Assembly (NCBI RefSeq): GCF_001602525.1
Contig: NZ_LSYT01000002.1
Coordinates: 248,001 to 312,000, forward strand
Origin: Flavobacterium chilense
GTDB taxonomy: Bacteria; Bacteroidota; Bacteroidia; Flavobacteriales; Flavobacteriaceae
DNA: 64,000 nucleotides
Direction: 5' to 3'
The position numbers and the translations under genes are program-made. Under the pieces are notes generated by a model that had not been told where the DNA came from, searched no databases, and worked only from the letters and a program-made list of their open reading frames with translations. Numbering within the stretch: position 1 is the first letter of the stretch; each line of letters starts with the position of its first letter. This document shows, in pieces, positions 1-64,000 of the stretch.

Positions 1-162
1 AGATTCCATCATCATTTCTAAAACCATTGGAATGGCTAATAAAATAACTGCTTTTTTGATACTTCCAGCGGTGTAATCAAAAGATTCATCGCCTTTTAAA
101 GCCTGTTTTAAAGTGGTAAAAATTTTAGAAAATAAACTTTTCTTTATGTTTGTTTCTGTCAT
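1..162 (-). CDS. MATE-family efflux transporter, N-terminal part only
   Basis: The minus strand reads 54 codons from an ATG at 160-162 to the window edge, with no stop. After a charged cytoplasmic stretch (residues 1-38) comes a hydrophobic start, AVILLAIPMVLEMMM, which is the typical first helix of MATE (multidrug and toxin extrusion) exporters. These are 12-helix inner-membrane antiporters that expel cationic drugs and metabolites using sodium or protons. The rest of the gene lies outside the window, so the family call depends on this one helix. A small polytopic protein of another class cannot be excluded. Confidence 0.6.
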   Translation of the reverse strand, partial: MTETNIKKSLFSKIFTTLKQALKGDESFDYTAGSIKKAVILLAIPMVLEMMMES

Positions 163-334
163 GATGTATTAGGATAAATGATAAAATGAGTTCAGATTCA
201 AACACCTGAACTAAAAAAAATAAACGTAAGTATCCTAATTATTTAAAAAAATAAAATTAGGATTAGGCAGAAACAATCATATGCTGTAGTTTTTTAAGAC
301 GGTAAATATAAGTATATTTTTTATGAACTGATAT

Positions 335-1534
335 TTAGTCCAATAACTTTTTACTTACTCTGCTACTGGCAATTAAAGATGCCACAAAACCAAGTGAAAC
401 GATAGTTCCCATAACTATAATTACGTTTTCTAAAGTGAAAACTACGGGATATGCCAAAGTTGGCGTGATCATTATAAGGGAGTACTGTTGTTGTAGCAAT
501 ACTAAAATAATACCCAGAAAAATACCAATTAAGCCTCCAAAAACACTGAGTAAAGTTCCCTGAAGCAAAAATATTTTTCTTAAGCTATTAATTTCTGTTC
601 CAAGATTAAAAAGGGTTTTTAAGTTTCCCTTCTTTTCCAATATCATCATAATCAAAGCACCAACTAAATTAAAAAGTGCTACGATAATGACCAAAGTAAA
701 GATAAGGTAAACCACAATATTCTCGGTATTGAGCATTTTATATAATGACTCATTAAGCTGTGCTCTGTTCTTTAATAAAATCTTATTATTGAAAATAGTA
801 TTAAGCTTTGCTTTTACAGCATTCTCATCTGCATTTTCTTTCAGTTTAAATTCCATTCCTGAAACCTGATTGTGCTTGTACATTAATAATTCCTGTACTA
901 AACCTAAATCAGCAAAAATATATTTCGAATCTAAATCTTCGCTTATTGAATAAATTCCAACTGGTAAAACGTCTGTTTTGTTAAAGGCTTCATCCGGATT
1001 CTCGATTGCACCTTTTCCCGGTTTAGGAGCAAATACTTGCAGTGCGTTTTCAAAATCAAGAATTCCCATAGAGAAGTTCTGTGCAATTCCGTAACCAACA
1101 ACAACCTGATAAGTATCTGGTTTTAACCATTGTCCGTTAAACAGTTTTTTCTTGATATCGTTAACAACAACATAATTTTTATCGACACCTTTTAAGTAAG
1201 TCACCTGTTGTTTGTCTTTAAACAAAAACAAAACACGCTCTTCAATAATTTTTGTGTAAGAAGCTACACCAGCAATATTCTTAATTTGATTTTCCTGCTC
1301 GGGAGAGATCAAAAATGATTTTCCGTATGTACTGGTGAGTTTTAAATCGGGATCGATTTCGTTTGTAAACGAAAGGCTAAAAACTTTTAATCCGCTAAAA
1401 ACGGATAAAACCACAAACAAAGCCATTGTACCAACAATGATTCCCATGCTGGCAATGCGATTGATAATATTGATAGCATTGTTTTTACTTTTGCTAAAAA
1501 TATAACGTTTGGCTATGTAAAGGGGGAAATTCAA
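335..1534 (-). CDS. FtsX-like ABC transporter permease (LolC/LolE type)
   Basis: A 399-residue inner-membrane permease. It has one helix near residues 28-52, a large periplasmic domain (about 53-265), and three helices in the last 130 residues that make an FtsX domain. This is the layout of LolC/LolE, which with the ATPase LolD releases lipoproteins from the inner membrane toward the outer membrane; the N-terminal start MNFPLYIAKRY is typical of flavobacterial members. No ATPase gene is adjacent. The start is a TTG (1532-1534) one base after the rbfA stop, and no in-frame ATG lies nearby, so translation is probably coupled to rbfA. MacB-type permeases share the fold, so the substrate is inferred. 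Confidence 0.85.
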   Translation of the reverse strand: MNFPLYIAKRYIFSKSKNNAINIINRIASMGIIVGTMALFVVLSVFSGLKVFSLSFTNEIDPDLKLTSTYGKSFLISPEQENQIKNIAGVASYTKIIEERVLFLFKDKQQVTYLKGVDKNYVVVNDIKKKLFNGQWLKPDTYQVVVGYGIAQNFSMGILDFENALQVFAPKPGKGAIENPDEAFNKTDVLPVGIYSISEDLDSKYIFADLGLVQELLMYKHNQVSGMEFKLKENADENAVKAKLNTIFNNKILLKNRAQLNESLYKMLNTENIVVYLIFTLVIIVALFNLVGALIMMILEKKGNLKTLFNLGTEINSLRKIFLLQGTLLSVFGGLIGIFLGIILVLLQQQYSLIMITPTLAYPVVFTLENVIIVMGTIVSLGFVASLIASSRVSKKLLD

Positions 1535-1535
1535 T

Positions 1536-1928
1536 TTATGATTTTCTTCTTTTTTCTAAAAGATCACGGTTTTCAATTGGATTTTCTTTTCCTGCTAATG
1601 CATTGTCGATTTTTTCGATATAATCTAAAGAGTCATCGATAAAAAATACCAGGTTTGGTACTCTACGCAACTGCAAGCGTACACGTTGTGATAAGTCGTG
1701 CTTAATTAAAGTTGTATTTGATTTAATTCCTTCTAAAGTTTCTTTGGCTTTATCCTGAGGAAAAATGCTTAAATAAACTGTTGCCACAGATAAGTCTGTA
1801 GTAACACTAACTTTGGATACTGAAATTACCAAATTTGTAATTCCGTTTTTTCGCACTTCACCTTGCAAAATATCAACCAGATCTTTCTGAATGACACCGC
1901 CTATTTTTTTCTGTCTATTTGTTTCCAT
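1536..1928 (-). CDS. rbfA: Ribosome-binding factor A
   Basis: A 130-residue protein of the RbfA family, a small KH-fold factor that binds the 30S subunit and helps mature the 5' end of 16S rRNA. Recognisable parts are the N-terminal helix with RQKKIGGVIQKDL, the central VSVTTDLSVATVYLSIF strand pair, and the RVPNLVFFIDDSLD segment near residues 90-104. Length is normal for the family. It is the first gene of a two-gene unit with the LolC/E-like permease, one base apart. A TAnnTTTG box sits only 5-12 bases before the start codon, so the 5' leader would be very short. Confidence 0.95.
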   Translation of the reverse strand: METNRQKKIGGVIQKDLVDILQGEVRKNGITNLVISVSKVSVTTDLSVATVYLSIFPQDKAKETLEGIKSNTTLIKHDLSQRVRLQLRRVPNLVFFIDDSLDYIEKIDNALAGKENPIENRDLLEKRRKS

Positions 1929-1932
1929 AGTG

Positions 1933-1940
1933 CAAAAATA
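1933..1940 (-). promoter_or_regulatory. -7 element before rbfA
   Basis: On the minus strand this reads TATTTTTG, matching the Bacteroidetes -7 consensus TAnnTTTG. It lies 5 bases before the rbfA ATG. No TTG is found at the usual 17-23 base spacing, so only half of the promoter is supported. Confidence 0.4.
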
Positions 1941-2146
1941 CTATTTTTAAATTTCAATCGATGCAATTTCAAATGAACAATAGAATGATTTTTGCCTTAT
2001 CCTTTGTTTTTGTTCAAATTTTGGTTCTTTTTTGCTAAAATGAGCTGTTTTTTTTTATTCTGTATCTTTTCTGAATCATGATAAAAATCATATTATTTAT
2101 CAGAATTATTCTACATATTTGATAGAAATATAACAGCACATTTATT

Positions 2147-2566
2147 ATGAAAAAGAGAGAACCAATCAGTCACATTATGACCAAAAGTGTTATAACGGCT
2201 AACGAAAATGATGATTTAAGAAAGGTAGTCGAAATGCTAAAAAAGAATACCATTCGACACATTCCTATTACTAAAGGCAAAGAGGTTATTGGTATTATAA
2301 GCCGATCAGACATCAACCGCTTGACTTTTGGAGCGTTGTTTGAAGGTCAGGAAGGCGCTGACGAAGCGATTCTGGATATGCTGACAATCCCTCAGGTGAT
2401 GACTTCAAAACCTAAAACAGTATCATCTGATACGATTGTGAGAGACCTGGCTGAAATATTTGTAGCCGAAGAATTTCACGCTCTGCCAGTAGTAGATAAT
2501 GGAGAATTGAAAGGTATTGTGACAACTACAGATGTTGTAAAATATTTTCTGGAACAATATGATTAA
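2147..2566 (+). CDS. Two-CBS-domain protein
   Basis: A 139-residue cytoplasmic protein made almost entirely of a CBS pair (Bateman module). The first CBS spans about residues 8-62 (MTKSVITANENDD to IGIISRSDINRL) and the second about 80-137 (VMTSKPKTVSSDT to GIVTTTDVVKYF). Such modules bind adenine nucleotides and act as energy sensors. With no attached effector domain, its partner cannot be read from sequence. It stands alone on plus between minus-strand units and ends at a strong hairpin shared with the convergent EnvC-like gene. Confidence 0.9.
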   Translation: MKKREPISHIMTKSVITANENDDLRKVVEMLKKNTIRHIPITKGKEVIGIISRSDINRLTFGALFEGQEGADEAILDMLTIPQVMTSKPKTVSSDTIVRDLAEIFVAEEFHALPVVDNGELKGIVTTTDVVKYFLEQYD

Positions 2567-2582
2567 TTATATTCAACAAAAA

Positions 2583-2612
2583 ACGGGAGCTAAATTAGCT
2601 CCCGTTTTTCTA
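2583..2612. terminator. Bidirectional rho-independent terminator
   Basis: The arms ACGGGAGCT and AGCTCCCGT (2583-2591 and 2597-2605) enclose AAATT. There are A-runs before and T-runs after the hairpin, so it can stop both the CBS gene (+) and the EnvC-like gene (-), whose stop codon starts at 2613. Confidence 0.85.
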
Positions 2613-3866
2613 TTATCTATTTTGTAACCATCCTTCCGGATTCATATTTGTTGTGTTTTGAAGTATTAGGAACTTAATGATTGTTTTTCCTGTATCACCA
2701 CTTGTTCTTACTTTTCCAATACTTTGCTTGATGTTTACTTTATCACCTTTTTCAACAGATACTGAACTTAAATTTTGATAAACGGTAAAGTAATCTCCAT
2801 GCTGGATCATAACTGCTTTTGTTACCGGAGTTGTAGCCATTACTGTTGATACTACTCCTTCAAATACTGCTCGTGCAGTAGCTCCTTGTTCTGTCGTAAT
2901 TTCGACTCCTGAATTATGAACGGTTAATGATGGATAAACCGGATGTGGCTGATCTCCATAACCCAGCGAAACAAATCCTTTTTCTACCGGCCATGGCAAT
3001 TTTCCTCTGTTTGCTTTAAAATCAGCCGCTAATATTTTCCCTTCTGGTGTTAAAGCAATTTTTGAAGATGAAACCGGCGCTGTAGAAGCTGTAGATCCGG
3101 GATTTTCTTTTGCACGCTCTAATGCTGCTTTTCTATTGGCTTCGGCAATTGCTTCACGAATTAAACGATCAATTTGCCTGTCAATTCTTTTAGCTTCCTG
3201 TTGCTTGGCTTTAGTATCGGCAATAATTTTGTTTTTATCTTTTTTGATTGAGTTAACTAATTTTTGCTGCTCTTGCTTTTCCGTTTCTAAGCTTTTCTTT
3301 TCTTTTTCATTTTCAGCAATAATTTTTTTCTTTACCTGTCTCTGCCCATCCAATTTTGCATTATAATCAACCAACTGTGATGTTTTAGACTGAATTTCTA
3401 AACCTTGATTTTTTCTGTAATTGGTATATTGTTTTAGATATTGCGCTCTTTTATACGCTTGTAAAAAACTTTCTGAAGATAAAATAAACATAGCTCTACT
3501 TTGCTCAGATCTGCTTTTGTATGATTTCAAAATCATTTTTGAGTAGTCTGCTTTTAACACAGCCAACTCTTTTTTAAGTTTATTAACCTGAACCTGGTTA
3601 ATATACATATCATTACTTAAAAGCTTTTCTTGTTTTGCTGTTGTATTGATTAACTTCTCCTTTAGTTTAATTTTGTTTGCCTGAATTAAGAAAACATTCA
3701 CTGCTGATTTTTCTTTTTTCTTTACAGACTGCAACATTTTTTCGTTATCTCTAATTTCCTGCTGAATTTGTGCTTTACGCTGTTCAAGTTTTTCTTGTTG
3801 CGAATCTTGCGCCCATACAAAAGTAGTGGCACAGATTAAAATTAGGCTTAGGAGAAATTTTGGCAT
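2613..3866 (-). CDS. EnvC-like murein hydrolase activator, degenerate LytM domain
   Basis: A 417-residue exported protein. It has a signal peptide (residues 1-20, ending VWAQ), a long coiled coil (about 22-255) rich in K, E and Q, and a C-terminal LytM/M23 domain (about 290-417). The zinc-binding residues of active M23 endopeptidases are missing: the HxGxD site reads HNSGVEI, the HxH site reads YQNLS, and the final histidine strand reads FLILQ. This fits EnvC/NlpD-type activators, which switch on cell-wall amidases during daughter-cell separation rather than cutting peptidoglycan. It is the last gene of a minus-strand run with the DUF4292, TPR and nucleotidyltransferase genes. Confidence 0.9.
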   Translation of the reverse strand: MPKFLLSLILICATTFVWAQDSQQEKLEQRKAQIQQEIRDNEKMLQSVKKKEKSAVNVFLIQANKIKLKEKLINTTAKQEKLLSNDMYINQVQVNKLKKELAVLKADYSKMILKSYKSRSEQSRAMFILSSESFLQAYKRAQYLKQYTNYRKNQGLEIQSKTSQLVDYNAKLDGQRQVKKKIIAENEKEKKSLETEKQEQQKLVNSIKKDKNKIIADTKAKQQEAKRIDRQIDRLIREAIAEANRKAALERAKENPGSTASTAPVSSSKIALTPEGKILAADFKANRGKLPWPVEKGFVSLGYGDQPHPVYPSLTVHNSGVEITTEQGATARAVFEGVVSTVMATTPVTKAVMIQHGDYFTVYQNLSSVSVEKGDKVNIKQSIGKVRTSGDTGKTIIKFLILQNTTNMNPEGWLQNR

Positions 3867-3889
3867 GTTTATATTTTATTTTTGCAAAT

Positions 3890-4672
3890 TTACTTAATTA
3901 TAACTTTCTTATAACCACTTGGCACACTATAAGGGAAAGAAAGTTCTTCATTAAATGAAATTGTATTGTAATTTAAATTAATATTGGTTTTTCCTTTAGG
4001 CTGAATTGCATTGATTTCAATTCCTGTTGGAAGTGTCCCCTGATTAAAAACTTTACTGTCAGAATATACAATTTCTAACATTCTGTTTTCTGTTGGTTGT
4101 GAAATCTCTTCTTTTTGAACCAAATATTTTTCAGGGTCTAAAAAGAATGTTTTTTTGATCGTTGTCTCTTTTTCATCTTCTAAGCGGAAAAGATTTTCTA
4201 CGATTGTCTGTGTGTATTTTCCTTTTCGTAAATCGTCTAATGCCTCACCTACTAGCAAATTCTGAACTTTACTATAGTCTAATTCCGTCCCCAACCATTT
4301 GCTTAAAGTTGTAAAATCACCATCGTAATAAGTGCTGTTTATTTTTTCATAATAGCTTACCGCTGTTGGTGTGATTAAAGCTTTTGCCATGGTAATTCCT
4401 AAAAAACGAACGCTTACTAAAATTTGTTTGTCTTTTTCGATCTTAATTTCTGCGGTAACATTCTGACTTTGTTTTTCGTCAACATATCTTGCGCTGGCTT
4501 TTATGTATAAAGTAGAAAAGTCTAATTTGTTATTGTAATGATTCTCTATTACCTTCTTTTCTTCTTTTGGCGAAATTTCTTTGATTTCGTTACTGTTTTG
4601 TACCGCTACTGCTTTTGATTTACAAGAAATTACAAAAACCGATATTAATACTATTGCTATATATTTTTTCAT
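3890..4672 (-). CDS. DUF4292 lipoprotein
   Basis: A 260-residue lipoprotein with signal and lipobox ending VISC (lipid-modified Cys17). The rest matches my recollection of the Bacteroidetes DUF4292 family, which I expect to have a LolA/LolB-like open-barrel fold; that fold is an inference. Visible landmarks are DFSTLYIKASARY, a central VSVRFLGITMAKALIT segment, and a beta-rich C-terminus ending VPSGYKKVIIK. Function is unproven; a periplasmic role in handling lipids or lipoproteins is plausible. It lies between the TPR gene (6 bases from its stop) and the EnvC-like gene. Confidence 0.85.
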   Translation of the reverse strand: MKKYIAIVLISVFVISCKSKAVAVQNSNEIKEISPKEEKKVIENHYNNKLDFSTLYIKASARYVDEKQSQNVTAEIKIEKDKQILVSVRFLGITMAKALITPTAVSYYEKINSTYYDGDFTTLSKWLGTELDYSKVQNLLVGEALDDLRKGKYTQTIVENLFRLEDEKETTIKKTFFLDPEKYLVQKEEISQPTENRMLEIVYSDSKVFNQGTLPTGIEINAIQPKGKTNINLNYNTISFNEELSFPYSVPSGYKKVIIK

Positions 4673-4678
4673 CTAAAC

Positions 4679-6028
4679 TTACTTTTTTTTCTTTAATAAT
4701 TCATTTGCCTTCAAAAAGTATTCCTCTTTTTTCTTAGCATCTCCCAAACCATTATAAGCCTCTCCCAGCTGAATATTAAAATTTGCTTCAAGCGTTTTAT
4801 CCTCTACTACATAATCGAGTCCCATTTCTAAAACGGTTTTTGCGTTCTTAAATTGTTTTAGTTGGTTGTTTCCTAGTCCTGCATAGTAATAAAACTGTGG
4901 CTGACTAGGGTAAACTTCGATCATATTCATGGCTCTTTTTGTCATGGGCTCAAATTGTTTGGCCTGAGCATAAGCTTCCAGTAAAAGTAAATTGGTTTCG
5001 CGATCTGTATCTGAGTTTGTTTTTAAATCTTTTTCATAATACTTAATAGCGTTCTCAAATTGATTTTTACTATGATAAAATTTTCCAATTTCTTTTGCTA
5101 CATCCACTTCTTTATCATTATCAAAATAAGCAATTGCTTTTTCTAAATCCGGTGCATATTGCGGATTTTTATTCACATAAATCAAGAACTCATTAAGGGT
5201 ACGATGTTTTATTTTTGAATCGATTTTAGAACTTGACAAAATCACATTCATCGATTTAATTGCTTTGTCTGCCTGGTTTGCATCCAGATATACTTTAAAC
5301 AAACTTACCTGTGCCCACTCTGAAGTTGGAATTTCTTTGGCTAATTGTTTTGCTACATCGAGAGCTTTGTCTGTTTCTTCTGTTTTTGAATACAGAAAAA
5401 TCAGGTTTACATAATTCGATTCTTCTTTTGGATTTTTTTTAATCTGATCAATCAAATTCGTAATTTCTGCATTTTGATATTTTCCCTGAGATAAAATCTG
5501 CTGTTTATAACGGTTACGATCTTCCGATTTTCCGAATTTATCGTTCATTTCATTGATCGTTACAAGCGCTTTATCAAATTGATTGGTAATCATATACAAC
5601 GAAATCAGATCGTCTTTATATTCTTCATCAAAAGCGATTATTTTCTGAATTGTTTCAATGGCCAAAGAATAGTTTTTGGTTTCATAACTTACATCATAAA
5701 TTCCTAACCAGTACCATTTGTTTTTTGGATCTAACTGAGTTGCTTTTTCAAAAGAATTCTGTGCATTTTGATATTCTTTTAAAGACAAATAATTTTTTCC
5801 CAATTCAAAATAAGCTACTGCATCATTAGGCTTTAGTTTAATACACTTTTCTAATGATGCAATGGCTTTATCATAATTCTCAATTCCTTTTTGTTTTAAA
5901 GATTCGTAAAAAGAGTCCTGATATTCATCTTTTGCCATAGCAATATCTTCCGGTTCTGTCTGAGCCATAACCGAAACCGGATTACCAAACAAAACGAAAA
6001 ATAAAATGATTATAACTCCTTTTTGCAT
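4679..6028 (-). CDS. Secreted tetratricopeptide-repeat protein
   Basis: A 449-residue protein with a signal peptide (about residues 1-23, ending VMAQ) and TPR motifs along most of its length. The clearest are near residues 60-130 (PNDAVAYFELGKNYLSLKEY, then a unit ending PKNKWYWLGIYDVSY) and in the last 120 residues. TPR arrays are protein-binding scaffolds; here in the periplasm or at a membrane surface. It sits immediately before the DUF4292 lipoprotein and EnvC-like genes, suggesting a shared envelope-assembly job. No enzymatic motif is visible. Confidence 0.85.
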   Translation of the reverse strand: MQKGVIIILFFVLFGNPVSVMAQTEPEDIAMAKDEYQDSFYESLKQKGIENYDKAIASLEKCIKLKPNDAVAYFELGKNYLSLKEYQNAQNSFEKATQLDPKNKWYWLGIYDVSYETKNYSLAIETIQKIIAFDEEYKDDLISLYMITNQFDKALVTINEMNDKFGKSEDRNRYKQQILSQGKYQNAEITNLIDQIKKNPKEESNYVNLIFLYSKTEETDKALDVAKQLAKEIPTSEWAQVSLFKVYLDANQADKAIKSMNVILSSSKIDSKIKHRTLNEFLIYVNKNPQYAPDLEKAIAYFDNDKEVDVAKEIGKFYHSKNQFENAIKYYEKDLKTNSDTDRETNLLLLEAYAQAKQFEPMTKRAMNMIEVYPSQPQFYYYAGLGNNQLKQFKNAKTVLEMGLDYVVEDKTLEANFNIQLGEAYNGLGDAKKKEEYFLKANELLKKKK

Positions 6029-6080
6029 TATCTCTAAAATTTAATTTGTAACCAAAAACGAATCTGTTTAAGCTTATACC

Positions 6081-7097
6081 TTATTCTAAAACTGAATAAT
6101 CTCCAATGCTGATGCTGGTAAATTTTCCATCATAAACAACGTGATTTCCAATCATTGCATTGTCTAAGTTAGCATTTTTTATTTGAGAATACGTTTGCAC
6201 TAAACTGTTTTTTATCGAACTGTCAATAACATGACATCCTTTTCCTATTGAAACATTTGGTCCTACTGTTGCATTTTTCAACACTACATTTTCACCAATA
6301 TAACACGGCGGAATAATGGTTGAATTTTCTAATACTACATCATAATCTACTAAATGCTCTCCATCATTATGCAAAAATCCTAACATTCTTGAATTGGTTT
6401 CAACCGTAACATCTTTGTTTCCGCAATCCATCCATTCATCAACACTACCGGTTTTAAAAACTTTACCGTTAGCCATCATCGCTTTGATTCCGTCATTAAT
6501 CTGATATTCACCTCCGTTCTGGATGTTATTATCCAAAACTCCCTGAAGTTCTTTTTTCAGATCTCCAACTTCTTTAAAATAATAGATTCCGATAACGGCT
6601 AAATCGCTCACGAATTCTTTTGGTTTTTCAACCAGTTCTATAATTTCGTTATTGGCATTTAATTTTACTACTCCAAATGCTTCCGGCTGTTCTACTTGTT
6701 TTACCCAAATTACAGCATCGGCAGCAGGGTCTAATTCAAAATCTGCTCTGATCAATGTATCTGCATAAGCAATTACTGCAGGACCAGATAAAGATTCTTT
6801 TGCACACATAATCGCGTGACCTGTTCCTAATGGTAAATCCTGACGGTAAATTGACGCTTTTGCTCCTAAACTTTTTGCTAAATCCTGAAGACTAGCCACT
6901 AAATCAGCTCCAAAAAAAGCTTCATCTCCAAGAATAAAAGCCACTTCTTCAATTGGTTCTTTTAATATTTTAGCAATATCTTCGACTAAACGATGTACAA
7001 TTGATTTCCCCGCAACTGGAATTAATGGTTTTGGAACAGTTAAAGTATGAGGGCGAAGTCTTGATCCGCGACCTGCCATTGGAACTATTATTTTCAT
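6081..7097 (-). CDS. Sugar-1-phosphate nucleotidyltransferase with hexapeptide C-terminus
   Basis: A 338-residue cytoplasmic enzyme. The N-terminus carries the nucleotide-binding motif GRGSRLRPHTLTVPKPLIP (residues 9-27) of the RmlA/GlmU/ManC superfamily, which makes NDP-sugars from sugar-1-phosphate and NTP. The last 100 residues hold left-handed beta-helix (hexapeptide) repeats such as ENVVLKNATVGPNVSIGKG. Sugar and base cannot be assigned from motifs; glucose-1-phosphate thymidylyl/uridylyl or mannose-1-phosphate guanylyl transfer are possible. With the neighbouring flippase gene it points to surface glycan synthesis. Confidence 0.88.
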   Translation of the reverse strand: MKIIVPMAGRGSRLRPHTLTVPKPLIPVAGKSIVHRLVEDIAKILKEPIEEVAFILGDEAFFGADLVASLQDLAKSLGAKASIYRQDLPLGTGHAIMCAKESLSGPAVIAYADTLIRADFELDPAADAVIWVKQVEQPEAFGVVKLNANNEIIELVEKPKEFVSDLAVIGIYYFKEVGDLKKELQGVLDNNIQNGGEYQINDGIKAMMANGKVFKTGSVDEWMDCGNKDVTVETNSRMLGFLHNDGEHLVDYDVVLENSTIIPPCYIGENVVLKNATVGPNVSIGKGCHVIDSSIKNSLVQTYSQIKNANLDNAMIGNHVVYDGKFTSISIGDYSVLE

Positions 7098-7226
7098 TTT
7101 TTATTTATTTTCTTGGGAAGATTTTTACATCTTCTTGAGTTGGTTTCTTTTTTTAAACCGCAAAGTTTGCAAAGGTGTTTTGCAAAGAATGCTACTTTTT
7201 TCATTTTAAAATCGAAAAGTACAGAA

Positions 7227-7661
7227 CTATTTTACTCCTGTACTTCCAAAACCGCCTTCACCTCTTGAAGTTTCTGAAAGTTCTTCAACTTCGATCCATT
7301 CGGCTCTTTCGTGTTTGGCAATAATTAATTGTGCAATTCGTTCTCCATTTTCGATTACGAATTCTTCATTTGATAAATTTACTAAAATTACCCCTATTTC
7401 ACCTCTGTAATCAGCATCGACTGTTCCCGGAGAATTTAAAACCGTTACTCCTTTTTTTGCTGCTAATCCGCTTCTTGGCCTAACTTGTGCTTCATAACCT
7501 ATTGGCAATTCAATAAAAAGACCTGTTTTTACGATGGTTCTTTCTAATGGTTTTAAAGTAATCGATTCTGTTAAATTGGCACGTAAATCCATTCCAGCCG
7601 AAGCAATTGTTTCGTAGTTTGGTAAAGCGTGCTGTGATTTATTGATAATTTGTATTTTCAT
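7227..7661 (-). CDS. dut: dUTP diphosphatase
   Basis: A 144-residue trimeric-type dUTPase with all five family motifs: SAGMDLRA (21-28), [10 protein letters not shown], the substrate loop [20 protein letters not shown], and the C-terminal closing loop [10 protein letters not shown]. It hydrolyses dUTP to dUMP and pyrophosphate, keeping uracil out of DNA and supplying dUMP for dTMP synthesis. Length is normal. It lies between the nucleotidyltransferase and the flippase on the same strand. Confidence 0.97.
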
Positions 7662-7712
7662 TTTTAATTGTAAAAGATTAATAAAGAAGATGGACTAATA
7701 GTTTGAATATCA

Positions 7713-9200
7713 CTATTTTTTCATCATTCCTTTGATAGTAGATTTTTCGTTATGATAAACAAAATAAATGAATGCTAAGAATAACGGCACTCCAACGAAG
7801 TAATTTTCTCTAAATCCATAAAATGAAATAGCCGAAAATACAATTGAAATGCCAAGATAGGCTCCAATTTTATTCATATCATAAGGAATTGGATAATATT
7901 TATTTCCCAAAACATACGAAATCAACATCATACTTCCGTAAGCAGAAATAGTGGCAATGGCTGAACCGTAATAACTGTATGTTGGAATTAAAAAATAGTT
8001 TAAAAGCAGTGTTACAATAGCTCCAACAATTGAGATATATGCTCCAATTTTTGTTTTATCTGTTAGTTTATACCAAACCGATAAGTTATTGTAGATTCCT
8101 AAAAAGAAGTTTGCCAAAATAATTAATGGTACAACTTTCATTGCTTCCCAATACGATTTATTATCAAGCAAAAGATATTTTAAAACATCTGCAAACACTA
8201 TTACTCCCAATAAAATTAAAGATCCTAAAATCACAAAATACTTGGTGATTGTAGCATATGTTTGAGGCGCATTTTCATTTTTAGCATGGCTGAAAAAGAA
8301 TGGTTCTATTCCTAATCTGAAGGCTGTTGCGAACAAAACCATAAATAAACCTAATTTGTAACAGGCTGAATATGCTCCAACTTCAGATTTTGCAAGATTT
8401 TCAGGCAACAAATAACCTAATAGAATTTTATCAAAATGTTCGTTAACTGCAAATGCCAGTCCGGCAACTAAAATAGGCAAACCATATTTCATCATTTTTT
8501 TCCAAAGTACCGGATCAAATTTTCTTCCTAATGAAAGATAGTTTGGCGAAAGCACTATAAATGTTGCTAAACTCGCCAGTAGGTTTGCAATGAAGATATA
8601 AGCGATTTGAAAATTTTCTACATATAAATTATCCCAAACTGAATTAGGATGTGAAGCTGCCAGTTTTGGCAGATACATTAAAAAGAATATGTTAAGCAAT
8701 AAATTGATTACGACATTTCCAATTTTTATTGCGGCATACACCATTGGTCTTTGATTGGCTCTTAATTTAGAGAATGGTATTAAAACCAATGCATCTAAAA
8801 CCAGAATCCAAACGGTATAGGTAATATATTGTACATCAACTTCGGCAAGGCTTGCTAATGTGTTTCTAAAAATTAAAGCTGCAAATAAGAAAATAATTGA
8901 CGACCAGAATATCGAAATTGTAGAAGTTGCGATTACATTTTTCTTATCATCTTCGGCACTATAGAATCTAAAAAATGCTGTTTCCATACCATAAGACAGC
9001 ACTACGTTAAAGAAAACCATCCAGGACAAAACAATCGAAACCTCACCATATTCTGCAGTTGGCAAAATACCGGTATATAATCTAACTAATAAAAAACTTA
9101 GCATTCTTGGCAGAACTGTTGCTAGTCCATAAATAGCGGTTTGTTTGAATAGATTTTTATATAATCCCAAAATATATGTGTAATAAAGTTTATAGAACAA
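7713..9200 (-). CDS. Wzx-like polysaccharide flippase
   Basis: A 495-residue polytopic membrane protein with about 12-14 hydrophobic helices, starting with LFKQTAIYGLATVLPRMLSF near residue 17, typical of oligosaccharide flippases (MOP superfamily). It would flip lipid-linked glycan units across the inner membrane for O-antigen, capsule or exopolysaccharide assembly. The closing segment is short and basic (NEKSTIKGMMKK). The start used (9198-9200) gives an 18-residue lead; a TTG or later start is possible. Confidence 0.87.
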   Translation of the reverse strand: MFYKLYYTYILGLYKNLFKQTAIYGLATVLPRMLSFLLVRLYTGILPTAEYGEVSIVLSWMVFFNVVLSYGMETAFFRFYSAEDDKKNVIATSTISIFWSSIIFLFAALIFRNTLASLAEVDVQYITYTVWILVLDALVLIPFSKLRANQRPMVYAAIKIGNVVINLLLNIFFLMYLPKLAASHPNSVWDNLYVENFQIAYIFIANLLASLATFIVLSPNYLSLGRKFDPVLWKKMMKYGLPILVAGLAFAVNEHFDKILLGYLLPENLAKSEVGAYSACYKLGLFMVLFATAFRLGIEPFFFSHAKNENAPQTYATITKYFVILGSLILLGVIVFADVLKYLLLDNKSYWEAMKVVPLIILANFFLGIYNNLSVWYKLTDKTKIGAYISIVGAIVTLLLNYFLIPTYSYYGSAIATISAYGSMMLISYVLGNKYYPIPYDMNKIGAYLGISIVFSAISFYGFRENYFVGVPLFLAFIYFVYHNEKSTIKGMMKK

Positions 9201-9264
9201 AAATAACCAATTCTTTGGTTTATTATTGATTTTACAGGTTCAATAAAAAAAAACGTGACTTAAT

Positions 9265-9711
9265 TTATTGTGTCAATTTATTTTCATCTAATATTTTGAC
9301 AAAATGAAAACCTTTTGGTCCGTAACCCTGGTTGTAGTAAAAACGATGTGCCGCAAAATTTCCTGTAAAAGCATCCAAAACAATACTGCTGCAATCTAAA
9401 TCAATTGCTTTTTGCTCTATATAATCTGTTAGTAATTTACCAATTCCTTTAGAGCGATGTTCAGGATTTACAACAAAATTATCTATCTCCAGATATTTTC
9501 CAGTCCATAATTTAGTAGATGACCAGCAACCTGTAATACCTAAACAAACTTCATTCTCAAAAACCCCAATCTGAATATAATTGTGTGGAACCATTTGAGA
9601 GAGAAATTCTTCATATTTTTCGACAGAAAGTTTTGGATAAAGAAATCTCATTGTTTCTATTTGTGCCAGCATTTCTTCTGTAGTCGTAAGCTCTTGTATT
9701 TTCAATTTCAT
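9265..9711 (-). CDS. GNAT-family N-acetyltransferase
   Basis: A 148-residue acetyltransferase with the acetyl-CoA loop HRSKGIGKLLTDYIEQ (about residues 84-99) and the C-terminal AAHRFYYNQGYGPKGFHFVK fold signature. The substrate is unknown. I start it at the ATG at 9709-9711. The same frame stays open a further 64 codons upstream, but that part is hydrophobic, low in complexity, runs into a direct-repeat region and has no GNAT features. Confidence 0.85.
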   Translation of the reverse strand: MKLKIQELTTTEEMLAQIETMRFLYPKLSVEKYEEFLSQMVPHNYIQIGVFENEVCLGITGCWSSTKLWTGKYLEIDNFVVNPEHRSKGIGKLLTDYIEQKAIDLDCSSIVLDAFTGNFAAHRFYYNQGYGPKGFHFVKILDENKLTQ

Positions 9712-9888
9712 TGTGTAAAGAATATAGCGTTCAAAAATACTCAATTTTTCTTTGTTGTCAATTATATAATTCTCAAACCCTATAGGTGTGAAATCTATAA
9801 TAAAGAACAAAAATTGTGTAAATAATTCTAAGTACTTCTCTATTAACTTTGTATCAAAGGGAATGAGGAAAGCTAAAATACAACCCTT

Positions 9889-10034
9889 AAAAAAGCAAAG
9901 CACCGGGACTGATAAAGCTTGTTTGTTCCCATAAAAGACAAAGCACAGGGATTGATTCTGCTGAAATGTAACCCTTAAAAAAACAGAGCATTGGGACTAA
10001 TAAAGCTAGTTTGTTCCCATAAAAGACAAAGCAC
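9889..10034. repeat. 44-bp units forming an 88-bp direct repeat
   Basis: Four 44-base units start at 9889, 9933, 9977 and 10021. Units 1 and 3 match closely (GGGACT.ATAAAGCT.GTTTG core), and so do the starts of units 2 and 4 (AAAAGACAAAGCAC). The clearest reading is therefore an 88-base duplication (9883-9946 versus 9971-10034) of a sequence that itself had a weaker 44-base period. It is noncoding and lies just upstream of the GNAT gene. Confidence 0.8.
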
Positions 10035-10063
10035 TACAGAGGTGATAAATCTGTGCAATAATT

Positions 10064-10120
10064 TTATAAAATGGTCCTGATTCTCAGTTTTTGGGTAAAT
10101 TGAGAATCACCATTTTATAA
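10064..10120. repeat. Long imperfect hairpin, 20-bp stem
   Basis: The left arm TTATAAAATGG-tcc-TGATTCTCA (10064-10086) pairs fully with TGAGAATCA-CCATTTTATAA (10101-10120), leaving a 3-base bulge and a 14-base loop. There is no T-run directly after it, and the ATP synthase operon has its own terminator nearby, so this is an additional element. It could be a small mobile palindrome or an RNA structure. Confidence 0.75.
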
Positions 10121-10152
10121 GTTTAATTTCAAAAAACTAAAACTACTATAAA

Positions 10153-10184
10153 AAAAGAGCCGACAATTACTTGTCGGCTCTTTT
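10153..10184 (-). terminator. Terminator of the atp operon
   Basis: A 14-bp stem, AAAAGAGCCGACAA and TTGTCGGCTCTTTT, around the loop TTAC. On the minus strand the stem ends in a T-run. It lies 19 bases past the atpG stop codon. Confidence 0.9.
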
Positions 10185-10202
10185 GCTTTATTCTTAAATA
10201 AA

Positions 10203-11063
10203 CTATCCGTTCAAAGCTTCTGCTCCACCAACGATTTCAAGGATTTCGTTTGTAATAGCAGCCTGACGTGCTTTATTGTAAGTTAATTTTAATTGGTTTC
10301 TTAATTCAGTTGCGTTGTCAGTTGCTTTGTGCATTGCTGTCATACGTGCCCCATGTTCTGAAGCAAATGAATCACGAATACCTTTATATAATTGTGTTTT
10401 TAATGATTTAGGAATCAAAGTCAACACGATTTCTTCTTTTGAAGGTTCGAAAATATAATCTCCAGCTGTTACCGGTACATCAGATTTAAGTGGAGCTAAC
10501 GGCAAAAATTGTTCTGTCTGAACGATTTGTGTCGCTGCATTTTTAAACTGATTGTAGATCAATTCGATTCTGTCATATTCTCCTGATAAGAATTTTTCAG
10601 TCAAATTATCAGCAATCCCTGCAACATTTTCAAAAGTTAAATGATCAAAAATTGCATTATGATGACCGTGAACTTTATAAGATTTACTTAAAACGTCGTT
10701 TCCTTTTTTACCAATAGGAAAAACATCAACTTGTTTTCCAGCATAAAAAGCAGAACGGTTTTTAACCTCTTTAATAATATTAGAATTGAATGCACCACAT
10801 AAACCTCTGTTTGAAGTTATAGCTACAAGCAATACTTTTTTTACTTCACGTTGTGTTGTGTAATCTCCTCCAACTTCACCATCTAGTGTAGCAGAAAGAT
10901 TTTGCAACAATTCCGTTAATTTCTCGGCATAAGGGCGCATCGCAGTGATTGCATCTTGTGCTTTCTTAAGCTTTGCTGCAGAAACCATTTTCATTGCCGA
11001 TGTAATTTGCATCGTCGATGAAACGGAAGTAATTCTATTACGGATTTCCTTTAAATTTGCCAT
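10203..11063 (-). CDS. atpG: ATP synthase F1 subunit gamma
   Basis: A 286-residue central rotor shaft of F1. The N-terminal helix ANLKEIRNRITSVSSTMQIT and the C-terminal helix with TELRNQLKLTYNKARQAAIT form the coiled-coil axle that turns inside the alpha3beta3 head; GLCGAFNSNI near residues 90-99 is a conserved family segment. It is the last gene of the operon. atpD and atpC, which follow atpG in many bacteria, are absent, as is usual in Bacteroidetes, where they lie elsewhere. Confidence 0.97.
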   Translation of the reverse strand: MANLKEIRNRITSVSSTMQITSAMKMVSAAKLKKAQDAITAMRPYAEKLTELLQNLSATLDGEVGGDYTTQREVKKVLLVAITSNRGLCGAFNSNIIKEVKNRSAFYAGKQVDVFPIGKKGNDVLSKSYKVHGHHNAIFDHLTFENVAGIADNLTEKFLSGEYDRIELIYNQFKNAATQIVQTEQFLPLAPLKSDVPVTAGDYIFEPSKEEIVLTLIPKSLKTQLYKGIRDSFASEHGARMTAMHKATDNATELRNQLKLTYNKARQAAITNEILEIVGGAEALNG

Positions 11064-11092
11064 TTGTCGATTAAAAAATGTGACAATTTGAA

Positions 11093-11140
11093 AATTAGAT
11101 AATTAGAAAGTTTCCTGAGATATTTTCTAATTATCTAATT
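11093..11140 (-). promoter_or_regulatory. Intercistronic hairpin between atpA and atpG
   Basis: A perfect 17-bp inverted repeat (11093-11109 and 11124-11140) with a 14-base loop fills the gap between the atpA stop and the atpG start. A further partial copy of its arm lies at 11145-11158. There is no long T-run on the minus strand after it, so it looks like an RNA processing or stability hairpin rather than a full terminator. Confidence 0.6.
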
Positions 11141-11154
11141 AACGAATTATCTAA

Positions 11155-12732
11155 TTAGATATATTTTGCTGAAATTTCTTTTGCTGCTTTTTCGATAACG
11201 TCAGTAATGTTGTCATCTAATTTACCAGCTTTTAACGCGTTAAGCGTATCTTTATGTTTACTGTTTAAGTAAGCTAAGAAATCAGCTTCAAATTCTTTTA
11301 CTTTATTTACAGGAACGTTTCTTAATAAGTTTTTAGAACCAGCGTAAATAATAGCTACCTGATTTTCTACAGGATAAGGATCATTTAAACCTTGTTTTAA
11401 GATTTCAACGTTTCTTTTTCCTTTTTCAATTACGTTTAAAGTAACTGAATCCAAATCAGAACCAAATTTAGCGAAAGCTTCTAATTCACGGAATTGAGCC
11501 TGGTCTAATTTTAAAGTTCCCGAAACTTTTTTCATTGATTTAATCTGAGCATTACCTCCAACACGAGATACAGAAATACCTACGTTGATTGCTGGACGAA
11601 CTCCAGAGTTGAACAAATCTCCATCAAGGAAAATCTGACCATCTGTAATCGAAATTACGTTTGTTGGGATATATGCAGAAACGTCACCAGCCTGAGTTTC
11701 GATAATTGGCAATGCAGTTAATGAACCACCACCTTTTACGATAGACTTGATAGAATCTGGTAAATCGTTCATATTTTTAGCAATTCCGTCATCAGCAATT
11801 ACTTTACAAGCACGCTCTAATAAACGAGAGTGTAAGTAGAAAACGTCTCCAGGGTAAGCCTCACGTCCCGGTGGTCTTCTTAATAAAAGAGAAACCTCAC
11901 GGTAAGCAACAGCTTGTTTAGATAAATCATCATACACAATAAGTGCCGGACGACCTGAATCTCTAAAATACTCTCCAATTGCAGCACCAGCGAATGGAGC
12001 GTAAACTTGCATTGGAGCCGGATCAGAAGCATTAGCAGCAACGATAACTGTATAAGCCATTGCTCCTTTTTCTTCTAACATTTTTGCGATTCCTGCTACA
12101 GTTGAAGCTTTTTGTCCAATTGCAACATATATACAGAATACAGGTTTTCCTGCATCGTAAAATTCTTTTTGATTTAAGATTGTATCGATACAAACAGTTG
12201 ATTTACCTGTTTGACGGTCACCAATAACAAGCTCACGTTGTCCACGACCAACCGGGATCATAGCATCTACTGCTTTTACTCCTGTTTGTAATGGCTCAGT
12301 AACTGGCTGACGGAAGATAACACCAGGTGCTTTTCTTTCTAATGGCATTTCGTATAAGTCTCCACCAATTGGTCCTTTTCCATCAATTGGAAAACCAAGA
12401 GTGTTTACTACACGTCCTACCATTTGCTCACCTACTTTAAGAGAAGCAATACGTTGTGTTCTTTTTGCTGTTGATCCTTCTTTGATACCAGTTGATGGTC
12501 CTAAAAGTACCACACCAACGTTGTCTTCTTCAAGGTTCAATACAATAGCTTCAAGTCCGTTTTCAAATTCAACTAACTCACCATATTGTACATTAGATAG
12601 CCCGTAAATACGAGCAATACCGTCTCCAACTTGAAGTACTGTTCCTACTTCCTCTAGCGTAGCACCAGATTCAAAACCTTCTACTTGCTTTCTTAATATT
12701 GCTGAAATTTCAGCAGGTTTGATTTCCGCCAT
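11155..12732 (-). CDS. atpA: ATP synthase F1 subunit alpha
   Basis: A 525-residue non-catalytic nucleotide-binding subunit of F1. It shows the P-loop GDRQTGKST (about 171-179), the conserved Gln of alpha subunits inside that loop, and the family signature [14 protein letters not shown] near residue 370. Three copies alternate with three beta subunits in the head. The order B-E-F-H-A-G and the spacing fit one transcript. Confidence 0.98.
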
Positions 12733-12770
12733 CTTAATTTATAATTTAGACACTTTTATGTGTAATAAAA

Positions 12771-13304
12771 CTAATTACTTAACTCTCTTTTTAATACTTG
12801 TAATCTGTTTGCAACTGAAGCATTATATTGCTTGTCACCAATTCTTAAAATAAATCCTCCAATGATTGATGGATCTACTATATTTTCTATTGTAATTTTT
12901 TTATCTGATAATGTTGCAATTTTAGCTAAAACTTTAGCTTCTAAAGCTGCATCCATTGAAACTGCCGTTGTAACTTTTGCTACTTCGATTCCGTTGCTCT
13001 GATCAAAAACATTACTATATTCTACAGCAATTGCTTCCAGAATTTCAAATCTTTTGTTTTCAAATAATAAATGGAATAAACCTTTAGTAATACCATTTAC
13101 ATTTGTAAAAACTTCTAAAAGAGCACTTTCTTTCACTTCAACTCTTGTAGTTGGGTTTTGAATAAAGGCACTCAATTCTTCATTAGTCTGAATCGCAGAG
13201 GCAATCGACTTCATATCGTTATTGACAACTTCGGCAACACCTCTAGAGTTTGCCAAGTCCAGAATTGCTTTTGCATAACGAATTGCTGCTCTTGTACTTG
13301 CCAT
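12771..13304 (-). CDS. atpH: ATP synthase F1 subunit delta
   Basis: A 177-residue delta (OSCP) subunit that joins the top of the F1 head to the peripheral stalk of subunit b. The N-terminal helical part starts ASTRAAIRYAKAILDLA, and the conserved C-terminal IIGGFILRIGDKQYNASV stretch is near residues 145-162. Its start is 4 bases from the atpF stop, as expected for coupled translation. Confidence 0.96.
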   Translation of the reverse strand: MASTRAAIRYAKAILDLANSRGVAEVVNNDMKSIASAIQTNEELSAFIQNPTTRVEVKESALLEVFTNVNGITKGLFHLLFENKRFEILEAIAVEYSNVFDQSNGIEVAKVTTAVSMDAALEAKVLAKIATLSDKKITIENIVDPSIIGGFILRIGDKQYNASVANRLQVLKRELSN

Positions 13305-13308
13305 AATC

Positions 13309-13809
13309 TTAGTTTAGCTTTACGTCACCTAACATTTTCTCTACTAATTTAGTTTGAGCTTCTTTGTTAGATAATTCTTCTTTCAATAATTTTTCAGCAA
13401 TGCTTAATGATAAAGTTGAAACTTGTGATTTCAATTCAGCCATAGCAGCATTTTTTTCACTTTCGATAGCCGCTTTAGCCTGCTCGATCATTTTTTGACC
13501 TTGTGCCTGTGCTTCGTTTTTAGAATCAGCAATCATTTTCTCTTTCATCTCACGAGCTTCTTTTAGCATAGCATCACGTTCTGCACGAGCCTCGTTCAAA
13601 ATTCTTTGATTATCAGCTTGTAAATTTTGCATTTCCTGTCTTGCATTTTCTGCAGAAAGTAACGCATCTTTAATTCCTTGCTCTCTATCATTTACTGCAT
13701 CAAGAATAGGTTTCCAAGCAAATTTTTTCAACAAGAAAATTAATCCAACAAATATTAATACTTGCCAAAAGAACAAACCGAACTCGAACTGATTTATTAA
13801 CTTTTCCAT
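13309..13809 (-). CDS. atpF: ATP synthase F0 subunit b
   Basis: A 166-residue peripheral stalk subunit. One membrane helix (about residues 10-27, GLFFWQVLIFVGLIFLLKK) is followed by a long charged, Ala/Glu/Lys-rich coiled coil that dimerises and holds the head against rotation. Only one b-type gene is present, so a homodimeric stalk is expected. Length is normal. Confidence 0.96.
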   Translation of the reverse strand: MEKLINQFEFGLFFWQVLIFVGLIFLLKKFAWKPILDAVNDREQGIKDALLSAENARQEMQNLQADNQRILNEARAERDAMLKEAREMKEKMIADSKNEAQAQGQKMIEQAKAAIESEKNAAMAELKSQVSTLSLSIAEKLLKEELSNKEAQTKLVEKMLGDVKLN

Positions 13810-13886
13810 TATATAGAATTATAAATTTTAAATTATATCTTTTTAAATTACCGCAGAGAGCAATTTTATTTTAATGTTTTATTTTT

Positions 13887-13925
13887 AAAACAATAGTTAC
13901 AACCAACCGTTGCAACTATTGTTTT
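13887..13925 (-). promoter_or_regulatory. Intercistronic hairpin between atpE and atpF
   Basis: The arms 13887-13903 and 13909-13925 (AAAACAATAGTTACAAC and GTTGCAACTATTGTTTT) pair with one mismatch around CAACC. It lies directly after the atpE stop on the minus strand. Only a short T-run ends the minus-strand stem, so partial read-through or 3'-end protection of the atpE message is more likely than full termination. Confidence 0.6.
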
Positions 13926-13936
13926 TTGTGTTTTAA

Positions 13937-14128
13937 TTAAGCAGCGAATAATGCAGCGAAACCAATACCTTCAATAAGTGCAGCAGCGATAAGCATAGCT
14001 GTTTGGATTTTTCCTGAAGCTTCTGGTTGACGAGCAATAGCGTCCATTGCTGAACCACCAATTCTACCAATACCTAAAGCAGCTCCGATTACGATTAATC
14101 CTGCTCCAATGAAATTTAAACCGTTCAT
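13937..14128 (-). CDS. atpE: ATP synthase F0 subunit c
   Basis: A 63-residue double-helix proteolipid that forms the rotating c-ring. Helix 1 is Gly/Ala-rich (GAGLIVIGAALGIG), the polar loop is ARQPE, and helix 2 carries the ion-binding Glu53 in AALIEGIGF. The residue after the Glu is Gly, and the sodium-coordination pattern is not seen, so proton coupling is likely. It is shorter than many c subunits but has both helices. Confidence 0.96.
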   Translation of the reverse strand: MNGLNFIGAGLIVIGAALGIGRIGGSAMDAIARQPEASGKIQTAMLIAAALIEGIGFAALFAA

Positions 14129-14233
14129 ATTATGTATATATTAAAAATTAAACATTCTTTTTTATGAGTCTAAAGTTGTACAGTCTTAAAGTCATTATTA
14201 TTGCTTTCAGACTTTTGACATTTAACTTTCGAC

Positions 14234-15388
14234 TTAGTGATGCCCCTCCTCTTCGTGGTGGTGCTCTTCTACTGCTGAACCAAAATAAAGTGCAGACAGC
14301 ATTGTAAAAATATAGGCTTGTAAAAATGCTACTAAAATCTCTAGTATAGAAAGTGCAAATGATAATCCGAAAGACAGAGTGCTTCCAATCCAGCTCTTAA
14401 AGATAAACATTAATCCGATAATACTCATTAATACGATGTGACCTGCAAAAATATTTGCGTACAAACGAATCATTAATGAAAATGGCTTAATGAAAACTCC
14501 TAACAATTCAATTGGCGCCAAAATAATTCTCATTGGTTTTGGAACACCAGGCATCCAAAAAATGTGACCCCAGTAATTTTTATTAGCAGTAAGATTTGTA
14601 ATTAAGAAGGTAAGGATTGCTAAAGAGAATGTAATTGTTAAATTACCTGTAGCATTAATCCCTAGCGGAGTTAATCCGAAAATATTTAAAAACAATACAA
14701 AGAAAAAGATTGTCAATAAATAACTCATATATTTTTTATAATGCTTCTCTCCAATGTTTGGAATAGCGACTTCGTCACGGATGAAAACTACAAGAGGTTC
14801 GAAAAATCTTCCGGCTCCGGAAGCAATTCCTCCATTTTTAGCATACGATTTAGCTAAACTTGTAAACAACCAAAACATTAATAAAGCAGCAACAAAAATA
14901 GAAAGTACTGTTTTTGTAATTGAAAAGTCTAATGGACGAACATTTGTAGGATGTCCTGTTTTTTCGTCTTCATCGATTTTTCCGCTGGCATCTGTTTTGT
15001 AAATTTTACCATCATGATGATTGATTGCATAATAATTTCCATTTGATTCAGCTACGGCATGACCGTGATTGAATTTTGATGAAGAAAAAATCTGCAAACC
15101 ATTATCCCAGATAATAACTGGCAATGGGAAACCATAATACTTTCCTGTCTCATCATCCTGAGTAAAAGTAAAATCATGAGAATCTAAAACGTGGTGACCA
15201 ATAAAAGTCTTAATTTTAGATTTTATGTCAGTTGGCTCTGCATGATGACCTTCTGCAGCAGCAGCTTCATGAGTTGCTTCAGTTTGATTGTGTGCGGCGT
15301 CTTTTTCTGAATTAGCAAAGCTTATTATTGGAAGACAAGCTACTAAAGCTACAAGGATAAATCTGAGTGGTTTGTTTGAAATCACCAT
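14234..15388 (-). CDS. atpB: ATP synthase F0 subunit a
   Basis: A 384-residue stator subunit that forms the two proton half-channels facing the c-ring. The essential Arg is in FSLMIRLYANIFAGH near residues 304-318. Compared with E. coli it has a long N-terminal extension: a signal-like segment (1-25, ending SFAN), a His/Glu-rich stretch and a soluble region to about residue 155. The C-terminus is His/Glu-rich (EEHHHEEEGHH). Such extensions are usual in Bacteroidetes. It is the first gene after the operon promoter. Confidence 0.96.
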   Translation of the reverse strand: MVISNKPLRFILVALVACLPIISFANSEKDAAHNQTEATHEAAAAEGHHAEPTDIKSKIKTFIGHHVLDSHDFTFTQDDETGKYYGFPLPVIIWDNGLQIFSSSKFNHGHAVAESNGNYYAINHHDGKIYKTDASGKIDEDEKTGHPTNVRPLDFSITKTVLSIFVAALLMFWLFTSLAKSYAKNGGIASGAGRFFEPLVVFIRDEVAIPNIGEKHYKKYMSYLLTIFFFVLFLNIFGLTPLGINATGNLTITFSLAILTFLITNLTANKNYWGHIFWMPGVPKPMRIILAPIELLGVFIKPFSLMIRLYANIFAGHIVLMSIIGLMFIFKSWIGSTLSFGLSFALSILEILVAFLQAYIFTMLSALYFGSAVEEHHHEEEGHH

Positions 15389-15431
15389 ATCTGTTAAAAA
15401 TCTTGTTTTTTTACGTTTCTAAAATTTGGTG

Positions 15432-15459
15432 CAAAGGTACATTTTTTATTAATATTCAA
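15432..15459 (-). promoter_or_regulatory. Promoter of atpBEFHAG
   Basis: On the minus strand a TTG (15457-15459) is followed after 17 bases by TACCTTTG (15432-15439), matching the Flavobacterium consensus TTG-N17-23-TAnnTTTG. Transcription would begin near 15425, about 40 bases before the atpB start. Confidence 0.75.
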
Positions 15460-15507
15460 AAGGATATGAAAAATTATTTTTGAACCTTGTTTTACAGAAT
15501 TGCTATT

Positions 15508-15900
15508 TTAACGCTTTTCATTTAATAATCGGATAGTTAAAAGCGTCTCAAATAACAAAAACAAAATAAATGTTATAAAAAAATTCATTTTTTCAATCGC
15601 CATGTTCTGAAACTTATCTACCAAAATAGGTCTCAAAACAAAGTACAAAAATACCATTTGAATAAAAGTTCCGCCCATAAAAAGCATTCCTATATTATCA
15701 AAGTGAGTTGTTTTAAACCTCAGTAATATCATGAAAAGCACGGTTGCAAATGCAAAAAAAATCAAATACAACGATTCTATAGTATAATGAAAATTCTGAT
15801 CCTGAATTTCAAAAATCAAAAAAATACCTTTATGAATTATATAGGATATTAGTGCAAGTAAAAATAGGTGGTAAATGGTTTTGTAATTTTTTAAAAACAT
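15508..15900 (-). CDS. DUF6168-like small membrane protein
   Basis: About 130 residues with four hydrophobic helices (near 12-33, 44-64, 75-95 and 105-125) and a basic start MFLKNYK. I believe it belongs to DUF6168, a flavobacterial family found next to ATP synthase genes; function unknown. Its place between atpZ and atpB is that of AtpI in other bacteria, so a role in c-ring assembly or as an accessory channel is an inference. An alternative start 10 codons upstream (15928-15930) is in frame. Confidence 0.7.
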   Translation of the reverse strand: MFLKNYKTIYHLFLLALISYIIHKGIFLIFEIQDQNFHYTIESLYLIFFAFATVLFMILLRFKTTHFDNIGMLFMGGTFIQMVFLYFVLRPILVDKFQNMAIEKMNFFITFILFLLFETLLTIRLLNEKR

Positions 15901-15958
15901 TTGAATATTTTTTATGCAAAGATGCAACATTTATTCAAAGCTATTTTATAAAGATAAA

Positions 15959-16186
15959 TTACTTTGTTTTGTTGATTTCGTTAACCTGACGAATTACATT
16001 ATACAATGCGATGGCAACACCAACCATCACAAGGATTTTATTATAATAGACTTTTGGACTGGGATGATTTTCGTCTAACCAGCTTCCTAAATAGGAAAAT
16101 AAGAAAATAATAGCACCCATTTGAATGGGAATGTTAATGAGTGCTATCCATTTATTTCTTTGATTTTTATTCGGTTCCTTTTCCAT
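15959..16186 (-). CDS. AtpZ/AtpI-family accessory protein
   Basis: A 75-residue protein with two hydrophobic helices (about 15-36 and 48-65) separated by GSWLDENHPSPKVYYN, the usual AtpZ/AtpI layout. In other bacteria AtpZ with AtpI supports c-ring assembly or magnesium/calcium movement for the ATP synthase. The reading frame overlaps the end of the bactofilin gene by 20 bases, implying coupled translation. Confidence 0.85.
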   Translation of the reverse strand: MEKEPNKNQRNKWIALINIPIQMGAIIFLFSYLGSWLDENHPSPKVYYNKILVMVGVAIALYNVIRQVNEINKTK

Positions 16187-16562
16187 CTTTTAGAGTAACT
16201 TCTTTAGTATGAGTTAGCATGGTACAGGTAGCTGTAAAATCGGCTCCTGGTTCAATAGACAGTTTTCCAACAGCAACTTCTCCATGAATTTGCGCGGAAG
16301 CTTTAATATTAAGAATCTCCAAAACTTTAATTTTACCTTGAAATTCTCCTTCAATATCAGCATTGTTACAAACAATCTCGCCTTTTACAACTCCTGATGC
16401 TCCTATAACTAATTTTCCTTGCGAAGTAAAGTTACCAATTAATTCGCCATCTAATCTAAAATCGGCTTTAGATACAATATCTCCTATTATGGAGGTTCCT
16501 TCGACTATTCTATTTGTTTTTCCTAAAAGTTCTGTTCCGTTTTTTTTGACTTTATCAAACAT
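16167..16562 (-). CDS. Bactofilin (polymer-forming cytoskeletal protein)
   Basis: A 131-residue protein with the bactofilin right-handed beta-helix. Short repeats run from about residue 22 (VEGTSIIGDIVSK) through GNFTSQGKLVIGASGVVKGE and AQIHGEVAVGKLSI to residue 112, with charged tails. Bactofilins form nucleotide-free filaments at the membrane and position cell-wall or motility machines. It starts 2 bases after the sprE stop and overlaps atpZ, so sprE, bactofilin and atpZ are one unit. Confidence 0.92.
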   Translation of the reverse strand: MFDKVKKNGTELLGKTNRIVEGTSIIGDIVSKADFRLDGELIGNFTSQGKLVIGASGVVKGEIVCNNADIEGEFQGKIKVLEILNIKASAQIHGEVAVGKLSIEPGADFTATCTMLTHTKEVTLKDGKGTE

Positions 16563-16564
16563 GA

Positions 16565-19180
16565 TTATGGGGTTTTTGGGGCTAAGTAGGTTTCGAGATT
16601 CTTTTTAATTTGAATCAATTTGTAATTATCACTTGATATGATAATTGCCGGATCTGATATTTTATATTTTTTGTCATCTCTAAAAACTCCCGAAATATCT
16701 CTGGCATACGCCTCTGATTTTAAACCATGAACAACTACAAAACTTTCTGTTCTGTTGTATTTATCAAATGAAGTTGTTAATCTCTCATAATTTTCAACTA
16801 ATAAAAACACTCTAATTGCTTCTTCAATTTTTTTACGCGTTTTAGAATCGTTATTAGGAACTACATATAAAATTTTCCAGTTTTTGCTGTCAACTGATGT
16901 AAAATCAAGTTTTTCAAGACCCGGAATTTGATTTTCTAAAATCTCTCTGGCATTTTTACCTTCGTCACTGTTTGGATAATTATCGGCAACTGTTTCTAAT
17001 GCTTTTTTATATGCTGCCAAACCATTTACTTTCCCTAAAGTATTTGCTTTTAGTAATTCGTATTTAGAAACAATCTCATCTCCTGAATATTGATTGATCA
17101 GATTATCAATATTATCTAAAACGGTATCAAACTGTTCTTCCTGATATAACTTATACCATTTTTGATATTCTTTATCCGGAGAGGCGAGATCTTCTGAATT
17201 GGTATTGTTTAAAATTTGTGCGTATCTCGAAGTTGGATAATTAGCTGTAATGTCAGACTTTATTCTTTCGGCTCTGGCCGGATTTGTTATCTGATAAATT
17301 TTATACAAATTATACATAGATGGCAAAATCAGCTTTTCTTCGGGTTTGTTTTTTAAAAGCTGTTCCAGTTTATTACTTGCCAGATCGTATTCCTTAAATT
17401 TCTCTTTATAAATAAGTCCTAATTGATAGTACGCAAAATTACGCTCTTTACCAATACTGTCCATTGCAGTTTGTGTGGTAGGAAGTTGTTTTTCGTAAAA
17501 AGCTGTTGTGTATTTTTCAATAACCACAGAATCTTTTAATGCATTGGCCGCATCCTTACTATTAATTATACTGTCATTAATCATTGCAGCATTATTAGCC
17601 GATTTTATTCCGGCAAGTCTCCAGTTACCAGCTACAGTTCTGTTACCCCACATTTTTTTAAACTGAAGTTTTCCGTATGCAACTGTTGTTGGATTATAAA
17701 AGTAAAAGGTACTGGTCGTTTCATTTCCTGATGGCGGATTAAATGCTCCTACACCCGGATCGCTTTTTCCAATTGCATTGGGATTAACTGCTGTTGGTCC
17801 GCTATTCGCATTGGTATTACGATCTATATTGGCTAATCTTTCTTTTTGCTTTTCTTCTAAAAGACGTTTTGCTTCATCTTTCTTTTTAAGCTCAGCAATG
17901 TAATCTTCGAAATAACTTTTTCTATCAGCGGGCGGTAATCCATATACCTTAATTATACTGTCATTGCGTTTTGCTACTGCTTCGTATTTAATTACGTTAT
18001 CTAAATTTTTTCTGTTTTTTTGAATAAAAGCAAATTCTCTTGTTTTAGGATCTAATTTTACCAATGTACTGTCATAATATTTGGCCGCCATTGTATAATT
18101 TGTATTTTTAAAATACATGTTTCCTATATTTCTATAGGCTGATGCAACTAAATAAGGATCTTTGGATTTTCTTGACAATGATTTATTATAGAAAATAAAC
18201 GCATCTTCCTGCTGATTTGTTTTGTCAAAAAACACTCCCATTTCATAAAACAAAACGTCATAATAAGGTCGGTTTTCGCGATCAGCAACTAATTTATTAT
18301 ACATTTCTAAAAACAACTCCTGATTACCATTTTCGTAATCAAACATCTGTGCTTTTTTAGCATAAGCATGCATCATGTATTTTCTATCGGCTTTTCGGTT
18401 CATGTCGATTACACCATCATAGAAATAATTGGCGCTGTCTTTTTTTCCGGCTTCCTGATACATTTGCCCCAAAATAAAACGATATCTTGCTTTGTCTTCG
18501 TTTATTCTGCTAAATTTTTCGGCAATTTTAAGTTTTGTAATAGCACTGTCTTTTTCTTCAATATTTAAGAATGCTTCTGCCAGTAAAGCGTTGGCATCTG
18601 AAAAAGTCTGCTTTTTTAAATCTGTATTTTTTAATAACAGCTTAATGTTTTTTAACGCAATTGCATCATTTCCTAAACGCATATTGGTTTTTTCACGCCA
18701 GATTTTTGCGGTATAAATATTACTGCTGTTTGGATATTTATATAAAATATAATTGAATGCTTCGAGTGCCGGAATAAAACGCTGATCATAATATCTTGCT
18801 TTTCCAAGCATTAAATAAGCTTCATCGATTTGTGAATTTCGCTCTCGTCCGCCAATATTCATGGAGTGCTTTTGAATGGCTTTTGTAGCTTTTGTTTCTG
18901 CTTTTTCAAAATCAGGATTTTTTGCTTTTTCACCCTGAGAAAAATTTTCATCGAATTGCATTTTTTCTATAGGCAGCATTTTCCAGAAATTATCCTGATT
19001 ATTGGCCTGAATAGATTTTAAACCTTTCTCCAGGCCAATTCCGCCATTGTACAAAATATTGTACTTGGTACTTAAAGCATGGGAATTCCTGTTTATAAAA
19101 GTATTATTCTTGGTAGAGCAAGCTATCAAAAGGAATAAAAAAACAAGAAAAAAACTATATTTAAGAGTATTCTTTTTCAA
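16565..19180 (-). CDS. sprE: SprE/PorW-type TPR lipoprotein of the T9SS and gliding machinery
   Basis: An 871-residue lipoprotein (lipobox LLIAC, Cys21) with TPR motifs over much of its length (clear near 125-180, 215-290 and 320-385), a charged Lys/Glu segment near residues 430-460, and a C-terminal region with VVPNNDSKTRKKIEEAIR. This matches SprE of F. johnsoniae and PorW of Porphyromonas, needed for type IX secretion and for gliding, where it links the inner-membrane motor to the outer-membrane translocon. The window also holds three T9SS cargo genes. The assignment rests on overall pattern and context, not on an alignment. Confidence 0.85.
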   Translation of the reverse strand: MKKNTLKYSFFLVFLFLLIACSTKNNTFINRNSHALSTKYNILYNGGIGLEKGLKSIQANNQDNFWKMLPIEKMQFDENFSQGEKAKNPDFEKAETKATKAIQKHSMNIGGRERNSQIDEAYLMLGKARYYDQRFIPALEAFNYILYKYPNSSNIYTAKIWREKTNMRLGNDAIALKNIKLLLKNTDLKKQTFSDANALLAEAFLNIEEKDSAITKLKIAEKFSRINEDKARYRFILGQMYQEAGKKDSANYFYDGVIDMNRKADRKYMMHAYAKKAQMFDYENGNQELFLEMYNKLVADRENRPYYDVLFYEMGVFFDKTNQQEDAFIFYNKSLSRKSKDPYLVASAYRNIGNMYFKNTNYTMAAKYYDSTLVKLDPKTREFAFIQKNRKNLDNVIKYEAVAKRNDSIIKVYGLPPADRKSYFEDYIAELKKKDEAKRLLEEKQKERLANIDRNTNANSGPTAVNPNAIGKSDPGVGAFNPPSGNETTSTFYFYNPTTVAYGKLQFKKMWGNRTVAGNWRLAGIKSANNAAMINDSIINSKDAANALKDSVVIEKYTTAFYEKQLPTTQTAMDSIGKERNFAYYQLGLIYKEKFKEYDLASNKLEQLLKNKPEEKLILPSMYNLYKIYQITNPARAERIKSDITANYPTSRYAQILNNTNSEDLASPDKEYQKWYKLYQEEQFDTVLDNIDNLINQYSGDEIVSKYELLKANTLGKVNGLAAYKKALETVADNYPNSDEGKNAREILENQIPGLEKLDFTSVDSKNWKILYVVPNNDSKTRKKIEEAIRVFLLVENYERLTTSFDKYNRTESFVVVHGLKSEAYARDISGVFRDDKKYKISDPAIIISSDNYKLIQIKKNLETYLAPKTP

Positions 19181-19268
19181 TAGAAAAGAGTTTAAATCAA
19201 TTAACTTCTAAAAAGGATTTTTAGTATAATGACTTGTAAAAATACGCTTCTTTTTGAAATATAGAAAT

Positions 19269-19964
19269 TTATACTGCAAAAAACGATTCGAGTTCTTGTA
19301 AGGTTTCTTTTGATGTTTGAATATCTTTTACCACTTCGCCTTTATTAAGCGCTACAATTCGATCACAAACCTCTACTGTATGCTGCAAATCATGACTGGA
19401 AACCAATACAGTAACATTTGGATTTTCTGCAAGATCTTTAATTATTTTTTTTAATCTGCTTACTGTTGTTGGATCTAAATTAGCAAAAGGTTCATCTAAA
19501 ATAACTACTTCCGGATTTCCAATAAGTGTTGCTATTATCCCCACTTTCTTCTGATTTCCTTTAGATAAATCTCTCAGGTATTTTTTATTGTTCAGGATTT
19601 CTCCATTAAAAAACTCTTCATGTTGTGCCAGCAAGACATCAATATCTGCTTTGTTCTGATGACGTAAATCGCCAATAAAATAAAAATATTCTTCCGGAGT
19701 CAGATATCCAATCAAAAAACTTTCATCTAAGAAAGATCCTGTAAAAGATTTCCAGTTTTCGCTTGTATTTATCTGAATATTATGGTTTATGATATTTCCT
19801 GTCGAAGGCTGAATCAAATCTAGTAATAAACTGAAAAAAGTCGTTTTTCCTGCTCCGTTATTCCCCACTAGTCCAAAACTTTGTCCTTTTGGAATTTCAA
19901 GATTATTAATGTTTAAAACTGTTGTTCCGTTATATTTTTTTGAAAGTTGATTTACTTGTATCAT
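19269..19964 (-). CDS. ABC transporter ATP-binding protein
   Basis: A 231-residue ATPase with Walker A (GLVGNNGAGKTT), signature (RDLSKGNQKK), Walker B (VVILDEPFANLDP) and the switch His in SSHDLQHT. It is paired with the DUF5687 membrane protein just upstream on the same strand, so the two should form one exporter. The start is taken at the ATG at 19962-19964 (MIQVNQLSKKY). The frame is open 19 codons further up, but that stretch is Asn/Lys-rich and not family-like. Confidence 0.92.
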   Translation of the reverse strand: MIQVNQLSKKYNGTTVLNINNLEIPKGQSFGLVGNNGAGKTTFFSLLLDLIQPSTGNIINHNIQINTSENWKSFTGSFLDESFLIGYLTPEEYFYFIGDLRHQNKADIDVLLAQHEEFFNGEILNNKKYLRDLSKGNQKKVGIIATLIGNPEVVILDEPFANLDPTTVSRLKKIIKDLAENPNVTVLVSSHDLQHTVEVCDRIVALNKGEVVKDIQTSKETLQELESFFAV

Positions 19965-20045
19965 GATAATTGTCGGTTTTTTTAGATTATTGTTTTTTAG
20001 ATTATGCCAATTGAAGTTCATGATTTCATTGACACATTTTACTCT

Positions 20046-21506
20046 TTATTTTTTCTGTTTATAAGCGCTTATTGTGCTGTATTTCTCGATTTTATATCTT
20101 TTTTCGATCAATGAAAACACCATATCTTTAAAGATAAATCCTAAAACTCCGGCTCCGGCAACAAGTGCAAGTCCTATCGTTTTATTTCCTAAATAAAGAC
20201 CAATAGCATAAAGCCCTAATGGTAATAATATTTTTGGTAAGGTTAGGAGCATAGCATTTACATTAAATGCTTTTTTATCACCAAAAGCTCCGCCTGCTGA
20301 ACTTAAATCTATTGGTGTTTTTGTAAAAGCTCCTCCTAAAAGAACCAGGTGAGAATTAACTCCAATATTATAAATTGCACCTACAACAATGGTTAAATAA
20401 ATTTCCCATCCATAAAAAAGATAGAATGAAGCAATTATGGTCGAAATAAGAGTTGCAATAACAATCAGCCACCATTTTGACGTAATATATCCGCGATATG
20501 GAATATTTTGTGTCATCATTAATTGATAATAAGAACTATCCCAACTTGGTACAAACTGACCAAAGACAAACAAAAACCCTCCTGAAACAAATATTCCGGC
20601 AAAAATATACATCACTTCCGGCTGATGTGAATTTCCAAAAAAGATCAGTCCGTAAAACAAAAAGAAAAAGCTCATGACCAAAGTCGTTTTTGATCTTTTG
20701 TTTCTTTTAATCAGTTTAATATCATTCTTCAAAAAAGTTCCTAATGTTCCAAACTGATTTAACCAGGAAAGGTTTTCTGTTGTCGCAATATCTTCTTTCT
20801 TAGAAAGTCCGGCATCTAAAAACAAATTGCTTTTGAAATACTTGTATGTAAACTGATACAATCCGATTAATACTAAAACAGGAATTAAAAACATTCCTTT
20901 TGTTTCATAAAATTCCTGAAAACATGGGGTTGTAAAAGTTGTAATATCAAATACTTTATAGTATTGTGCTCCGGCTAAAACAAGAATTAATACAATAAAA
21001 AGAGCAAACAATTTGTCTATATTGCTTAAAATAATATTTAAAAAATTATTGATATATACTATAGAAAAAGCTGCCAAAAACCAGAAAATAACTCCTGTAA
21101 TATCATAACCTTCCAGAACTAGCACAATAGAAAAAGGAACAAAGAAAAGAGCATGAACCCAGTTAAAAAATGACAAAGCAGTTTTGCCTAATGAAAAATG
21201 AACAATCGTTGGTTTTTTGAAAGGTAAAACCAATAAGGGCTTAATATTTAATACTGGTATCGCCTGCATTAATAAACGAATAACAAGGTCTGTTAGAAAA
21301 TAATAAATTAAAAATTTATTGATAGTTGTTAATGGTTCAAGGTTCATTTTCTTTAATACATAAAATGATCCTACACCCATTCCGATAAAAAGTACCGAAA
21401 AATAAACCATCAAAAAACCAATTAAAATTTTCATTGCCACATTTGTACCAAATGATGCAGATCTGATAAAGGCCTTCCATTCAAGATAAATAAACTTTTT
21501 AATCAT
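20046..21506 (-). CDS. DUF5687-family ABC exporter membrane subunit
   Basis: A 486-residue protein with about 10-12 hydrophobic helices, beginning MIKKFIYLEWKAFIRS. I recall this as DUF5687, a Bacteroidetes ABC-2-like membrane family that travels with a small ATPase, as here. The substrate is unknown. I use the ATG at 21504-21506; 42 further codons are open upstream but are rich in F, N and Y, overlap the promoter and are unlikely to be coding. Confidence 0.82.
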   Translation of the reverse strand: MIKKFIYLEWKAFIRSASFGTNVAMKILIGFLMVYFSVLFIGMGVGSFYVLKKMNLEPLTTINKFLIYYFLTDLVIRLLMQAIPVLNIKPLLVLPFKKPTIVHFSLGKTALSFFNWVHALFFVPFSIVLVLEGYDITGVIFWFLAAFSIVYINNFLNIILSNIDKLFALFIVLILVLAGAQYYKVFDITTFTTPCFQEFYETKGMFLIPVLVLIGLYQFTYKYFKSNLFLDAGLSKKEDIATTENLSWLNQFGTLGTFLKNDIKLIKRNKRSKTTLVMSFFFLFYGLIFFGNSHQPEVMYIFAGIFVSGGFLFVFGQFVPSWDSSYYQLMMTQNIPYRGYITSKWWLIVIATLISTIIASFYLFYGWEIYLTIVVGAIYNIGVNSHLVLLGGAFTKTPIDLSSAGGAFGDKKAFNVNAMLLTLPKILLPLGLYAIGLYLGNKTIGLALVAGAGVLGFIFKDMVFSLIEKRYKIEKYSTISAYKQKK

Positions 21507-21539
21507 GGTTATTTTGTTTTGAGTTTTGTAGTAAGTGAT

Positions 21540-21547
21540 CAAATGTA
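21540..21547 (-). promoter_or_regulatory. -7 element before the DUF5687/ABC pair
   Basis: The minus strand reads TACATTTG, matching TAnnTTTG, 34 bases before the DUF5687 start. A -33 TTG is not at a standard distance. Confidence 0.4.
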
Positions 21548-21610
21548 AGAAAACGTTACAAAAAAAGTTAAAAATAATATTTTCGTGCCTCTCATTTAAT
21601 CTCCGTTTGC

Positions 21611-21618
21611 TACTTTTG
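21611..21618 (+). promoter_or_regulatory. -7 element before the PaaE-like reductase
   Basis: TACTTTTG matches TAnnTTTG and lies 16 bases before the ATG at 21635. No well-spaced -33 TTG is seen. Confidence 0.45.
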
Positions 21619-21634
21619 CATAAAATATACAATC

Positions 21635-22687
21635 ATGCCTTCATTTTTAAAACTTATAATTAAAGAGGTAAAACGCGAAACTACCGATGCAGTTTCTGTA
21701 CTTTTTAATGTTCCGGAAGAACTAAAACAAGACTATAAATTTATTGCAGGACAATACATAAATTTAAAATTAACACTTGATAATCAAGAAATTCGTCGTG
21801 CTTATTCTATTTGTTCCGCACCTGAAAGCGGTGAATTACGAATTGCAGTAAAAGCAGTCAAAAATGGTTTGTTTTCTCAATTTGCAAATACAAAACTTAA
21901 AGCCGGTGATGTTCTTGAAGTAGGTCATCCGGAAGGAAAATTTACTTTTGAACCGGATGCTGAAAGACAAAAAAACTATGCGGCTTTTGTTGCCGGAAGC
22001 GGAATTACTCCTGTGCTTTCTATTATAAAATCGGTTTTGAAAAGTGAACCAAAAAGTTCATTTGTGCTGGTTTATGGAAACAGAACTCCTGAAGAAACTA
22101 TTTTTTACCAGGAATTACATGATTTACAACTAAAATATGTAGGCCGTTTTTTCGTGCATTATGTTTTTAGTCAGGCTAAAGCCGAAAATGCTTTGTTTGG
22201 CAGAATCGAAAAATCAGCTGTAAATTTTGTTTTAAACAACAAACACAAAGAATTACAGTTTGATAAATTTTTCTTGTGTGGACCAGAAGAAATGATCAAT
22301 ACTGTTTCTTCTATTTTAAAAGAGAAAAATGTAAAAGAATCAGCCATTAAGTTTGAGCTTTTTACGTCTTCATCTCAGGAAAATAAAATTAATACTTCAT
22401 TAGAAGGACATACAAAAATTACTGTTTTAGTAGATGATGACGAAGTTTCATTCGAAATGTCTCAAAAGCAAACTATCTTAGATGCAGCTCTAAAACAAGG
22501 AATTGACGCTCCATATTCTTGTCAGGGCGGAATTTGCAGCAGCTGTCTGGCTCGTGTAACTTCCGGAAGTGCAGAAATGACTAAAAATTCAATTTTAACA
22601 GACAGAGAAATCGCTGATGGCTTAATTTTAACATGTCAGGCACATCCTACATCAGATACTATTTATGTTGATTATGACGATGTTTAA
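21635..22687 (+). CDS. PaaE-like FAD/NAD(P)H and 2Fe-2S oxidoreductase
   Basis: A 350-residue electron-transfer protein of three modules. The FAD domain has RAYS (55-58), the NAD(P)H domain has GSGITP and a later CGPEEM (about 120-235), and the C-terminal plant-type ferredoxin has the cluster motif CQGGICSSC plus a last Cys in ILTCQAHP. The family includes PaaE of phenylacetyl-CoA epoxidase and similar reductases. No oxygenase gene is nearby, so the electron acceptor is unknown. It stands alone between divergent and convergent neighbours and ends at a clear terminator. Confidence 0.9.
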   Translation: MPSFLKLIIKEVKRETTDAVSVLFNVPEELKQDYKFIAGQYINLKLTLDNQEIRRAYSICSAPESGELRIAVKAVKNGLFSQFANTKLKAGDVLEVGHPEGKFTFEPDAERQKNYAAFVAGSGITPVLSIIKSVLKSEPKSSFVLVYGNRTPEETIFYQELHDLQLKYVGRFFVHYVFSQAKAENALFGRIEKSAVNFVLNNKHKELQFDKFFLCGPEEMINTVSSILKEKNVKESAIKFELFTSSSQENKINTSLEGHTKITVLVDDDEVSFEMSQKQTILDAALKQGIDAPYSCQGGICSSCLARVTSGSAEMTKNSILTDREIADGLILTCQAHPTSDTIYVDYDDV

Positions 22688-22712
22688 TTGTTAAACTCTC
22701 AAAATATAAAAT

Positions 22713-22752
22713 TCCAAATTTCAATTTTAACGTTGAAATTTGGATTTTTTTT
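22713..22752 (+). terminator. Terminator of the PaaE-like gene
   Basis: The arms TCCAAATTTCAA (22713-22724) and TTGAAATTTGGA (22733-22744) around an 8-base loop are followed by T8. Between this and the next gene (22753-22966) I see only AT-rich leader sequence. Confidence 0.85.
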
Positions 22753-22966
22753 TGCGCTTATCTTTCTCCTCTATGATATTTTTCTAATAGAATTTTTGAT
22801 TTAAAAAAATATCGAAAATCTATTTATTTTTTTGAGTATTTTTTAAAAAATGTCCTTAAATTTTACTAAATTAGTAGTATGCTCAAGACTGATAGATCTT
22901 TATCTTTTAAAGACACATTTTGTAAAGCTGCATTTAATTGTTAACACGTTTAAAACATTAAATATC

Positions 22967-23362
22967 ATGGAAATGCATCACTACCTCCGTCTAACTTTTA
23001 TACTACTTTTTGTAATAACTGCACTAATCTGTGGCTATTTTATAATTAAAGCAGGAAAAAACAGAAAAGCTCCCAAACTCCTTTCAAAAGAAGAGTATAA
23101 TTCTTCAACTGCTAAGGAAATTAAAGAAGTATCAATCTCTGATAGTTTTTTTAATATTTGGCCATATGTAAGCGAATTAAAAGCGGCTAAAATTTTATCT
23201 AAAAAAATTAAAGAATCTGAATTGGTACATAAAGTTTACCGAAATTCAGCTGAGGATAGAGAATACATTTTACTAGCTACAGAAAAAGAAAATCAGTTTG
23301 TTGAAGTTGTTGTTGACAAAAACAAAAAGAAAGTATTAGGATATCTTTTTCTAAGCTTATAA
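22967..23362 (+). CDS. Hypothetical single-pass membrane protein
   Basis: About 131 residues: a hydrophobic helix near residues 7-27 (LTFILLFVITALICGYFII) and a soluble Lys-rich tail. I recognise no family. The tail has alternating strand-like stretches (REYILLATEKENQFVEVVVD, then KKVLGYLFLSL), suggesting a small alpha/beta domain. The frame is open 39 codons further upstream, but the ATG at 22967 gives a normal membrane-anchor start. It is followed by a strong terminator. Confidence 0.6.
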   Translation: MEMHHYLRLTFILLFVITALICGYFIIKAGKNRKAPKLLSKEEYNSSTAKEIKEVSISDSFFNIWPYVSELKAAKILSKKIKESELVHKVYRNSAEDREYILLATEKENQFVEVVVDKNKKKVLGYLFLSL

Positions 23363-23379
23363 AAAATAGCTTTAAAATT

Positions 23380-23434
23380 AAAAGTAAGATCTTTGTCAAA
23401 GTTTAAAACTCTGACAAAGATCTTACTTTTTCTC
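23380..23434. terminator. Bidirectional terminator
   Basis: A 19-bp perfect stem, with arms at 23380-23398 and 23412-23430 around a 13-base loop, flanked by A and T tracts. It serves both the preceding plus-strand gene and the convergent GT9 gene. Confidence 0.85.
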
Positions 23435-23448
23435 CATTTTTGGTATTG

Positions 23449-24495
23449 TTAGGTATTGGTATTTACCTTATAAACAACATCTTCTGGCAAAATTGTTCTC
23501 ATGGCATCTTCATATCCTTCGACAATTTTGTTTCCATAAACCGATGTTGGTAATTTTGGATATTGATTTCGGTCTGAAGTTAAACTATTTTCCATCTTCT
23601 GGTTAAACGGCAAAAATCCTGCGTAAGGATGTGTCGCACCCCAAAGGGTAATTACTTTTACGCCCAGCATTGCTGCAATATGTGCATTTCCGGAATCCAT
23701 AGAAAGCATAACATCAAGATTGCTGATTAATTGTAATTCCTGCTGGAATTTAATTTTTCCGGCCATGTTAATTACATTTTCAAATGGTTGCGCAAGTGAG
23801 TCTAAAATTTCGATTTCCTTCTTTCCTCCGCCAAAAAGTAAAATCGTCTGATTTTTATTTTCCGCCAATTTTGCAATTACTTCCTGCATTAAATCAAGAG
23901 GATAAACTTTAGAATCGTATTGTGCAAATGGTGCAATTCCGATTAATTTTTGGTTCTGATTACCAATAATACCAAGAATTTCTGAACTTAAATTTGCCTT
24001 TTCAGGAAATTCAGGATTGGATAAATCTAAAGAAAAACCAAGTTCTTCAAACACTTTTGCATGTCTTTCGAACATGGTAGGCAATTGTTTGAAAACTTTG
24101 TTTTCGGGTCTTGTCAATTCTTTTTTACCTTCTCTTCCTTTGTCAACTGTAGCTCTTTTTTTTCCGCTTAAAGCGAAAAGCAAACCCACAATTTTAGACC
24201 TTAAAACGTTGTGAAGATCCGCAAAAGCATCAATTTTGAGCTTTTTTACATCTCTGAATAAACGTATAAGTCCGGAAAAACCTTTGTGACGTTCTTTTTC
24301 ATCAAAAACAAAAAAGTTAAGATTGGGAATTCCGTCAAAAAATGGCCTGAAAAACGGACGTGAAATTACCGTGATTTTCACCTCCGGATACTGTTTTACA
24401 AAAGCGCGTAAAACAGGAACCGTCATGGCGACATCTCCCATTGCGGATAGTCTCATGACGGCTATATGCTTAATTTTATTGGACAATTCTGCCAA
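23449..24495 (-). CDS. Glycosyltransferase family 9 (heptosyltransferase-like)
   Basis: A 348-residue GT-B enzyme. The N-terminal IAVMRLSAMGDVAMTVPVL is the GT9 signature, GIAPFAQYDSKVYPLD opens the C-terminal nucleotide-sugar domain, and SMDSGNAHIAAMLGVKVITLWG is the conserved late motif. Family members add heptose or related sugars to the LPS core. Its stop faces the strong hairpin at 23380-23434. The DUF4254 gene ends at 24496, directly before its start, so both are one transcript. Confidence 0.9.
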   Translation of the reverse strand: MAELSNKIKHIAVMRLSAMGDVAMTVPVLRAFVKQYPEVKITVISRPFFRPFFDGIPNLNFFVFDEKERHKGFSGLIRLFRDVKKLKIDAFADLHNVLRSKIVGLLFALSGKKRATVDKGREGKKELTRPENKVFKQLPTMFERHAKVFEELGFSLDLSNPEFPEKANLSSEILGIIGNQNQKLIGIAPFAQYDSKVYPLDLMQEVIAKLAENKNQTILLFGGGKKEIEILDSLAQPFENVINMAGKIKFQQELQLISNLDVMLSMDSGNAHIAAMLGVKVITLWGATHPYAGFLPFNQKMENSLTSDRNQYPKLPTSVYGNKIVEGYEDAMRTILPEDVVYKVNTNT

Positions 24496-25101
24496 TTATT
24501 TTTTGTTTTGGTATAAAACAGGATTCAATTCATCATCATTGTACATTTTCATTTGTTTGTACACTTTCATGAATTTATCTCCATTTTCAATATCAGTAAG
24601 TAAATCGTCTATTGCAGTCGATAAATCACTTCTTTGTTCTAAAAGTACATTTAATTTTTCCTGACATTTATCCCTGTGTTCTTGTGAAGCTTCTGCACGA
24701 GTAGCTTCTTCCTGCATGTGATAAATTTTTAAAGCCAGAATTGATAATCTGTCAAAAGCCCAGGCCGGACTTTCTGAATTGATTTTTGCACCATCTTTTA
24801 CTTTTACATCGCTGTATTTTTGTAAAAAATAACTATCGATATATTCTACCATATCAGTACGTTCCTGATTTGATGCATCGATTCTTCTTTTTAAAGTAAG
24901 AGCCGCTATCGGATCAATTTGCGGATCACGAATAATATCTTCAAAATGCCATTGAACAGTGTCAATCCAGTTTTTTAGATATAACAAATGTTCGAATTTA
25001 TCCTTAGGATAAGGATTGTTTATAGGTTGGTCAACATTATCAAATTGATGATAATCTTTGATGCTTTGTTCGAAAACCGAATATGCTAATTTTGAAAACA
25101 T
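24496..25101 (-). CDS. DUF4254 protein
   Basis: A 201-residue, all-helical soluble protein. It fits the DUF4254 family of Bacteroidetes, commonly placed directly before a GT9 glycosyltransferase as here (no gap between stop and next start). Recognisable segments are LKNWIDTVQWHFEDIIRDP and PAWAFDRLSILALKIYHM. Function is unknown; the fixed pairing suggests a partner or regulator of LPS-core glycosylation. Confidence 0.85.
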   Translation of the reverse strand: MFSKLAYSVFEQSIKDYHQFDNVDQPINNPYPKDKFEHLLYLKNWIDTVQWHFEDIIRDPQIDPIAALTLKRRIDASNQERTDMVEYIDSYFLQKYSDVKVKDGAKINSESPAWAFDRLSILALKIYHMQEEATRAEASQEHRDKCQEKLNVLLEQRSDLSTAIDDLLTDIENGDKFMKVYKQMKMYNDDELNPVLYQNKK

Positions 25102-25122
25102 GTCTTTAATTTGTTAGAGACA

Positions 25123-25130
25123 CAAAGATA
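25123..25130 (-). promoter_or_regulatory. -7 element before the DUF4254/GT9 unit
   Basis: The minus strand reads TATCTTTG, matching TAnnTTTG, 22 bases before the DUF4254 start. Confidence 0.45.
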
Positions 25131-25213
25131 CTTTTTATACTTTTATGGTGCGAAAAAAACAATTATTTTTTCGTTTATACATCATAAACAAACGGTTACA
25201 TTAAAAATTCATT

Positions 25214-25867
25214 ATGAAAATTCATTATATATCAGAGAATAATAGCGTATTAAATCATTTTTTAGGTCAAATCAGAAACGTAAATGTTCAAAACGACAGT
25301 ATGCGTTTTAGAAGAAATATAGAACGGATTGGCGAAATTATGGCTTATGAGCTAAGTAAAGACCTGGCTTACAAAAATGTTGAAATTCAAACTCCACTTG
25401 GCATTAAAAAAACAACCGAAATCGAAAGTGACTTGGTTTTATGTTCTATTTTAAGAGCCGGATTACCGCTTCATAATGGTTTTTTGAATTACTTTGACCA
25501 TGCTGAGAACAGCTTTGTTTCTGCCTGCAGATATCATCCAAATAATGATGATGAGTTTGAAATTAGAGTTGAATATCAAGCAGTTTCAAACATTAATAAC
25601 AAAACTGTTTTATTACTTGACCCCATGTTGGCAACCGGTCAGTCTATCGTTGCTGTTCACGAAAAATTAATTCAGAACGCTACTCCAAAAGAAATTCATA
25701 TTGTAGTCGTTATCGCTGCTCCGGAAGGAATTGCTTATCTGGAGAAAAATCTTCCTGAAAACTGCCATTTATGGGTAGCTTCAAGAGACGAGAAATTAAA
25801 TGAGAAAAACTACATTGTTCCGGGTCTTGGTGATGCAGGTGATCTTGCTTACGGAAGTAAATTATAG
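25214..25867 (+). CDS. upp: Uracil phosphoribosyltransferase
   Basis: A 217-residue type I phosphoribosyltransferase. The PRPP-binding loop LLLDPMLATGQSI is near residues 134-146, and the C-terminal uracil-binding PGLGDAGDLAYG is close to the end. It makes UMP from uracil and PRPP in pyrimidine salvage. It is divergent from the DUF4254 gene, and its last six bases overlap the stop of the convergent DUF6427 gene. Confidence 0.95.
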   Translation: MKIHYISENNSVLNHFLGQIRNVNVQNDSMRFRRNIERIGEIMAYELSKDLAYKNVEIQTPLGIKKTTEIESDLVLCSILRAGLPLHNGFLNYFDHAENSFVSACRYHPNNDDEFEIRVEYQAVSNINNKTVLLLDPMLATGQSIVAVHEKLIQNATPKEIHIVVVIAAPEGIAYLEKNLPENCHLWVASRDEKLNEKNYIVPGLGDAGDLAYGSKL

Positions 25868-26791
25868 TTGAGAGAAAAACGTAAATAAACTACACAAAAT
25901 CAAGACATAGAAAACAATTTCGTTATTCAGTTTTTGCTGCATGTATTCGACATGACCTGTAGCCATAACGGTTAAAGGGGCAATACTAAATAATAATAAA
26001 TCGTTGCTCTTATCTGGCGAAACAATGTAAACAAAAGCCGCAATAAAAAAGCAGGCTACGATTTTTTTGTATGAAGAATGCACAATTTGAGGTCTATTTG
26101 ACAAAGTACTCAACATTGAAACCACAAAAAATAAAGCTACAGCAACATAAATTGAAAGTGCTCCGTTCTCGTAATTATTTTTGAAATAATCGATATTAAA
26201 ATCAATTACAGCACGTTGCTGGAAAAAATCTATAATATCAATATGGAAGATTAATGATATTAATAAAAAAAGTATTGATACTGCTACAAGTGCTATAAAA
26301 GGTAAAACCCAGTTTCTGTAATCTCTCGAAACATGAAAAACAATCGATATAAAAACCAATATCAGGAAAAGAATACACCAAAATTGAAATAAAGAAGCTA
26401 TCAAAATCCAAAAAGAAGCGTCAAATATTTTTTCTTTTGATGCTTTTAAGGATTGTAGCGAAATTAATCTTCGAAGTGCCAACAAGATAAAAAAGTTGGC
26501 ATATATTACATTCGAATTATTAAATATTGTGGGGAAAAACAATATAAACAATAGGTAAAATAATATCGCGTAACCGTTGTCTTTACTGAGTCCGTTCTTT
26601 TTTACAATAAAATTAATCAGGAAAAAAGAGGCCAAAATAAACAGTAATAGACTTACTTTTTGGAACGCCAAAAAATAAGAACTCACCCATGATGGATCTT
26701 TAATTTGAAAAATAAAAAAGAAAACCAGTATCAAAATTACGACCAGGGAATAATTTAATGGCGTAGATTTTTTAAAAACACTTGTTATCAT
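25862..26791 (-). CDS. DUF6427-like multi-pass membrane protein
   Basis: A 309-residue protein with about nine to ten hydrophobic helices and few polar loops. I recall this as DUF6427, a Flavobacteriia membrane family of unknown function found near upp and purD. A YWxxxx-type glycan ligase or polymerase role is possible on hydropathy alone, but no catalytic motif is visible. Its stop overlaps that of upp by six bases. Confidence 0.7.
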   Translation of the reverse strand: MITSVFKKSTPLNYSLVVILILVFFFIFQIKDPSWVSSYFLAFQKVSLLLFILASFFLINFIVKKNGLSKDNGYAILFYLLFILFFPTIFNNSNVIYANFFILLALRRLISLQSLKASKEKIFDASFWILIASLFQFWCILFLILVFISIVFHVSRDYRNWVLPFIALVAVSILFLLISLIFHIDIIDFFQQRAVIDFNIDYFKNNYENGALSIYVAVALFFVVSMLSTLSNRPQIVHSSYKKIVACFFIAAFVYIVSPDKSNDLLLFSIAPLTVMATGHVEYMQQKLNNEIVFYVLILCSLFTFFSQL

Positions 26792-26928
26792 AAGGATATT
26801 TTATACTTTTGTGATTGTAAATATAATACTTGTTTAAAAAGGAAAACCAACAAGTTGAAAAAAGATTCTCTATTGAATTTTGTCTTCAATGCGTTAAAAA
26901 CAATAAATAACATATAATTTTATAAATT

Positions 26929-27159
26929 ATGACAGCTTTTTTTGAAGGAATACAATACTTATTCGTTAACATTTTATTTGCTCCACTTGATTTTTTACGT
27001 CGTTTGGAATTAGTTACCTGGTTTGGTGCGAATACTATTAACTGGATTTTTATGATCATCTGCGCATGCGCAATCGTTTATTGGATTAAACAATTACGCA
27101 TTTTTGATGACGCCGGAACTGAAAATCAAGATACTACAGCTCACTCTTTTTTAAAGTAA
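26929..27159 (+). CDS. DUF6341-like small membrane protein
   Basis: A 76-residue protein with two hydrophobic stretches (about 8-22 and 34-54, TINWIFMIICACAIVYWI). I recall this as DUF6341, conserved in Flavobacteriaceae next to the DUF6427 and purD genes; function unknown. Its last nine bases overlap the convergent purD stop. Length and codon use look like a real gene. Confidence 0.72.
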   Translation: MTAFFEGIQYLFVNILFAPLDFLRRLELVTWFGANTINWIFMIICACAIVYWIKQLRIFDDAGTENQDTTAHSFLK

Positions 27160-28425
27160 GTCGAAGCCAATATCTTTTCTAAAATACATCTTATCAAAAT
27201 TTAGTTTATCTATGTTTTGGTAAGATTTTTTTATGGCCTGTTGAAAATCGTCTCCATAAGAAGTTACAGTTAATACACGTCCTCCATTACTAACGACATT
27301 ATCGCCATCTAATTTTGTTCCTGCATGAAAAACAATAGAATCTGTAATATTTTCTAAACCTGTAATATTTTTTCCTTTTTCGAAATCTTCGGGATACCCG
27401 CCAGAAACTACCATAATTGTAGTAGCACTTCTTGGATCAACCTCTAAAGTAAAATCCTCTAATTTTTGATTGGCAACTGAAAGAAATAATTCAACCAAAT
27501 CAGATTTTAGTCTTGGAACCACAACTTCAGTTTCCGGATCTCCCATTCTCACATTGTATTCGATAACAATTGGTTCATTTTTTACATTGATCAAACCAAT
27601 AAATACAAATCCTTTATATTCAATTCCGTCTTTCTGGAAACCTTCTATTGTTGGTTTTACGATACGTGTTTCGATTTTTTCCATCAAAACAGCATCTACG
27701 TAAGGAACTGGAGAAACTGCTCCCATTCCGCCTGTATTTAATCCTGTATCGCCTTCACCAATACGTTTGTAATCTTTTGCTGTTGGCAGGATTTTATAGC
27801 TTTTACCATCAGTTAAAACAAAACAGCTTAATTCGATTCCGTCAAGGAACTCTTCGATAACTACTTTTGAACTCGCAGCTCCAAATTTTTCATGAACCAG
27901 CATGTTTCTCAATTCGGTTTTTGCTTCTTCCAGATCCTGAATAATCAAAACTCCTTTTCCGGCAGCTAAACCATCTGCTTTTAAAACATAAGGTGGCTGT
28001 AATGTTTCAAGAAATGCACATCCTTTTTCAACTGTTTCGGCAGTAAAACTGTCGTAAGCAGCTGTTGGGATGTTATGCTTCATCAGGAACTCTTTGGCAA
28101 ATTCTTTACTTCCTTCTAATTGGGCTCCTAATTTTGAAGGTCCAATAACCGGAATATGCTGTAGACTCTCGTCATTTTTAAAATAATCATAAATACCTTT
28201 TACCAAAGGATCTTCTGGTCCTACGACTACTAAACTTATATTTTCTTTAAGCACTAATGTTTTTATTACTTCAAAATCTGTTGGAGCTATTGCTACATTT
28301 TCAGCAATTGCAGCTGTTCCTGCATTTCCTGGTGCAACAAAAAGTTTTTCGCAAAGCGGACTCTGAATCATTTTCCAAGCAAAAGCATGCTCTCTTCCGC
28401 CTGATCCCAATAGTAAAATTGTCAT
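27151..28425 (-). CDS. purD: Phosphoribosylamine-glycine ligase
   Basis: A 424-residue ATP-grasp enzyme that joins glycine to phosphoribosylamine in purine synthesis. The N-terminus has the PurD signature GSGGREHAFAWK, the ATP-grasp core includes KADGLAAGKGV (near 145) and the metal-binding MGDPETEVVVPRL is near residues 291-303. Length is normal. It is read toward the DUF6341 gene. Confidence 0.97.
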   Translation of the reverse strand: MTILLLGSGGREHAFAWKMIQSPLCEKLFVAPGNAGTAAIAENVAIAPTDFEVIKTLVLKENISLVVVGPEDPLVKGIYDYFKNDESLQHIPVIGPSKLGAQLEGSKEFAKEFLMKHNIPTAAYDSFTAETVEKGCAFLETLQPPYVLKADGLAAGKGVLIIQDLEEAKTELRNMLVHEKFGAASSKVVIEEFLDGIELSCFVLTDGKSYKILPTAKDYKRIGEGDTGLNTGGMGAVSPVPYVDAVLMEKIETRIVKPTIEGFQKDGIEYKGFVFIGLINVKNEPIVIEYNVRMGDPETEVVVPRLKSDLVELFLSVANQKLEDFTLEVDPRSATTIMVVSGGYPEDFEKGKNITGLENITDSIVFHAGTKLDGDNVVSNGGRVLTVTSYGDDFQQAIKKSYQNIDKLNFDKMYFRKDIGFDLL

Positions 28426-28531
28426 GTGTAGTTGTATTTAGTTGTGGTGCAAAAATAATTGCTTTTGTACGTAAAAAATAATTAAATCTTAAAAAGTTGT
28501 TGATTCTTCTGTGTTAGTAATTTGATAATAT

Positions 28532-28539
28532 TATTTTTG
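28532..28539 (+). promoter_or_regulatory. -7 element before the CapK-like gene
   Basis: TATTTTTG matches TAnnTTTG, 18 bases before the ATG at 28558. No well-spaced TTG. Confidence 0.4.
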
Positions 28540-28557
28540 GTGAAAATTTATCCCTAA

Positions 28558-29868
28558 ATGATTTCTCTTTTTGATCTTTCGCTTCAATTAAATGGTTTTC
28601 CGATAAAGAAAGCGAAAGCTGAATTGGATAAAATTGTGAATTTGTCTGAAGAAGAATACTCTCTTTTTCTTCAAAATAAAAAAGAAGAAATTGTTGATTT
28701 TCATCTCAAAAATAATTCTTTCTACAAAGAATTGGTTGGAAATAAAACGAATTTAAAATGGGAAGATTTACCGGTTTTAAACAAACAAAATTTACAAAAA
28801 CCTCTTGAAGAAAGGATTTCAAAAGGCTATTCCAGAAAAAACATTTACCTCAACAAAACATCCGGATCCAGCGGAACTCCTTTTGTTTTTGCTAAAGATA
28901 AATATTCCCATGCTTTAACCTGGGCTTCAAATATCATGCGTTTTGGATGGTTCGAAATTGACTTTAACCATTCGTATCAGGCTCGTTTTTATGGTATTCC
29001 AATGGATTTTATTGGATATCACAAAGAGCGTTTTAAAGATTTTTTGAGTCGCCGGGTTCGATTCCCGGTGTTTGATTTATCAGATGATGTTTTGGAGAAA
29101 TTTTTAAAAAAATTCAAAACTAAAAAATTCGATTACATTAACGGATATACAAGTTCTATCGTTTTATTCGCCAAATATTTAGAACATAAAAATATTGTCT
29201 TAAATGAAATTTGCCCAACCTTAAAAGCTTGTTTTGTTACTTCGGAAATGCTTTTTGAATCGGATAAAAAACTTTTAGAAAAGCAATTTGGAATTCCAAT
29301 TATCAGCGAGTATGGTGCATCAGAGCTGGATTTAATTGCTTTTGAAAATCCCCAGGGTGAATGGCAGGTAAATACAGAAACGCTCTTTGTCGAAATTTTA
29401 GATGAAAACAATAATACTGTTCCACATGGAACGGAAGGAAAAATTGTGATTACTTCTTTATTTAACAAAGCAAATCCATTTATTCGATATGAAATTGGTG
29501 ATATTGGAATTTTAGATGAAAATAGTACACCACAAAAACCAATATTAAAAAAACTAATTGGACGAACAAATGATATTGCAATTCTCCCAAGTGGAAAAAA
29601 ATCACCTGGATTGACCTTTTATTATGTGACCAAAAGCATAATTGAAGATGACGGAAATGTAAAAGAATTTATCATCAAACAAATTCAATTAGATACTTTT
29701 GAAATTGAATATATTAGTGATTTTAAATTAGATAGCATTCAGATTCAAAAAATAGAAAAGGCAATTTCTTTGTATTTAGAACCCAATTTAAACTTTAGTT
29801 TTATCCGAAAATCAGTTTTAGAAAGAAGTAATAGAGGAAAATTAAAACAGTTTAAATCTTATATTTAA
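28558..29868 (+). CDS. CapK/PaaK-like adenylate-forming enzyme
   Basis: A 436-residue enzyme of the phenylacetate-CoA ligase/CapK branch of adenylate-forming enzymes. The P-loop-like LNKTSGSSGTPF is at about residues 99-110, the adenine motif SEYGASELD near 243-251, the YEIGDIGIL loop near 306-314, and the C-terminal NRGKLKQF supplies the catalytic Lys. In polysaccharide clusters CapK-like proteins are thought to activate an acid or amino acid for sugar decoration. It begins the 28.5-32.1 kb glycan locus. The substrate is unknown. Confidence 0.85.
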   Translation: MISLFDLSLQLNGFPIKKAKAELDKIVNLSEEEYSLFLQNKKEEIVDFHLKNNSFYKELVGNKTNLKWEDLPVLNKQNLQKPLEERISKGYSRKNIYLNKTSGSSGTPFVFAKDKYSHALTWASNIMRFGWFEIDFNHSYQARFYGIPMDFIGYHKERFKDFLSRRVRFPVFDLSDDVLEKFLKKFKTKKFDYINGYTSSIVLFAKYLEHKNIVLNEICPTLKACFVTSEMLFESDKKLLEKQFGIPIISEYGASELDLIAFENPQGEWQVNTETLFVEILDENNNTVPHGTEGKIVITSLFNKANPFIRYEIGDIGILDENSTPQKPILKKLIGRTNDIAILPSGKKSPGLTFYYVTKSIIEDDGNVKEFIIKQIQLDTFEIEYISDFKLDSIQIQKIEKAISLYLEPNLNFSFIRKSVLERSNRGKLKQFKSYI

Positions 29869-29911
29869 TATAGATAAAATCTTATATTGTTTTTTTTTAA
29901 ATTAAAACCTT

Positions 29912-30433
29912 ATGCAAGATCAATCTTTACTTTCTGAAGAAACTATTTCAAATAAAATATATTTTATTCTCGGTCAAAAAGTGATGTTGGATAGCGATTT
30001 GGCATTTCTTTATGATGTTGAAACTAAAAGATTAAATGAACAAGTGAAACGGAATTTATCGCGTTTTCCTATAGATTTTATGTTTCAACTAACTAAAAAA
30101 GAGTTTGAAAACTTGAGGTCGCAATTTGCGACTTCAAGTTGGGGAGGAAGTAGAAAATTGCCATTTGCTTTCACTGAACATGGTATTTTAATGCTATCTA
30201 GTATCTTAAAAAGCGATAAAGCAATTCAAACCAATATCCAAATCATGCGTATTTTTACGAAAGTGAGGCAAATGCTTTTGGATACAACAGAAATTAAAGT
30301 GGATATACTTCAGATTCAAAAGAAGTTAGAAAATCATGACAAAAATATAGAATTGGTTTTCTCATATCTTGATGAGTTAACTGAGAAAAAAGAAAATGAA
30401 AGTGAAAGAGTAAAAATTGGTTATAAAAAATAA
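29912..30433 (+). CDS. ORF6N-domain DNA-binding protein
   Basis: A 173-residue protein with the ORF6N (KilA-N-like) domain in residues 10-100: IYFILGQKVMLDSDLAFLYD, then VKRNLSRFPIDFMFQLT and LPFAFTEHGILMLSSIL. The tail is a charged helix or coiled coil. ORF6N proteins occur as phage antirepressors and as free-standing genes in genomic islands; the target is unknown. Here it lies between a live CapK-like gene and the remains of a second one, so it probably entered or was retained during a rearrangement. Confidence 0.88.
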   Translation: MQDQSLLSEETISNKIYFILGQKVMLDSDLAFLYDVETKRLNEQVKRNLSRFPIDFMFQLTKKEFENLRSQFATSSWGGSRKLPFAFTEHGILMLSSILKSDKAIQTNIQIMRIFTKVRQMLLDTTEIKVDILQIQKKLENHDKNIELVFSYLDELTEKKENESERVKIGYKK

Positions 30434-30545
30434 TTCTTTGATTTTCAAAGGTCAAAAATTGTTACCTCAAGTTTTTTCAAGTTTCTGTTTGAATATTAAT
30501 ATAGTTGGAAATCACGAATTATGACTTCCAATTCTTACAAGATAA

Positions 30546-30660
30546 GTTTTGATACACTTTAAAATTCTTTTAAACTTTGAAGAAATTATTTCAATCGATT
30601 CAGATTCCAATTTAAACTTTACTTTTGCCAAGAGAATGTTTTTAAAAAGAATCCACTCAA
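30546..30660 (+). pseudogene. Remnant of the 3' end of a second CapK-like gene
   Basis: Between the ORF6N gene and the wecB remnant, one frame reads SNLNFTFAKRMFLKR near 30606-30650. This resembles the C-terminus of the CapK-like protein (PNLNFSFIRKSVLER). The DNA shares the 15-mer CCAATTTAAACTTTA with 29785-29799. The frame is stopped at 30543 and no start exists. The match is short, so this is a tentative call. 30434-30545 has no feature I can support. Confidence 0.4.
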
Positions 30661-30930
30661 CTGAAAATCACTTTAATCGCTGGCGCAAGACCCAATTTTA
30701 TAAAAATAGCGCCCATTATTAATGCTATAAAAAGCAAACAAAATGAAGGTTTTGATGTTTCATTTCGATTGGTTAATACAGGTCAGCATTATGATAAAAA
30801 CCTAAGTGATACTTTCTTTGAAGAATTAAATATTCCGAAACCAAATATAAATCTCGAAGTTAAAAGTGGTTCTCAAGCAGAACAAACTGTTGTAAATTAT
30901 GGTTGCTTTTGAGTAAGAGTTATTTCAATT
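30661..30930 (+). pseudogene. wecB: Truncated wecB (UDP-GlcNAc 2-epimerase) remnant
   Basis: The frame from 30661 reads KITLIAGARPNFIKIAPIIN and then VNTGQHYDKNLSDTFFEEL, unmistakably the first 75-80 residues of WecB/MnaA, which makes UDP-ManNAc from UDP-GlcNAc. Position 1 is CTG rather than ATG. At about 30895 the frame breaks: the next frame continues IMVAFE, as intact WecB would, then hits TAA. The other 280 or so residues are gone; the GT4 gene starts 18 bases later. The product is certainly non-functional. Confidence 0.88.
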
Positions 30931-30947
30931 TTATTGGATAAAAAATA

Positions 30948-32135
30948 ATGAACAATATTTTAATTATCTCAAACTATTACCCGCCTGAAAAAGGCGCTGC
31001 TGCCAATAGAATTGAGCAACTGGCCTTGAAATTAGATCAAAATGGATATGAGGTTTCGGTGATTTCTCCACTTCCAAATTATCCAAAAGGAGAATTATTT
31101 CCAGAGTACAAGAGAAAGTTTTCGGTTACTGAAAAAGTTCAAAATATCACGCTAAAACGCCTTTGGATTTATCCCAGCAATAGTTCGAATATCTTCAAAC
31201 GAATTGTTTCGACATTGTCATTCTCGACCACTTTATTTTTCTATTTATTGTTTGCTAAAACACCTAAAAAAGTTATTGTACAATCGCCACCACTATTGCT
31301 TTCTTTTATTTCGGTTTTTGTGCTTTGGCTGAAACGTAAAACCATTATTCTTAATGTATCGGATCTTTGGCCAACGGCTGCCATTGAGCTCGAAGTATTA
31401 AAGAAAAATAGTATTTCGCATAAAATCCTACTTTTTATTGAACGTTTTATTTATAAAAAAGCAACTCATATTTTTGGACAATCAAACGAAATCATAAAAC
31501 ATATTCATTCAATTTTTCCTGAGAAAAAATGCTTCTTGTATCGTAACTATCCGAATCATTTTGTTGAAGATTTTCTAGAAGAAAAAGAAACTTCTACAGA
31601 ATCAATTAAATTGTTTTATGCCGGATTATTAGGCGTTGCACAAGGAGTTTTTGAACTTATTCAGCAATTGAATTTAGAGGATTTAAATGTTGAATTGCAT
31701 ATTTTTGGAGATGGCGCTGAGAAAACTCAAATTGTAAATTACCTCAACCAAAATCCGACTAAAAAGATAATCTTTCACGGAATGCTAGAACGCAATGTTT
31801 TGCATGAAACCTTGAAGAATTTAGATATTGCATTGGTTCCGCTTAAAACGAGAATCTATGGTTCTGTGCCTTCAAAAATATTCGAATATACTGCTTTAGG
31901 TTTTCCTGTTTTTTATTTTGGAGGAGGCGAAGGCGAAAATATCGTTGAAGAAAATAATTTGGGCTGGGTTGTTCTGGTAGAAAATTTCAAACAACTAAAT
32001 ACCACCTTAAATCAGATTTCTGAATTAGGAAAAGATGAAATTCAAAAGATGAAAAAAAATATTTTTCTTCATGCAAAAACTCATTTTAATCTGGATGCGC
32101 AAATGAAGGAACTAATTGAAAATAATGCGTTTTAG
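30948..32135 (+). CDS. Glycosyltransferase family 4 (WbuB-like)
   Basis: A 395-residue GT-B enzyme. The N-terminus ILIISNYYPPEKGAAANRI and DLWPTAAIELEVL are typical of WbuB-type enzymes, and the donor-site motif is in IYGSVPSKIFEYTALGFPVF (near 303-322). WbuB acts on lipid-linked O-antigen precursors, often beside wecB and other ManNAc/FucNAc genes, which fits the remnant just upstream. It ends at a strong terminator. Confidence 0.88.
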   Translation: MNNILIISNYYPPEKGAAANRIEQLALKLDQNGYEVSVISPLPNYPKGELFPEYKRKFSVTEKVQNITLKRLWIYPSNSSNIFKRIVSTLSFSTTLFFYLLFAKTPKKVIVQSPPLLLSFISVFVLWLKRKTIILNVSDLWPTAAIELEVLKKNSISHKILLFIERFIYKKATHIFGQSNEIIKHIHSIFPEKKCFLYRNYPNHFVEDFLEEKETSTESIKLFYAGLLGVAQGVFELIQQLNLEDLNVELHIFGDGAEKTQIVNYLNQNPTKKIIFHGMLERNVLHETLKNLDIALVPLKTRIYGSVPSKIFEYTALGFPVFYFGGGEGENIVEENNLGWVVLVENFKQLNTTLNQISELGKDEIQKMKKNIFLHAKTHFNLDAQMKELIENNAF

Positions 32136-32150
32136 CAATTCTATAAAAAG

Positions 32151-32191
32151 AAAACGGGCAAATATCTAATTGAATATTTGCCCGTTTTTTT
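32151..32191. terminator. Bidirectional terminator after the GT4 gene
   Basis: The arms AAAACGGGCAAATAT (32151-32165) and ATATTTGCCCGTTTT (32174-32188) enclose an 8-base loop with A and T tracts on both sides. The convergent UDP-glucuronate decarboxylase stop is at 32190. Confidence 0.88.
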
Positions 32192-33173
32192 ATTTGATGT
32201 AACTAGAAAAATCTTTATGCTCTTCTTTCGATAATTCTTCTTTAGAAAGTGATCTGAAATAATCGTAGGTAATTTTCATTCCTTCAGAACGGCTTACTTT
32301 TGCCTCCCACCCCAAGAGTTCTTTTGCTTTTGTAGTGTCTGGCTGGCGTTGTAAAGGATCATTTACCGGTAAAGGATGATAGACTACCTTTTGATTCGTT
32401 CCTGTTAATTTAATGATTTCTTCTGCAAAATCTTTAATGGTGATTTCGTCAGGATTTCCAATATTTACCGGATATACATAATCTGAATGTAATAGTCTGA
32501 AAATACCTTCTACCTGATCATCAACATAACAGAAAGAACGGGTTTGCATTCCGTCTCCAAAAATGGTTAAATCTTCTCCGCGTAAAGCCTGACCAATAAA
32601 TGCCGGAATTACACGTCCGTCATTCAAACGCATTCTTGGTCCGTAAGTATTAAAAATACGAACGATTCTGGTTTCTACACCATGAAAAGTATGATATGCC
32701 ATTGTGATGGATTCCTGAAAACGTTTTGCCTCGTCATAAACACCACGCGGACCAATTGTGTTTACGTTTCCATAATATTCTTCGGTTTGCGGATGAACTA
32801 ATGGATCTCCATATACTTCAGATGTCGAAGCAATCAAAATTCTGGCTTTTTTAACTCTTGCTAATCCTAATAAATTATGTGTTCCCAAAGATCCAACTTT
32901 TAGTGTCTGAATTGGAATTTTTAAGTAATCTATCGGACTTGCAGGCGAAGCAAAATGTAATATATAATCTAAATCACCAGGAACATGAACAAATTTGGTG
33001 ATATCATGATGATAAAACTCAAAATGCTCTAATTTGAATAAATGCTCAATGTTTTTAAGATCACCTGTTATCAAATTATCCATACCAATAACATAATATC
33101 CTTCTTTGATAAAACGATCGCATAAATGTGATCCTAAAAATCCTGCAGCTCCTGTAATAAGTATTCTTTTCAT
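32190..33173 (-). CDS. UDP-glucuronate decarboxylase (UDP-xylose synthase, UXS)
   Basis: A 327-residue extended SDR. The NAD loop is [11 protein letters not shown] (8-18), the family hallmark [13 protein letters not shown] is near residues 72-84, the catalytic YDEAK (Tyr/Lys) is near 146, and [13 protein letters not shown] follows. The SPASP motif marks the UXS branch, making UDP-xylose from UDP-glucuronate, rather than galactose epimerases. It sits convergent to the GT4 gene, so the locus likely adds xylose or a derived sugar to a surface glycan. Confidence 0.92.
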
Positions 33174-33298
33174 TATTTTTTTATATGTGTCAAATATATT
33201 GATTAAAAAATCTCTATCTCCTGACCATTAGAACTGATTTTTCTAAAAAATCAATTTTACTTTCTATGCTGAACTCCATTTAAGCCCACCAAATATTT

Positions 33299-34978
33299 TT
33301 ATTTTACGTTGAAAATTTGTTCTAAAATTTTAATAGTAATCAAATAGGTTGGTTTTACTCCGGTTGTTCCTAATCCGCCTGAAGCCAGTGTACTTCCTGT
33401 TTCCAGTGGATTATCTGATGCATAATAAGCATAACGAACTTTAATATCGTGTGGCACACTTTTTCTAATTTTTGATGCGGACTGAATCGCTTTTTGGTAA
33501 TAAGAACCTTCCATCTCCAGACCAATTACTCCCCAGGTTGATTCGTGGAAAAATTTCAACAAATCTCTGTTTTGTAATGATGTTCCTAAAACGGTAACCA
33601 TTGCTCCTTCAAAAACAGCGATGTCGTTTCCTTCAAACATAGCACCTGTTAATTCATTTTCGAAGAAATAATTATCGGCTGTTCCTTCGTTTATATGTGC
33701 CGTTGGGATCATGATATCTCCTTTTCCGCCTTCCAGAATTCCTGCTTTTCCCATTATCGAAACTGATTTTACATTTAGTAACGTTTCTTTTTTATAGGGT
33801 TTCAATAGTTCATCAATAGTTTCATAAGCCTGCTCACCAAAAGCATAGTCCATTACGATAATAACTGGTGCTGTTTCTTCAACTTTTGCCTTTGGAAATC
33901 CGGTTTTTGCCCAGTCAATCTTGGCCGTATCAAAAATCTGAACATCGATGTTGGTTCCTGATGTATCCGGCAATGAAATCATTCCGTTTTTTAAAGCTAA
34001 TTCTTCAACCTGGCTTCTAATTTCTTTAGCACCGGATTTACTTAACTCTTCATAGATGTAGAAATCTGATTTTTCTTTGAATTTTGTTTTCAACAATGGT
34101 GTTGCGAAAATAGAATTCATTACGCTATGCATATTGGCGCTTATAACGTGAATTGGACGTTTTAAAAGATTATTTGTCTTTAAAACTTCCTTGATGTTGG
34201 TTGCCCAAATTTCACCATGAATATGATGTCCTAAACGCTCTCTTAAAACAGGGCTAAAAGTTATTGTACGTTTGTTATTGTCTACAACTTCTTCGATTGC
34301 GAGTTTTCCTAACCAATAAATTACATGTAGAAAACGATCCGGAGCATCTTCAGATCCAAATGCTTCATAAATATCCAGAACTTCTTCAAAAGTTCGTCCT
34401 AAGATATTGGCAACATGCGAAATTGCTTTTTCTTTTTCGATCAAAGGCAATTTTTTAGTCTGCATTACGGCTTGCTCCAATTTCATCCAATCACGAGAAA
34501 CTTCGCCCCCATCGTCTAATAAAACGCGGTTTTTAATTTTATGTGATTCTATAAAAATAAAAGTCAAATGTGTCAGGATATCATAAATGTCTGATCGCCC
34601 ACGAGTGATTTCAACATTCATTTGTTCCTCATCGATTCTATAACAGTTTCTTCTTCTTTTTGGAGGAACAATAGCCTGAAAATGTGACTTAGAATATCCT
34701 TCATCTGAAGTTAAATTAATGAATCGGCATTGCTCGATTCCTATTGGTAAACGCTCTATAACGTACAAAAGTCCGTTGAGTTCTACTTTTTCTTCGCCTA
34801 TATTTCCGTAAATTTCCGGACGTAATGCTAATAATGATTCACGTAAACTATCGCCTGAAACTCCCATTGGTTTATAAAAACCACGGTTGAATAAATGGCG
34901 CATTGTAATGTACATTTTTTCGATTGCCGCAGATGATTCCTGCGCTCTCGATCTTGATATATGTTTGGTTTCTTTCAT
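33299..34978 (-). CDS. DUF6909 protein with a nucleoside-phosphorylase-like C-terminus
   Basis: A 559-residue soluble protein that I recall as DUF6909, unknown function. The N-terminal half is helical. The C-terminal half has KSVSIMGKAGILEGGKGDIM, a GAMVTVLGTSL strand-loop and GVIGLEMEGSYYQKAIQSA; the last resembles the EMEG nucleoside-binding motif of MTAN, PNP and AMP nucleosidase enzymes. That suggests, but does not prove, a purine nucleotide hydrolase or phosphorylase. Standalone, minus strand, no clear operon partner. Confidence 0.72.
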   Translation of the reverse strand: MKETKHISRSRAQESSAAIEKMYITMRHLFNRGFYKPMGVSGDSLRESLLALRPEIYGNIGEEKVELNGLLYVIERLPIGIEQCRFINLTSDEGYSKSHFQAIVPPKRRRNCYRIDEEQMNVEITRGRSDIYDILTHLTFIFIESHKIKNRVLLDDGGEVSRDWMKLEQAVMQTKKLPLIEKEKAISHVANILGRTFEEVLDIYEAFGSEDAPDRFLHVIYWLGKLAIEEVVDNNKRTITFSPVLRERLGHHIHGEIWATNIKEVLKTNNLLKRPIHVISANMHSVMNSIFATPLLKTKFKEKSDFYIYEELSKSGAKEIRSQVEELALKNGMISLPDTSGTNIDVQIFDTAKIDWAKTGFPKAKVEETAPVIIVMDYAFGEQAYETIDELLKPYKKETLLNVKSVSIMGKAGILEGGKGDIMIPTAHINEGTADNYFFENELTGAMFEGNDIAVFEGAMVTVLGTSLQNRDLLKFFHESTWGVIGLEMEGSYYQKAIQSASKIRKSVPHDIKVRYAYYASDNPLETGSTLASGGLGTTGVKPTYLITIKILEQIFNVK

Positions 34979-35104
34979 GCTATTTTATTTTAAAATCTTC
35001 TGTTAAAGAAGATGTATTATATGTTTTTTTGTAAAACGAAATTAGGAATTAATATTTGAAAACTTTACAAAGACGCTCTGCCTTCTTAAAAAATAACCTT
35101 AATT

Positions 35105-35443
35105 TCATTTATAATCCTCAAAGTTGACTTCTATTTTTTGGAATTTTTGATTTTTCAGCAATAATAAATTTATTTTACTAATACATTCCTGATGATCTTC
35201 TGACATTATAAATACTAAATCCCAAATGTCTTTCGAAATAGAAAAAGAACCAATGTCTGAGGTAATTTCAAACAGATATTCATCATTCATCCAAAGCTCA
35301 TTTACTTTTTCAAATTTTGGATTTATTTCTATTATTGTATTAAAAAAATCAGAGAAAAAATCTTCATTTTCAGCACCATTAAATATCTCGATTAACAGGT
35401 TTTGAGATTTATATCCCGGCCTTAAATGATATTTATACTTCAT
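35105..35443 (-). CDS. Hypothetical protein, 112 residues
   Basis: A small acidic soluble protein (start MKYKYHLRPGYKSQNLLIEI). I recognise no family. Hydropathy and a mix of strands and helices fit a single globular domain; its size and acidity resemble toxin-immunity proteins, but no toxin gene is near, so that is only an impression. It lies 17 bases beyond the GH3 gene stop, on the same strand, so they may be cotranscribed. Confidence 0.55.
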   Translation of the reverse strand: MKYKYHLRPGYKSQNLLIEIFNGAENEDFFSDFFNTIIEINPKFEKVNELWMNDEYLFEITSDIGSFSISKDIWDLVFIMSEDHQECISKINLLLLKNQKFQKIEVNFEDYK

Positions 35444-35460
35444 AAGTAAAGCTCATTTCT

Positions 35461-36945
35461 TTATTTCAAATTATCTGCAATATCTCTGTTATTTGAAAGT
35501 CTTGGAATTTTATTTTGTCCGCCTAATTTTCCTTGTGATTTCATATATTCCTGAAACCCATTTTTTGAAACTTTGGTTATAACCACTTTTCTTAACACAT
35601 TTCCGGTAATTAAGTCGTCATAATAAATATTCTGTTTTCGCATCGAATTGTCTATTGCTTCTGCAAAAGTATCTATGTTGTCCGGTTCTTTTTCAAACTC
35701 AATAAACCATTCATGATAAGGTAATCCGTCTACTGGCGTAATTTGTGGAGCAACAGTAAATTCATTTATTACAATATGAGTTTCTGTTGTTGCTTCTTTC
35801 ATTGCATTTTCGACTTCATTGGCTATTACGTGTTCTCCAAAAGCTGAAATATAATGTTTGATACGCCCCGAAACAATGACACGATGTGGGAATAAAGATG
35901 TAAACTGGACTGTATCACCAATATTATAGCTCCAAAGTCCGGCATTGGTAGAAACAATCAAAGCATAATTTACTCCGGTTTCTACTTCTCCAATGGTTAG
36001 TCTTTTTGGATTTTCGTTAAAAAAATCATCGGTTTTAATGAACTCGTAAAAAATACCTGAATTCAACAACAAAAGCATTCCTTTTTCTTTTTGGGAATCC
36101 TGATATGCAAAAAAACCTTCAGAAGCCGGAAAAAGCTCAATACTGTCTACTTTTTTACCAATCATTTGTTCAAACTTGGCGCGATACGGTTCGTAATTCA
36201 CACCTCCGTAAATGAATAAATTAAAGTTTTTGAATATCTCGCTGATCTTTTTTCCGCCGCTTTTTTCCTGTAAACGCTCAAAATACATTTGTACCCAGGA
36301 TGGAATTCCTGAAATCACAGACATATTTTCGTTGATTGTTTCACCAACAATAGCATTAACTTTGGTATCCCAATCTTCAATACAATTAGTTTCCCAAGAT
36401 GGCATTCTGTTTTTTTGGAGATATTTAGGAACAAAATGTGCTACAATACCAGAAAGTCTTCCAAATTTTATTCCGTGTTTTTCCGTCAGGATTGGGCTTC
36501 CCTGTAAAAAAATCATTTTACCATTTACAAAGTCGGCATTTCCGGTTTCATGAATATAATGAAAGATCGCATTACGCGCTGCATTAACATGCGTTGGCAT
36601 TGATTCTTTGGTTAACGGAATATATTTTGCTCCGGAAGTTGTTCCTGAAGTTTTCGCAAAATAAAGCGGTTTTCCTTTCCAAAGAATATTCTCTTCTCCT
36701 AACTTAACTTTTTCTATATAGGATTTTAAATCTTCATAATCCCTAACAGGAACATTTTTCTGAAAATCTCCGAATGTTTTTATACTTTCAAAATGATGAT
36801 CTTTACCAAATTGAGTTTCTTTTGCGTTCTGAATCAAATTCTTAAAAACTTCCAATTGAGTTTCAACAGGTTTATTCGCCCAGGCAAGTGTTTGATTGTA
36901 TATTTTTCGGGCAAATATTTTTGCCGCTAAAGACTTAATTGACAT
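35461..36945 (-). CDS. GH3-family acyl-adenylase-like protein
   Basis: A 494-residue member of the GH3 (auxin-responsive) branch of adenylate-forming enzymes. YFAKTSGTTSGAKYIPLT (near 98-115) is the ATP loop, FPASEGFFAYQ (about 273-283) the adenine motif, and YNIGDTVQFTS and GRIKHYISAFGEHV (near 347-380) follow. Plant GH3 enzymes conjugate amino acids to acids; bacterial homologues are common in Bacteroidetes and their substrates are unknown. It starts 11 bases after the coiled-coil membrane gene stop. Confidence 0.88.
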   Translation of the reverse strand: MSIKSLAAKIFARKIYNQTLAWANKPVETQLEVFKNLIQNAKETQFGKDHHFESIKTFGDFQKNVPVRDYEDLKSYIEKVKLGEENILWKGKPLYFAKTSGTTSGAKYIPLTKESMPTHVNAARNAIFHYIHETGNADFVNGKMIFLQGSPILTEKHGIKFGRLSGIVAHFVPKYLQKNRMPSWETNCIEDWDTKVNAIVGETINENMSVISGIPSWVQMYFERLQEKSGGKKISEIFKNFNLFIYGGVNYEPYRAKFEQMIGKKVDSIELFPASEGFFAYQDSQKEKGMLLLLNSGIFYEFIKTDDFFNENPKRLTIGEVETGVNYALIVSTNAGLWSYNIGDTVQFTSLFPHRVIVSGRIKHYISAFGEHVIANEVENAMKEATTETHIVINEFTVAPQITPVDGLPYHEWFIEFEKEPDNIDTFAEAIDNSMRKQNIYYDDLITGNVLRKVVITKVSKNGFQEYMKSQGKLGGQNKIPRLSNNRDIADNLK

Positions 36946-36956
36946 TGTTAGTGGTA

Positions 36957-37460
36957 TTATTTCTTGTCACTTTTGTTTTTACTTGCTTTACTTTCACCTG
37001 ATTCTTTTTCTATTTTGTCTACTTCTCCCCTAAGTTTCATTTCTTCTTCAGAGGCTTTCATATTAATATCAGAAGGTGCATTGGCTTCAGCTATAATAGA
37101 ATCTTTGTTGAATTTGGCATATTCTAATTCGCCCTTTAAAACTTTCTGAATTCCTTTTATATAAGCTTCGTTTTTTTTCAGTGCTGTTTCTAAAGAATCT
37201 GATTTTATAGCTAACTCTGTTGCATTTTTTTTCAATTGCGAAGAAGAGTAACCTGGAATAAACTCGCGTAAAGGAGTAAAAGCGATAATAAAAGTGGTCA
37301 CTAAAATCAGAAATATTCCCCCTAAAGTAAACGTTACAAATACATTCATTAAAGTAAGCCTAAATGAAAAAATCTCTTCAAAAGTATCTTCATTCAAAAT
37401 TACCAATCGGTTTTTGATGAATAATTTTTTTCTAAAATTTCTTTTCTTTTTCTTAGTCAT
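36957..37460 (-). CDS. Membrane-anchored coiled-coil protein without a peptidase domain
   Basis: A 167-residue protein: a very basic start (KKKKRNFRKKLF), one membrane helix near residues 39-62 (VFVTFTLGGIFLILVTTFII), then a coiled coil (70-115) and a charged Lys/Glu tail. The N-terminus (EDTFEEIFSFRLTLMNVF, then FTPLREFIPGY) resembles the start of flavobacterial M23 peptidases, which continue into a peptidase domain; here the protein ends without one. That comparison is from memory. It is 11 bases upstream of the GH3 gene. Confidence 0.7.
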   Translation of the reverse strand: MTKKKKRNFRKKLFIKNRLVILNEDTFEEIFSFRLTLMNVFVTFTLGGIFLILVTTFIIAFTPLREFIPGYSSSQLKKNATELAIKSDSLETALKKNEAYIKGIQKVLKGELEYAKFNKDSIIAEANAPSDINMKASEEEMKLRGEVDKIEKESGESKASKNKSDKK

Positions 37461-37594
37461 TTGCTTATTTCTACGAGCAAATATAGTAATTAATAGTATT
37501 GCTGATATCAGAGAAAAATGAGCAAAAACAGTATTTGAATCATTTTATAAAATATTTAACGTAGTCGTAAACAAATATTTTAATCCAAAAAGTC

Positions 37595-37623
37595 TTGTTG
37601 TACGTATATTCTATATACCTTTG
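37595..37623 (+). promoter_or_regulatory. Promoter of tatA
   Basis: TTG (37595-37597), an 18-base spacer and TACCTTTG (37616-37623): a full match to the Flavobacterium consensus. Transcription would begin about 40 bases before the tatA ATG. Confidence 0.75.
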
Positions 37624-37668
37624 CGGTGAAAATAAAAATCAATTTGCTTCGGCATTAAATATACAATC

Positions 37669-37848
37669 ATGGGAAGATTAGGTCTTACAGAAATCCTTGT
37701 TATAGTAGGTATAGTAATATTACTTTTTGGTGGTAAAAAAATTCCAGAATTAATGAAAGGTTTAGGAAGCGGAATTAAGGAATTTAAAAACGCTGCTAAA
37801 GACGATCAACCTGCCCCTGCTAAAAAAGAAGAGGAAGAAACTAAATAA
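37669..37848 (+). CDS. tatA: Sec-independent (Tat) translocase subunit TatA
   Basis: A 59-residue protein. The single membrane helix IGxxE-type segment is [18 protein letters not shown] (residues 7-24), followed by the amphipathic helix [19 protein letters not shown] and an acidic/Lys tail. TatA oligomers form the export path for folded proteins with a twin-arginine signal. The next gene encodes a protein with such a signal, though separated by a terminator. The gene is short but complete. Confidence 0.95.
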
Positions 37849-37867
37849 GTATTTATATCCTTATTAT

Positions 37868-37905
37868 AAACCCCAAATTACAAATGTAATTTGGGGTTTT
37901 CTTTT
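37868..37905 (+). terminator. Terminator of tatA
   Basis: A 14-bp stem, AAACCCCAAATTAC and GTAATTTGGGGTTT (37868-37881 and 37886-37899), around AAAT, then T-rich sequence. The 225 bases to the next gene hold only AT-rich sequence and one -7 box. Confidence 0.88.
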
Positions 37906-38099
37906 TATATAAAAATATTTTTTAGGGTTCTTAAATTACAATTCTACTTTTTATCTCGTTTAAAAAATATCAGATTTTATATTGTTCGCTTTTTATATAA
38001 ATTTTCTTAAAAAAAGCAAGAGAAAACGCAAGATTGTAAACATTATTGTACAATTTAACAAAAATTTATGCTTTTTTTAAAACTTGTTAATATTTTAAC

Positions 38100-38107
38100 T
38101 ACTTTTG
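38100..38107 (+). promoter_or_regulatory. -7 element before the collar operon
   Basis: TACTTTTG matches TAnnTTTG and lies 22 bases before the first ATG of the operon. The nearest upstream TTG (38084) is only 13 bases away, shorter than usual. Confidence 0.45.
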
Positions 38108-38129
38108 ATGTAATTCTTCACTAAAAGCA

Positions 38130-38798
38130 ATGATTATGGCTGATTTAAACCGTAGAAATTTTATCAAAAACATTGGATTTGTTGGTGCAACAACTCTTTT
38201 TTGTAGTTCTCTCTTAGCACAAAATTCTTTCCCGGATTTTTTGTATTCACATAATGAAGAAGAGAATATTCTATCCAAATTTTCAAAATCAACTATTTCA
38301 GATTCTCTATTGTCAGATCAATCATTGTTAGATTGTTATAATAAATCAATTGTAAGCTGGGAAAAAAACGGATATAAACCTTCAGGAAATGTTTGTTATA
38401 GTTCTGATGATAATAACCTGAAAATGTTTCCAATGCATCTCCATGTAGATAATATAGGAAAACTAGATGATGTTTTGTTATGCTTTGGGAAAGATTCAAA
38501 TGGAGAATGGAAATCTTTAAAATCATTATCCGGATTTGACATAGAAGCTATAACATTAGCAATGAATGAATTAAAAATGCATAATAATAATGTCAATTTA
38601 TCTCATTATTTATTTCCTGCTCCTGTACAACAATTAGAACCTTATGGTTTCACTACTAAAAAAGGCAGTGTATTTTTAAAAACTACACTATCTCAAAATA
38701 CTTCAATATTGATTATTATAAAGGAAGGAAATACTATAGTTTATAAAAAAGAATTGCTTTCTAAGCATAGCTTAATTACTAATTCTGTTTTAGTTTAA
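38130..38798 (+). CDS. Tat-exported protein, first gene of the collar operon
   Basis: A 222-residue exported protein. The start LNRRNFIKNIGFVGATTLFC holds a twin-arginine motif (RRNFIK) followed by a hydrophobic core and an LLAQ cut site near residue 31, indicating export folded by Tat; tatA lies 280 bases upstream. The mature part has no family I recognise; PVQQLEPYGFTTKKGSVFLK and a late strand pair suggest a beta-rich domain. An alternative start two codons in (38136) is equally likely. It begins a plus-strand operon with three collar genes 42 bases downstream. Confidence 0.7.
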   Translation: MIMADLNRRNFIKNIGFVGATTLFCSSLLAQNSFPDFLYSHNEEENILSKFSKSTISDSLLSDQSLLDCYNKSIVSWEKNGYKPSGNVCYSSDDNNLKMFPMHLHVDNIGKLDDVLLCFGKDSNGEWKSLKSLSGFDIEAITLAMNELKMHNNNVNLSHYLFPAPVQQLEPYGFTTKKGSVFLKTTLSQNTSILIIIKEGNTIVYKKELLSKHSLITNSVLV

Positions 38799-38840
38799 CA
38801 GGTCAATTTCAAAAGAATAAAATAATAAAATAGTCTCATC

Positions 38841-39350
38841 ATGGCAGAACCTTTTTTATCAGAAACACGAATAATGTCCTTTAACTTTGCTCCTAAAGGA
38901 TGGGCAATGTGCAATGGACAATTATTACCTATCAATCAAAACCAGGCTTTATTTTCATTGTTAGGAACTACTTTTGGCGGCGATGGAAGAGTAAATTTTG
39001 CACTGCCGGATTTACGAGGAAGAGCTCCTATTCATTTTGGAAATGGTCATACATTGGGAGAGAAAGCAGGAGAAAAATCGCATACTGTATCTATTAATGA
39101 ATTGCCCACACATAAACACTTTCTTAAAGGTACAACAGAAGCCGTGAGTACTAATATTCCAGCGACAGGAGTTGTATTGGCGGAAACTGCTCCAAACCAG
39201 GTTTATAATGGTTCGGGTCAAAACTTAGTTGCTATGAATCCTGCATCTGTTAGTAATATTGGCGGTAGTCAGCCTCATTTAAATATGCAACCGTATTTAG
39301 TTCTGAATTTTTGCATTGCATTACAAGGAATTTTTCCTTCTCAAAATTAA
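38841..39350 (+). CDS. Phage tail collar-domain protein (MdpB-like), copy 1
   Basis: A 169-residue protein built on the Tail collar domain: GWAMCNGQLLP (20-30), GTTFGGDGRVNFALPDLRGR (42-61), and a C-terminal strand ending LNFCIALQGIFPSQN. In phages this domain is in short tail fibres; free-standing copies are called microcystin-dependent protein MdpB. There is no signal peptide, unlike the preceding Tat protein. First of three paralogues in a row, each 165-175 residues; the spacing to copy 2 is 24 bases. Confidence 0.9.
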   Translation: MAEPFLSETRIMSFNFAPKGWAMCNGQLLPINQNQALFSLLGTTFGGDGRVNFALPDLRGRAPIHFGNGHTLGEKAGEKSHTVSINELPTHKHFLKGTTEAVSTNIPATGVVLAETAPNQVYNGSGQNLVAMNPASVSNIGGSQPHLNMQPYLVLNFCIALQGIFPSQN

Positions 39351-39374
39351 TTTATAACGTTAAAAAGTTAAACC

Positions 39375-39899
39375 ATGGCGCAACCTTACGTTGGTGAAAT
39401 TAGAATGTTTGCAGGAAATTTTGCTCCTGCCGGATGGATGTTTTGTGAAGGACAATTACTCCCTATTTCAGAGTATGAAACATTATTTCAATTAATTGGA
39501 ACTACTTATGGTGGTGACGGAGAAAGTACTTTTTCATTACCAGATTTACGTGGTCGTGTACCCATTCATAATGGTACTGCCAGTTATGATGGTACTAATT
39601 ACAGTATAGGCGAAACTGGAGGTGTCGAAGATGTAACTCTTACCATAAATCAAATACCTTCTCATTCACATTCTTTATTAGCAACAACTGATTTGGCGAG
39701 TACTGCAAATCCTTCTGAAGCTTATTTGAGCAACACTGCTACAGGAAATAAAATATATTCGGCAGCAACACCTACAATAGCATTAAATAATGCTGTAATA
39801 ACTCCTGATGGAGGCAGTCAGCCGCATACTAATTTTCAACCTTATTTGTGCGTGGATTTTATTATTTCATTATTTGGAATATTTCCATCTCAAACATAA
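39375..39899 (+). CDS. Phage tail collar-domain protein (MdpB-like), copy 2
   Basis: A 174-residue paralogue with GWMFCEGQLLP, GTTYGGDGESTFSLPDLRGR (42-61) and the C-terminal DFIISLFGIFPSQT. It diverges from copy 1 in the middle (residues 70-130), the part that is variable and probably exposed in tail fibres, while both ends are conserved. No signal peptide. 45 bases separate it from copy 3. Confidence 0.9.
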   Translation: MAQPYVGEIRMFAGNFAPAGWMFCEGQLLPISEYETLFQLIGTTYGGDGESTFSLPDLRGRVPIHNGTASYDGTNYSIGETGGVEDVTLTINQIPSHSHSLLATTDLASTANPSEAYLSNTATGNKIYSAATPTIALNNAVITPDGGSQPHTNFQPYLCVDFIISLFGIFPSQT

Positions 39900-39944
39900 C
39901 TACTATATCGTTCATTAATTTATATACGAAAAAAATAAAACATT

Positions 39945-40460
39945 ATGGATCCATTTGTAGCTGAAATACGCATTTTCCCATTTAACTTTCCTCCCAAAGG
40001 CTGGGCATTTTGTAATGGGCAACTTTTGCCTCTTTCTCAAAACACAGCTCTTTTTTCGTTGTTAGGCACAACGTATGGTGGTGACGGTAGATCGAATTTT
40101 GCCCTACCAGATTTACAAGGCAGAACACCTATGCATCCTGGTCAGGGCCCGGGATTATCATTACACGATTTAGGGGAATCTTCAGGTACTGAAACAGTTA
40201 CTTTAATCGATTCAGAAATTCCGGCTCATAATCATAATTTAATGGTAACTAGTCTAAATTCTCAATCTACAAATCCATCAAATACCAGTTTAGGTCGTGG
40301 GAATCCTGTAAAGGTATATCTGAACAGTAACCCTACAACCAATATGGGTCTTAATGCAATTGCACCAACTGGTGGTAATTTGCCTCATAATAATATGATG
40401 CCTTATATGACAATGAATTTTTGTATTGCACTTCAGGGAGTTTTTCCACCAAGAACTTAA
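39945..40460 (+). CDS. Phage tail collar-domain protein (MdpB-like), copy 3
   Basis: A 171-residue paralogue: GWAFCNGQLLP, GTTYGGDGRSNFALPDLQGR (41-60), then a central GPGLSLHDLGESSGTETVTL and the C-terminal NFCIALQGVFPPRT. It is closer to copy 1 than to copy 2 at both ends. No signal peptide. The GNAT gene begins 9 bases after its stop, implying coupled expression. Confidence 0.9.
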   Translation: MDPFVAEIRIFPFNFPPKGWAFCNGQLLPLSQNTALFSLLGTTYGGDGRSNFALPDLQGRTPMHPGQGPGLSLHDLGESSGTETVTLIDSEIPAHNHNLMVTSLNSQSTNPSNTSLGRGNPVKVYLNSNPTTNMGLNAIAPTGGNLPHNNMMPYMTMNFCIALQGVFPPRT

Positions 40461-40469
40461 TTAATTATT

Positions 40470-40967
40470 TTGTTGGATTTAGAAGTAAAAGATATTAGTC
40501 TTCGTGACATACAAGATAGTGATTTAGCTGTTTTATGTAAAATATATGGCAGCACCCGAACTGAAGAATTAGAAAAAGGAACTAATTGGAGCGATGAACA
40601 AAAAAATATTTTTATTGAACATCAATTTTCGGCTCAGCATGAATATTATCAAAAAAATTATATTGGTGCAAAATTTTATATAATTGAAAAAGATAATGTT
40701 ACAATTGGCAGATTGTATATTGATTTCTTTTTTGAAAAAAAAGGAATACGAATTATAGACATTACTTTATTACCGGATTGGCGTGATAAAAATATTGGAA
40801 GTTCAATTTTGAAAGAAATTTTAGAAAAGGCAGCCAAAGAGAAACTCAAAGTAACTATTCATGTAGAAAGTTTTAATCCTGCCATGAATTTATATAAAAA
40901 ATTAGGCTTTATAAAAATTAGCGAAACTAATGGTATATACCATTTAATGGAGTGGAGTCCTAATTGA
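40470..40967 (+). CDS. GNAT-family N-acetyltransferase of the collar operon
   Basis: A 165-residue acetyltransferase: DITLLPDWRDKNIGSSILKE (about 96-115) is the acetyl-CoA loop and AMNLYKKLGFIKISET (near 139-154) the C-terminal signature. It starts with TTG (40470; a second TTG follows directly) because no nearby in-frame ATG exists. Its fixed place between collar copy 3 and the DUF6916 gene suggests it modifies a collar protein or the exported adhesin, which is an inference. Confidence 0.85.
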   Translation: MLDLEVKDISLRDIQDSDLAVLCKIYGSTRTEELEKGTNWSDEQKNIFIEHQFSAQHEYYQKNYIGAKFYIIEKDNVTIGRLYIDFFFEKKGIRIIDITLLPDWRDKNIGSSILKEILEKAAKEKLKVTIHVESFNPAMNLYKKLGFIKISETNGIYHLMEWSPN

Positions 40968-40993
40968 ATTTCATAAAATAAAAAATATAATGT

Positions 40994-41293
40994 ATGGATA
41001 TAGCTTTACTTACTTTAGATGATTTTAATGCATTCTTAAACAAAGTCTTTACAATTAAGATTTCTGATGAAATTCAGCTTGATGCAGAATTAATCGAACT
41101 TACTAAGCTGAATAATTATTCACCCTTAGAAAGGAATCCTTTTTCAATAACTTTCCGTACAGAACAAAAAAACGAATATTACGAACAGGGTATTTTTACC
41201 ATTGTACATCCTCAAAAAGGCAATTTAGAACTGTTTCTTTCTCCTCTGGGTTTTGATAATGTAGGGATGAAATATGAAGCCATATTTTCTTAA
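40994..41293 (+). CDS. DUF6916 protein
   Basis: A 99-residue soluble protein, start MDIALLTLDDFNAFLNKVF, with the core NPFSITFRTEQKN and YEQGIFTIVHPQKGNLELFL. I recall this as DUF6916, a small beta-rich family found next to collar-protein genes; the role is unknown. There is no signal sequence. It lies 26 bases from both neighbours, inside the operon. Confidence 0.78.
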   Translation: MDIALLTLDDFNAFLNKVFTIKISDEIQLDAELIELTKLNNYSPLERNPFSITFRTEQKNEYYEQGIFTIVHPQKGNLELFLSPLGFDNVGMKYEAIFS

Positions 41294-41319
41294 TTCTGTT
41301 AATCATTAAAGTAAAAAAA

Positions 41320-44300
41320 ATGAAAAAAAATAAACTCTTAATTGTTATAATACTACTAGGATTCTTATCATTCGGAATGTCATATAGTAGTCTTATTAAG
41401 GAAAATTTTGTTGCTCCATTAGTGAAAAAGCTGGCAGAATCAGAAAAAAAATCTGTCAATACAATATCTACTGATAAAATAACTAAAAATAAAAGCAACA
41501 CATTTCCGGCTAAAGAAAAATCAATTGATAAAACTGTAGTAGCAGCAACTATTAGTCTTACAAATGCAGTTGCTGTAAACGGTGGAGGAAATGCTTTACC
41601 AGGATCTCAGCTTGACTTTACTCTCACTCTGACTAATACAGGAATTGATGATGCGACAGGAACTACTTTTCAGGATATTTTAGACTCTAATTTAACCTTA
41701 GTACCCGGTTCTCTTAAAGCAACTCCTATTGCTGCGAATGATACTTATAATTGTATCGGAAATGTTGGAATTACTTTAAATGCCGCTCAGGGTATTTTAT
41801 CTAATGATGCTAGTCCTGACGGAACACCATTATCCGCAGTTGTATTAGCAAATCCAACACACGGAACAGTATCTTTATCTGCAAATGGCTCTTTTACATA
41901 CAATCCAACTGCAGGTTATTCCGGCACAGACAGTTTTACTTATACCCTAACAAGTGGCAGCGGAAAAACAGGTACGGGAACTGTAAATATAATAATATCA
42001 GCGCCAATATTTTTTGTAAATAGTTCAGTAGCCACAAACGGAAACGGTACTTTGGCTTCACCTTTTAAGACTCTTGATAATGCTACCGGAACAGGTTCAA
42101 ATCCAATTTTTATTTATACCGGAACAGGTAGCAGCGGTACTACCTTGACTTTATCAGCAAATCAAAAATTGGTTGGTCAGGGAGCTACAGCCAGCTTAAT
42201 ATCTATATTAAATATTGTAGTCCCTACATACAGTAATGCTTTGCCATCGACAGGTGGTACAAATCCAACTTTTTCGGTTTTAAATATTAACAGTAATAAT
42301 GATATTGAAGGTATAACGCTTTCCGGTACAAATGCCACTATTGCAGGCTCAAATGTTGGAACTTTAAAGGTAAGAGATGCTTCAATTAATGGCGGAAGTG
42401 CTGTTGCGGTAAATATTAGTTCCGGAGGTGCATTGGATTGTATTTTTAAAAGTATTTCTGCAAACGGAGCTCCTAAAGGAATATCTGTCAATAATTCGAC
42501 TGGTAGTTTTCAGGTAACCGGAACAGGTACAACAGCAGGATCTGGAGGTACAATTCAAAATATAACTAACAGAGGTGCCGAGTTTATATCCTGTAGCAAT
42601 ATTTCCCTAAAAAATATGAATTTTACCAATTCAACTACCTCATCAGCTATTTGTTCTTCTCCGGCAGTTGATAATTCTTCATGTAATGGTTCCATACACC
42701 TAAAAGCGGTTACAGGTGTAACATTAGATAATATTTCAATTACTGGTACTAACAATGCTGTAGGTATTAATATTAATAATGTAACCAATTTTGCATTAAG
42801 CAATAGTACTTTGACAAATTGTGGAAGCAATACTACTGGTTCTGATGTTGGTGGTATATACGCCTTAAATTTGGGTGGTACAAGTTCTATAACCAATACG
42901 AATATTAATGATTCATGGGGACGTGGTTTTTATGCCTACAATGGTATATTATCTCAAAATCCAACATTAAATATGACGGTAACCGGTTGTCAATTTAAAA
43001 ATTCATTTAATAAAGCAAACGGTGGCAGCAATTTTATTTTTCAGGGTTACGGAAGTTCATCTACTACTCTAACTTTAAAAGGAAATGATTTTTCTAATGC
43101 TAAAGAGTATGGATTACAACTAAATTTTGGCGGTACATCAATCAATACAATACAAGTTGGAGGAAACATTATAACAGAAGGAAATACTATAAATGCTGCT
43201 ACTATAAGTCCTGGTAGTAATGGACTTTCATTGCAGGCTGTTTCAGCAGCAACGGTAAATTACAATGTAATAAACAATATTATTAAATCAAGTTTCTCTG
43301 CGGGTTTTACATGTAATATTGGAAATCAGGGAACGGGAACAATGAAAGGAAGAATAAATTCTAATATCATTGACGGAGCAGGAATTGGTTCTTCCTGTAA
43401 TGGAATATCTGTAGCAGCTTACGAAAAAACAAAACATATTACAGAGATAAAAAACAATACGATTACTAATGTTAGTACCTATGGTATTGTTTCTGAATCT
43501 AATGATAATAATATTACGAATGGTAACGCCCGAATGGATGCTACTATTCAAAACAATACAATTAATTTAGTAACAAATGGTTATGCACATCTTGCCGTAA
43601 TTTCTGTTGCTTTTTCTCCATCAAGTACTTTAATCAGTGCTGCTAATGTTGGTAACAATACAACCAATAGTCCTGTAACAGGTCTGGGAGCTGCAACTTT
43701 TGATGTTTTATCTCAAGGTGCAAACAGTCAGGTTATTTTACAAGGTCCAACTACTCCATATTCAAGTGGATCCGGTGATAGAACCGCAGCACTTACTACC
43801 TATTGGAATGCTAATAACGGTGCAGGACCAAGGACAGCTATAGACGAGCAAGGTGGAGGCACAATAGTGCCAGGAATCGTTTTAATTCCGGACAACTCAT
43901 TGGCTTCAAAAATGGCACCACCTGTAAATATTGAAGAAACTCCATTAATAACTGAAGCTCAAAACACTAATAATCTTACGAATAAACCTGCTACTCAAAA
44001 TAGTACTGCTAAAAACGCATCTGGAGAAACAATTTCTGCAGGGCCATTTACTTTACCGGCAGGAAAAAGTACTGTAATAACCTTTAGTGCAACCATTAAT
44101 GCTGCAAACACACTACCAGCAAATACTTGTTCAGTAACCAATCAGGCATCTGTAAGTGGTTCTAATTTTGCAACCGTTAATTCTAATATTACCACAACCT
44201 CAATAAAACCTGCAAATGCTACGGTTACTACTGATACACAAAATATTACTTGTCTAGGAAGTACAACAGTGACTTTAAATGCCACCTGTCCTTTAGCAAC

Positions 44301-45342
44301 AACTGCTACATGGTATACTTCGTTAACCGGAGGTACTAGTTTTGCAACCGGATCATCTGTAACTGCAACACCTACAGTAAACAATACTACGTATTGTGTA
44401 GCTTGTGAAACAGCATATTGTGCAAGTGACAGGGTATTAGTAAAAACAGTTACAGGTACTCCATCAACTTCATCCACTCAAACTGTTACAGCTTGTGGTA
44501 CTTATACCTGGGCTGAAGATGGAAACACTTACACTACATCGGGAACTTATACTCATACGGTAGGTTGTGATACGAAAACTTTAAATTTAACCATAACTCC
44601 ACCAACTTCATCTGCTCAAACGGTATCAGTTTGTGATACTTATACATGGGCTGAAGATGGAAACACTTACACTACTTCAGGAACTTATACTCATACAGTA
44701 GGTTGTGATACCAAAACTTTAAATTTAACTATAACTCCATCAACTTCATCTGCTCAAACGGTATCAGTTTGTGATACTTATACATGGGCTGAAGATGGAA
44801 ACACTTACACTACTTCAGGAACTTATACTCATACTGTAGGTTGTAATACCAAAACTTTAAATCTTACCATAAACAATTCATCAGCAATTGATAATACTGT
44901 AAGCTTAAATTCAGGTTTATTAACTTCAAATCATTTAGGTGCTACTTACCAATGGTATAAATGTCCTAATACTTTACTTACCAACGAAACAAACCAATCG
45001 TATACTCCTTTGACAGTGGGCGATTATAAGGTAGAAATTACTGTTGGTAACTGTACTGTAACTTCTAATTGTATTACTGTTAGCAGTCTTGCGGTAGAAC
45101 AATTTAACCAAAACGAATTTAAAATTTATCCTAACCCAAGCAAAGGAACAGTAAATATTGTTACTTCTTATGAAGGAAACTATATCATTATTGACCAATC
45201 AGGGAAAAAGATAAAATCAGTAAATCTTGATGAAAATGTGGTGAATACTATACATTTGGAAAATGTTTCTGATGGGATTTATATTATCAAAAGCATAAGC
45301 GACAGTAAAGTAAAAGCCCAGAAATTTTTCATAAAAAAATAA
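41320..45342 (+). CDS. Giant beta-helix surface protein with T9SS sorting domain
   Basis: A 1340-residue exported protein. In order: a signal/anchor helix (5-25); a Ser/Lys-rich spacer; the start of a DUF11-like domain (76-135); a cadherin-like segment (about 140-228, GTDSFTYTLTSGSGKTGTG); a parallel beta-helix rich in short N/T/S repeats (about 230-860); the strands LPAGKSTVITFSATINAAN, which look like the rest of the split DUF11 domain (about 903-950); three 46-residue repeats (about 1049-1186); and a T9SS type A sorting domain (about 1267-1340, YPNPSKG to FFIKK). It should be secreted by the T9SS and anchored at the cell surface. Last gene of the collar operon. Confidence 0.88.
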   Translation: MKKNKLLIVIILLGFLSFGMSYSSLIKENFVAPLVKKLAESEKKSVNTISTDKITKNKSNTFPAKEKSIDKTVVAATISLTNAVAVNGGGNALPGSQLDFTLTLTNTGIDDATGTTFQDILDSNLTLVPGSLKATPIAANDTYNCIGNVGITLNAAQGILSNDASPDGTPLSAVVLANPTHGTVSLSANGSFTYNPTAGYSGTDSFTYTLTSGSGKTGTGTVNIIISAPIFFVNSSVATNGNGTLASPFKTLDNATGTGSNPIFIYTGTGSSGTTLTLSANQKLVGQGATASLISILNIVVPTYSNALPSTGGTNPTFSVLNINSNNDIEGITLSGTNATIAGSNVGTLKVRDASINGGSAVAVNISSGGALDCIFKSISANGAPKGISVNNSTGSFQVTGTGTTAGSGGTIQNITNRGAEFISCSNISLKNMNFTNSTTSSAICSSPAVDNSSCNGSIHLKAVTGVTLDNISITGTNNAVGININNVTNFALSNSTLTNCGSNTTGSDVGGIYALNLGGTSSITNTNINDSWGRGFYAYNGILSQNPTLNMTVTGCQFKNSFNKANGGSNFIFQGYGSSSTTLTLKGNDFSNAKEYGLQLNFGGTSINTIQVGGNIITEGNTINAATISPGSNGLSLQAVSAATVNYNVINNIIKSSFSAGFTCNIGNQGTGTMKGRINSNIIDGAGIGSSCNGISVAAYEKTKHITEIKNNTITNVSTYGIVSESNDNNITNGNARMDATIQNNTINLVTNGYAHLAVISVAFSPSSTLISAANVGNNTTNSPVTGLGAATFDVLSQGANSQVILQGPTTPYSSGSGDRTAALTTYWNANNGAGPRTAIDEQGGGTIVPGIVLIPDNSLASKMAPPVNIEETPLITEAQNTNNLTNKPATQNSTAKNASGETISAGPFTLPAGKSTVITFSATINAANTLPANTCSVTNQASVSGSNFATVNSNITTTSIKPANATVTTDTQNITCLGSTTVTLNATCPLATTATWYTSLTGGTSFATGSSVTATPTVNNTTYCVACETAYCASDRVLVKTVTGTPSTSSTQTVTACGTYTWAEDGNTYTTSGTYTHTVGCDTKTLNLTITPPTSSAQTVSVCDTYTWAEDGNTYTTSGTYTHTVGCDTKTLNLTITPSTSSAQTVSVCDTYTWAEDGNTYTTSGTYTHTVGCNTKTLNLTINNSSAIDNTVSLNSGLLTSNHLGATYQWYKCPNTLLTNETNQSYTPLTVGDYKVEITVGNCTVTSNCITVSSLAVEQFNQNEFKIYPNPSKGTVNIVTSYEGNYIIIDQSGKKIKSVNLDENVVNTIHLENVSDGIYIIKSISDSKVKAQKFFIKK
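44463..44876 (+). repeat. Three tandem 138-bp repeats inside the giant surface gene
   Basis: The unit is 138 bases (46 residues), with a shared core TWAEDGNTYTTSGTYTHTVG. Unit starts are 138 bases apart. Copies 2 and 3 are identical over about 95 bases in a row, so the last duplication is recent. Each unit has two Cys that could pair. Confidence 0.9.
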
Positions 45343-45380
45343 AGTTTTAAAAACTAATTATCTTTAAAACCAACATTTCA

Positions 45381-45418
45381 AAATCCAAATTACAATTGTA
45401 ATTTGGATTTTTTTTATA
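45381..45418 (+). terminator. Terminator of the collar operon
   Basis: A palindrome, AAATCCAAATTA and TAATTTGGATTT (45381-45392 and 45399-45410), around CAATTG, then T8. It shares its core with the tatA terminator. Confidence 0.85.
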
Positions 45419-45465
45419 TCTAAAAAATCTTACTTTTAGAGTCCCTAAATCAAATAACAATAATT

Positions 45466-46863
45466 ATGAAAAACCTACTTCTGATTACTGTTGCTTTTTT
45501 GTGTCTCAAAAGTAACGCACAAAAGCAGCCATTTCCCGCCAATGTTGTATTCAATAATGGCTTGATGCCAACTGTCAAAAACAGTCAGGATGCTAAAAAC
45601 AATTATGATACCTGGAAAACCAATTTTGTAGAAGCCTGTTCTAATGGACGATATCGGGTAAAATTCGATTCTTCATGGGAAACTGTTTCTGAAGGAATTG
45701 GCTACGGAATGCTTCTTTCTGCATACATGGCAGATAAGTCTCTCTTTGATGGTCTTTGGTTATATTACAAAGACAATGTAAATGGCAATAAAGTAATGAA
45801 CTGGAAAATAAACGGTTGTTCCGGAGCTATTGGTCAAAACGGAGCCACTGATGCTGAACTTGATGCTGCTTTTGCACTTATAGTTGCCGATTATCAATGG
45901 ACAAGCACCGGGACTATCAATTATAAAAATGATGCCACTGCTTTAATTTCTGCCATAAAAAACTATGAAGTCGAAGCCAATACCTATGTTTTAAAACCCG
46001 GAGATCAATTCGGCGGAAGCCAAATCACAAATCCGTCTTATTTCTCCCCTGCTTATTACAGGGCATTTGGAACTTTTACAAATGATGCTGCTTTTTGGAA
46101 TCAGGTTGCTGCAAAAGCTTATACTGTTATCAACAACAATCTAACACAAAATAATGCCGTAGGCGGATTGGTTTCTGACTGGTGCGAAGCTTCTGGGGCA
46201 TATTCGTCTCAGGCCGGAGGTTATAATAACGCAGGAAAAAGTTATTCATATGACGCTGCAAGAACGCCTTGGCGAATTGCTGTTGATTATTTATGGTTTG
46301 GAACTGCCGATGCTAAAACTTATGCCAAAAAATCATCTGATTTTGTTCGTGTCAATCTTGGCGGATCTTCAAATATTAAAGATGGCTATAACCAAAACGG
46401 AACTTTAACCGGACAATGGCACAATGCTACTTTTGTTGGTGCATTTGCCTGTGCAGCAATGGCGGGAGAAAATCAAACACATCTGGATGCTTCTTATACC
46501 GATTTAAAAAATCTTAATGAACCCAATAGTTACTTTAATCATACCCTAAAAACATTGTATTCTTTTCTGTTAACAGGTAATTTCTATTTACCATTAAATG
46601 CCAATCTCTCCCATGATACTTTTGATATTGAAAAATCTACTGTTACGCTTTTCCCAAATCCGAGTGCTGATCGAATCACAGTTAACGCACCTCAGCAATC
46701 AACTATTTCAGTAATTTCTCTTTCGGGAAGTATTATTTATCAACAGAAAACAACTTCTGAAACCACCGAAATAAATCTGGTCAATCAATCATCCGGAATT
46801 TATTTTATAAAAATATCTAATGATGATTTTAAAAGTATTACCAAAAAAGTGATTTTGAAATAA
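45466..46863 (+). CDS. GH8 endoglucanase with T9SS sorting domain
   Basis: A 465-residue secreted glycoside hydrolase family 8 enzyme. Signal peptide 1-18 (SNAQ cut), the catalytic acid Glu76 in VSEGIGYGMLLSAY, ATDAELDAAFALI (near 127-139) with a second acidic residue, and YDAARTPWRIAVDYLWF. The C-terminal 75 residues (FPNPSADRI to KKVILK) form a T9SS sorting domain, so it should be exported by the T9SS. Family members cut beta-1,4-glucan, mixed-linkage glucan, xylan or chitosan; which one is not clear. Confidence 0.93.
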   Translation: MKNLLLITVAFLCLKSNAQKQPFPANVVFNNGLMPTVKNSQDAKNNYDTWKTNFVEACSNGRYRVKFDSSWETVSEGIGYGMLLSAYMADKSLFDGLWLYYKDNVNGNKVMNWKINGCSGAIGQNGATDAELDAAFALIVADYQWTSTGTINYKNDATALISAIKNYEVEANTYVLKPGDQFGGSQITNPSYFSPAYYRAFGTFTNDAAFWNQVAAKAYTVINNNLTQNNAVGGLVSDWCEASGAYSSQAGGYNNAGKSYSYDAARTPWRIAVDYLWFGTADAKTYAKKSSDFVRVNLGGSSNIKDGYNQNGTLTGQWHNATFVGAFACAAMAGENQTHLDASYTDLKNLNEPNSYFNHTLKTLYSFLLTGNFYLPLNANLSHDTFDIEKSTVTLFPNPSADRITVNAPQQSTISVISLSGSIIYQQKTTSETTEINLVNQSSGIYFIKISNDDFKSITKKVILK

Positions 46864-46875
46864 TCTTAAACATAG

Positions 46876-46914
46876 AAACTCCTAAATTAAAATCTATAAT
46901 TTGGGAGTTTTTTT
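46876..46914 (+). terminator. Terminator of the GH8 gene
   Basis: A 13-bp stem with one G-U pair, AAACTCCTAAATT and AATTTGGGAGTTT (46876-46888 and 46898-46910), followed by T-rich sequence. Confidence 0.85.
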
Positions 46915-46953
46915 ATTCTATTTTTTTAAAAGCATCTTGGAAGAAAATTATTA

Positions 46954-46961
46954 TATATTTG
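46954..46961 (+). promoter_or_regulatory. -7 element before the delta-60 gene
   Basis: TATATTTG matches TAnnTTTG, 16 bases before the ATG at 46978. A TTG lies 14 bases upstream, shorter than the usual spacing. Confidence 0.45.
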
Positions 46962-46977
46962 ATTAAAAAATTATTCT

Positions 46978-49566
46978 ATGAAAAAAACTCTACTTTTTTT
47001 ACTTTTCTTTTTACAATTTTTAACAATTGATGCCCAAAATTCAATTGATGTTGAACATGAATATGGATCATATCCGGGATTCTCAAATGGTAATGTTTTT
47101 TGTACAGCTACACAACCAGATGGAAAAATATTGGTAGGAGGTGCCTTTAGCTCCTATAGAGGAGACAATTCTTCAAATAATTTAATTCGTTTGAATCCTG
47201 ACGGTACAAAAGATACAAGTTTTAATATTGGTTCTGGTTTTAGTAACTCAATGTACTCTAATTATATATCTTCTATTATTCTGCAAGATGATGGAAAAAT
47301 GATTCTTGGAGGTGTTTTTACAAAATTTCAAGGATCACCTCAAAATTATATAATTCGTTTAAATTCAGACGGAAGCAAAGATGCTACATTTAATTACGGA
47401 ACTGGTTTTATGGATAATCCAAATGGCAGTTCTACCATACTTACCATGGTAAAACAAAACGATGGTAAGATTTTAGTTGGAGGAGGTTTTTTAGGTTATC
47501 AGGGAATCGCTACTAAATATTTGATACGTCTTAATGCTGATGGAACTAAAGATACTTCATTTGATATTGGAACTGGTTTTAATTCTACTGTAAAAACTAT
47601 AGTTTTACAAAATGATGGAAAAATAATCGTCGGTGGAGAATTTACTCAATTTCAGGGATTATCACAAAACCGTCTAATTCGTTTGAATACAGATGGAAGT
47701 AAAGATGCTTCTTTTAACGTATCTTCAGGATTTGATGCTACAGTAAATAGTGTTGTATTACAACCTGATGGTAAAATTGTAGCAGGTGGTTATTTTACGA
47801 GATATGTTAATGACACTCAAAATGGAATAGTACGATTAAATCCTGATGGTTCAAGAGACAAAACTTTTGATATATTAACAGGGTTTGGATTTGCTCCGTC
47901 TGTAACCGCTTTAGGTTTACAACCTGATGGTAAAATAATTGTTGGGGGTGCATTTCTTTACTATAAAGGAATTTCTCAAAATCATTTGATTCGTCTAAAT
48001 TCTAACGGAACCAAAGATGTTTCTTTTGATATAGGAACTGGTTATGGAATCGGACAAACAGATCGTATTAATTTTATTGTTGTGCAGCAAAATGGAAAAA
48101 TATTCACAGGAGGATATTTTAAAGATTACCAAGGTATTACAGTAAATAATATTTTATCTATAAATAGTGATGGAAGCAGAGATACTACTTTTGGAACAGG
48201 AGATGGATTTAACAATGCTGTTTATGCAATTGCGCAACAAACCGATGGTAAAACAATAGTTGGTGGTAAATTTACTAATTATCAACAAACTCTTCAAAGT
48301 AATCTTATACGCTTTAACACAGACAATTCAATTGATACATCTTTCAATACTGGCTCCGGTTTTTATTATTCTTATAATGGTACTCAAGGTATCATTAAAT
48401 CTATAGCTATTCAAACAGATGGAAAAATAATGGTGGGCGGTTACTTTAATGCTTATCAAGGTATTAATCAAAAAAACTTGATTCGATTAAATGCCGATGG
48501 AAGCAAAGATACCTCTTTTAGCACAGGAAGTGGTTTCGTCCGTAGTTATGATGACTCAGACAGTGTTAACTCAATTGTAGTTCAACCTGATGGAAAAATA
48601 ATTGTAGGAAGTGATATAACTCAATATCAAGGGGTTGTTTCTAAATATCTAATTCGTTTAAATACTAATGGAACTGTAGATACCTCCTTTAATATTGGAA
48701 CTGGATTTGATGCTCCTGTTTTATCTGTAGCTCTGCAAAGTGATGGTAAACTGATTGTTGGTGGTAAATTTAAAAACTACCAAGGAGTTAGCCAAAACTA
48801 TTTAGTTCGATTAAATTCTGATGGAAGCAAGGACAGTTCTTTTAATATTGGAACTGGGTTTGGTAGTCTTTATACAATAGGCGATGTTCATTCTATCGTT
48901 GTACAAGCTGATGGTAAAATAATTGTGGGTGGTAAATTTAGTTACTTTCAAGGGGCAAATCAAAATTATATAATTCGTTTAAATGCTGATGGAAGCAAAG
49001 ACAACTCCTTTAACATTGGATCAGGATTTGGCAATTCTGTTTTATCTATAGCCTTGCCAAAAGACGGAAAAATAATAGTTGGCGGTAGTTTTTATAGCTA
49101 CCAAGGATACCAATCTGTACACTTAATTCGTTTAAATACTGATGGGAGCATAGACACTAGAGCATCAGAATTTGATAGTTCTTCTTCTACTTCTGTTAAT
49201 TCTATAAATCTGCAATCCGATGGTAAAATAATAATAGGCGGAGATTTTACTGCTTACAGAGGAAATAGTAATTCTGCTTCTTTAATTCAACTAAAAGGAA
49301 CTGAGATTGCTTTATCAAACGAAGATTTTATCAAACAAAACAAATCATTTTCACTCTGGCCAAATCCGGTAAAAAATACATTAAACATCAATTCATTAAA
49401 TGAATCTAATTACTCCTTGAAAATCTATGATTTGTTAGGAAAATTAATTTACGAAAAAGAGAATGTAAATACGTCAATAGATGTAAGTTCTTTTAAATCA
49501 GGTTTATATTTAATTAAAATAAAAGCCGAAAACGGAGAAACTTCTCAAAAATTCATAAAAATATAG
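46978..49566 (+). CDS. Delta-60-repeat secreted protein with T9SS sorting domain
   Basis: An 862-residue exported protein (signal peptide 1-19, IDAQ). I count 14 delta-60 repeats of about 50-60 residues, each with the core QPDGKIIVGGxF and a LIRLNxDGSxDxSF tail; these form beta-propeller-like blades. The last 75 residues (WPNPVKN to QKFIKI) are a T9SS sorting domain. Its place after the GH8 gene suggests a surface glycan-binding or scaffold role; the ligand is unknown. Confidence 0.9.
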   Translation: MKKTLLFLLFFLQFLTIDAQNSIDVEHEYGSYPGFSNGNVFCTATQPDGKILVGGAFSSYRGDNSSNNLIRLNPDGTKDTSFNIGSGFSNSMYSNYISSIILQDDGKMILGGVFTKFQGSPQNYIIRLNSDGSKDATFNYGTGFMDNPNGSSTILTMVKQNDGKILVGGGFLGYQGIATKYLIRLNADGTKDTSFDIGTGFNSTVKTIVLQNDGKIIVGGEFTQFQGLSQNRLIRLNTDGSKDASFNVSSGFDATVNSVVLQPDGKIVAGGYFTRYVNDTQNGIVRLNPDGSRDKTFDILTGFGFAPSVTALGLQPDGKIIVGGAFLYYKGISQNHLIRLNSNGTKDVSFDIGTGYGIGQTDRINFIVVQQNGKIFTGGYFKDYQGITVNNILSINSDGSRDTTFGTGDGFNNAVYAIAQQTDGKTIVGGKFTNYQQTLQSNLIRFNTDNSIDTSFNTGSGFYYSYNGTQGIIKSIAIQTDGKIMVGGYFNAYQGINQKNLIRLNADGSKDTSFSTGSGFVRSYDDSDSVNSIVVQPDGKIIVGSDITQYQGVVSKYLIRLNTNGTVDTSFNIGTGFDAPVLSVALQSDGKLIVGGKFKNYQGVSQNYLVRLNSDGSKDSSFNIGTGFGSLYTIGDVHSIVVQADGKIIVGGKFSYFQGANQNYIIRLNADGSKDNSFNIGSGFGNSVLSIALPKDGKIIVGGSFYSYQGYQSVHLIRLNTDGSIDTRASEFDSSSSTSVNSINLQSDGKIIIGGDFTAYRGNSNSASLIQLKGTEIALSNEDFIKQNKSFSLWPNPVKNTLNINSLNESNYSLKIYDLLGKLIYEKENVNTSIDVSSFKSGLYLIKIKAENGETSQKFIKI

Positions 49567-49585
49567 TTTTCAAATTCGTAAAACT

Positions 49586-49627
49586 AAAAACTCCCAAACT
49601 ACACTTGTAATTTGGGAGTTTTTTTAT
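49586..49627. terminator. Terminator after the delta-60 gene
   Basis: A 13-bp stem, AAAAACTCCCAAA and TTTGGGAGTTTTT (49586-49598 and 49611-49623). A-run before and T-run after allow action for the convergent tex gene too. Confidence 0.85.
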
Positions 49628-49651
49628 TTCTACTTTCCAGTTTGGAATTTT

Positions 49652-51775
49652 CTACAATACCATTGTCAGCTGAATTCTTTTTCTATCCTCATCAACCTCA
49701 GTCACTTTTACATCAACATGCTGATGTAGTTTAACCACCTCGTTCACGTCGCTTACAAAACCAGCTTTCAACTGCGAAATGTGAACCAACCCGCTTTCTT
49801 TGATTCCAATATCAACAAAACAACCAAAGTTGGTAATGTTATTCACAATTCCAGGAAGAATCATTCCGGTTCTTAAATCTTTAATTGATTTTACATTGGC
49901 ATCAAATTCAAAAACCTTTGCAGACTTTCTTGGGTCTAATCCGGGCTTTTCAAGCTCTTTTATGATGTCTTTTAGTGTGAGTAAGCCTATTTCAGGTGTA
50001 ATATAGTTTTCGGCCTTAATAAGGGCTGTTTTCTCTTTGTTTGCAATCAGGTCGTTTACCGAAAGTTTTAAATCTTTTGCCATCTTCTCTACAACCGGAT
50101 AAGCCTCGGGATGCACAGCCGAATTATCCAGCGGATTTTTAGCATTCGAAATTCTGATAAACGCCGCACCTTGCTGATAGGCTTTATCACCCAAACGTGG
50201 CACTTTTTTCAATTGTTTCCTGTCTTCAAAAGGACCATTTTCAGAACGATATTGTACAATGTTCTCCGCCAGCTTCTCTCCTATTCCACTCACATAACTT
50301 AGCAAATGTTTACTTGCGGTGTTAATGTTAATTCCAACCGAGTTCACGCAGCGAATTACCGTATTATCTAATTCTTCTTTTAGTTTCGTTTGATCCACAT
50401 CATGTTGATATTGCCCTACTCCAATTGCTTTTGGATCGATTTTTACCAATTCGGCCAACGGATCTGAAAGTCGTCTGCCGATAGAAACCGAACCACGAAC
50501 CGTTACATCATAATTAGGAAATTCTTCTCTTGCAATCTTAGATGCTGAATAAACCGAAGCTCCTGCCTCAGAAACAATAAAAACCTGCACCGGTTTATCA
50601 AACGCGATTTTTTTGATGAAAAATTCAGTTTCTCGAGAAGCCGTTCCGTTTCCAATAGAAATCGCATCAATCTGATAGGCATTAACCATCGAACGAATTT
50701 TCTTGATTGCCATTGTTTCCTCATTTTGAGGTGCGTGTGGATAAATCGTTTCATTGTATAATAAATCACCTTTTTCATCCAGACAAACTACTTTACAACC
50801 GCTTCTAAATCCAGGGTCGATTGCCAGAATTCGTTTTTCACCCAAAGGCGGAGCTAATAAAAGCTGGCCTAAATTGTTAGCAAAAACCTGAATCGAATTG
50901 GCATCAGCTTTTGCTTTTGCTTCTTGTAACGTTTCATTTCCAATTGCCGGATTCAATAATCGCTTATAACTGTCTTCGATTGCTAATTGTAAATGTGCCG
51001 TAGTACCATTTTGCTTTTTAATGATAATTTCATCAATTACGTCATAAGCCTCATCAAGATCAACATCTACTTTCATCTTTACAAAACCTTCATTTTCTGC
51101 ACGAAGCATTGCTAACAATCTGTGCGAAGGTGCTTTTGTCAAAGGTTCTTCCCAATCAAAATACTGACTGAATTTTTGTGCTCCTTCTTCCTCACTTTTC
51201 TTTTTAACCACTTTAGTGGCAATAGTTGCTTTTCGCTGAAACAGTCTTCGCAACTGTTTACGAACATAAATATTTTCGTTAATCCACTCCGCCACAATAT
51301 CTCTTGCACCTTGCATCGCAGCTTCTTCGTTGATAACATTTTCATTAATATATTGAGTTGAAATAAAATCAACATCAACATCATTTTCTGACATGATGAT
51401 TTTAGCCAAAGGTTCTAAACCAAACTCACGCGCAACATCTGCTTTTGTTTTTTTCTTCTTTTTGTACGGAAGGTAAAAATCTTCTATTTCCTGTAGATCA
51501 AAACTTTGTTCTATTTTTTGTTTCAATTCAGGTGTAAGCGCTTTTTGTTCTTCGATTGATTTTAGAACTGATTCTTTACGCTTTACAATCGTTTCATACT
51601 CTTTTTGCAATTTTGCAATCTGCTCAATTACAGTTTCATCAAGATTTCCGGTTGTATCTTTTCGATAACGGGAAATGAACGGAATCGTACAATCTTCTTC
51701 TAATAATTTTACTGTATTTTGAATGTTAATCGCTGCTGTTTGTACAGACTTGGCAATGAATTGAATATTAGTCAT
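49652..51775 (-). CDS. tex: Tex-family transcription accessory protein
   Basis: A 707-residue protein with the full Tex layout: helical N-terminal domain (IPFISRYRKDTTGNL near 33-47), YqgF-like domain (ILAIDPGFRSGCKV near 313-326), helix-hairpin-helix pair (about 480-560, SGIGEKLAENIVQYRSENG) and a C-terminal S1 RNA-binding domain (630-707, PGIVNNITNFGCFVDIG). It is an RNA-binding factor tied to transcription and stress tolerance. Length is slightly short compared with E. coli but all domains are present. Confidence 0.95.
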   Translation of the reverse strand: MTNIQFIAKSVQTAAINIQNTVKLLEEDCTIPFISRYRKDTTGNLDETVIEQIAKLQKEYETIVKRKESVLKSIEEQKALTPELKQKIEQSFDLQEIEDFYLPYKKKKKTKADVAREFGLEPLAKIIMSENDVDVDFISTQYINENVINEEAAMQGARDIVAEWINENIYVRKQLRRLFQRKATIATKVVKKKSEEEGAQKFSQYFDWEEPLTKAPSHRLLAMLRAENEGFVKMKVDVDLDEAYDVIDEIIIKKQNGTTAHLQLAIEDSYKRLLNPAIGNETLQEAKAKADANSIQVFANNLGQLLLAPPLGEKRILAIDPGFRSGCKVVCLDEKGDLLYNETIYPHAPQNEETMAIKKIRSMVNAYQIDAISIGNGTASRETEFFIKKIAFDKPVQVFIVSEAGASVYSASKIAREEFPNYDVTVRGSVSIGRRLSDPLAELVKIDPKAIGVGQYQHDVDQTKLKEELDNTVIRCVNSVGININTASKHLLSYVSGIGEKLAENIVQYRSENGPFEDRKQLKKVPRLGDKAYQQGAAFIRISNAKNPLDNSAVHPEAYPVVEKMAKDLKLSVNDLIANKEKTALIKAENYITPEIGLLTLKDIIKELEKPGLDPRKSAKVFEFDANVKSIKDLRTGMILPGIVNNITNFGCFVDIGIKESGLVHISQLKAGFVSDVNEVVKLHQHVDVKVTEVDEDRKRIQLTMVL

Positions 51776-51862
51776 ACTTTTAATGAAATAATTTCTTGAT
51801 TACAAAATGAGATAATCTGCCTTTTAAATCTTGGCAGATTAATAATCACCCGGCTAAAATAA

Positions 51863-51870
51863 TATCTTTG
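51863..51870 (+). promoter_or_regulatory. -7 element before the DUF1294 gene
   Basis: TATCTTTG matches TAnnTTTG, 17 bases before the ATG at 51888. Confidence 0.45.
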
Positions 51871-51887
51871 TTTTTAATTTTAAGCCT

Positions 51888-52157
51888 ATGGAAGTTTTAT
51901 TACTGTATTTTTTATTTGTAAATATCATTGTTTTTATTCTTGCCGGATATGATAAATATCAAGCCCGAAAAAACAAACAAAGAATTCCGGAAAATACCTT
52001 ATTTTTCCTTGAGGCTGTTGGCGGAACAATTGGATTATTGATAGCCATGTTATTCTTTAGACATAAAACGAGTAAATCTTCTTTTATTGTAAAATTCTCA
52101 TTTATTTTATTTCTTCAGATTGTTTTAGTTTATCTCAAATTAGTGGGTAAAATATAG
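51888..52157 (+). CDS. DUF1294 small membrane protein
   Basis: An 89-residue protein with three hydrophobic stretches and the DUF1294 signature AGYDKYQARKNKQRIPENTL (residues 19-38) then GGTIGLLIAMLFFRHKTSKSSF. In the family this domain is often fused to a cold-shock domain; here it is alone. Function unknown, inner membrane. Confidence 0.9.
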   Translation: MEVLLLYFLFVNIIVFILAGYDKYQARKNKQRIPENTLFFLEAVGGTIGLLIAMLFFRHKTSKSSFIVKFSFILFLQIVLVYLKLVGKI

Positions 52158-52231
52158 ATATTAACAATGTTAATAACCTTAAAAAGAGTTTTTTTAAACA
52201 ACACAATTAATTGATTTTTAGATTTTTAAAT

Positions 52232-52264
52232 AAAAAACCGGATGAATTTTAAAAATCCGCCCGG
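52232..52264 (-). terminator. Likely terminator of rpiB
   Basis: On the minus strand a short stem (CGGAT at 52255-52259 with ATCCG at 52239-52243, extendable by ACCGG/CCGGT with a bulge) is followed by T6. It lies about 50 bases past the rpiB stop. Confidence 0.6.
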
Positions 52265-52280
52265 TGTGTTTATTTACATT

Positions 52281-52304
52281 GGTGCGAAGCACCCGATTTT
52301 TTTG
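52281..52304 (+). terminator. Possible terminator of the DUF1294 gene
   Basis: The hairpin GGTGC-GAA-GCACC (52281-52293) is followed by CGA and T7, at 120 bases after the stop. Short stem; moderate support. Confidence 0.5.
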
Positions 52305-52309
52305 ACTTA

Positions 52310-52741
52310 TTATGAGCAAGCAATTTTGTTTACTCTGTTTTGATGTCTTCCACCTTCAAAAGCAGTTGTTAAAAAGGTTTCAACAATTTCAACTGCTTGC
52401 GGAATTGAAGTAAATCGCGCCGGAATACTCACAATATTAGCATCGTTATGTAAACGGGTTAAATAGGCAATTTCTTTAGTCCAGCATAAACCAGCTCTTA
52501 CTTTAGGGTGTTTATTAACAGTCATGGCAATTCCGTTTCCGCTACCGCAGATTACAATTCCAAAATCAGCTTTTCCTTCAGATACATCATTTGCAACCGG
52601 ATGTCCAAAATCAGGATAATCAACAGAAGCATCTGTATCTGTTCCGTAATTTGTTACTTCATATCCTTTTGCTTCAAGCATCGCCACAATTGCTTTTTTG
52701 TAATCTGGTCCTGCGTGGTCGTTTCCTATCGAAATTTTCAT
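52310..52741 (-). CDS. rpiB: Ribose-5-phosphate isomerase B
   Basis: A 143-residue RpiB/LacAB-type isomerase. Start MKISIGNDHAGPDYK, with the active-site Cys in GIVICGSGNGIAM (near 65-77) and the substrate site in SIPARFTS. It interconverts ribose-5-phosphate and ribulose-5-phosphate in the pentose phosphate pathway. I start it at the ATG at 52739-52741; 13 more codons are open upstream but do not fit the family. Confidence 0.95.
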   Translation of the reverse strand: MKISIGNDHAGPDYKKAIVAMLEAKGYEVTNYGTDTDASVDYPDFGHPVANDVSEGKADFGIVICGSGNGIAMTVNKHPKVRAGLCWTKEIAYLTRLHNDANIVSIPARFTSIPQAVEIVETFLTTAFEGGRHQNRVNKIACS

Positions 52742-52910
52742 TTTTAATACTATTAAGTTGTGTATTGCAAATTTAACCAAAGAATATGAAATATACTTTA
52801 CTTATTGATTTGTTTATTTTTCTGGTAATACAAAAAATAAAGATTTGTTTATATGTAAGTTTTATATTACTTTGGCGAAATTAACCATTTTATAACCAAA
52901 ATTATACGCC

Positions 52911-54887
52911 ATGAAAAAAAGTAAATTTATCAATCTATTTTTATTTCTTATTACTTCTCTCCTTTTCTACAATTGTAATAATGAACCTTTAGGAGACAAT
53001 ATTGAACTAAGTGAAGCTTCAAAATTATTGTCCAATATAAAACAAGAAAATACAACTCTTGATGAAATTAAAAATGACTCTTATTTAAATTCTATTTTAC
53101 AAAAAGCAACTAAAAATATTAAAAAGAATAGAAGTACTTCTAAAAATTTAAATACTGAATCATACAATTTAGATTTATCCAATCAGGTAAAAAAATATGT
53201 TTTAAATGATTATAGTTCATACACAATGGCAATTATTAATAACTCTAAAAATTCTGATATTTTTCAAAACCTTGTTATTGAAAAAGATATATTAAGAGAT
53301 GCAGTATATTTAATTACCTATTATCCAGATGAAAATTATAAAGAAGCTATAAAAAAACATCTTGTAAACATAAATGATGATATTGATTATACCGGAAGTA
53401 AAAAAATAGAATATCTATACTATAAACGAAAAGTAAATATTGAAGAAAAAGCTTCTGATTCTAAAACAAGAAAAACGACAAATGAAATAGCTCCAGATGA
53501 TAATATAGATGAACCATATACAATTTGTGTAGAAACTTATACTCCTACAAGATGTACTGCAGGAGAGAATCATTTACCTGGTCAACCTTGTAAGGGTACA
53601 GGTAGTCAGCGCGCAGGCTGGGTAGTAACAGTTAGTTGTACTAACATACCAACCCCGGTACCACCAGTACCAATAGGTCCTCCACCAGGAGGGTGTACTG
53701 GTTGTACAGAACCTGCCGATAACTCAAATAATAATACAAAATTTTTTCCGCCAGATAGTCAGAACCCCAATTGGATACCAGAATATATTTGTGTAGCAAT
53801 GGAAAGAGGTAATTGCACCAAAGTAATACCTTATACACCAATTTTAACAATGCCAATGACAGATCCTTATTTTTATTATATCAATGTCTTTGATAGAAAC
53901 AAGGTAGATCTTTTAACAAGGTTTGAAAATCAAGATATCAAAACTGTAATCGATGAATATCTCGATAGTCATAAAAACTATATGGGTGTATATGATATAG
54001 AAACGATAAATTTGGTAAACAATGTTTTTGATGCAGCAATTGCAAATCGACCATCAGGATCTTTTGAAGGTTCTCTTACTGATGTTTGGGCATCGTTAAG
54101 ATCTCCTGTAAATGTAGATCGTACCAGTATTAATAATGATACTCCTGAAGGAAGAAAATTTAATAGTATTTATAATGCTTTGACTCAATCTCCTTCATTT
54201 CAAAAATTATTTGTTGATTTGTTTGAGAATAGTGATAGATTTAATGTAAAATTTGAAATTCTTGACCATGTTTATTCAGGTAATAACTCAGTAAATGGAG
54301 AAGTAAACGGAAATACAGAACTAATAGCAGGAACCAACGATGTTCTTATACAAATAAATAAACAAATAATTCTTCCTGGTATGACCAAAAGCCAAAGTAA
54401 ATTATTAATTGCCAAGACCATCATGCACGAATGTATACATGCATACTTAGATATTAAACTTAAAAACTCGGGAGCAGGTGTGAGTATACCAAATATAAAC
54501 AATAAAGATCTTTCTGAGCTTATAAATAGTCAATATAATGGTTTTAACGGAAATCAGGATCAACATAATTTTATATATAATCATATGTTACCCACTATGA
54601 GAACTATTCTTGCAGATATAAAGGCTTTTTTTGTTTCAGAAACAGATGATTCAAATATATCAGACAATTCCATATATCCAAATTATCCAGACGTAACTAC
54701 ACGTATAAGTTTTGACTGGAATGACTGTTTGAATAATATTGTTTTAAATGGTTTACAAAACTGTTCTTTTTTCCAAAATGAAATAGGAACATTTTTTCCT
54801 AATGGAGAACCAGAAACAATAGTAGACAAAGTAAAAATGAATAATTACAATCAATATTTAAAACTATGTGATATATGGTTACATTAA
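52911..54887 (+). CDS. Large lipoprotein with an HExxH zincin motif
   Basis: A 658-residue exported protein with a signal and a possible lipobox (LLFYNC, Cys22; the residue before Cys is unusual). Residues 1-190 are charged and helical. A Cys- and Pro-rich segment (about 203-270) could be disulfide-linked. H506-E507-x-x-H510 in TIMHECIHAYLD is a zincin metalloprotease motif; the third ligand is not certain. I know no named family. It begins a three-gene set with a small secreted protein and a thioredoxin-fold protein. Confidence 0.72.
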   Translation: MKKSKFINLFLFLITSLLFYNCNNEPLGDNIELSEASKLLSNIKQENTTLDEIKNDSYLNSILQKATKNIKKNRSTSKNLNTESYNLDLSNQVKKYVLNDYSSYTMAIINNSKNSDIFQNLVIEKDILRDAVYLITYYPDENYKEAIKKHLVNINDDIDYTGSKKIEYLYYKRKVNIEEKASDSKTRKTTNEIAPDDNIDEPYTICVETYTPTRCTAGENHLPGQPCKGTGSQRAGWVVTVSCTNIPTPVPPVPIGPPPGGCTGCTEPADNSNNNTKFFPPDSQNPNWIPEYICVAMERGNCTKVIPYTPILTMPMTDPYFYYINVFDRNKVDLLTRFENQDIKTVIDEYLDSHKNYMGVYDIETINLVNNVFDAAIANRPSGSFEGSLTDVWASLRSPVNVDRTSINNDTPEGRKFNSIYNALTQSPSFQKLFVDLFENSDRFNVKFEILDHVYSGNNSVNGEVNGNTELIAGTNDVLIQINKQIILPGMTKSQSKLLIAKTIMHECIHAYLDIKLKNSGAGVSIPNINNKDLSELINSQYNGFNGNQDQHNFIYNHMLPTMRTILADIKAFFVSETDDSNISDNSIYPNYPDVTTRISFDWNDCLNNIVLNGLQNCSFFQNEIGTFFPNGEPETIVDKVKMNNYNQYLKLCDIWLH

Positions 54888-55330
54888 ATAAAATGACTCT
54901 ATTTATATTTTTTCATTTTTTTTTAGGTTTAAAAATTTATTCGCAAAATCTAAATAAAATTATAGAAACCGATACTATATATGTATTATTTAAACAAACC
55001 AAAAACAAACAAATATATATACCAACAAACAATAAAAAATGGGCAGAGTATCATTTTGTTTTTAAAAATTCTAGATTCACTCCTGTTTTGTTCTATCATA
55101 CCCCTAAAACTCCTGAAGAAAAAACAGAAAAAAAATCATTTTTAAAAAAGAAAAAGGATATTTTAATAGATTATGATCATTTAATTAATCTCTTTAGTTT
55201 TCAGGGTGCTCAACAACTTTTTCTAAATAAAAAGAAAATTTACATAATTGATAATAAAGACATCAATTGTTTTACTATAAAACTAAAAGAGGTCAAAATA
55301 ATAGATTATTTTCAAACTCCAGATGATTAG
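54875..55330 (+). CDS. Small secreted hypothetical protein
   Basis: A 151-residue protein with a signal-like start (residues 1-22, FFHFFLGLKIYSQ) and a Lys-rich mature part. No known family. Its start overlaps the end of the zincin lipoprotein by 13 bases, so the two are coupled and probably act together; an inhibitor, pro-peptide or partner of the protease is possible. An alternative ATG six codons later (54893) would remove the overlap. Confidence 0.6.
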   Translation: MVTLNKMTLFIFFHFFLGLKIYSQNLNKIIETDTIYVLFKQTKNKQIYIPTNNKKWAEYHFVFKNSRFTPVLFYHTPKTPEEKTEKKSFLKKKKDILIDYDHLINLFSFQGAQQLFLNKKKIYIIDNKDINCFTIKLKEVKIIDYFQTPDD

Positions 55331-55481
55331 ATTTCTGAAAAAGAAGATATTAATTTTTATACCTGTCTTGTCTTAACCTACTTAATAACAACTGGAAAAA
55401 CATTACATAAATATAAGATTAATCTCAGTATAAAAATTTTTCAAACATGAATTAAACTATTAACGAAACCTAAAAACTACA

Positions 55482-56318
55482 ATGAAAAAATATACTATTA
55501 TACTAATTCTATTTACTTTTCAAATTAGTCATGCTAATTGGCTTACCTCATACGAAGATGCTCAAAAAATGGCATTAACTACTAACAAATTTATTATTAT
55601 TGATTTTTGGGCAACCTGGTGTGCTCCTTGCTTAGAAATGGATAAAAATATATGGAATGATGATCAACTTGAAGAAACATTACAGGGATTTGTAAAATTG
55701 AAAATTGATATCGATATAAATAGAGAGCTAGCCAACAAATATGGGGTAAACGGAGTTCCAAATATCTTAATTATAGATGCTAATGGTAAAGTTATTCATA
55801 ATTTTTTAGGATATCAAAATGTACAAAATTTAAAATCTGAAATAGAAAAATTCAATTTATCTACTGAGTTTTTATCGACAGATTTATTGAATTATTATAA
55901 AACTAAAAACTTTAGTACTACTATAAAAATAACTCAAAAATATTATGATTATTCTTTATTAGTAGATAAAAATGTAAAAAAGAAAATATTAAACACGTCC
56001 AGAGAATATCTTAATGATTATAAAATAACATTGGATAAAAAAGATAAAGATTTTATCAAACAGAAACAAAAATTAGATCTGTATAAGTTATATGATTTAG
56101 CATATAACTTCGAATTTAATAAATTGAATAAAAAAATTTCAGAATTTAAAATTGAAGAAATAGATCCTATAAACGAGTTTACATACTGGTTTTTAAAGTA
56201 TTTAGCTGTAAAAGGAACTTCAAAAACAACAACCCAAATAGAGGAAAATCTGAAAAACAAAGATTTAGGAAATGTTATAAACAAAGTTGATCAACTCTAT
56301 TCATTCTGTAAAAAATGA
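55482..56318 (+). CDS. Thioredoxin-fold exported protein
   Basis: A 278-residue exported protein: signal peptide 1-18 (ISHAN), a thioredoxin domain (about 20-125) with the redox motif WCAPC (Cys47, Cys50) and the cis-Pro in GVNGVPNIL (Pro93), then a helical, Lys-rich tail of about 150 residues. It should handle disulfides in the periplasm. The upstream lipoprotein is unusually Cys-rich, so it may be a substrate. Between the two, 55331-55481 is AT-rich with no feature seen. Confidence 0.88.
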   Translation: MKKYTIILILFTFQISHANWLTSYEDAQKMALTTNKFIIIDFWATWCAPCLEMDKNIWNDDQLEETLQGFVKLKIDIDINRELANKYGVNGVPNILIIDANGKVIHNFLGYQNVQNLKSEIEKFNLSTEFLSTDLLNYYKTKNFSTTIKITQKYYDYSLLVDKNVKKKILNTSREYLNDYKITLDKKDKDFIKQKQKLDLYKLYDLAYNFEFNKLNKKISEFKIEEIDPINEFTYWFLKYLAVKGTSKTTTQIEENLKNKDLGNVINKVDQLYSFCKK

Positions 56319-57076
56319 ATTGAATCGCTGAGACATTAAATAGTTCGTTAAACAATAATTTCACTAATTTTTTACTTATTAACTATTAAAACCAGTTTTC
56401 AAAACAACTCAAATATAATTCGTGTAAATTCGCGAAATCGACAGCAAAAATTCATTTTTCACAACTAACTTACTGTCAAAACATTAACAGTTATTAACAA
56501 TTTTAATATCTCTATAAGAAACTGATAATCAATATATAATACGCATTAATTTTGTTAAAATTTTAGAGTGTTAATACCAAAACCTAATTCGTTGATATTC
56601 AGTTAACTTTAAGTTAACATTATTTGTTAATAAGTTCGAAAAGAAAATTAGAAGTTTTTTTTGGTTGTATCGAAAAAAAGCCTAATCCAAAATCGGAATG
56701 AAATAACCTAATAAAGTTTCAGGAATTTTTGGAAAAGTTATCAATATCAAAAATGCCATTTTCAACAAATATCAACATATGAACTTATCTACAAAATGAA
56801 TTCATTTTTGGTTGTCAACCGTTGTTAATTAAAATACAAAAAGTCTTATAAATTAATCTTTTAGCTAAAAATAACTATGTTAATAACTCCCAATAACTAA
56901 GAGAAACTTCATTTCAATACTTTTAAAAATAAATTTATAGCACATATTAACAAGCTATAATAACAAACAAAAATTAATTTAATTTAAATTTTTCTTTTTG
57001 TTGTATTTAATATATGTTGACAACTTTGAAAGTTTAAAAAGAAAAAAAAAATTGAAATTGAAAAAAATAGAAGAGT
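56319..57076. other. Long noncoding AT-rich region with DnaA-box-like 9-mers
   Basis: No gene of any size is convincing here. TTATTAACA occurs three times (56491-56499 plus; 56625-56633 and 56878-56886 minus). Other near matches to TTATCCACA are TTATCTACA (56785-56793, one mismatch), TTATCAATA (56738-56746), TTGTCAACC (56812-56820) and TTGTCAACA (57015-57023, minus). A 17-base palindrome with two GTTAAC halves is at 56602-56618. Replication origins look like this, but AT-rich sequence produces such words by chance too. Confidence 0.5.
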
Positions 57077-57310
57077 TTAAACGATTTTAAGTGGATTATT
57101 TAGATTGTCCAGAATTTCCTGAACTTGTTCGAAATCGTTTGGATGAACTTTGAGTTTGATTCCGCCAAGTGCTGCAGAATAAAAAGGAACCACAGAAAGT
57201 GTTATTTCGTTTTCAAAAAAATATGGAATTTCTTCTTGTTCCAGTAAGTGTTTGAGAACAACCGTTTCATGCTGATAATTGAATACTGCAATGGTTTTAA
57301 AGCTTTCCAT
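57077..57310 (-). CDS. DUF2007 protein
   Basis: A 77-residue soluble protein of the DUF2007 family (putative signal-transducing). Start MESFKTIAVFNYQHETVVLK, a GGIKLKVHPNDFEQVQEIL C-terminal helix with the ACT-like fold expected of the family. Function is unproven. Standalone, divergent from rnr. Confidence 0.88.
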   Translation of the reverse strand: MESFKTIAVFNYQHETVVLKHLLEQEEIPYFFENEITLSVVPFYSAALGGIKLKVHPNDFEQVQEILDNLNNPLKIV

Positions 57311-57420
57311 ATGAGGTCTTTTTGTAAATGTACGAAAAGTTATATTTTTAATAATTCTAATTTTTAAAAAGTGTTATCTAATATCTTATTTGTAATTTTA
57401 AGCCTTATAAGAAAAGATAT

Positions 57421-59601
57421 ATGAGTAAGAAAATTAGAAAGCCGATAAAAAATGAGAAAGATTTCTCTGGAAAAATACTAAAAATTTTATCACAAAGCCC
57501 TAATAAAGCATTCAATTATAAACAGATAGGAGCAAAGCTTGAACTTGATGATACAAAAAGCAGAAATCAGATTATAAAAGATTTAAAAATTCTGGCTGCT
57601 TCAAAAAAGATTATAGAATCTGAACCTGGTAAATATTTAATTAAAGCCATTAGTCAGGATTATTATGAAGGAACAATAGATATGACCAGTCGAAAAACGG
57701 CTTATTTTATTTGTCCTGAATTTTCAGAAGATGTTTTTATTCCAACCAATAATTTGAATCGTGCGTTAGATAAAGACAAAGTAAAAGTTTACGTTTATAA
57801 CAGAAGAAAAGGAAAAAGACCTGAAGGTGAAGTAATTGAAGTTGTAGAAAGAAATAAAACAGAGTTTGTTGGAGTAATTGATATTCAGGCAAACTTTGCT
57901 TTTGTAGCAACTGCAAACCCTAAAATGTATACCGATATTTTTATTCCAAAGGATAAAATTGGTGAAGCAGAAAACGGTGATGTTGTACTGGTTACCATTG
58001 AAGACTGGCCAAAAAGAGCCGATAGTCCGTTTGGATCTGTGATTCGTGTTTTAGGAAAACCCGGAGAACATAATACAGAAATTCATGCTATTCTGGCAGA
58101 ATATGGTTTACCATCTGATTTTCCGGTAGAAGTAGAGGTCTTTGCACAAAAACTAGATACCTCGATTCAGGAATCTGAGATTGCAAAACGTCGTGATATG
58201 CGTGATACACTTACGTTTACGATAGATCCAAAAGATGCAAAAGATTTTGATGATGCCTTGTCTTTCAAAAAGTTAGAGAATGGAAACTTCGAAATCGGAA
58301 TCCATATTGCCGATGTTTCCTATTATCTTGAAGAAGGAACAATCCTGGATGATGAAGCATATCAAAGAGCAACTTCGGTTTATTTGGTAGATAGAGTAGT
58401 GCCAATGCTTCCCGAAGTTTTATCTAATTTTGCCTGTTCATTACGTCCAAATGAAGAGAAATATACTTTCTCTGCAATATTTGAAGTTTCTCCCAATGCA
58501 CAAGTTATTAACCAATGGTTTGGTAGAACAGTAATATACTCAGATCAGCGTTTTGCTTATGAAGAAGCACAATATATCATTGAAACAAAAGACAATACAA
58601 TTCCTGTTGATATCTCAATTACAGGAGATTCTTATGTCGTATCAGATGAAATTGTTGATGCAACTTTGAAACTGGATGAATTAGCAAAGATTTTAAGAAA
58701 GAAAAGAATGCAAAATGGCGCTATTTCTTTTGATAAAGTAGAGGTAAAGTTTAATCTGGATGCAGAAGGTGAACCTGAAGGAGTGTATTTCAAAGTATCA
58801 AAAGATGCGAATCATCTGATTGAAGAATTTATGCTTTTAGCCAATAGAAAAGTGGCTGAATACATAGGAAAACAAAAGAAAACATTCGTTTACAGGATTC
58901 ACGATGAACCAAATGAAGACAAATTAATTGCAATGCAAACCGTAATTGCTAAATTTGGTTATAAAATAGATTTTAGAAACAAAGGAGATATTTCGAAATC
59001 ACTGAATGCTTTGATGGAAGAAGTAAACGGTAAAAAAGAGCAAAACTTAATTGATACTCTCGCGATTAGAAGTATGAGTAAGGCCAAATATTCGACAGAA
59101 AATATTGGACATTATGGTTTAGCTTTTGATTATTACAGTCATTTTACATCGCCAATTCGTCGTTATCCGGATGTTATGGTACACAGATTGCTGCAGTATT
59201 ATCTCGATGGAGGAGCTTCTGTAGATGAAGAAGTTTATGAAACAAAATGTTTACATTGTTCTAATATGGAAAGTTTAGCGACAAATGCTGAACGAGACAG
59301 TATCAAATACATGCAGGTTAAATACATGCAGGATCATCAGGATGAAGAATTCCTTGGTGTTATTTCCGGTGTTACCGAATGGGGAATTTATGTTGAAATT
59401 GTTTCTAATAAATGTGAAGGAATGGTAAGAATCAGAGAGATAAAAGATGATTATTATACCTTCGATGAAAAGCAATATGCTTTAGTTGGAGCCACTTCAA
59501 ACAGTATCTTGCAATTAGGAGACGAAATTTATGTTAAAGTAAAAAATGCCGATTTAGTGAAGAAACAACTGGATTTTCATTTTTTACGACGAGCAGAATA
59601 G
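57421..59601 (+). CDS. rnr: Ribonuclease R
   Basis: A 726-residue 3'-to-5' exoribonuclease. In order: winged-helix N-terminus (about 12-75), two cold-shock domains (about 80-220), the RNB catalytic domain with TIDPKDAKDFDDAL (Asp269, 275, 277, 278 as magnesium ligands) and SPIRRYPDVMVHR late in the domain, and a C-terminal S1 domain (about 640-726). It degrades structured RNA and helps quality control of rRNA and tRNA. Length is a little shorter than in E. coli, lacking the Lys-rich tail. Confidence 0.97.
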   Translation: MSKKIRKPIKNEKDFSGKILKILSQSPNKAFNYKQIGAKLELDDTKSRNQIIKDLKILAASKKIIESEPGKYLIKAISQDYYEGTIDMTSRKTAYFICPEFSEDVFIPTNNLNRALDKDKVKVYVYNRRKGKRPEGEVIEVVERNKTEFVGVIDIQANFAFVATANPKMYTDIFIPKDKIGEAENGDVVLVTIEDWPKRADSPFGSVIRVLGKPGEHNTEIHAILAEYGLPSDFPVEVEVFAQKLDTSIQESEIAKRRDMRDTLTFTIDPKDAKDFDDALSFKKLENGNFEIGIHIADVSYYLEEGTILDDEAYQRATSVYLVDRVVPMLPEVLSNFACSLRPNEEKYTFSAIFEVSPNAQVINQWFGRTVIYSDQRFAYEEAQYIIETKDNTIPVDISITGDSYVVSDEIVDATLKLDELAKILRKKRMQNGAISFDKVEVKFNLDAEGEPEGVYFKVSKDANHLIEEFMLLANRKVAEYIGKQKKTFVYRIHDEPNEDKLIAMQTVIAKFGYKIDFRNKGDISKSLNALMEEVNGKKEQNLIDTLAIRSMSKAKYSTENIGHYGLAFDYYSHFTSPIRRYPDVMVHRLLQYYLDGGASVDEEVYETKCLHCSNMESLATNAERDSIKYMQVKYMQDHQDEEFLGVISGVTEWGIYVEIVSNKCEGMVRIREIKDDYYTFDEKQYALVGATSNSILQLGDEIYVKVKNADLVKKQLDFHFLRRAE

Positions 59602-59625
59602 AAGTTTAATTTAAAAAATAAAAGT

Positions 59626-60294
59626 ATGAAAAAGTTATTGATAGGAGCTGCAATTTTATTTGTTCAAATGTCTTTTGGTCAGGTTACCAAAGATGTAGGT
59701 GATTTTGATTCAGTTAAAGTATTTGATAAGTTAAGTGTAAAACTAGTACAGTCTTCAGAGAATAAGGTTGTGATTAAAGGAGCACGCGAATCAGAAGTTG
59801 AAGTTGTTAACAAGAAAGGTTTATTAAAATTAAGAATGCCTTTTCCTAAATTATTATCCGGAAACGATTTAGATATTACTGTATATTACAAACATTTAGA
59901 ACTTATAGATGTTAATGAAGGTGCAGAAGTAAAAAGCAAAGAAGCCATAAAAGCTACAGTTTTTAAAGTAAGTGCTCAGGAAGGTGGTAAAATTAATGTT
60001 GCTTTAGATGTTGATAAGCTTAACGTAAGTTCAGTTTCAGGAGGAGAAATTACTTTAACCGGTAAAGCTTCAAACCAGGATGCAAGCTTAGGAGCCGGCG
60101 GATATCTTCTGGCAAGTAAATTAAGCACCTCTCAAACTAAAGTAAGCGTTTCTGCGGGCGGAAAAGCAGATGTGAATGCTTCTACCCTTGTAGATGCAAA
60201 AGTGAGCGCAGGAGGCTCTATTTACATTTATGGTAAACCAAAACAAATTAATCAGAAAACCGTTTTTGGAGGTAAAATTGAAGAAGTAAAATAA
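59626..60294 (+). CDS. GIN-domain (DUF2807) secreted protein
   Basis: A 222-residue exported protein: signal peptide 1-19 (MSFGQ), then repeated short beta-strands such as VSAQEGGKINVALDVDKLNV and VSAGGKADVNASTLVDAKV, the head GIN domain that forms an adhesin-like beta-helix. Common and abundant in Bacteroidetes; function unknown. It is 24 bases downstream of rnr and 14 bases upstream of the LysE-type gene. Confidence 0.9.
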   Translation: MKKLLIGAAILFVQMSFGQVTKDVGDFDSVKVFDKLSVKLVQSSENKVVIKGARESEVEVVNKKGLLKLRMPFPKLLSGNDLDITVYYKHLELIDVNEGAEVKSKEAIKATVFKVSAQEGGKINVALDVDKLNVSSVSGGEITLTGKASNQDASLGAGGYLLASKLSTSQTKVSVSAGGKADVNASTLVDAKVSAGGSIYIYGKPKQINQKTVFGGKIEEVK

Positions 60295-60308
60295 GAAATG
60301 CTATTTGA

Positions 60309-60986
60309 ATGATAAATGATATTTTGGCTGGACTGCCATGGGGACTTTTTTTAAGTTTTATGGTAGGTCCGGTATTTTTTATACTATTAGAAACCAGTAT
60401 TACAAAAGGATTCAGAGCTGCAATAGTCTTTGATTTTGGTGTAGTATTAGGTGATATTTTTTTTATAGCAATTGCTTATTTAGGAAGTTACAGATTAATT
60501 CAGAGCTTAAAAGATAAACCTGCACTTTTTATTTTTGGCGGAATTATTATGCTGGCTTACGGTATTATTTCTTTTGTGAAATTAAAAAAAGAAGAGAAAA
60601 TTAACGACGAAGAAATTGATCGTGACATTATCAAAAGAAACTATGGTAGTTTGTTTATAAAAGGCTTTTTACTCAACGTTATCAACATTGGTGTATTAGG
60701 TTTCTGGCTGGCAGTTATTATTTCTGTAGGACCAAAATTAGAAATGCAGAACTCCAGAATGTTTACTTTTTTTACGTCAGTAATTATAACTTATTTAGTA
60801 GTAGACTGTCTTAAAATATTATTAGCCAAACAATTAAAATCAAAAATGACACCTACTAACATCTTAAAAATCAAAAAAGGAATTAGTATCGTTTTAATGA
60901 TTTTTGGAGTAGTGTTAATAACTCAGGGATGGTTTCCAAAAGAAAAAGAAATGGTTAAAAATGCTTTCGAAAAAATGGATAAGTAG
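60309..60986 (+). CDS. LysE-family exporter
   Basis: A 225-residue inner-membrane protein with six helices and the LysE signature FMVGPVFFILLETSITKGFRA split across residues 17-37. LysE/RhtB proteins export amino acids or small metabolites; the substrate is not predictable. Ends at a clear terminator. Confidence 0.9.
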   Translation: MINDILAGLPWGLFLSFMVGPVFFILLETSITKGFRAAIVFDFGVVLGDIFFIAIAYLGSYRLIQSLKDKPALFIFGGIIMLAYGIISFVKLKKEEKINDEEIDRDIIKRNYGSLFIKGFLLNVINIGVLGFWLAVIISVGPKLEMQNSRMFTFFTSVIITYLVVDCLKILLAKQLKSKMTPTNILKIKKGISIVLMIFGVVLITQGWFPKEKEMVKNAFEKMDK

Positions 60987-61004
60987 TCTGTTAATAACTC
61001 AAAA

Positions 61005-61031
61005 TTATAAAATTAAACCTCTGAATTTCAG
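61005..61031 (+). terminator. Terminator of the LysE-type gene
   Basis: The arms AAACCTCTGA and TCAGAGGTTT (61005-61014 and 61018-61027) around ATT, followed by further T. Confidence 0.85.
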
Positions 61032-61092
61032 AGGTTTTTTTGTGTTTATAATTGTTGATTTTGAAATTTTTGCAAAGTTATTTACGTATAGT

Positions 61093-61194
61093 TTGTCATT
61101 TCGACGAAGGAGAAATCTCCGCGATATGCTCGACAAAGATTGGACAATTGTTGCGGAGTTACTTGCGAAGATTTCTCCTTCGTCGAAATGACAA
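61093..61194. repeat. REP/BIME-like palindrome, 26-bp arms
   Basis: The arms 61093-61118 and 61169-61194 are perfect inverted copies (GTCATTTCGACGAAGGAG core) enclosing 50 bases. The centre has its own pair CTCCGC and GCGGAG (61117-61122, 61153-61158). No protein is supported. Its size and two-level symmetry resemble REP/BIME elements mobilised by RAYT transposases; none is in this window. Confidence 0.8.
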
Positions 61195-61241
61195 GATTGT
61201 GTTTAATTCTTCATTTAAATATAAAAATTAACCATTAAAAA

Positions 61242-61632
61242 AAACCTCCAAAGCAATTTGAAGGTTTTTGAGGTATCGTCCGGATTCGAACGTAAATCTT
61301 TATCTAATTTTTTCTAAAAATTGCTCATAAAAAAAAACTCCAAGTTTCCTTGAAGGTTTTGAGGTATCGTCCGGATTCGAACGTAAATCTTTATTTAATT
61401 TTTTCTAAAAATTACTCATAAAAAAACCTCCAAGTTTCCTTGAAGGTTTTGAGTCATCGTCCGGGTTCGAACGTAAATCTTTATCTAATTTTTTCTAAAA
61501 ATTATTCATAAAAAAACCTCCAAGTTTCCTTGAAGGTTTTGAGTCATCGTCCGGATTCGAACGTAAATCTTTATCTAATTTTTTCTAAAAATTATTCATA
61601 AAAAAACCTCCAAGTTTCCTTGAAGGTTTTTG
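61242..61632 (-). repeat. Four tandem 90-91-bp copies of the tRNA-Cys 3' end plus terminator
   Basis: Each unit carries the last 20 bases of tRNA-Cys (T-arm half and acceptor; minus strand), then the hairpin AACCTTCAAGG/AAACTTGGAGG with a T-run, then a constant AT-rich spacer. The tRNA 3' copies are at 61270-61291, 61361-61382, 61451-61472 and 61541-61562, the true one at 61632-61653. They vary slightly (GGTATC, GTCATC versus GGCATC). Transcripts leaving the tRNA would pass five terminators. Confidence 0.9.
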
Positions 61633-61703
61633 AGGCATCGTCCGGATTCGAACCGGAGTAGGAGCTTTTGCAGAGCCCAGCCTAGCCGCTCGGCCACGAC
61701 GCC
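61633..61703 (-). tRNA. tRNA-Cys (anticodon GCA)
   Basis: 71 bases without CCA. The acceptor GGCGTCG/CGATGCC has one G-U pair; the anticodon stem GGGCT/AGCTC surrounds the loop CTGCAAA with anticodon GCA; the T-stem TCCGG/CCGGA surrounds TTCGAAT; the discriminator base is U, as in tRNA-Cys. Confidence 0.95.
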
Positions 61704-61720
61704 ATTGCTTGAACGGATGG

Positions 61721-61749
61721 CAAAAGTAACTAAAATCTTTAAATTTCAA
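61721..61749 (-). promoter_or_regulatory. Promoter of tRNA-Cys
   Basis: On the minus strand TTG (61747-61749), an 18-base spacer, and TACTTTTG (61721-61728) make a full consensus. Transcription would start about 10 bases before the tRNA 5' end. Confidence 0.75.
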
Positions 61750-61798
61750 AAGTTTAAAAGTAACTATTTTAAAAATTTAGTTTTTTTAACTTTAATAA

Positions 61799-62158
61799 TT
61801 ACCCTCTAATCTCCGTCATTTTTATGGTAACTGTTTCAACATCACCACCAATAGGAGGATTTATTTTAGAAACCCAAACCGTTGTTTTTTCTACTGTTTT
61901 TATTTCTTCAAGCACACGAATATTGATTCTTTTGGCAACATGTTCTAATAAATGCGAACGAATTGCCATTTCTTCGGTAACAATTTTGTTCAAATGAACA
62001 TAATCAACCGTGTCCAGTAAGTGATCTGTCTGAGCTGATTTCTGCAAATTAGTTTTAACTTTTAGATCAACTGTATAATCAGATCCAATTTTTCCTTCTT
62101 CAATCATACATCCGTGGTACGAAAAAGTACGGATGTTTTTTAATTTTATAACTCCCAT
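61799..62158 (-). CDS. folB: Dihydroneopterin aldolase
   Basis: A 119-residue folate-pathway enzyme: MGVIKLKNIRTFSYHGCMIE, a VDLKVKTNL strand, the segment DTVDYVHLNKIVTEEMA (about 49-65) and the C-terminal PPIGGDVETVTIKMTEIR. It cleaves dihydroneopterin to 6-hydroxymethyl-dihydropterin. Length is normal. It is divergent from glnS, 107 bases away. Confidence 0.95.
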   Translation of the reverse strand: MGVIKLKNIRTFSYHGCMIEEGKIGSDYTVDLKVKTNLQKSAQTDHLLDTVDYVHLNKIVTEEMAIRSHLLEHVAKRINIRVLEEIKTVEKTTVWVSKINPPIGGDVETVTIKMTEIRG

Positions 62159-62238
62159 TTTCTTATTATTTAGGACTTAAAGTTTCAGGTTTTGTGCCAC
62201 TTAAATAACTTTAAACCTGAAACCTGAAACCTTTTTTT

Positions 62239-62246
62239 TATCTTTG
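62239..62246 (+). promoter_or_regulatory. -7 element before glnS
   Basis: TATCTTTG matches TAnnTTTG, 19 bases before the glnS ATG. No TTG at the usual distance; just upstream lies a weak repeated AACCTGAAAC motif. Confidence 0.45.
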
Positions 62247-62265
62247 CTAAAATTACTATAAAATA

Positions 62266-64000
62266 ATGGCATCAGAAGAGAAATCACTCAATTTTATTGA
62301 ACAAATCATAGAAGAAGATTTAAAATCAGGTCTTTCTAAAACTAAACTTCATTTTCGTTTTCCACCAGAACCAAACGGATATTTACATATTGGACATGCA
62401 AGTTCTATTGCATTAAATTTTGGATTAGGGATTGATTATCAATCTCCTGTAAATTTACGTTTTGATGATACGAACCCTGAAAAAGAAGAACAGGAATTTG
62501 TTGATGCAATTAAAAAAGACGTTGAATGGCTGGGATATAACTGGTCTGAAGAACGATATGCTTCTGATTATTTTCAACAATTGTACGATTGGGCTGTTTT
62601 ATTAATTAAAAAAGATAAAGCATATGTAGACAGTCAGTCTTCTGAAGATATGGCGATTCAAAAAGGAACACCATCAACTACAGGAACTGATAGTCCGTAT
62701 AGAAATCGTTCTGTTGCAGAGAATCTGGATTTATTTGAAAGAATGAAAAATGGTGAATTTGAAGCCGGAACTCATATTCTTCGTGCTAAAATTGACATGA
62801 AATCAACTAATATGTTGATGCGTGATCCTATCATGTACAGGATTTTACACAAGCATCATCATAGAACGGGAGATGCATGGAAAATTTATCCAATGTACGA
62901 TTGGGCACACGGACAAAGTGATTATTTAGAGGGTATTTCACATTCATTTTGTACACTTGAATTTTTGCCTCACCGCGAATTATACGATTGGTTTTTAGAT
63001 CAGATTTTAGATGAAAATAAACTACGTCCAAAGCAAAGAGAATTTGCCAGACGTAATTTATCACATACTGTTGTTAGTAAAAGAAAATTACAGCAACTAG
63101 TTAAAGAAAAGCATGTTAACGGTTGGGATGATCCAAGAATGTCAACTATTTCTGGGTTAAGAAGAAGAGGTTATACAGCTGCATCTTTACGTAATTTTGC
63201 TAACACAATTGGTATTGCAAAACGTGATAATTTAATCAATGTATCAGTTTTAGAATTTTGTATTCGTGAAGATTTGAACAAAATTGCACCTCGTGTAATG
63301 GCAGTTTTAGATCCGGTAAAATTGGTTATTACCAATTATCCAGAAGGAAAAGAAGAGTGGCTTGAAGCCGAAAATAATCAGGAAGATGAAAATGCAGGAT
63401 TCAGAAAAGTACCTTTTTCACGTGAATTATATATCGAAAGAGAAGACTTTTTAGAAGAAGCTCCGGCAAAATATTTCCGTTTGACTTTAGGAAAAGAAGT
63501 ACGCCTTAAAAATGCATATATCATTAAAGGTGAAAGTGTTATAAAAGATGCTGAAGGCAATATTACTGAAATTCATGTAACTTATGATACTGATTCTTTG
63601 AGTGGAAGCGGAACCGAAGCAAGCCAAAGAAAAGTGTCCGGAACTTTGCATTGGGTTTCTATCCCTCATGCAGTTCAGGCAGAAGTTCGTTTGTATGATC
63701 GTTTGTTTATAGATGAAGCACCAGATAGTTATAAAGAGAAAAATTTCTTAGATTTTGTTAATCCAAATTCATTAGAAATTGTGACAGGATTTGTTGAACC
63801 AAGTTTAGCAACTGCTCAAAATGAAGATAAATTTCAGTTTCAACGTTTAGGTTATTTTACTGTTGATAAAGACTCAACTCTTTCAAAATTAGTGTTTAAC
63901 AAAACTGTTGGATTGAAAGATGCCTGGGAAGAAAAAGGTAAAAAAGAAGAAAACAGTATCAATAATTCTTTAAAAGAAATCAACAAATATTTTAAAGTAG
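62266..64000 (+). CDS. glnS: Glutaminyl-tRNA synthetase (5' part)
   Basis: 578 codons open to the window edge. The class I motif HIGH is at residues 41-44 in PEPNGYLHIGHA, and the second motif VSKRK at 270-274 matches GlnRS rather than GluRS. The anticodon-binding beta-barrels follow (about 330-560). The reading frame continues past residue 578, slightly longer than E. coli GlnRS; some Bacteroidetes carry a C-terminal YqeY-type extension, but the end lies outside the window. The final bases TAG are not in frame. Confidence 0.95.
   Translation, partial: MASEEKSLNFIEQIIEEDLKSGLSKTKLHFRFPPEPNGYLHIGHASSIALNFGLGIDYQSPVNLRFDDTNPEKEEQEFVDAIKKDVEWLGYNWSEERYASDYFQQLYDWAVLLIKKDKAYVDSQSSEDMAIQKGTPSTTGTDSPYRNRSVAENLDLFERMKNGEFEAGTHILRAKIDMKSTNMLMRDPIMYRILHKHHHRTGDAWKIYPMYDWAHGQSDYLEGISHSFCTLEFLPHRELYDWFLDQILDENKLRPKQREFARRNLSHTVVSKRKLQQLVKEKHVNGWDDPRMSTISGLRRRGYTAASLRNFANTIGIAKRDNLINVSVLEFCIREDLNKIAPRVMAVLDPVKLVITNYPEGKEEWLEAENNQEDENAGFRKVPFSRELYIEREDFLEEAPAKYFRLTLGKEVRLKNAYIIKGESVIKDAEGNITEIHVTYDTDSLSGSGTEASQRKVSGTLHWVSIPHAVQAEVRLYDRLFIDEAPDSYKEKNFLDFVNPNSLEIVTGFVEPSLATAQNEDKFQFQRLGYFTVDKDSTLSKLVFNKTVGLKDAWEEKGKKEENSINNSLKEINKYFKV

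Follow-up and report, generated by a model that had tools for sequence, protein, structure and literature searches.

At the tyrT locus of Escherichia coli, the 3' end of the tRNA gene is repeated in tandem downstream of the gene, with spacers between the copies, and these repeats are associated with rtT RNA. Direct repeats of a tRNA gene end are also found at the far border of genomic islands and prophages, which use tRNA genes as attachment sites. Other families of bacterial repeats, namely REP/BIME and MITE, are short, palindromic, non-coding, and dispersed, with a conserved core. Some transposases (IS1634 group) produce long target duplications, and a palindrome placed between direct repeats promotes slippage. 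In Salmonella, rtT RNA is given as a 175-bp variable-number repeat in a table of PMC2658671, and hence changes in the copy number of such repeats are known. We found no description of such repeats in flavobacteria in the literature searched, which included passages of PMC5395568, PMC2658671, and PMC3364575.

We analyzed a window of 64,000 nucleotides of Flavobacterium chilense (contig NZ_LSYT01000002.1, positions 248,001 to 312,000), to which all the coordinates below refer unless a locus is named. It contains a functional tRNA-Cys(gca) gene at 61632-61703 on the minus strand (ARAGORN; Rfam tRNA 50.6 bits). A gene for a FolB dihydroneopterin aldolase (PF02152) lies upstream (61799-62158, minus strand) and a convergent gene for a LysE-type translocator (PF01810) lies downstream (60309-60986, plus strand). 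The last 21 bases of the tRNA (61632-61652, the repeated part X) recur in four additional tails downstream of the gene. The original prediction described units of 90-91 bases with the tRNA-Cys 3' end and a terminator. This was confirmed by TRF (61258-61653, period 90, 4.4 copies, 95% matches), by a repeat search of the window (start-to-start spacing of 91, 90, and 90), and by the alignment of the tails, whose last 20 bases have 1, 2, 1, and 1 mismatches to the gene. The tail and the terminator were correctly recognized as parts of the unit, but a 25-base palindromic module (M) present in every unit had not been named.

All components of the array are on the minus strand. Reading outward from the gene, the first unit has a terminator-like hairpin with a T run directly after the tRNA (61600-61630), the first copy of M (61569-61593, AATTTTTAGAAAAAATTAGATAAAG), and the first truncated copy of the tRNA-Cys 3' end, called X' (61541-61561). 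The second unit has its hairpin at 61510-61540, M at 61479-61503, and X' at 61451-61471. The third has them at 61420-61450, 61389-61413, and 61361-61381, and the fourth at 61329-61360, 61298-61322, and 61270-61290, the latter being the distal tail. A terminator-like hairpin and T run follow each tail copy, including the distal one (61237-61268), after which there is only a decayed half module. In total, the array has four modules and five terminators, and is far above chance expectation.

The likeness to tyrT drawn in the original prediction is fair as a description, since at both loci the 3' end of a tRNA gene is repeated in tandem behind the gene, in variable copy number. They differ in the size and sequence of the unit. 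Furthermore, the module of Flavobacteriaceae is shared with other tRNA genes, 5S rRNA, and 5' ends of genes, and across genera, including at tRNA-Cys in 14 genera other than Flavobacterium, which goes beyond a simple tandem duplication; our array is, for its part, known from sequence alone. To our knowledge, a shared module and sites at 5' ends, 5S, and ribBA are not part of the tyrT/rtT picture. The RtT family of Rfam showed no homology in the window, where the tRNA alone reaches the gathering score. The explanation that we favor, and hold to be rather probable, is that Flavobacteriaceae carry a dispersed mini-element, palindromic and located at the edges of stable-RNA genes, with the gene end copied beyond it, and that the array is one of its resident copies.

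The module is a 25-base AT-rich palindrome (AATTTTTA-NN-AAAAATTA-NN-TAAAG) found between the terminator and the next tail, which in the window array reads AATTTTTAGAAAAAATTARATAAAG. It is the most conserved part of each unit. Apart from its N positions, most columns of M, like those of TTCGAATCC, have a conservation of 0.9-1.0 among 64 internal units; the other columns of the tail are at 0.6-0.95 (0.6-0.7 for the tail GCC) and the terminator stems vary. The terminator types tabulated across loci show turnover, with no apparent rule for a native terminator. Many columns are invariant or nearly so in a set of 61 module rows that covers the loci of Cys, Leu, Ala, Ser, 5S, and ribBA as well as five loci in other genera; the rows were picked from profile hits and thus favor conserved copies. 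The genome of the strain (5.92 Mb) has, at up to three mismatches, the four modules of the array and two other matches, both with three mismatches, whereas a reversed control pattern had one match.

Several readings of M or of the element were tried and rejected. In the stem of M, 84.8% of the cells pair, compared with 44-76% when the stem is slid. However, an RNA structure does not explain the conservation, as covariation in the stem is not above that of shuffled sequences (13 double-changed cells vs 18.3, score of 0.042 vs 0.060); M is conserved mainly in sequence, not by covariation. A promoter reading of the module is unsupported as well, in that the promoter consensus, TAnnTTTG or TTG-spacer-TAnnTTTG, is absent from both strands of the window array. 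Dif/Xer and CRISPR-like readings were dropped for want of evidence.

To study the distribution of the array in the genus, we used a sample with one genome per species. A query composed of the tRNA and the array matched 145 of 150 genomes, and we compared the tRNA-Cys regions of 142 of these, in all of which ARAGORN identified tRNA-Cys. Two or more units, and up to nine, were identified with the unit profile at 75 of the 142 loci, a lower bound because several loci end inside the array, at the end of a contig. A wider contig search gave at least 118 stretches; among the matches listed, Flavobacterium fryxellicola (L200) has about 16 modules. A tRNA in range was absent in 12 locus-strand rows from this search. 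The LysE-like neighbor is still downstream of tRNA-Cys in 122 of the 142 loci. In a LysE tree of 120 rows, the presence of the array requires at least 30 changes of state, and only 2 of 500 shuffles were as low. Hence, the array is clustered by descent, but it has often been lost or regained.

The repeats might also be scars left at attachment sites by integrative elements using tRNA-Cys, as proposed in the original prediction. The direct repeats of the tRNA 3' end resemble those at tRNA attachment sites, and the T-loop is a usual crossover region for integration at tRNA genes. Yet, a regular expression for the tyrosine-recombinase motif, used without a positive control, had no match downstream of tRNA-Cys in the 142 loci (up to 5 kb searched, less than 1 kb in 11 loci truncated by the end of a contig). 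The LysE-like neighbor is within 4.7 kb in the 122 loci, which therefore lack a large island, whereas the other 20 are uninformative. Searches with exact patterns and blastn gave no match in viral contigs, phages, and plasmids. Finally, neither an island nor an integrase was seen, the units are mostly of 64-94 bp, and the same module is found with different cores at other types of genes (5S, ribBA) and at 5' ends of tRNA genes, which is a misfit to the core of one integrase. The proposal is thus unsupported, and we regard it as extremely unlikely.

An element inserted between copies in a relative had been named as potential support for attachment sites. Such insertions exist in two loci (L208, positions 90-2200, and L343, positions 1219-2926), and another one lies after the array in L024. 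L343 has two reading frames that we assume to be IS3-like, and L024 presumably has an IS21-like helper gene. Judging by eye, we read the insertions inside arrays as ordinary IS elements striking the array. Two matches concern contigs with unexpected labels. A tRNA-Cys array of the Flavobacterium type is present in a contig labelled as a Rhizobium MAG (L197), which is likely mis-binned. A single match to the module-plus-TTCGAATCC pattern in a Treponema MAG contig (L213), with no tRNA in the locus, is probably due to chance.

We then considered M apart from tRNA-Cys. The pattern of M was positive in 53 of 150 and 75 of 348 genomes of the genus, and the reversed control pattern in none; such searches require exact or near matches and are biased towards conserved copies. 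From the hits not looking like tRNA-Cys, we fetched 55 loci (15 and 40). Hits resembling known tRNA-Cys arrays, as well as G098, G583, and G711, were not taken from the search of 348 genomes. The named loci and those with G handles partly repeat the same species. By sequence, M is on the 5' side of tRNA-Leu(taa) in 16 of the 55 loci and of tRNA-Leu(caa) in 12. It is on the 3' side of tRNA-Cys in 17, of tRNA-Ser(gga) in 4, and of tRNA-Ala(ggc) in 2. Three loci are 5S-like, and in one (L339) M precedes ribBA, as identified with Pfam. One additional Ala locus and further Ser loci are among the matches listed (together L164, L180, L187, L212, and L234, some of which repeat the same genomes). The 5S case is certain at L330, where Rfam places the 5S rRNA at 1140-1249 and M starts at 1297. 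The copies in L318 and L358, at contig ends, align to the 3' half of 5S but have no Rfam 5S hit. In these two loci, a Flavo-1 RNA (RF01705) lies about 1 kb or less from the 5S-like copy.

Each class has the same order outward from the gene: the gene end X, a filler F, M, a short spacer s, and a truncated copy X' of that very end. A direct repeat of the upstream sequence (the gene or the preceding unit) was found after M in 506 of 561 testable hits, compared with 20 of 359 control positions, at a score of 24. The numbers are 528 and 85 at a score of 20, and 413 and 3 at a score of 40. This test is redundant in species, and 12 of the 573 hits were untestable; the duplicate loci L031-L040, L153-L158, L277-L306, and L362 had been set aside. 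The unit is mostly of 64-72 bases at Ser, Ala, and Leu, where it lacks a terminator, and of 86-94 bases at Cys, which includes a hairpin of about 24 bases. The copied piece of the gene end has about 11 bp at Leu, about 21 bp at Ser, and 70 bp or more at 5S and ribBA. Modules at 3' sites and those at 5' sites are oriented differently with respect to transcription.

These loci are informative on whether the array arose by local tandem duplication at tRNA-Cys, that is, by one event of slippage or unequal crossover, with the array being kept by unequal exchange and gene conversion and nothing being mobile. The original prediction had favored tandem duplication given the constant spacer. The spacing of 90-91 bases fits this idea, as do the greater likeness of units within arrays and the match of the tails to the resident tRNA (see below), the slippage promoted by a palindrome between direct repeats, and the variable-number rtT repeat of Salmonella (PMC2658671). 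Simple tandem duplication is nevertheless insufficient by itself, because the same module is found at tRNA-Ser, tRNA-Ala, tRNA-Leu (on the 5' side), 5S, and ribBA, in each case next to the end of the respective gene, and at tRNA-Cys in the 14 other genera. Local duplication explains the growth of the array, but not the spread of the module, and as a full account we find it doubtful. The dispersal of the module at the edges of RNA genes thus points to a dispersed boundary element, not to local slippage alone.

Comparisons of occupied and empty sites, made in three pairs of loci, locate this boundary. At tRNA-Leu(caa), L328 has two units (about 68 and 65 bases) and L381 has none. The native leader (GGATGCTTATTTGTGGGTGCAAATG) is close behind the distal X' in the former and close behind the end of the tRNA in the latter. 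The 3' side of tRNA-Ser shows the same pattern in L320 (unit of 66) and the empty L437. Another Ser pair, L310 and L432, fits less cleanly, with a decayed copy in between. From these pairs, a unit of about 65-68 bases sits at the mature edge of the gene at Leu and Ser. The copy beyond it, of about 11 bp in the case of Leu and about 21 bp in that of Ser, resembles a target duplication. None of the array-less relatives that we examined provided a clean empty site for tRNA-Cys. In four of them (L084, L102, L104, and L105) a half module follows the tRNA-Cys terminator, which reads best as the loss of an array, and in two (L089 and L103) there is none.

At Leu, the units separate the gene from the likely promoter (TACATTTG) and are located in what is likely the pre-tRNA leader. 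This is one of the arguments for an rtT-like functional RNA, in which the units would be transcribed and processed to RNAs with tRNA tails that may affect tRNA-processing enzymes or serve as a decoy, the latter being the idea of the original prediction. Each unit at Cys has a tRNA tail and a terminator, as one might expect from such an RNA, and the first unit plus the following tail, a stretch that includes the terminator, gives a better RNA fold than 200 shuffled sequences (z of -3.67). Long hairpins including the copy of the gene end fold in the examples tried at Leu (z against shuffles of -2.53 in L350, but only -0.98 in L360), but not at Ser and Ala. Against a functional RNA, the Cys units are beyond a terminator, the array lacks the TAnnTTTG box on both strands, internal tails drift while terminators turn over, and the copy at Leu, read in the sense of the module, is antisense to the tRNA. 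Given also that nothing but the tRNA attains the Rfam gathering score in the window, an rtT-like role seems very improbable, and the decoy finds no support here.

The module extends beyond the genus. The pattern of M was found in 10 of 397 genomes of a sample of the family (one of Flavobacterium and nine from six other genera), always at tRNA-Cys, and the reversed control gave none. We then built a sequence-only model of M from the 61 rows and searched 388 genomes of the family with E-values up to 0.001, which gave hits in 29. In 20 of these, a lower bound given the strict filters, the hit is 3' of tRNA-Cys. They include three genomes of Flavobacterium and 17 genomes from 14 of the 236 other genera; five of the 17 had contributed rows to the model; the pattern search had already revealed eight of the 17, and the remaining nine are new. 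At its 3' edge, the model includes a few tRNA bases at most, and hence the association with tRNA-Cys is not built in. The hits of the other nine genomes are away from tRNA-Cys (E-values of 2.5e-5 to 9.6e-4), as are two further weak ones (G000 and G063). The copy X' starts near the anticodon loop in most of the arrays of other genera that we inspected, and at the T-loop in most Flavobacterium. A tRNA-Cys copy of the former type (GCAAAACC...), close to the 3' half of the tRNA, was observed in most of L363-L368, L370, L371, L409-L411, L415, L417, and L420. There is no clear X' in L418 and L369.

To understand how arrays change, we scored the modules of the 32 arrays with at least three module hits. 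The means are 30.8 bits for the first module, 30.9 for the middle ones, and 21.8 for the last, which is below the first in 24 of the 32 arrays (Wilcoxon p = 0.0008). The lower scores of the last modules show that units decay outward. Lone modules average 24.6 bits (n = 35). Units of the same array have a likeness of 0.881 (n = 116), higher than that of units from different species (0.803, n = 1500). The tails match the resident tRNA at 5.113 of 6 positions, compared with a mean of 4.902 and a maximum of 4.991 in 2000 permutations, a procedure that ignores relatedness. In genomes with a variant tRNA, exactly the same variant is present in 4 of 10 X' copies, which come from two genomes, but not in the other 6. 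These data suggest a modest degree of concerted evolution. The renewal of units from the side of the gene is likely, although less firmly established than their outward decay.

These scores also bear on whether M is a site for a host protein, with a function in the nucleoid, insulation, replication, or termination, selected beside highly transcribed RNA genes. The many invariant or nearly invariant columns of the 61 rows and the presence of the module at tRNA-Cys in 14 other genera could be expected of such a site. On the other hand, 67 of the 142 loci of the genus have fewer than two units (some being cut by contig ends), the LysE tree requires its 30 or more changes of state, lone and distal modules score lower than first ones, and the module is not oriented in the same way to transcription at 3' sites as at 5' sites. 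We consider a host site quite unlikely.

We return to the mini-element. It would consist of the filler, the module, and the short spacer, about 45-57 bp at Ser and Leu, and would have its own terminator at Cys. It lies right at the border of a stable-RNA gene, the end of which is repeated beyond the element in the same orientation and in truncated form, as in a target duplication. New units would arise beside the intact gene, through another insertion or through recombination of X with X', and older units would lie farther out and decay there. Our data establish how the units are laid out and dispersed, that they are placed at the gene boundary at Leu and Ser, and that they decay distally. We infer that the element is mobile, that new units arise on the side of the gene, and that M could be the recognized site; movement might occur in trans, by a putative recombinase or transposase, or by recombination stimulated by the palindrome. 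Each type of locus could, however, trace to one old event, and so mobility in the present does not follow.

The element shares with REP/BIME and MITE a short, palindromic, non-coding, and dispersed module with a conserved core and, as in MITE, copies of one conserved sequence are dispersed at unrelated loci. It differs from them in that the module is at few loci per genome (six matches in that of F. chilense, in contrast to the many intergenic copies of REP/BIME), is tied to the ends of stable-RNA genes, and is joined to a truncated end of the host gene. MITE have target duplications of fixed length, whereas the copied piece varies here (about 11, 21, and 70-80 or more bases). Large duplications of variable length recall the IS1634 group, from which the element is set apart by its AT-rich palindrome and its placement at the edge of RNA genes. 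The variable length fits no standard transposase and counts against a transposon. In the fetched loci, we saw no parental or other transposase, no mobilizing enzyme, and no autonomous version of the element. There is a fair chance that the element is a class of its own. More tentatively, it is possible that this is a class of self-propagating DNA elements that home to the edges of stable-RNA genes, copy the gene end outward at each insertion, form arrays that age outward, and depend on a novel recombination system recognizing the AT-rich palindrome.

What seemed to be the curiosity of a single locus is thus an element found in 15 genera with sharp rules: a module, the boundary of an RNA gene, a copy of the target end, and outward decay. 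Should it be mobile, it would reveal a new recombination activity on the ends of tRNA and rRNA genes in a large bacterial group, one that reshapes the leaders and trailers of pre-tRNAs. It also offers a natural test for the origin of the tandem repeats of tRNA ends known from tyrT.

Some minor observations concern other repeats. A second palindrome (CCCGAAGCTTCGGG and variants) replaces the loop in many X' copies, in the T-loop of tRNA-Cys or in a helix of 5S, with examples in L064, L067, L122, L200, L318, L330, L343, and L363-L365. It has 43 occurrences in the 89,557 bp that lie no more than 100 nt from a module, compared with 9 in the 1,255,687 bp elsewhere in these loci (20 loci, redundant in species); the exact 14-mer is absent from the F. 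chilense genome. The window itself has a 43-bp tandem repeat at 9891-10034 (3.3 copies, 67% matches, TRF) and a 138-bp one at 44458-44872 (3 copies, 92% matches, TRF), the latter probably made of repeats inside a coding sequence. Beyond the array, at 61093-61194, there is an imperfect inverted repeat of 50 nt with a gap of 2 nt (GTCATTTCGACGAAGGAGAAATC...). It is probably a dispersed intergenic repeat, with similar sequence after the tRNA-Cys region in several relatives.
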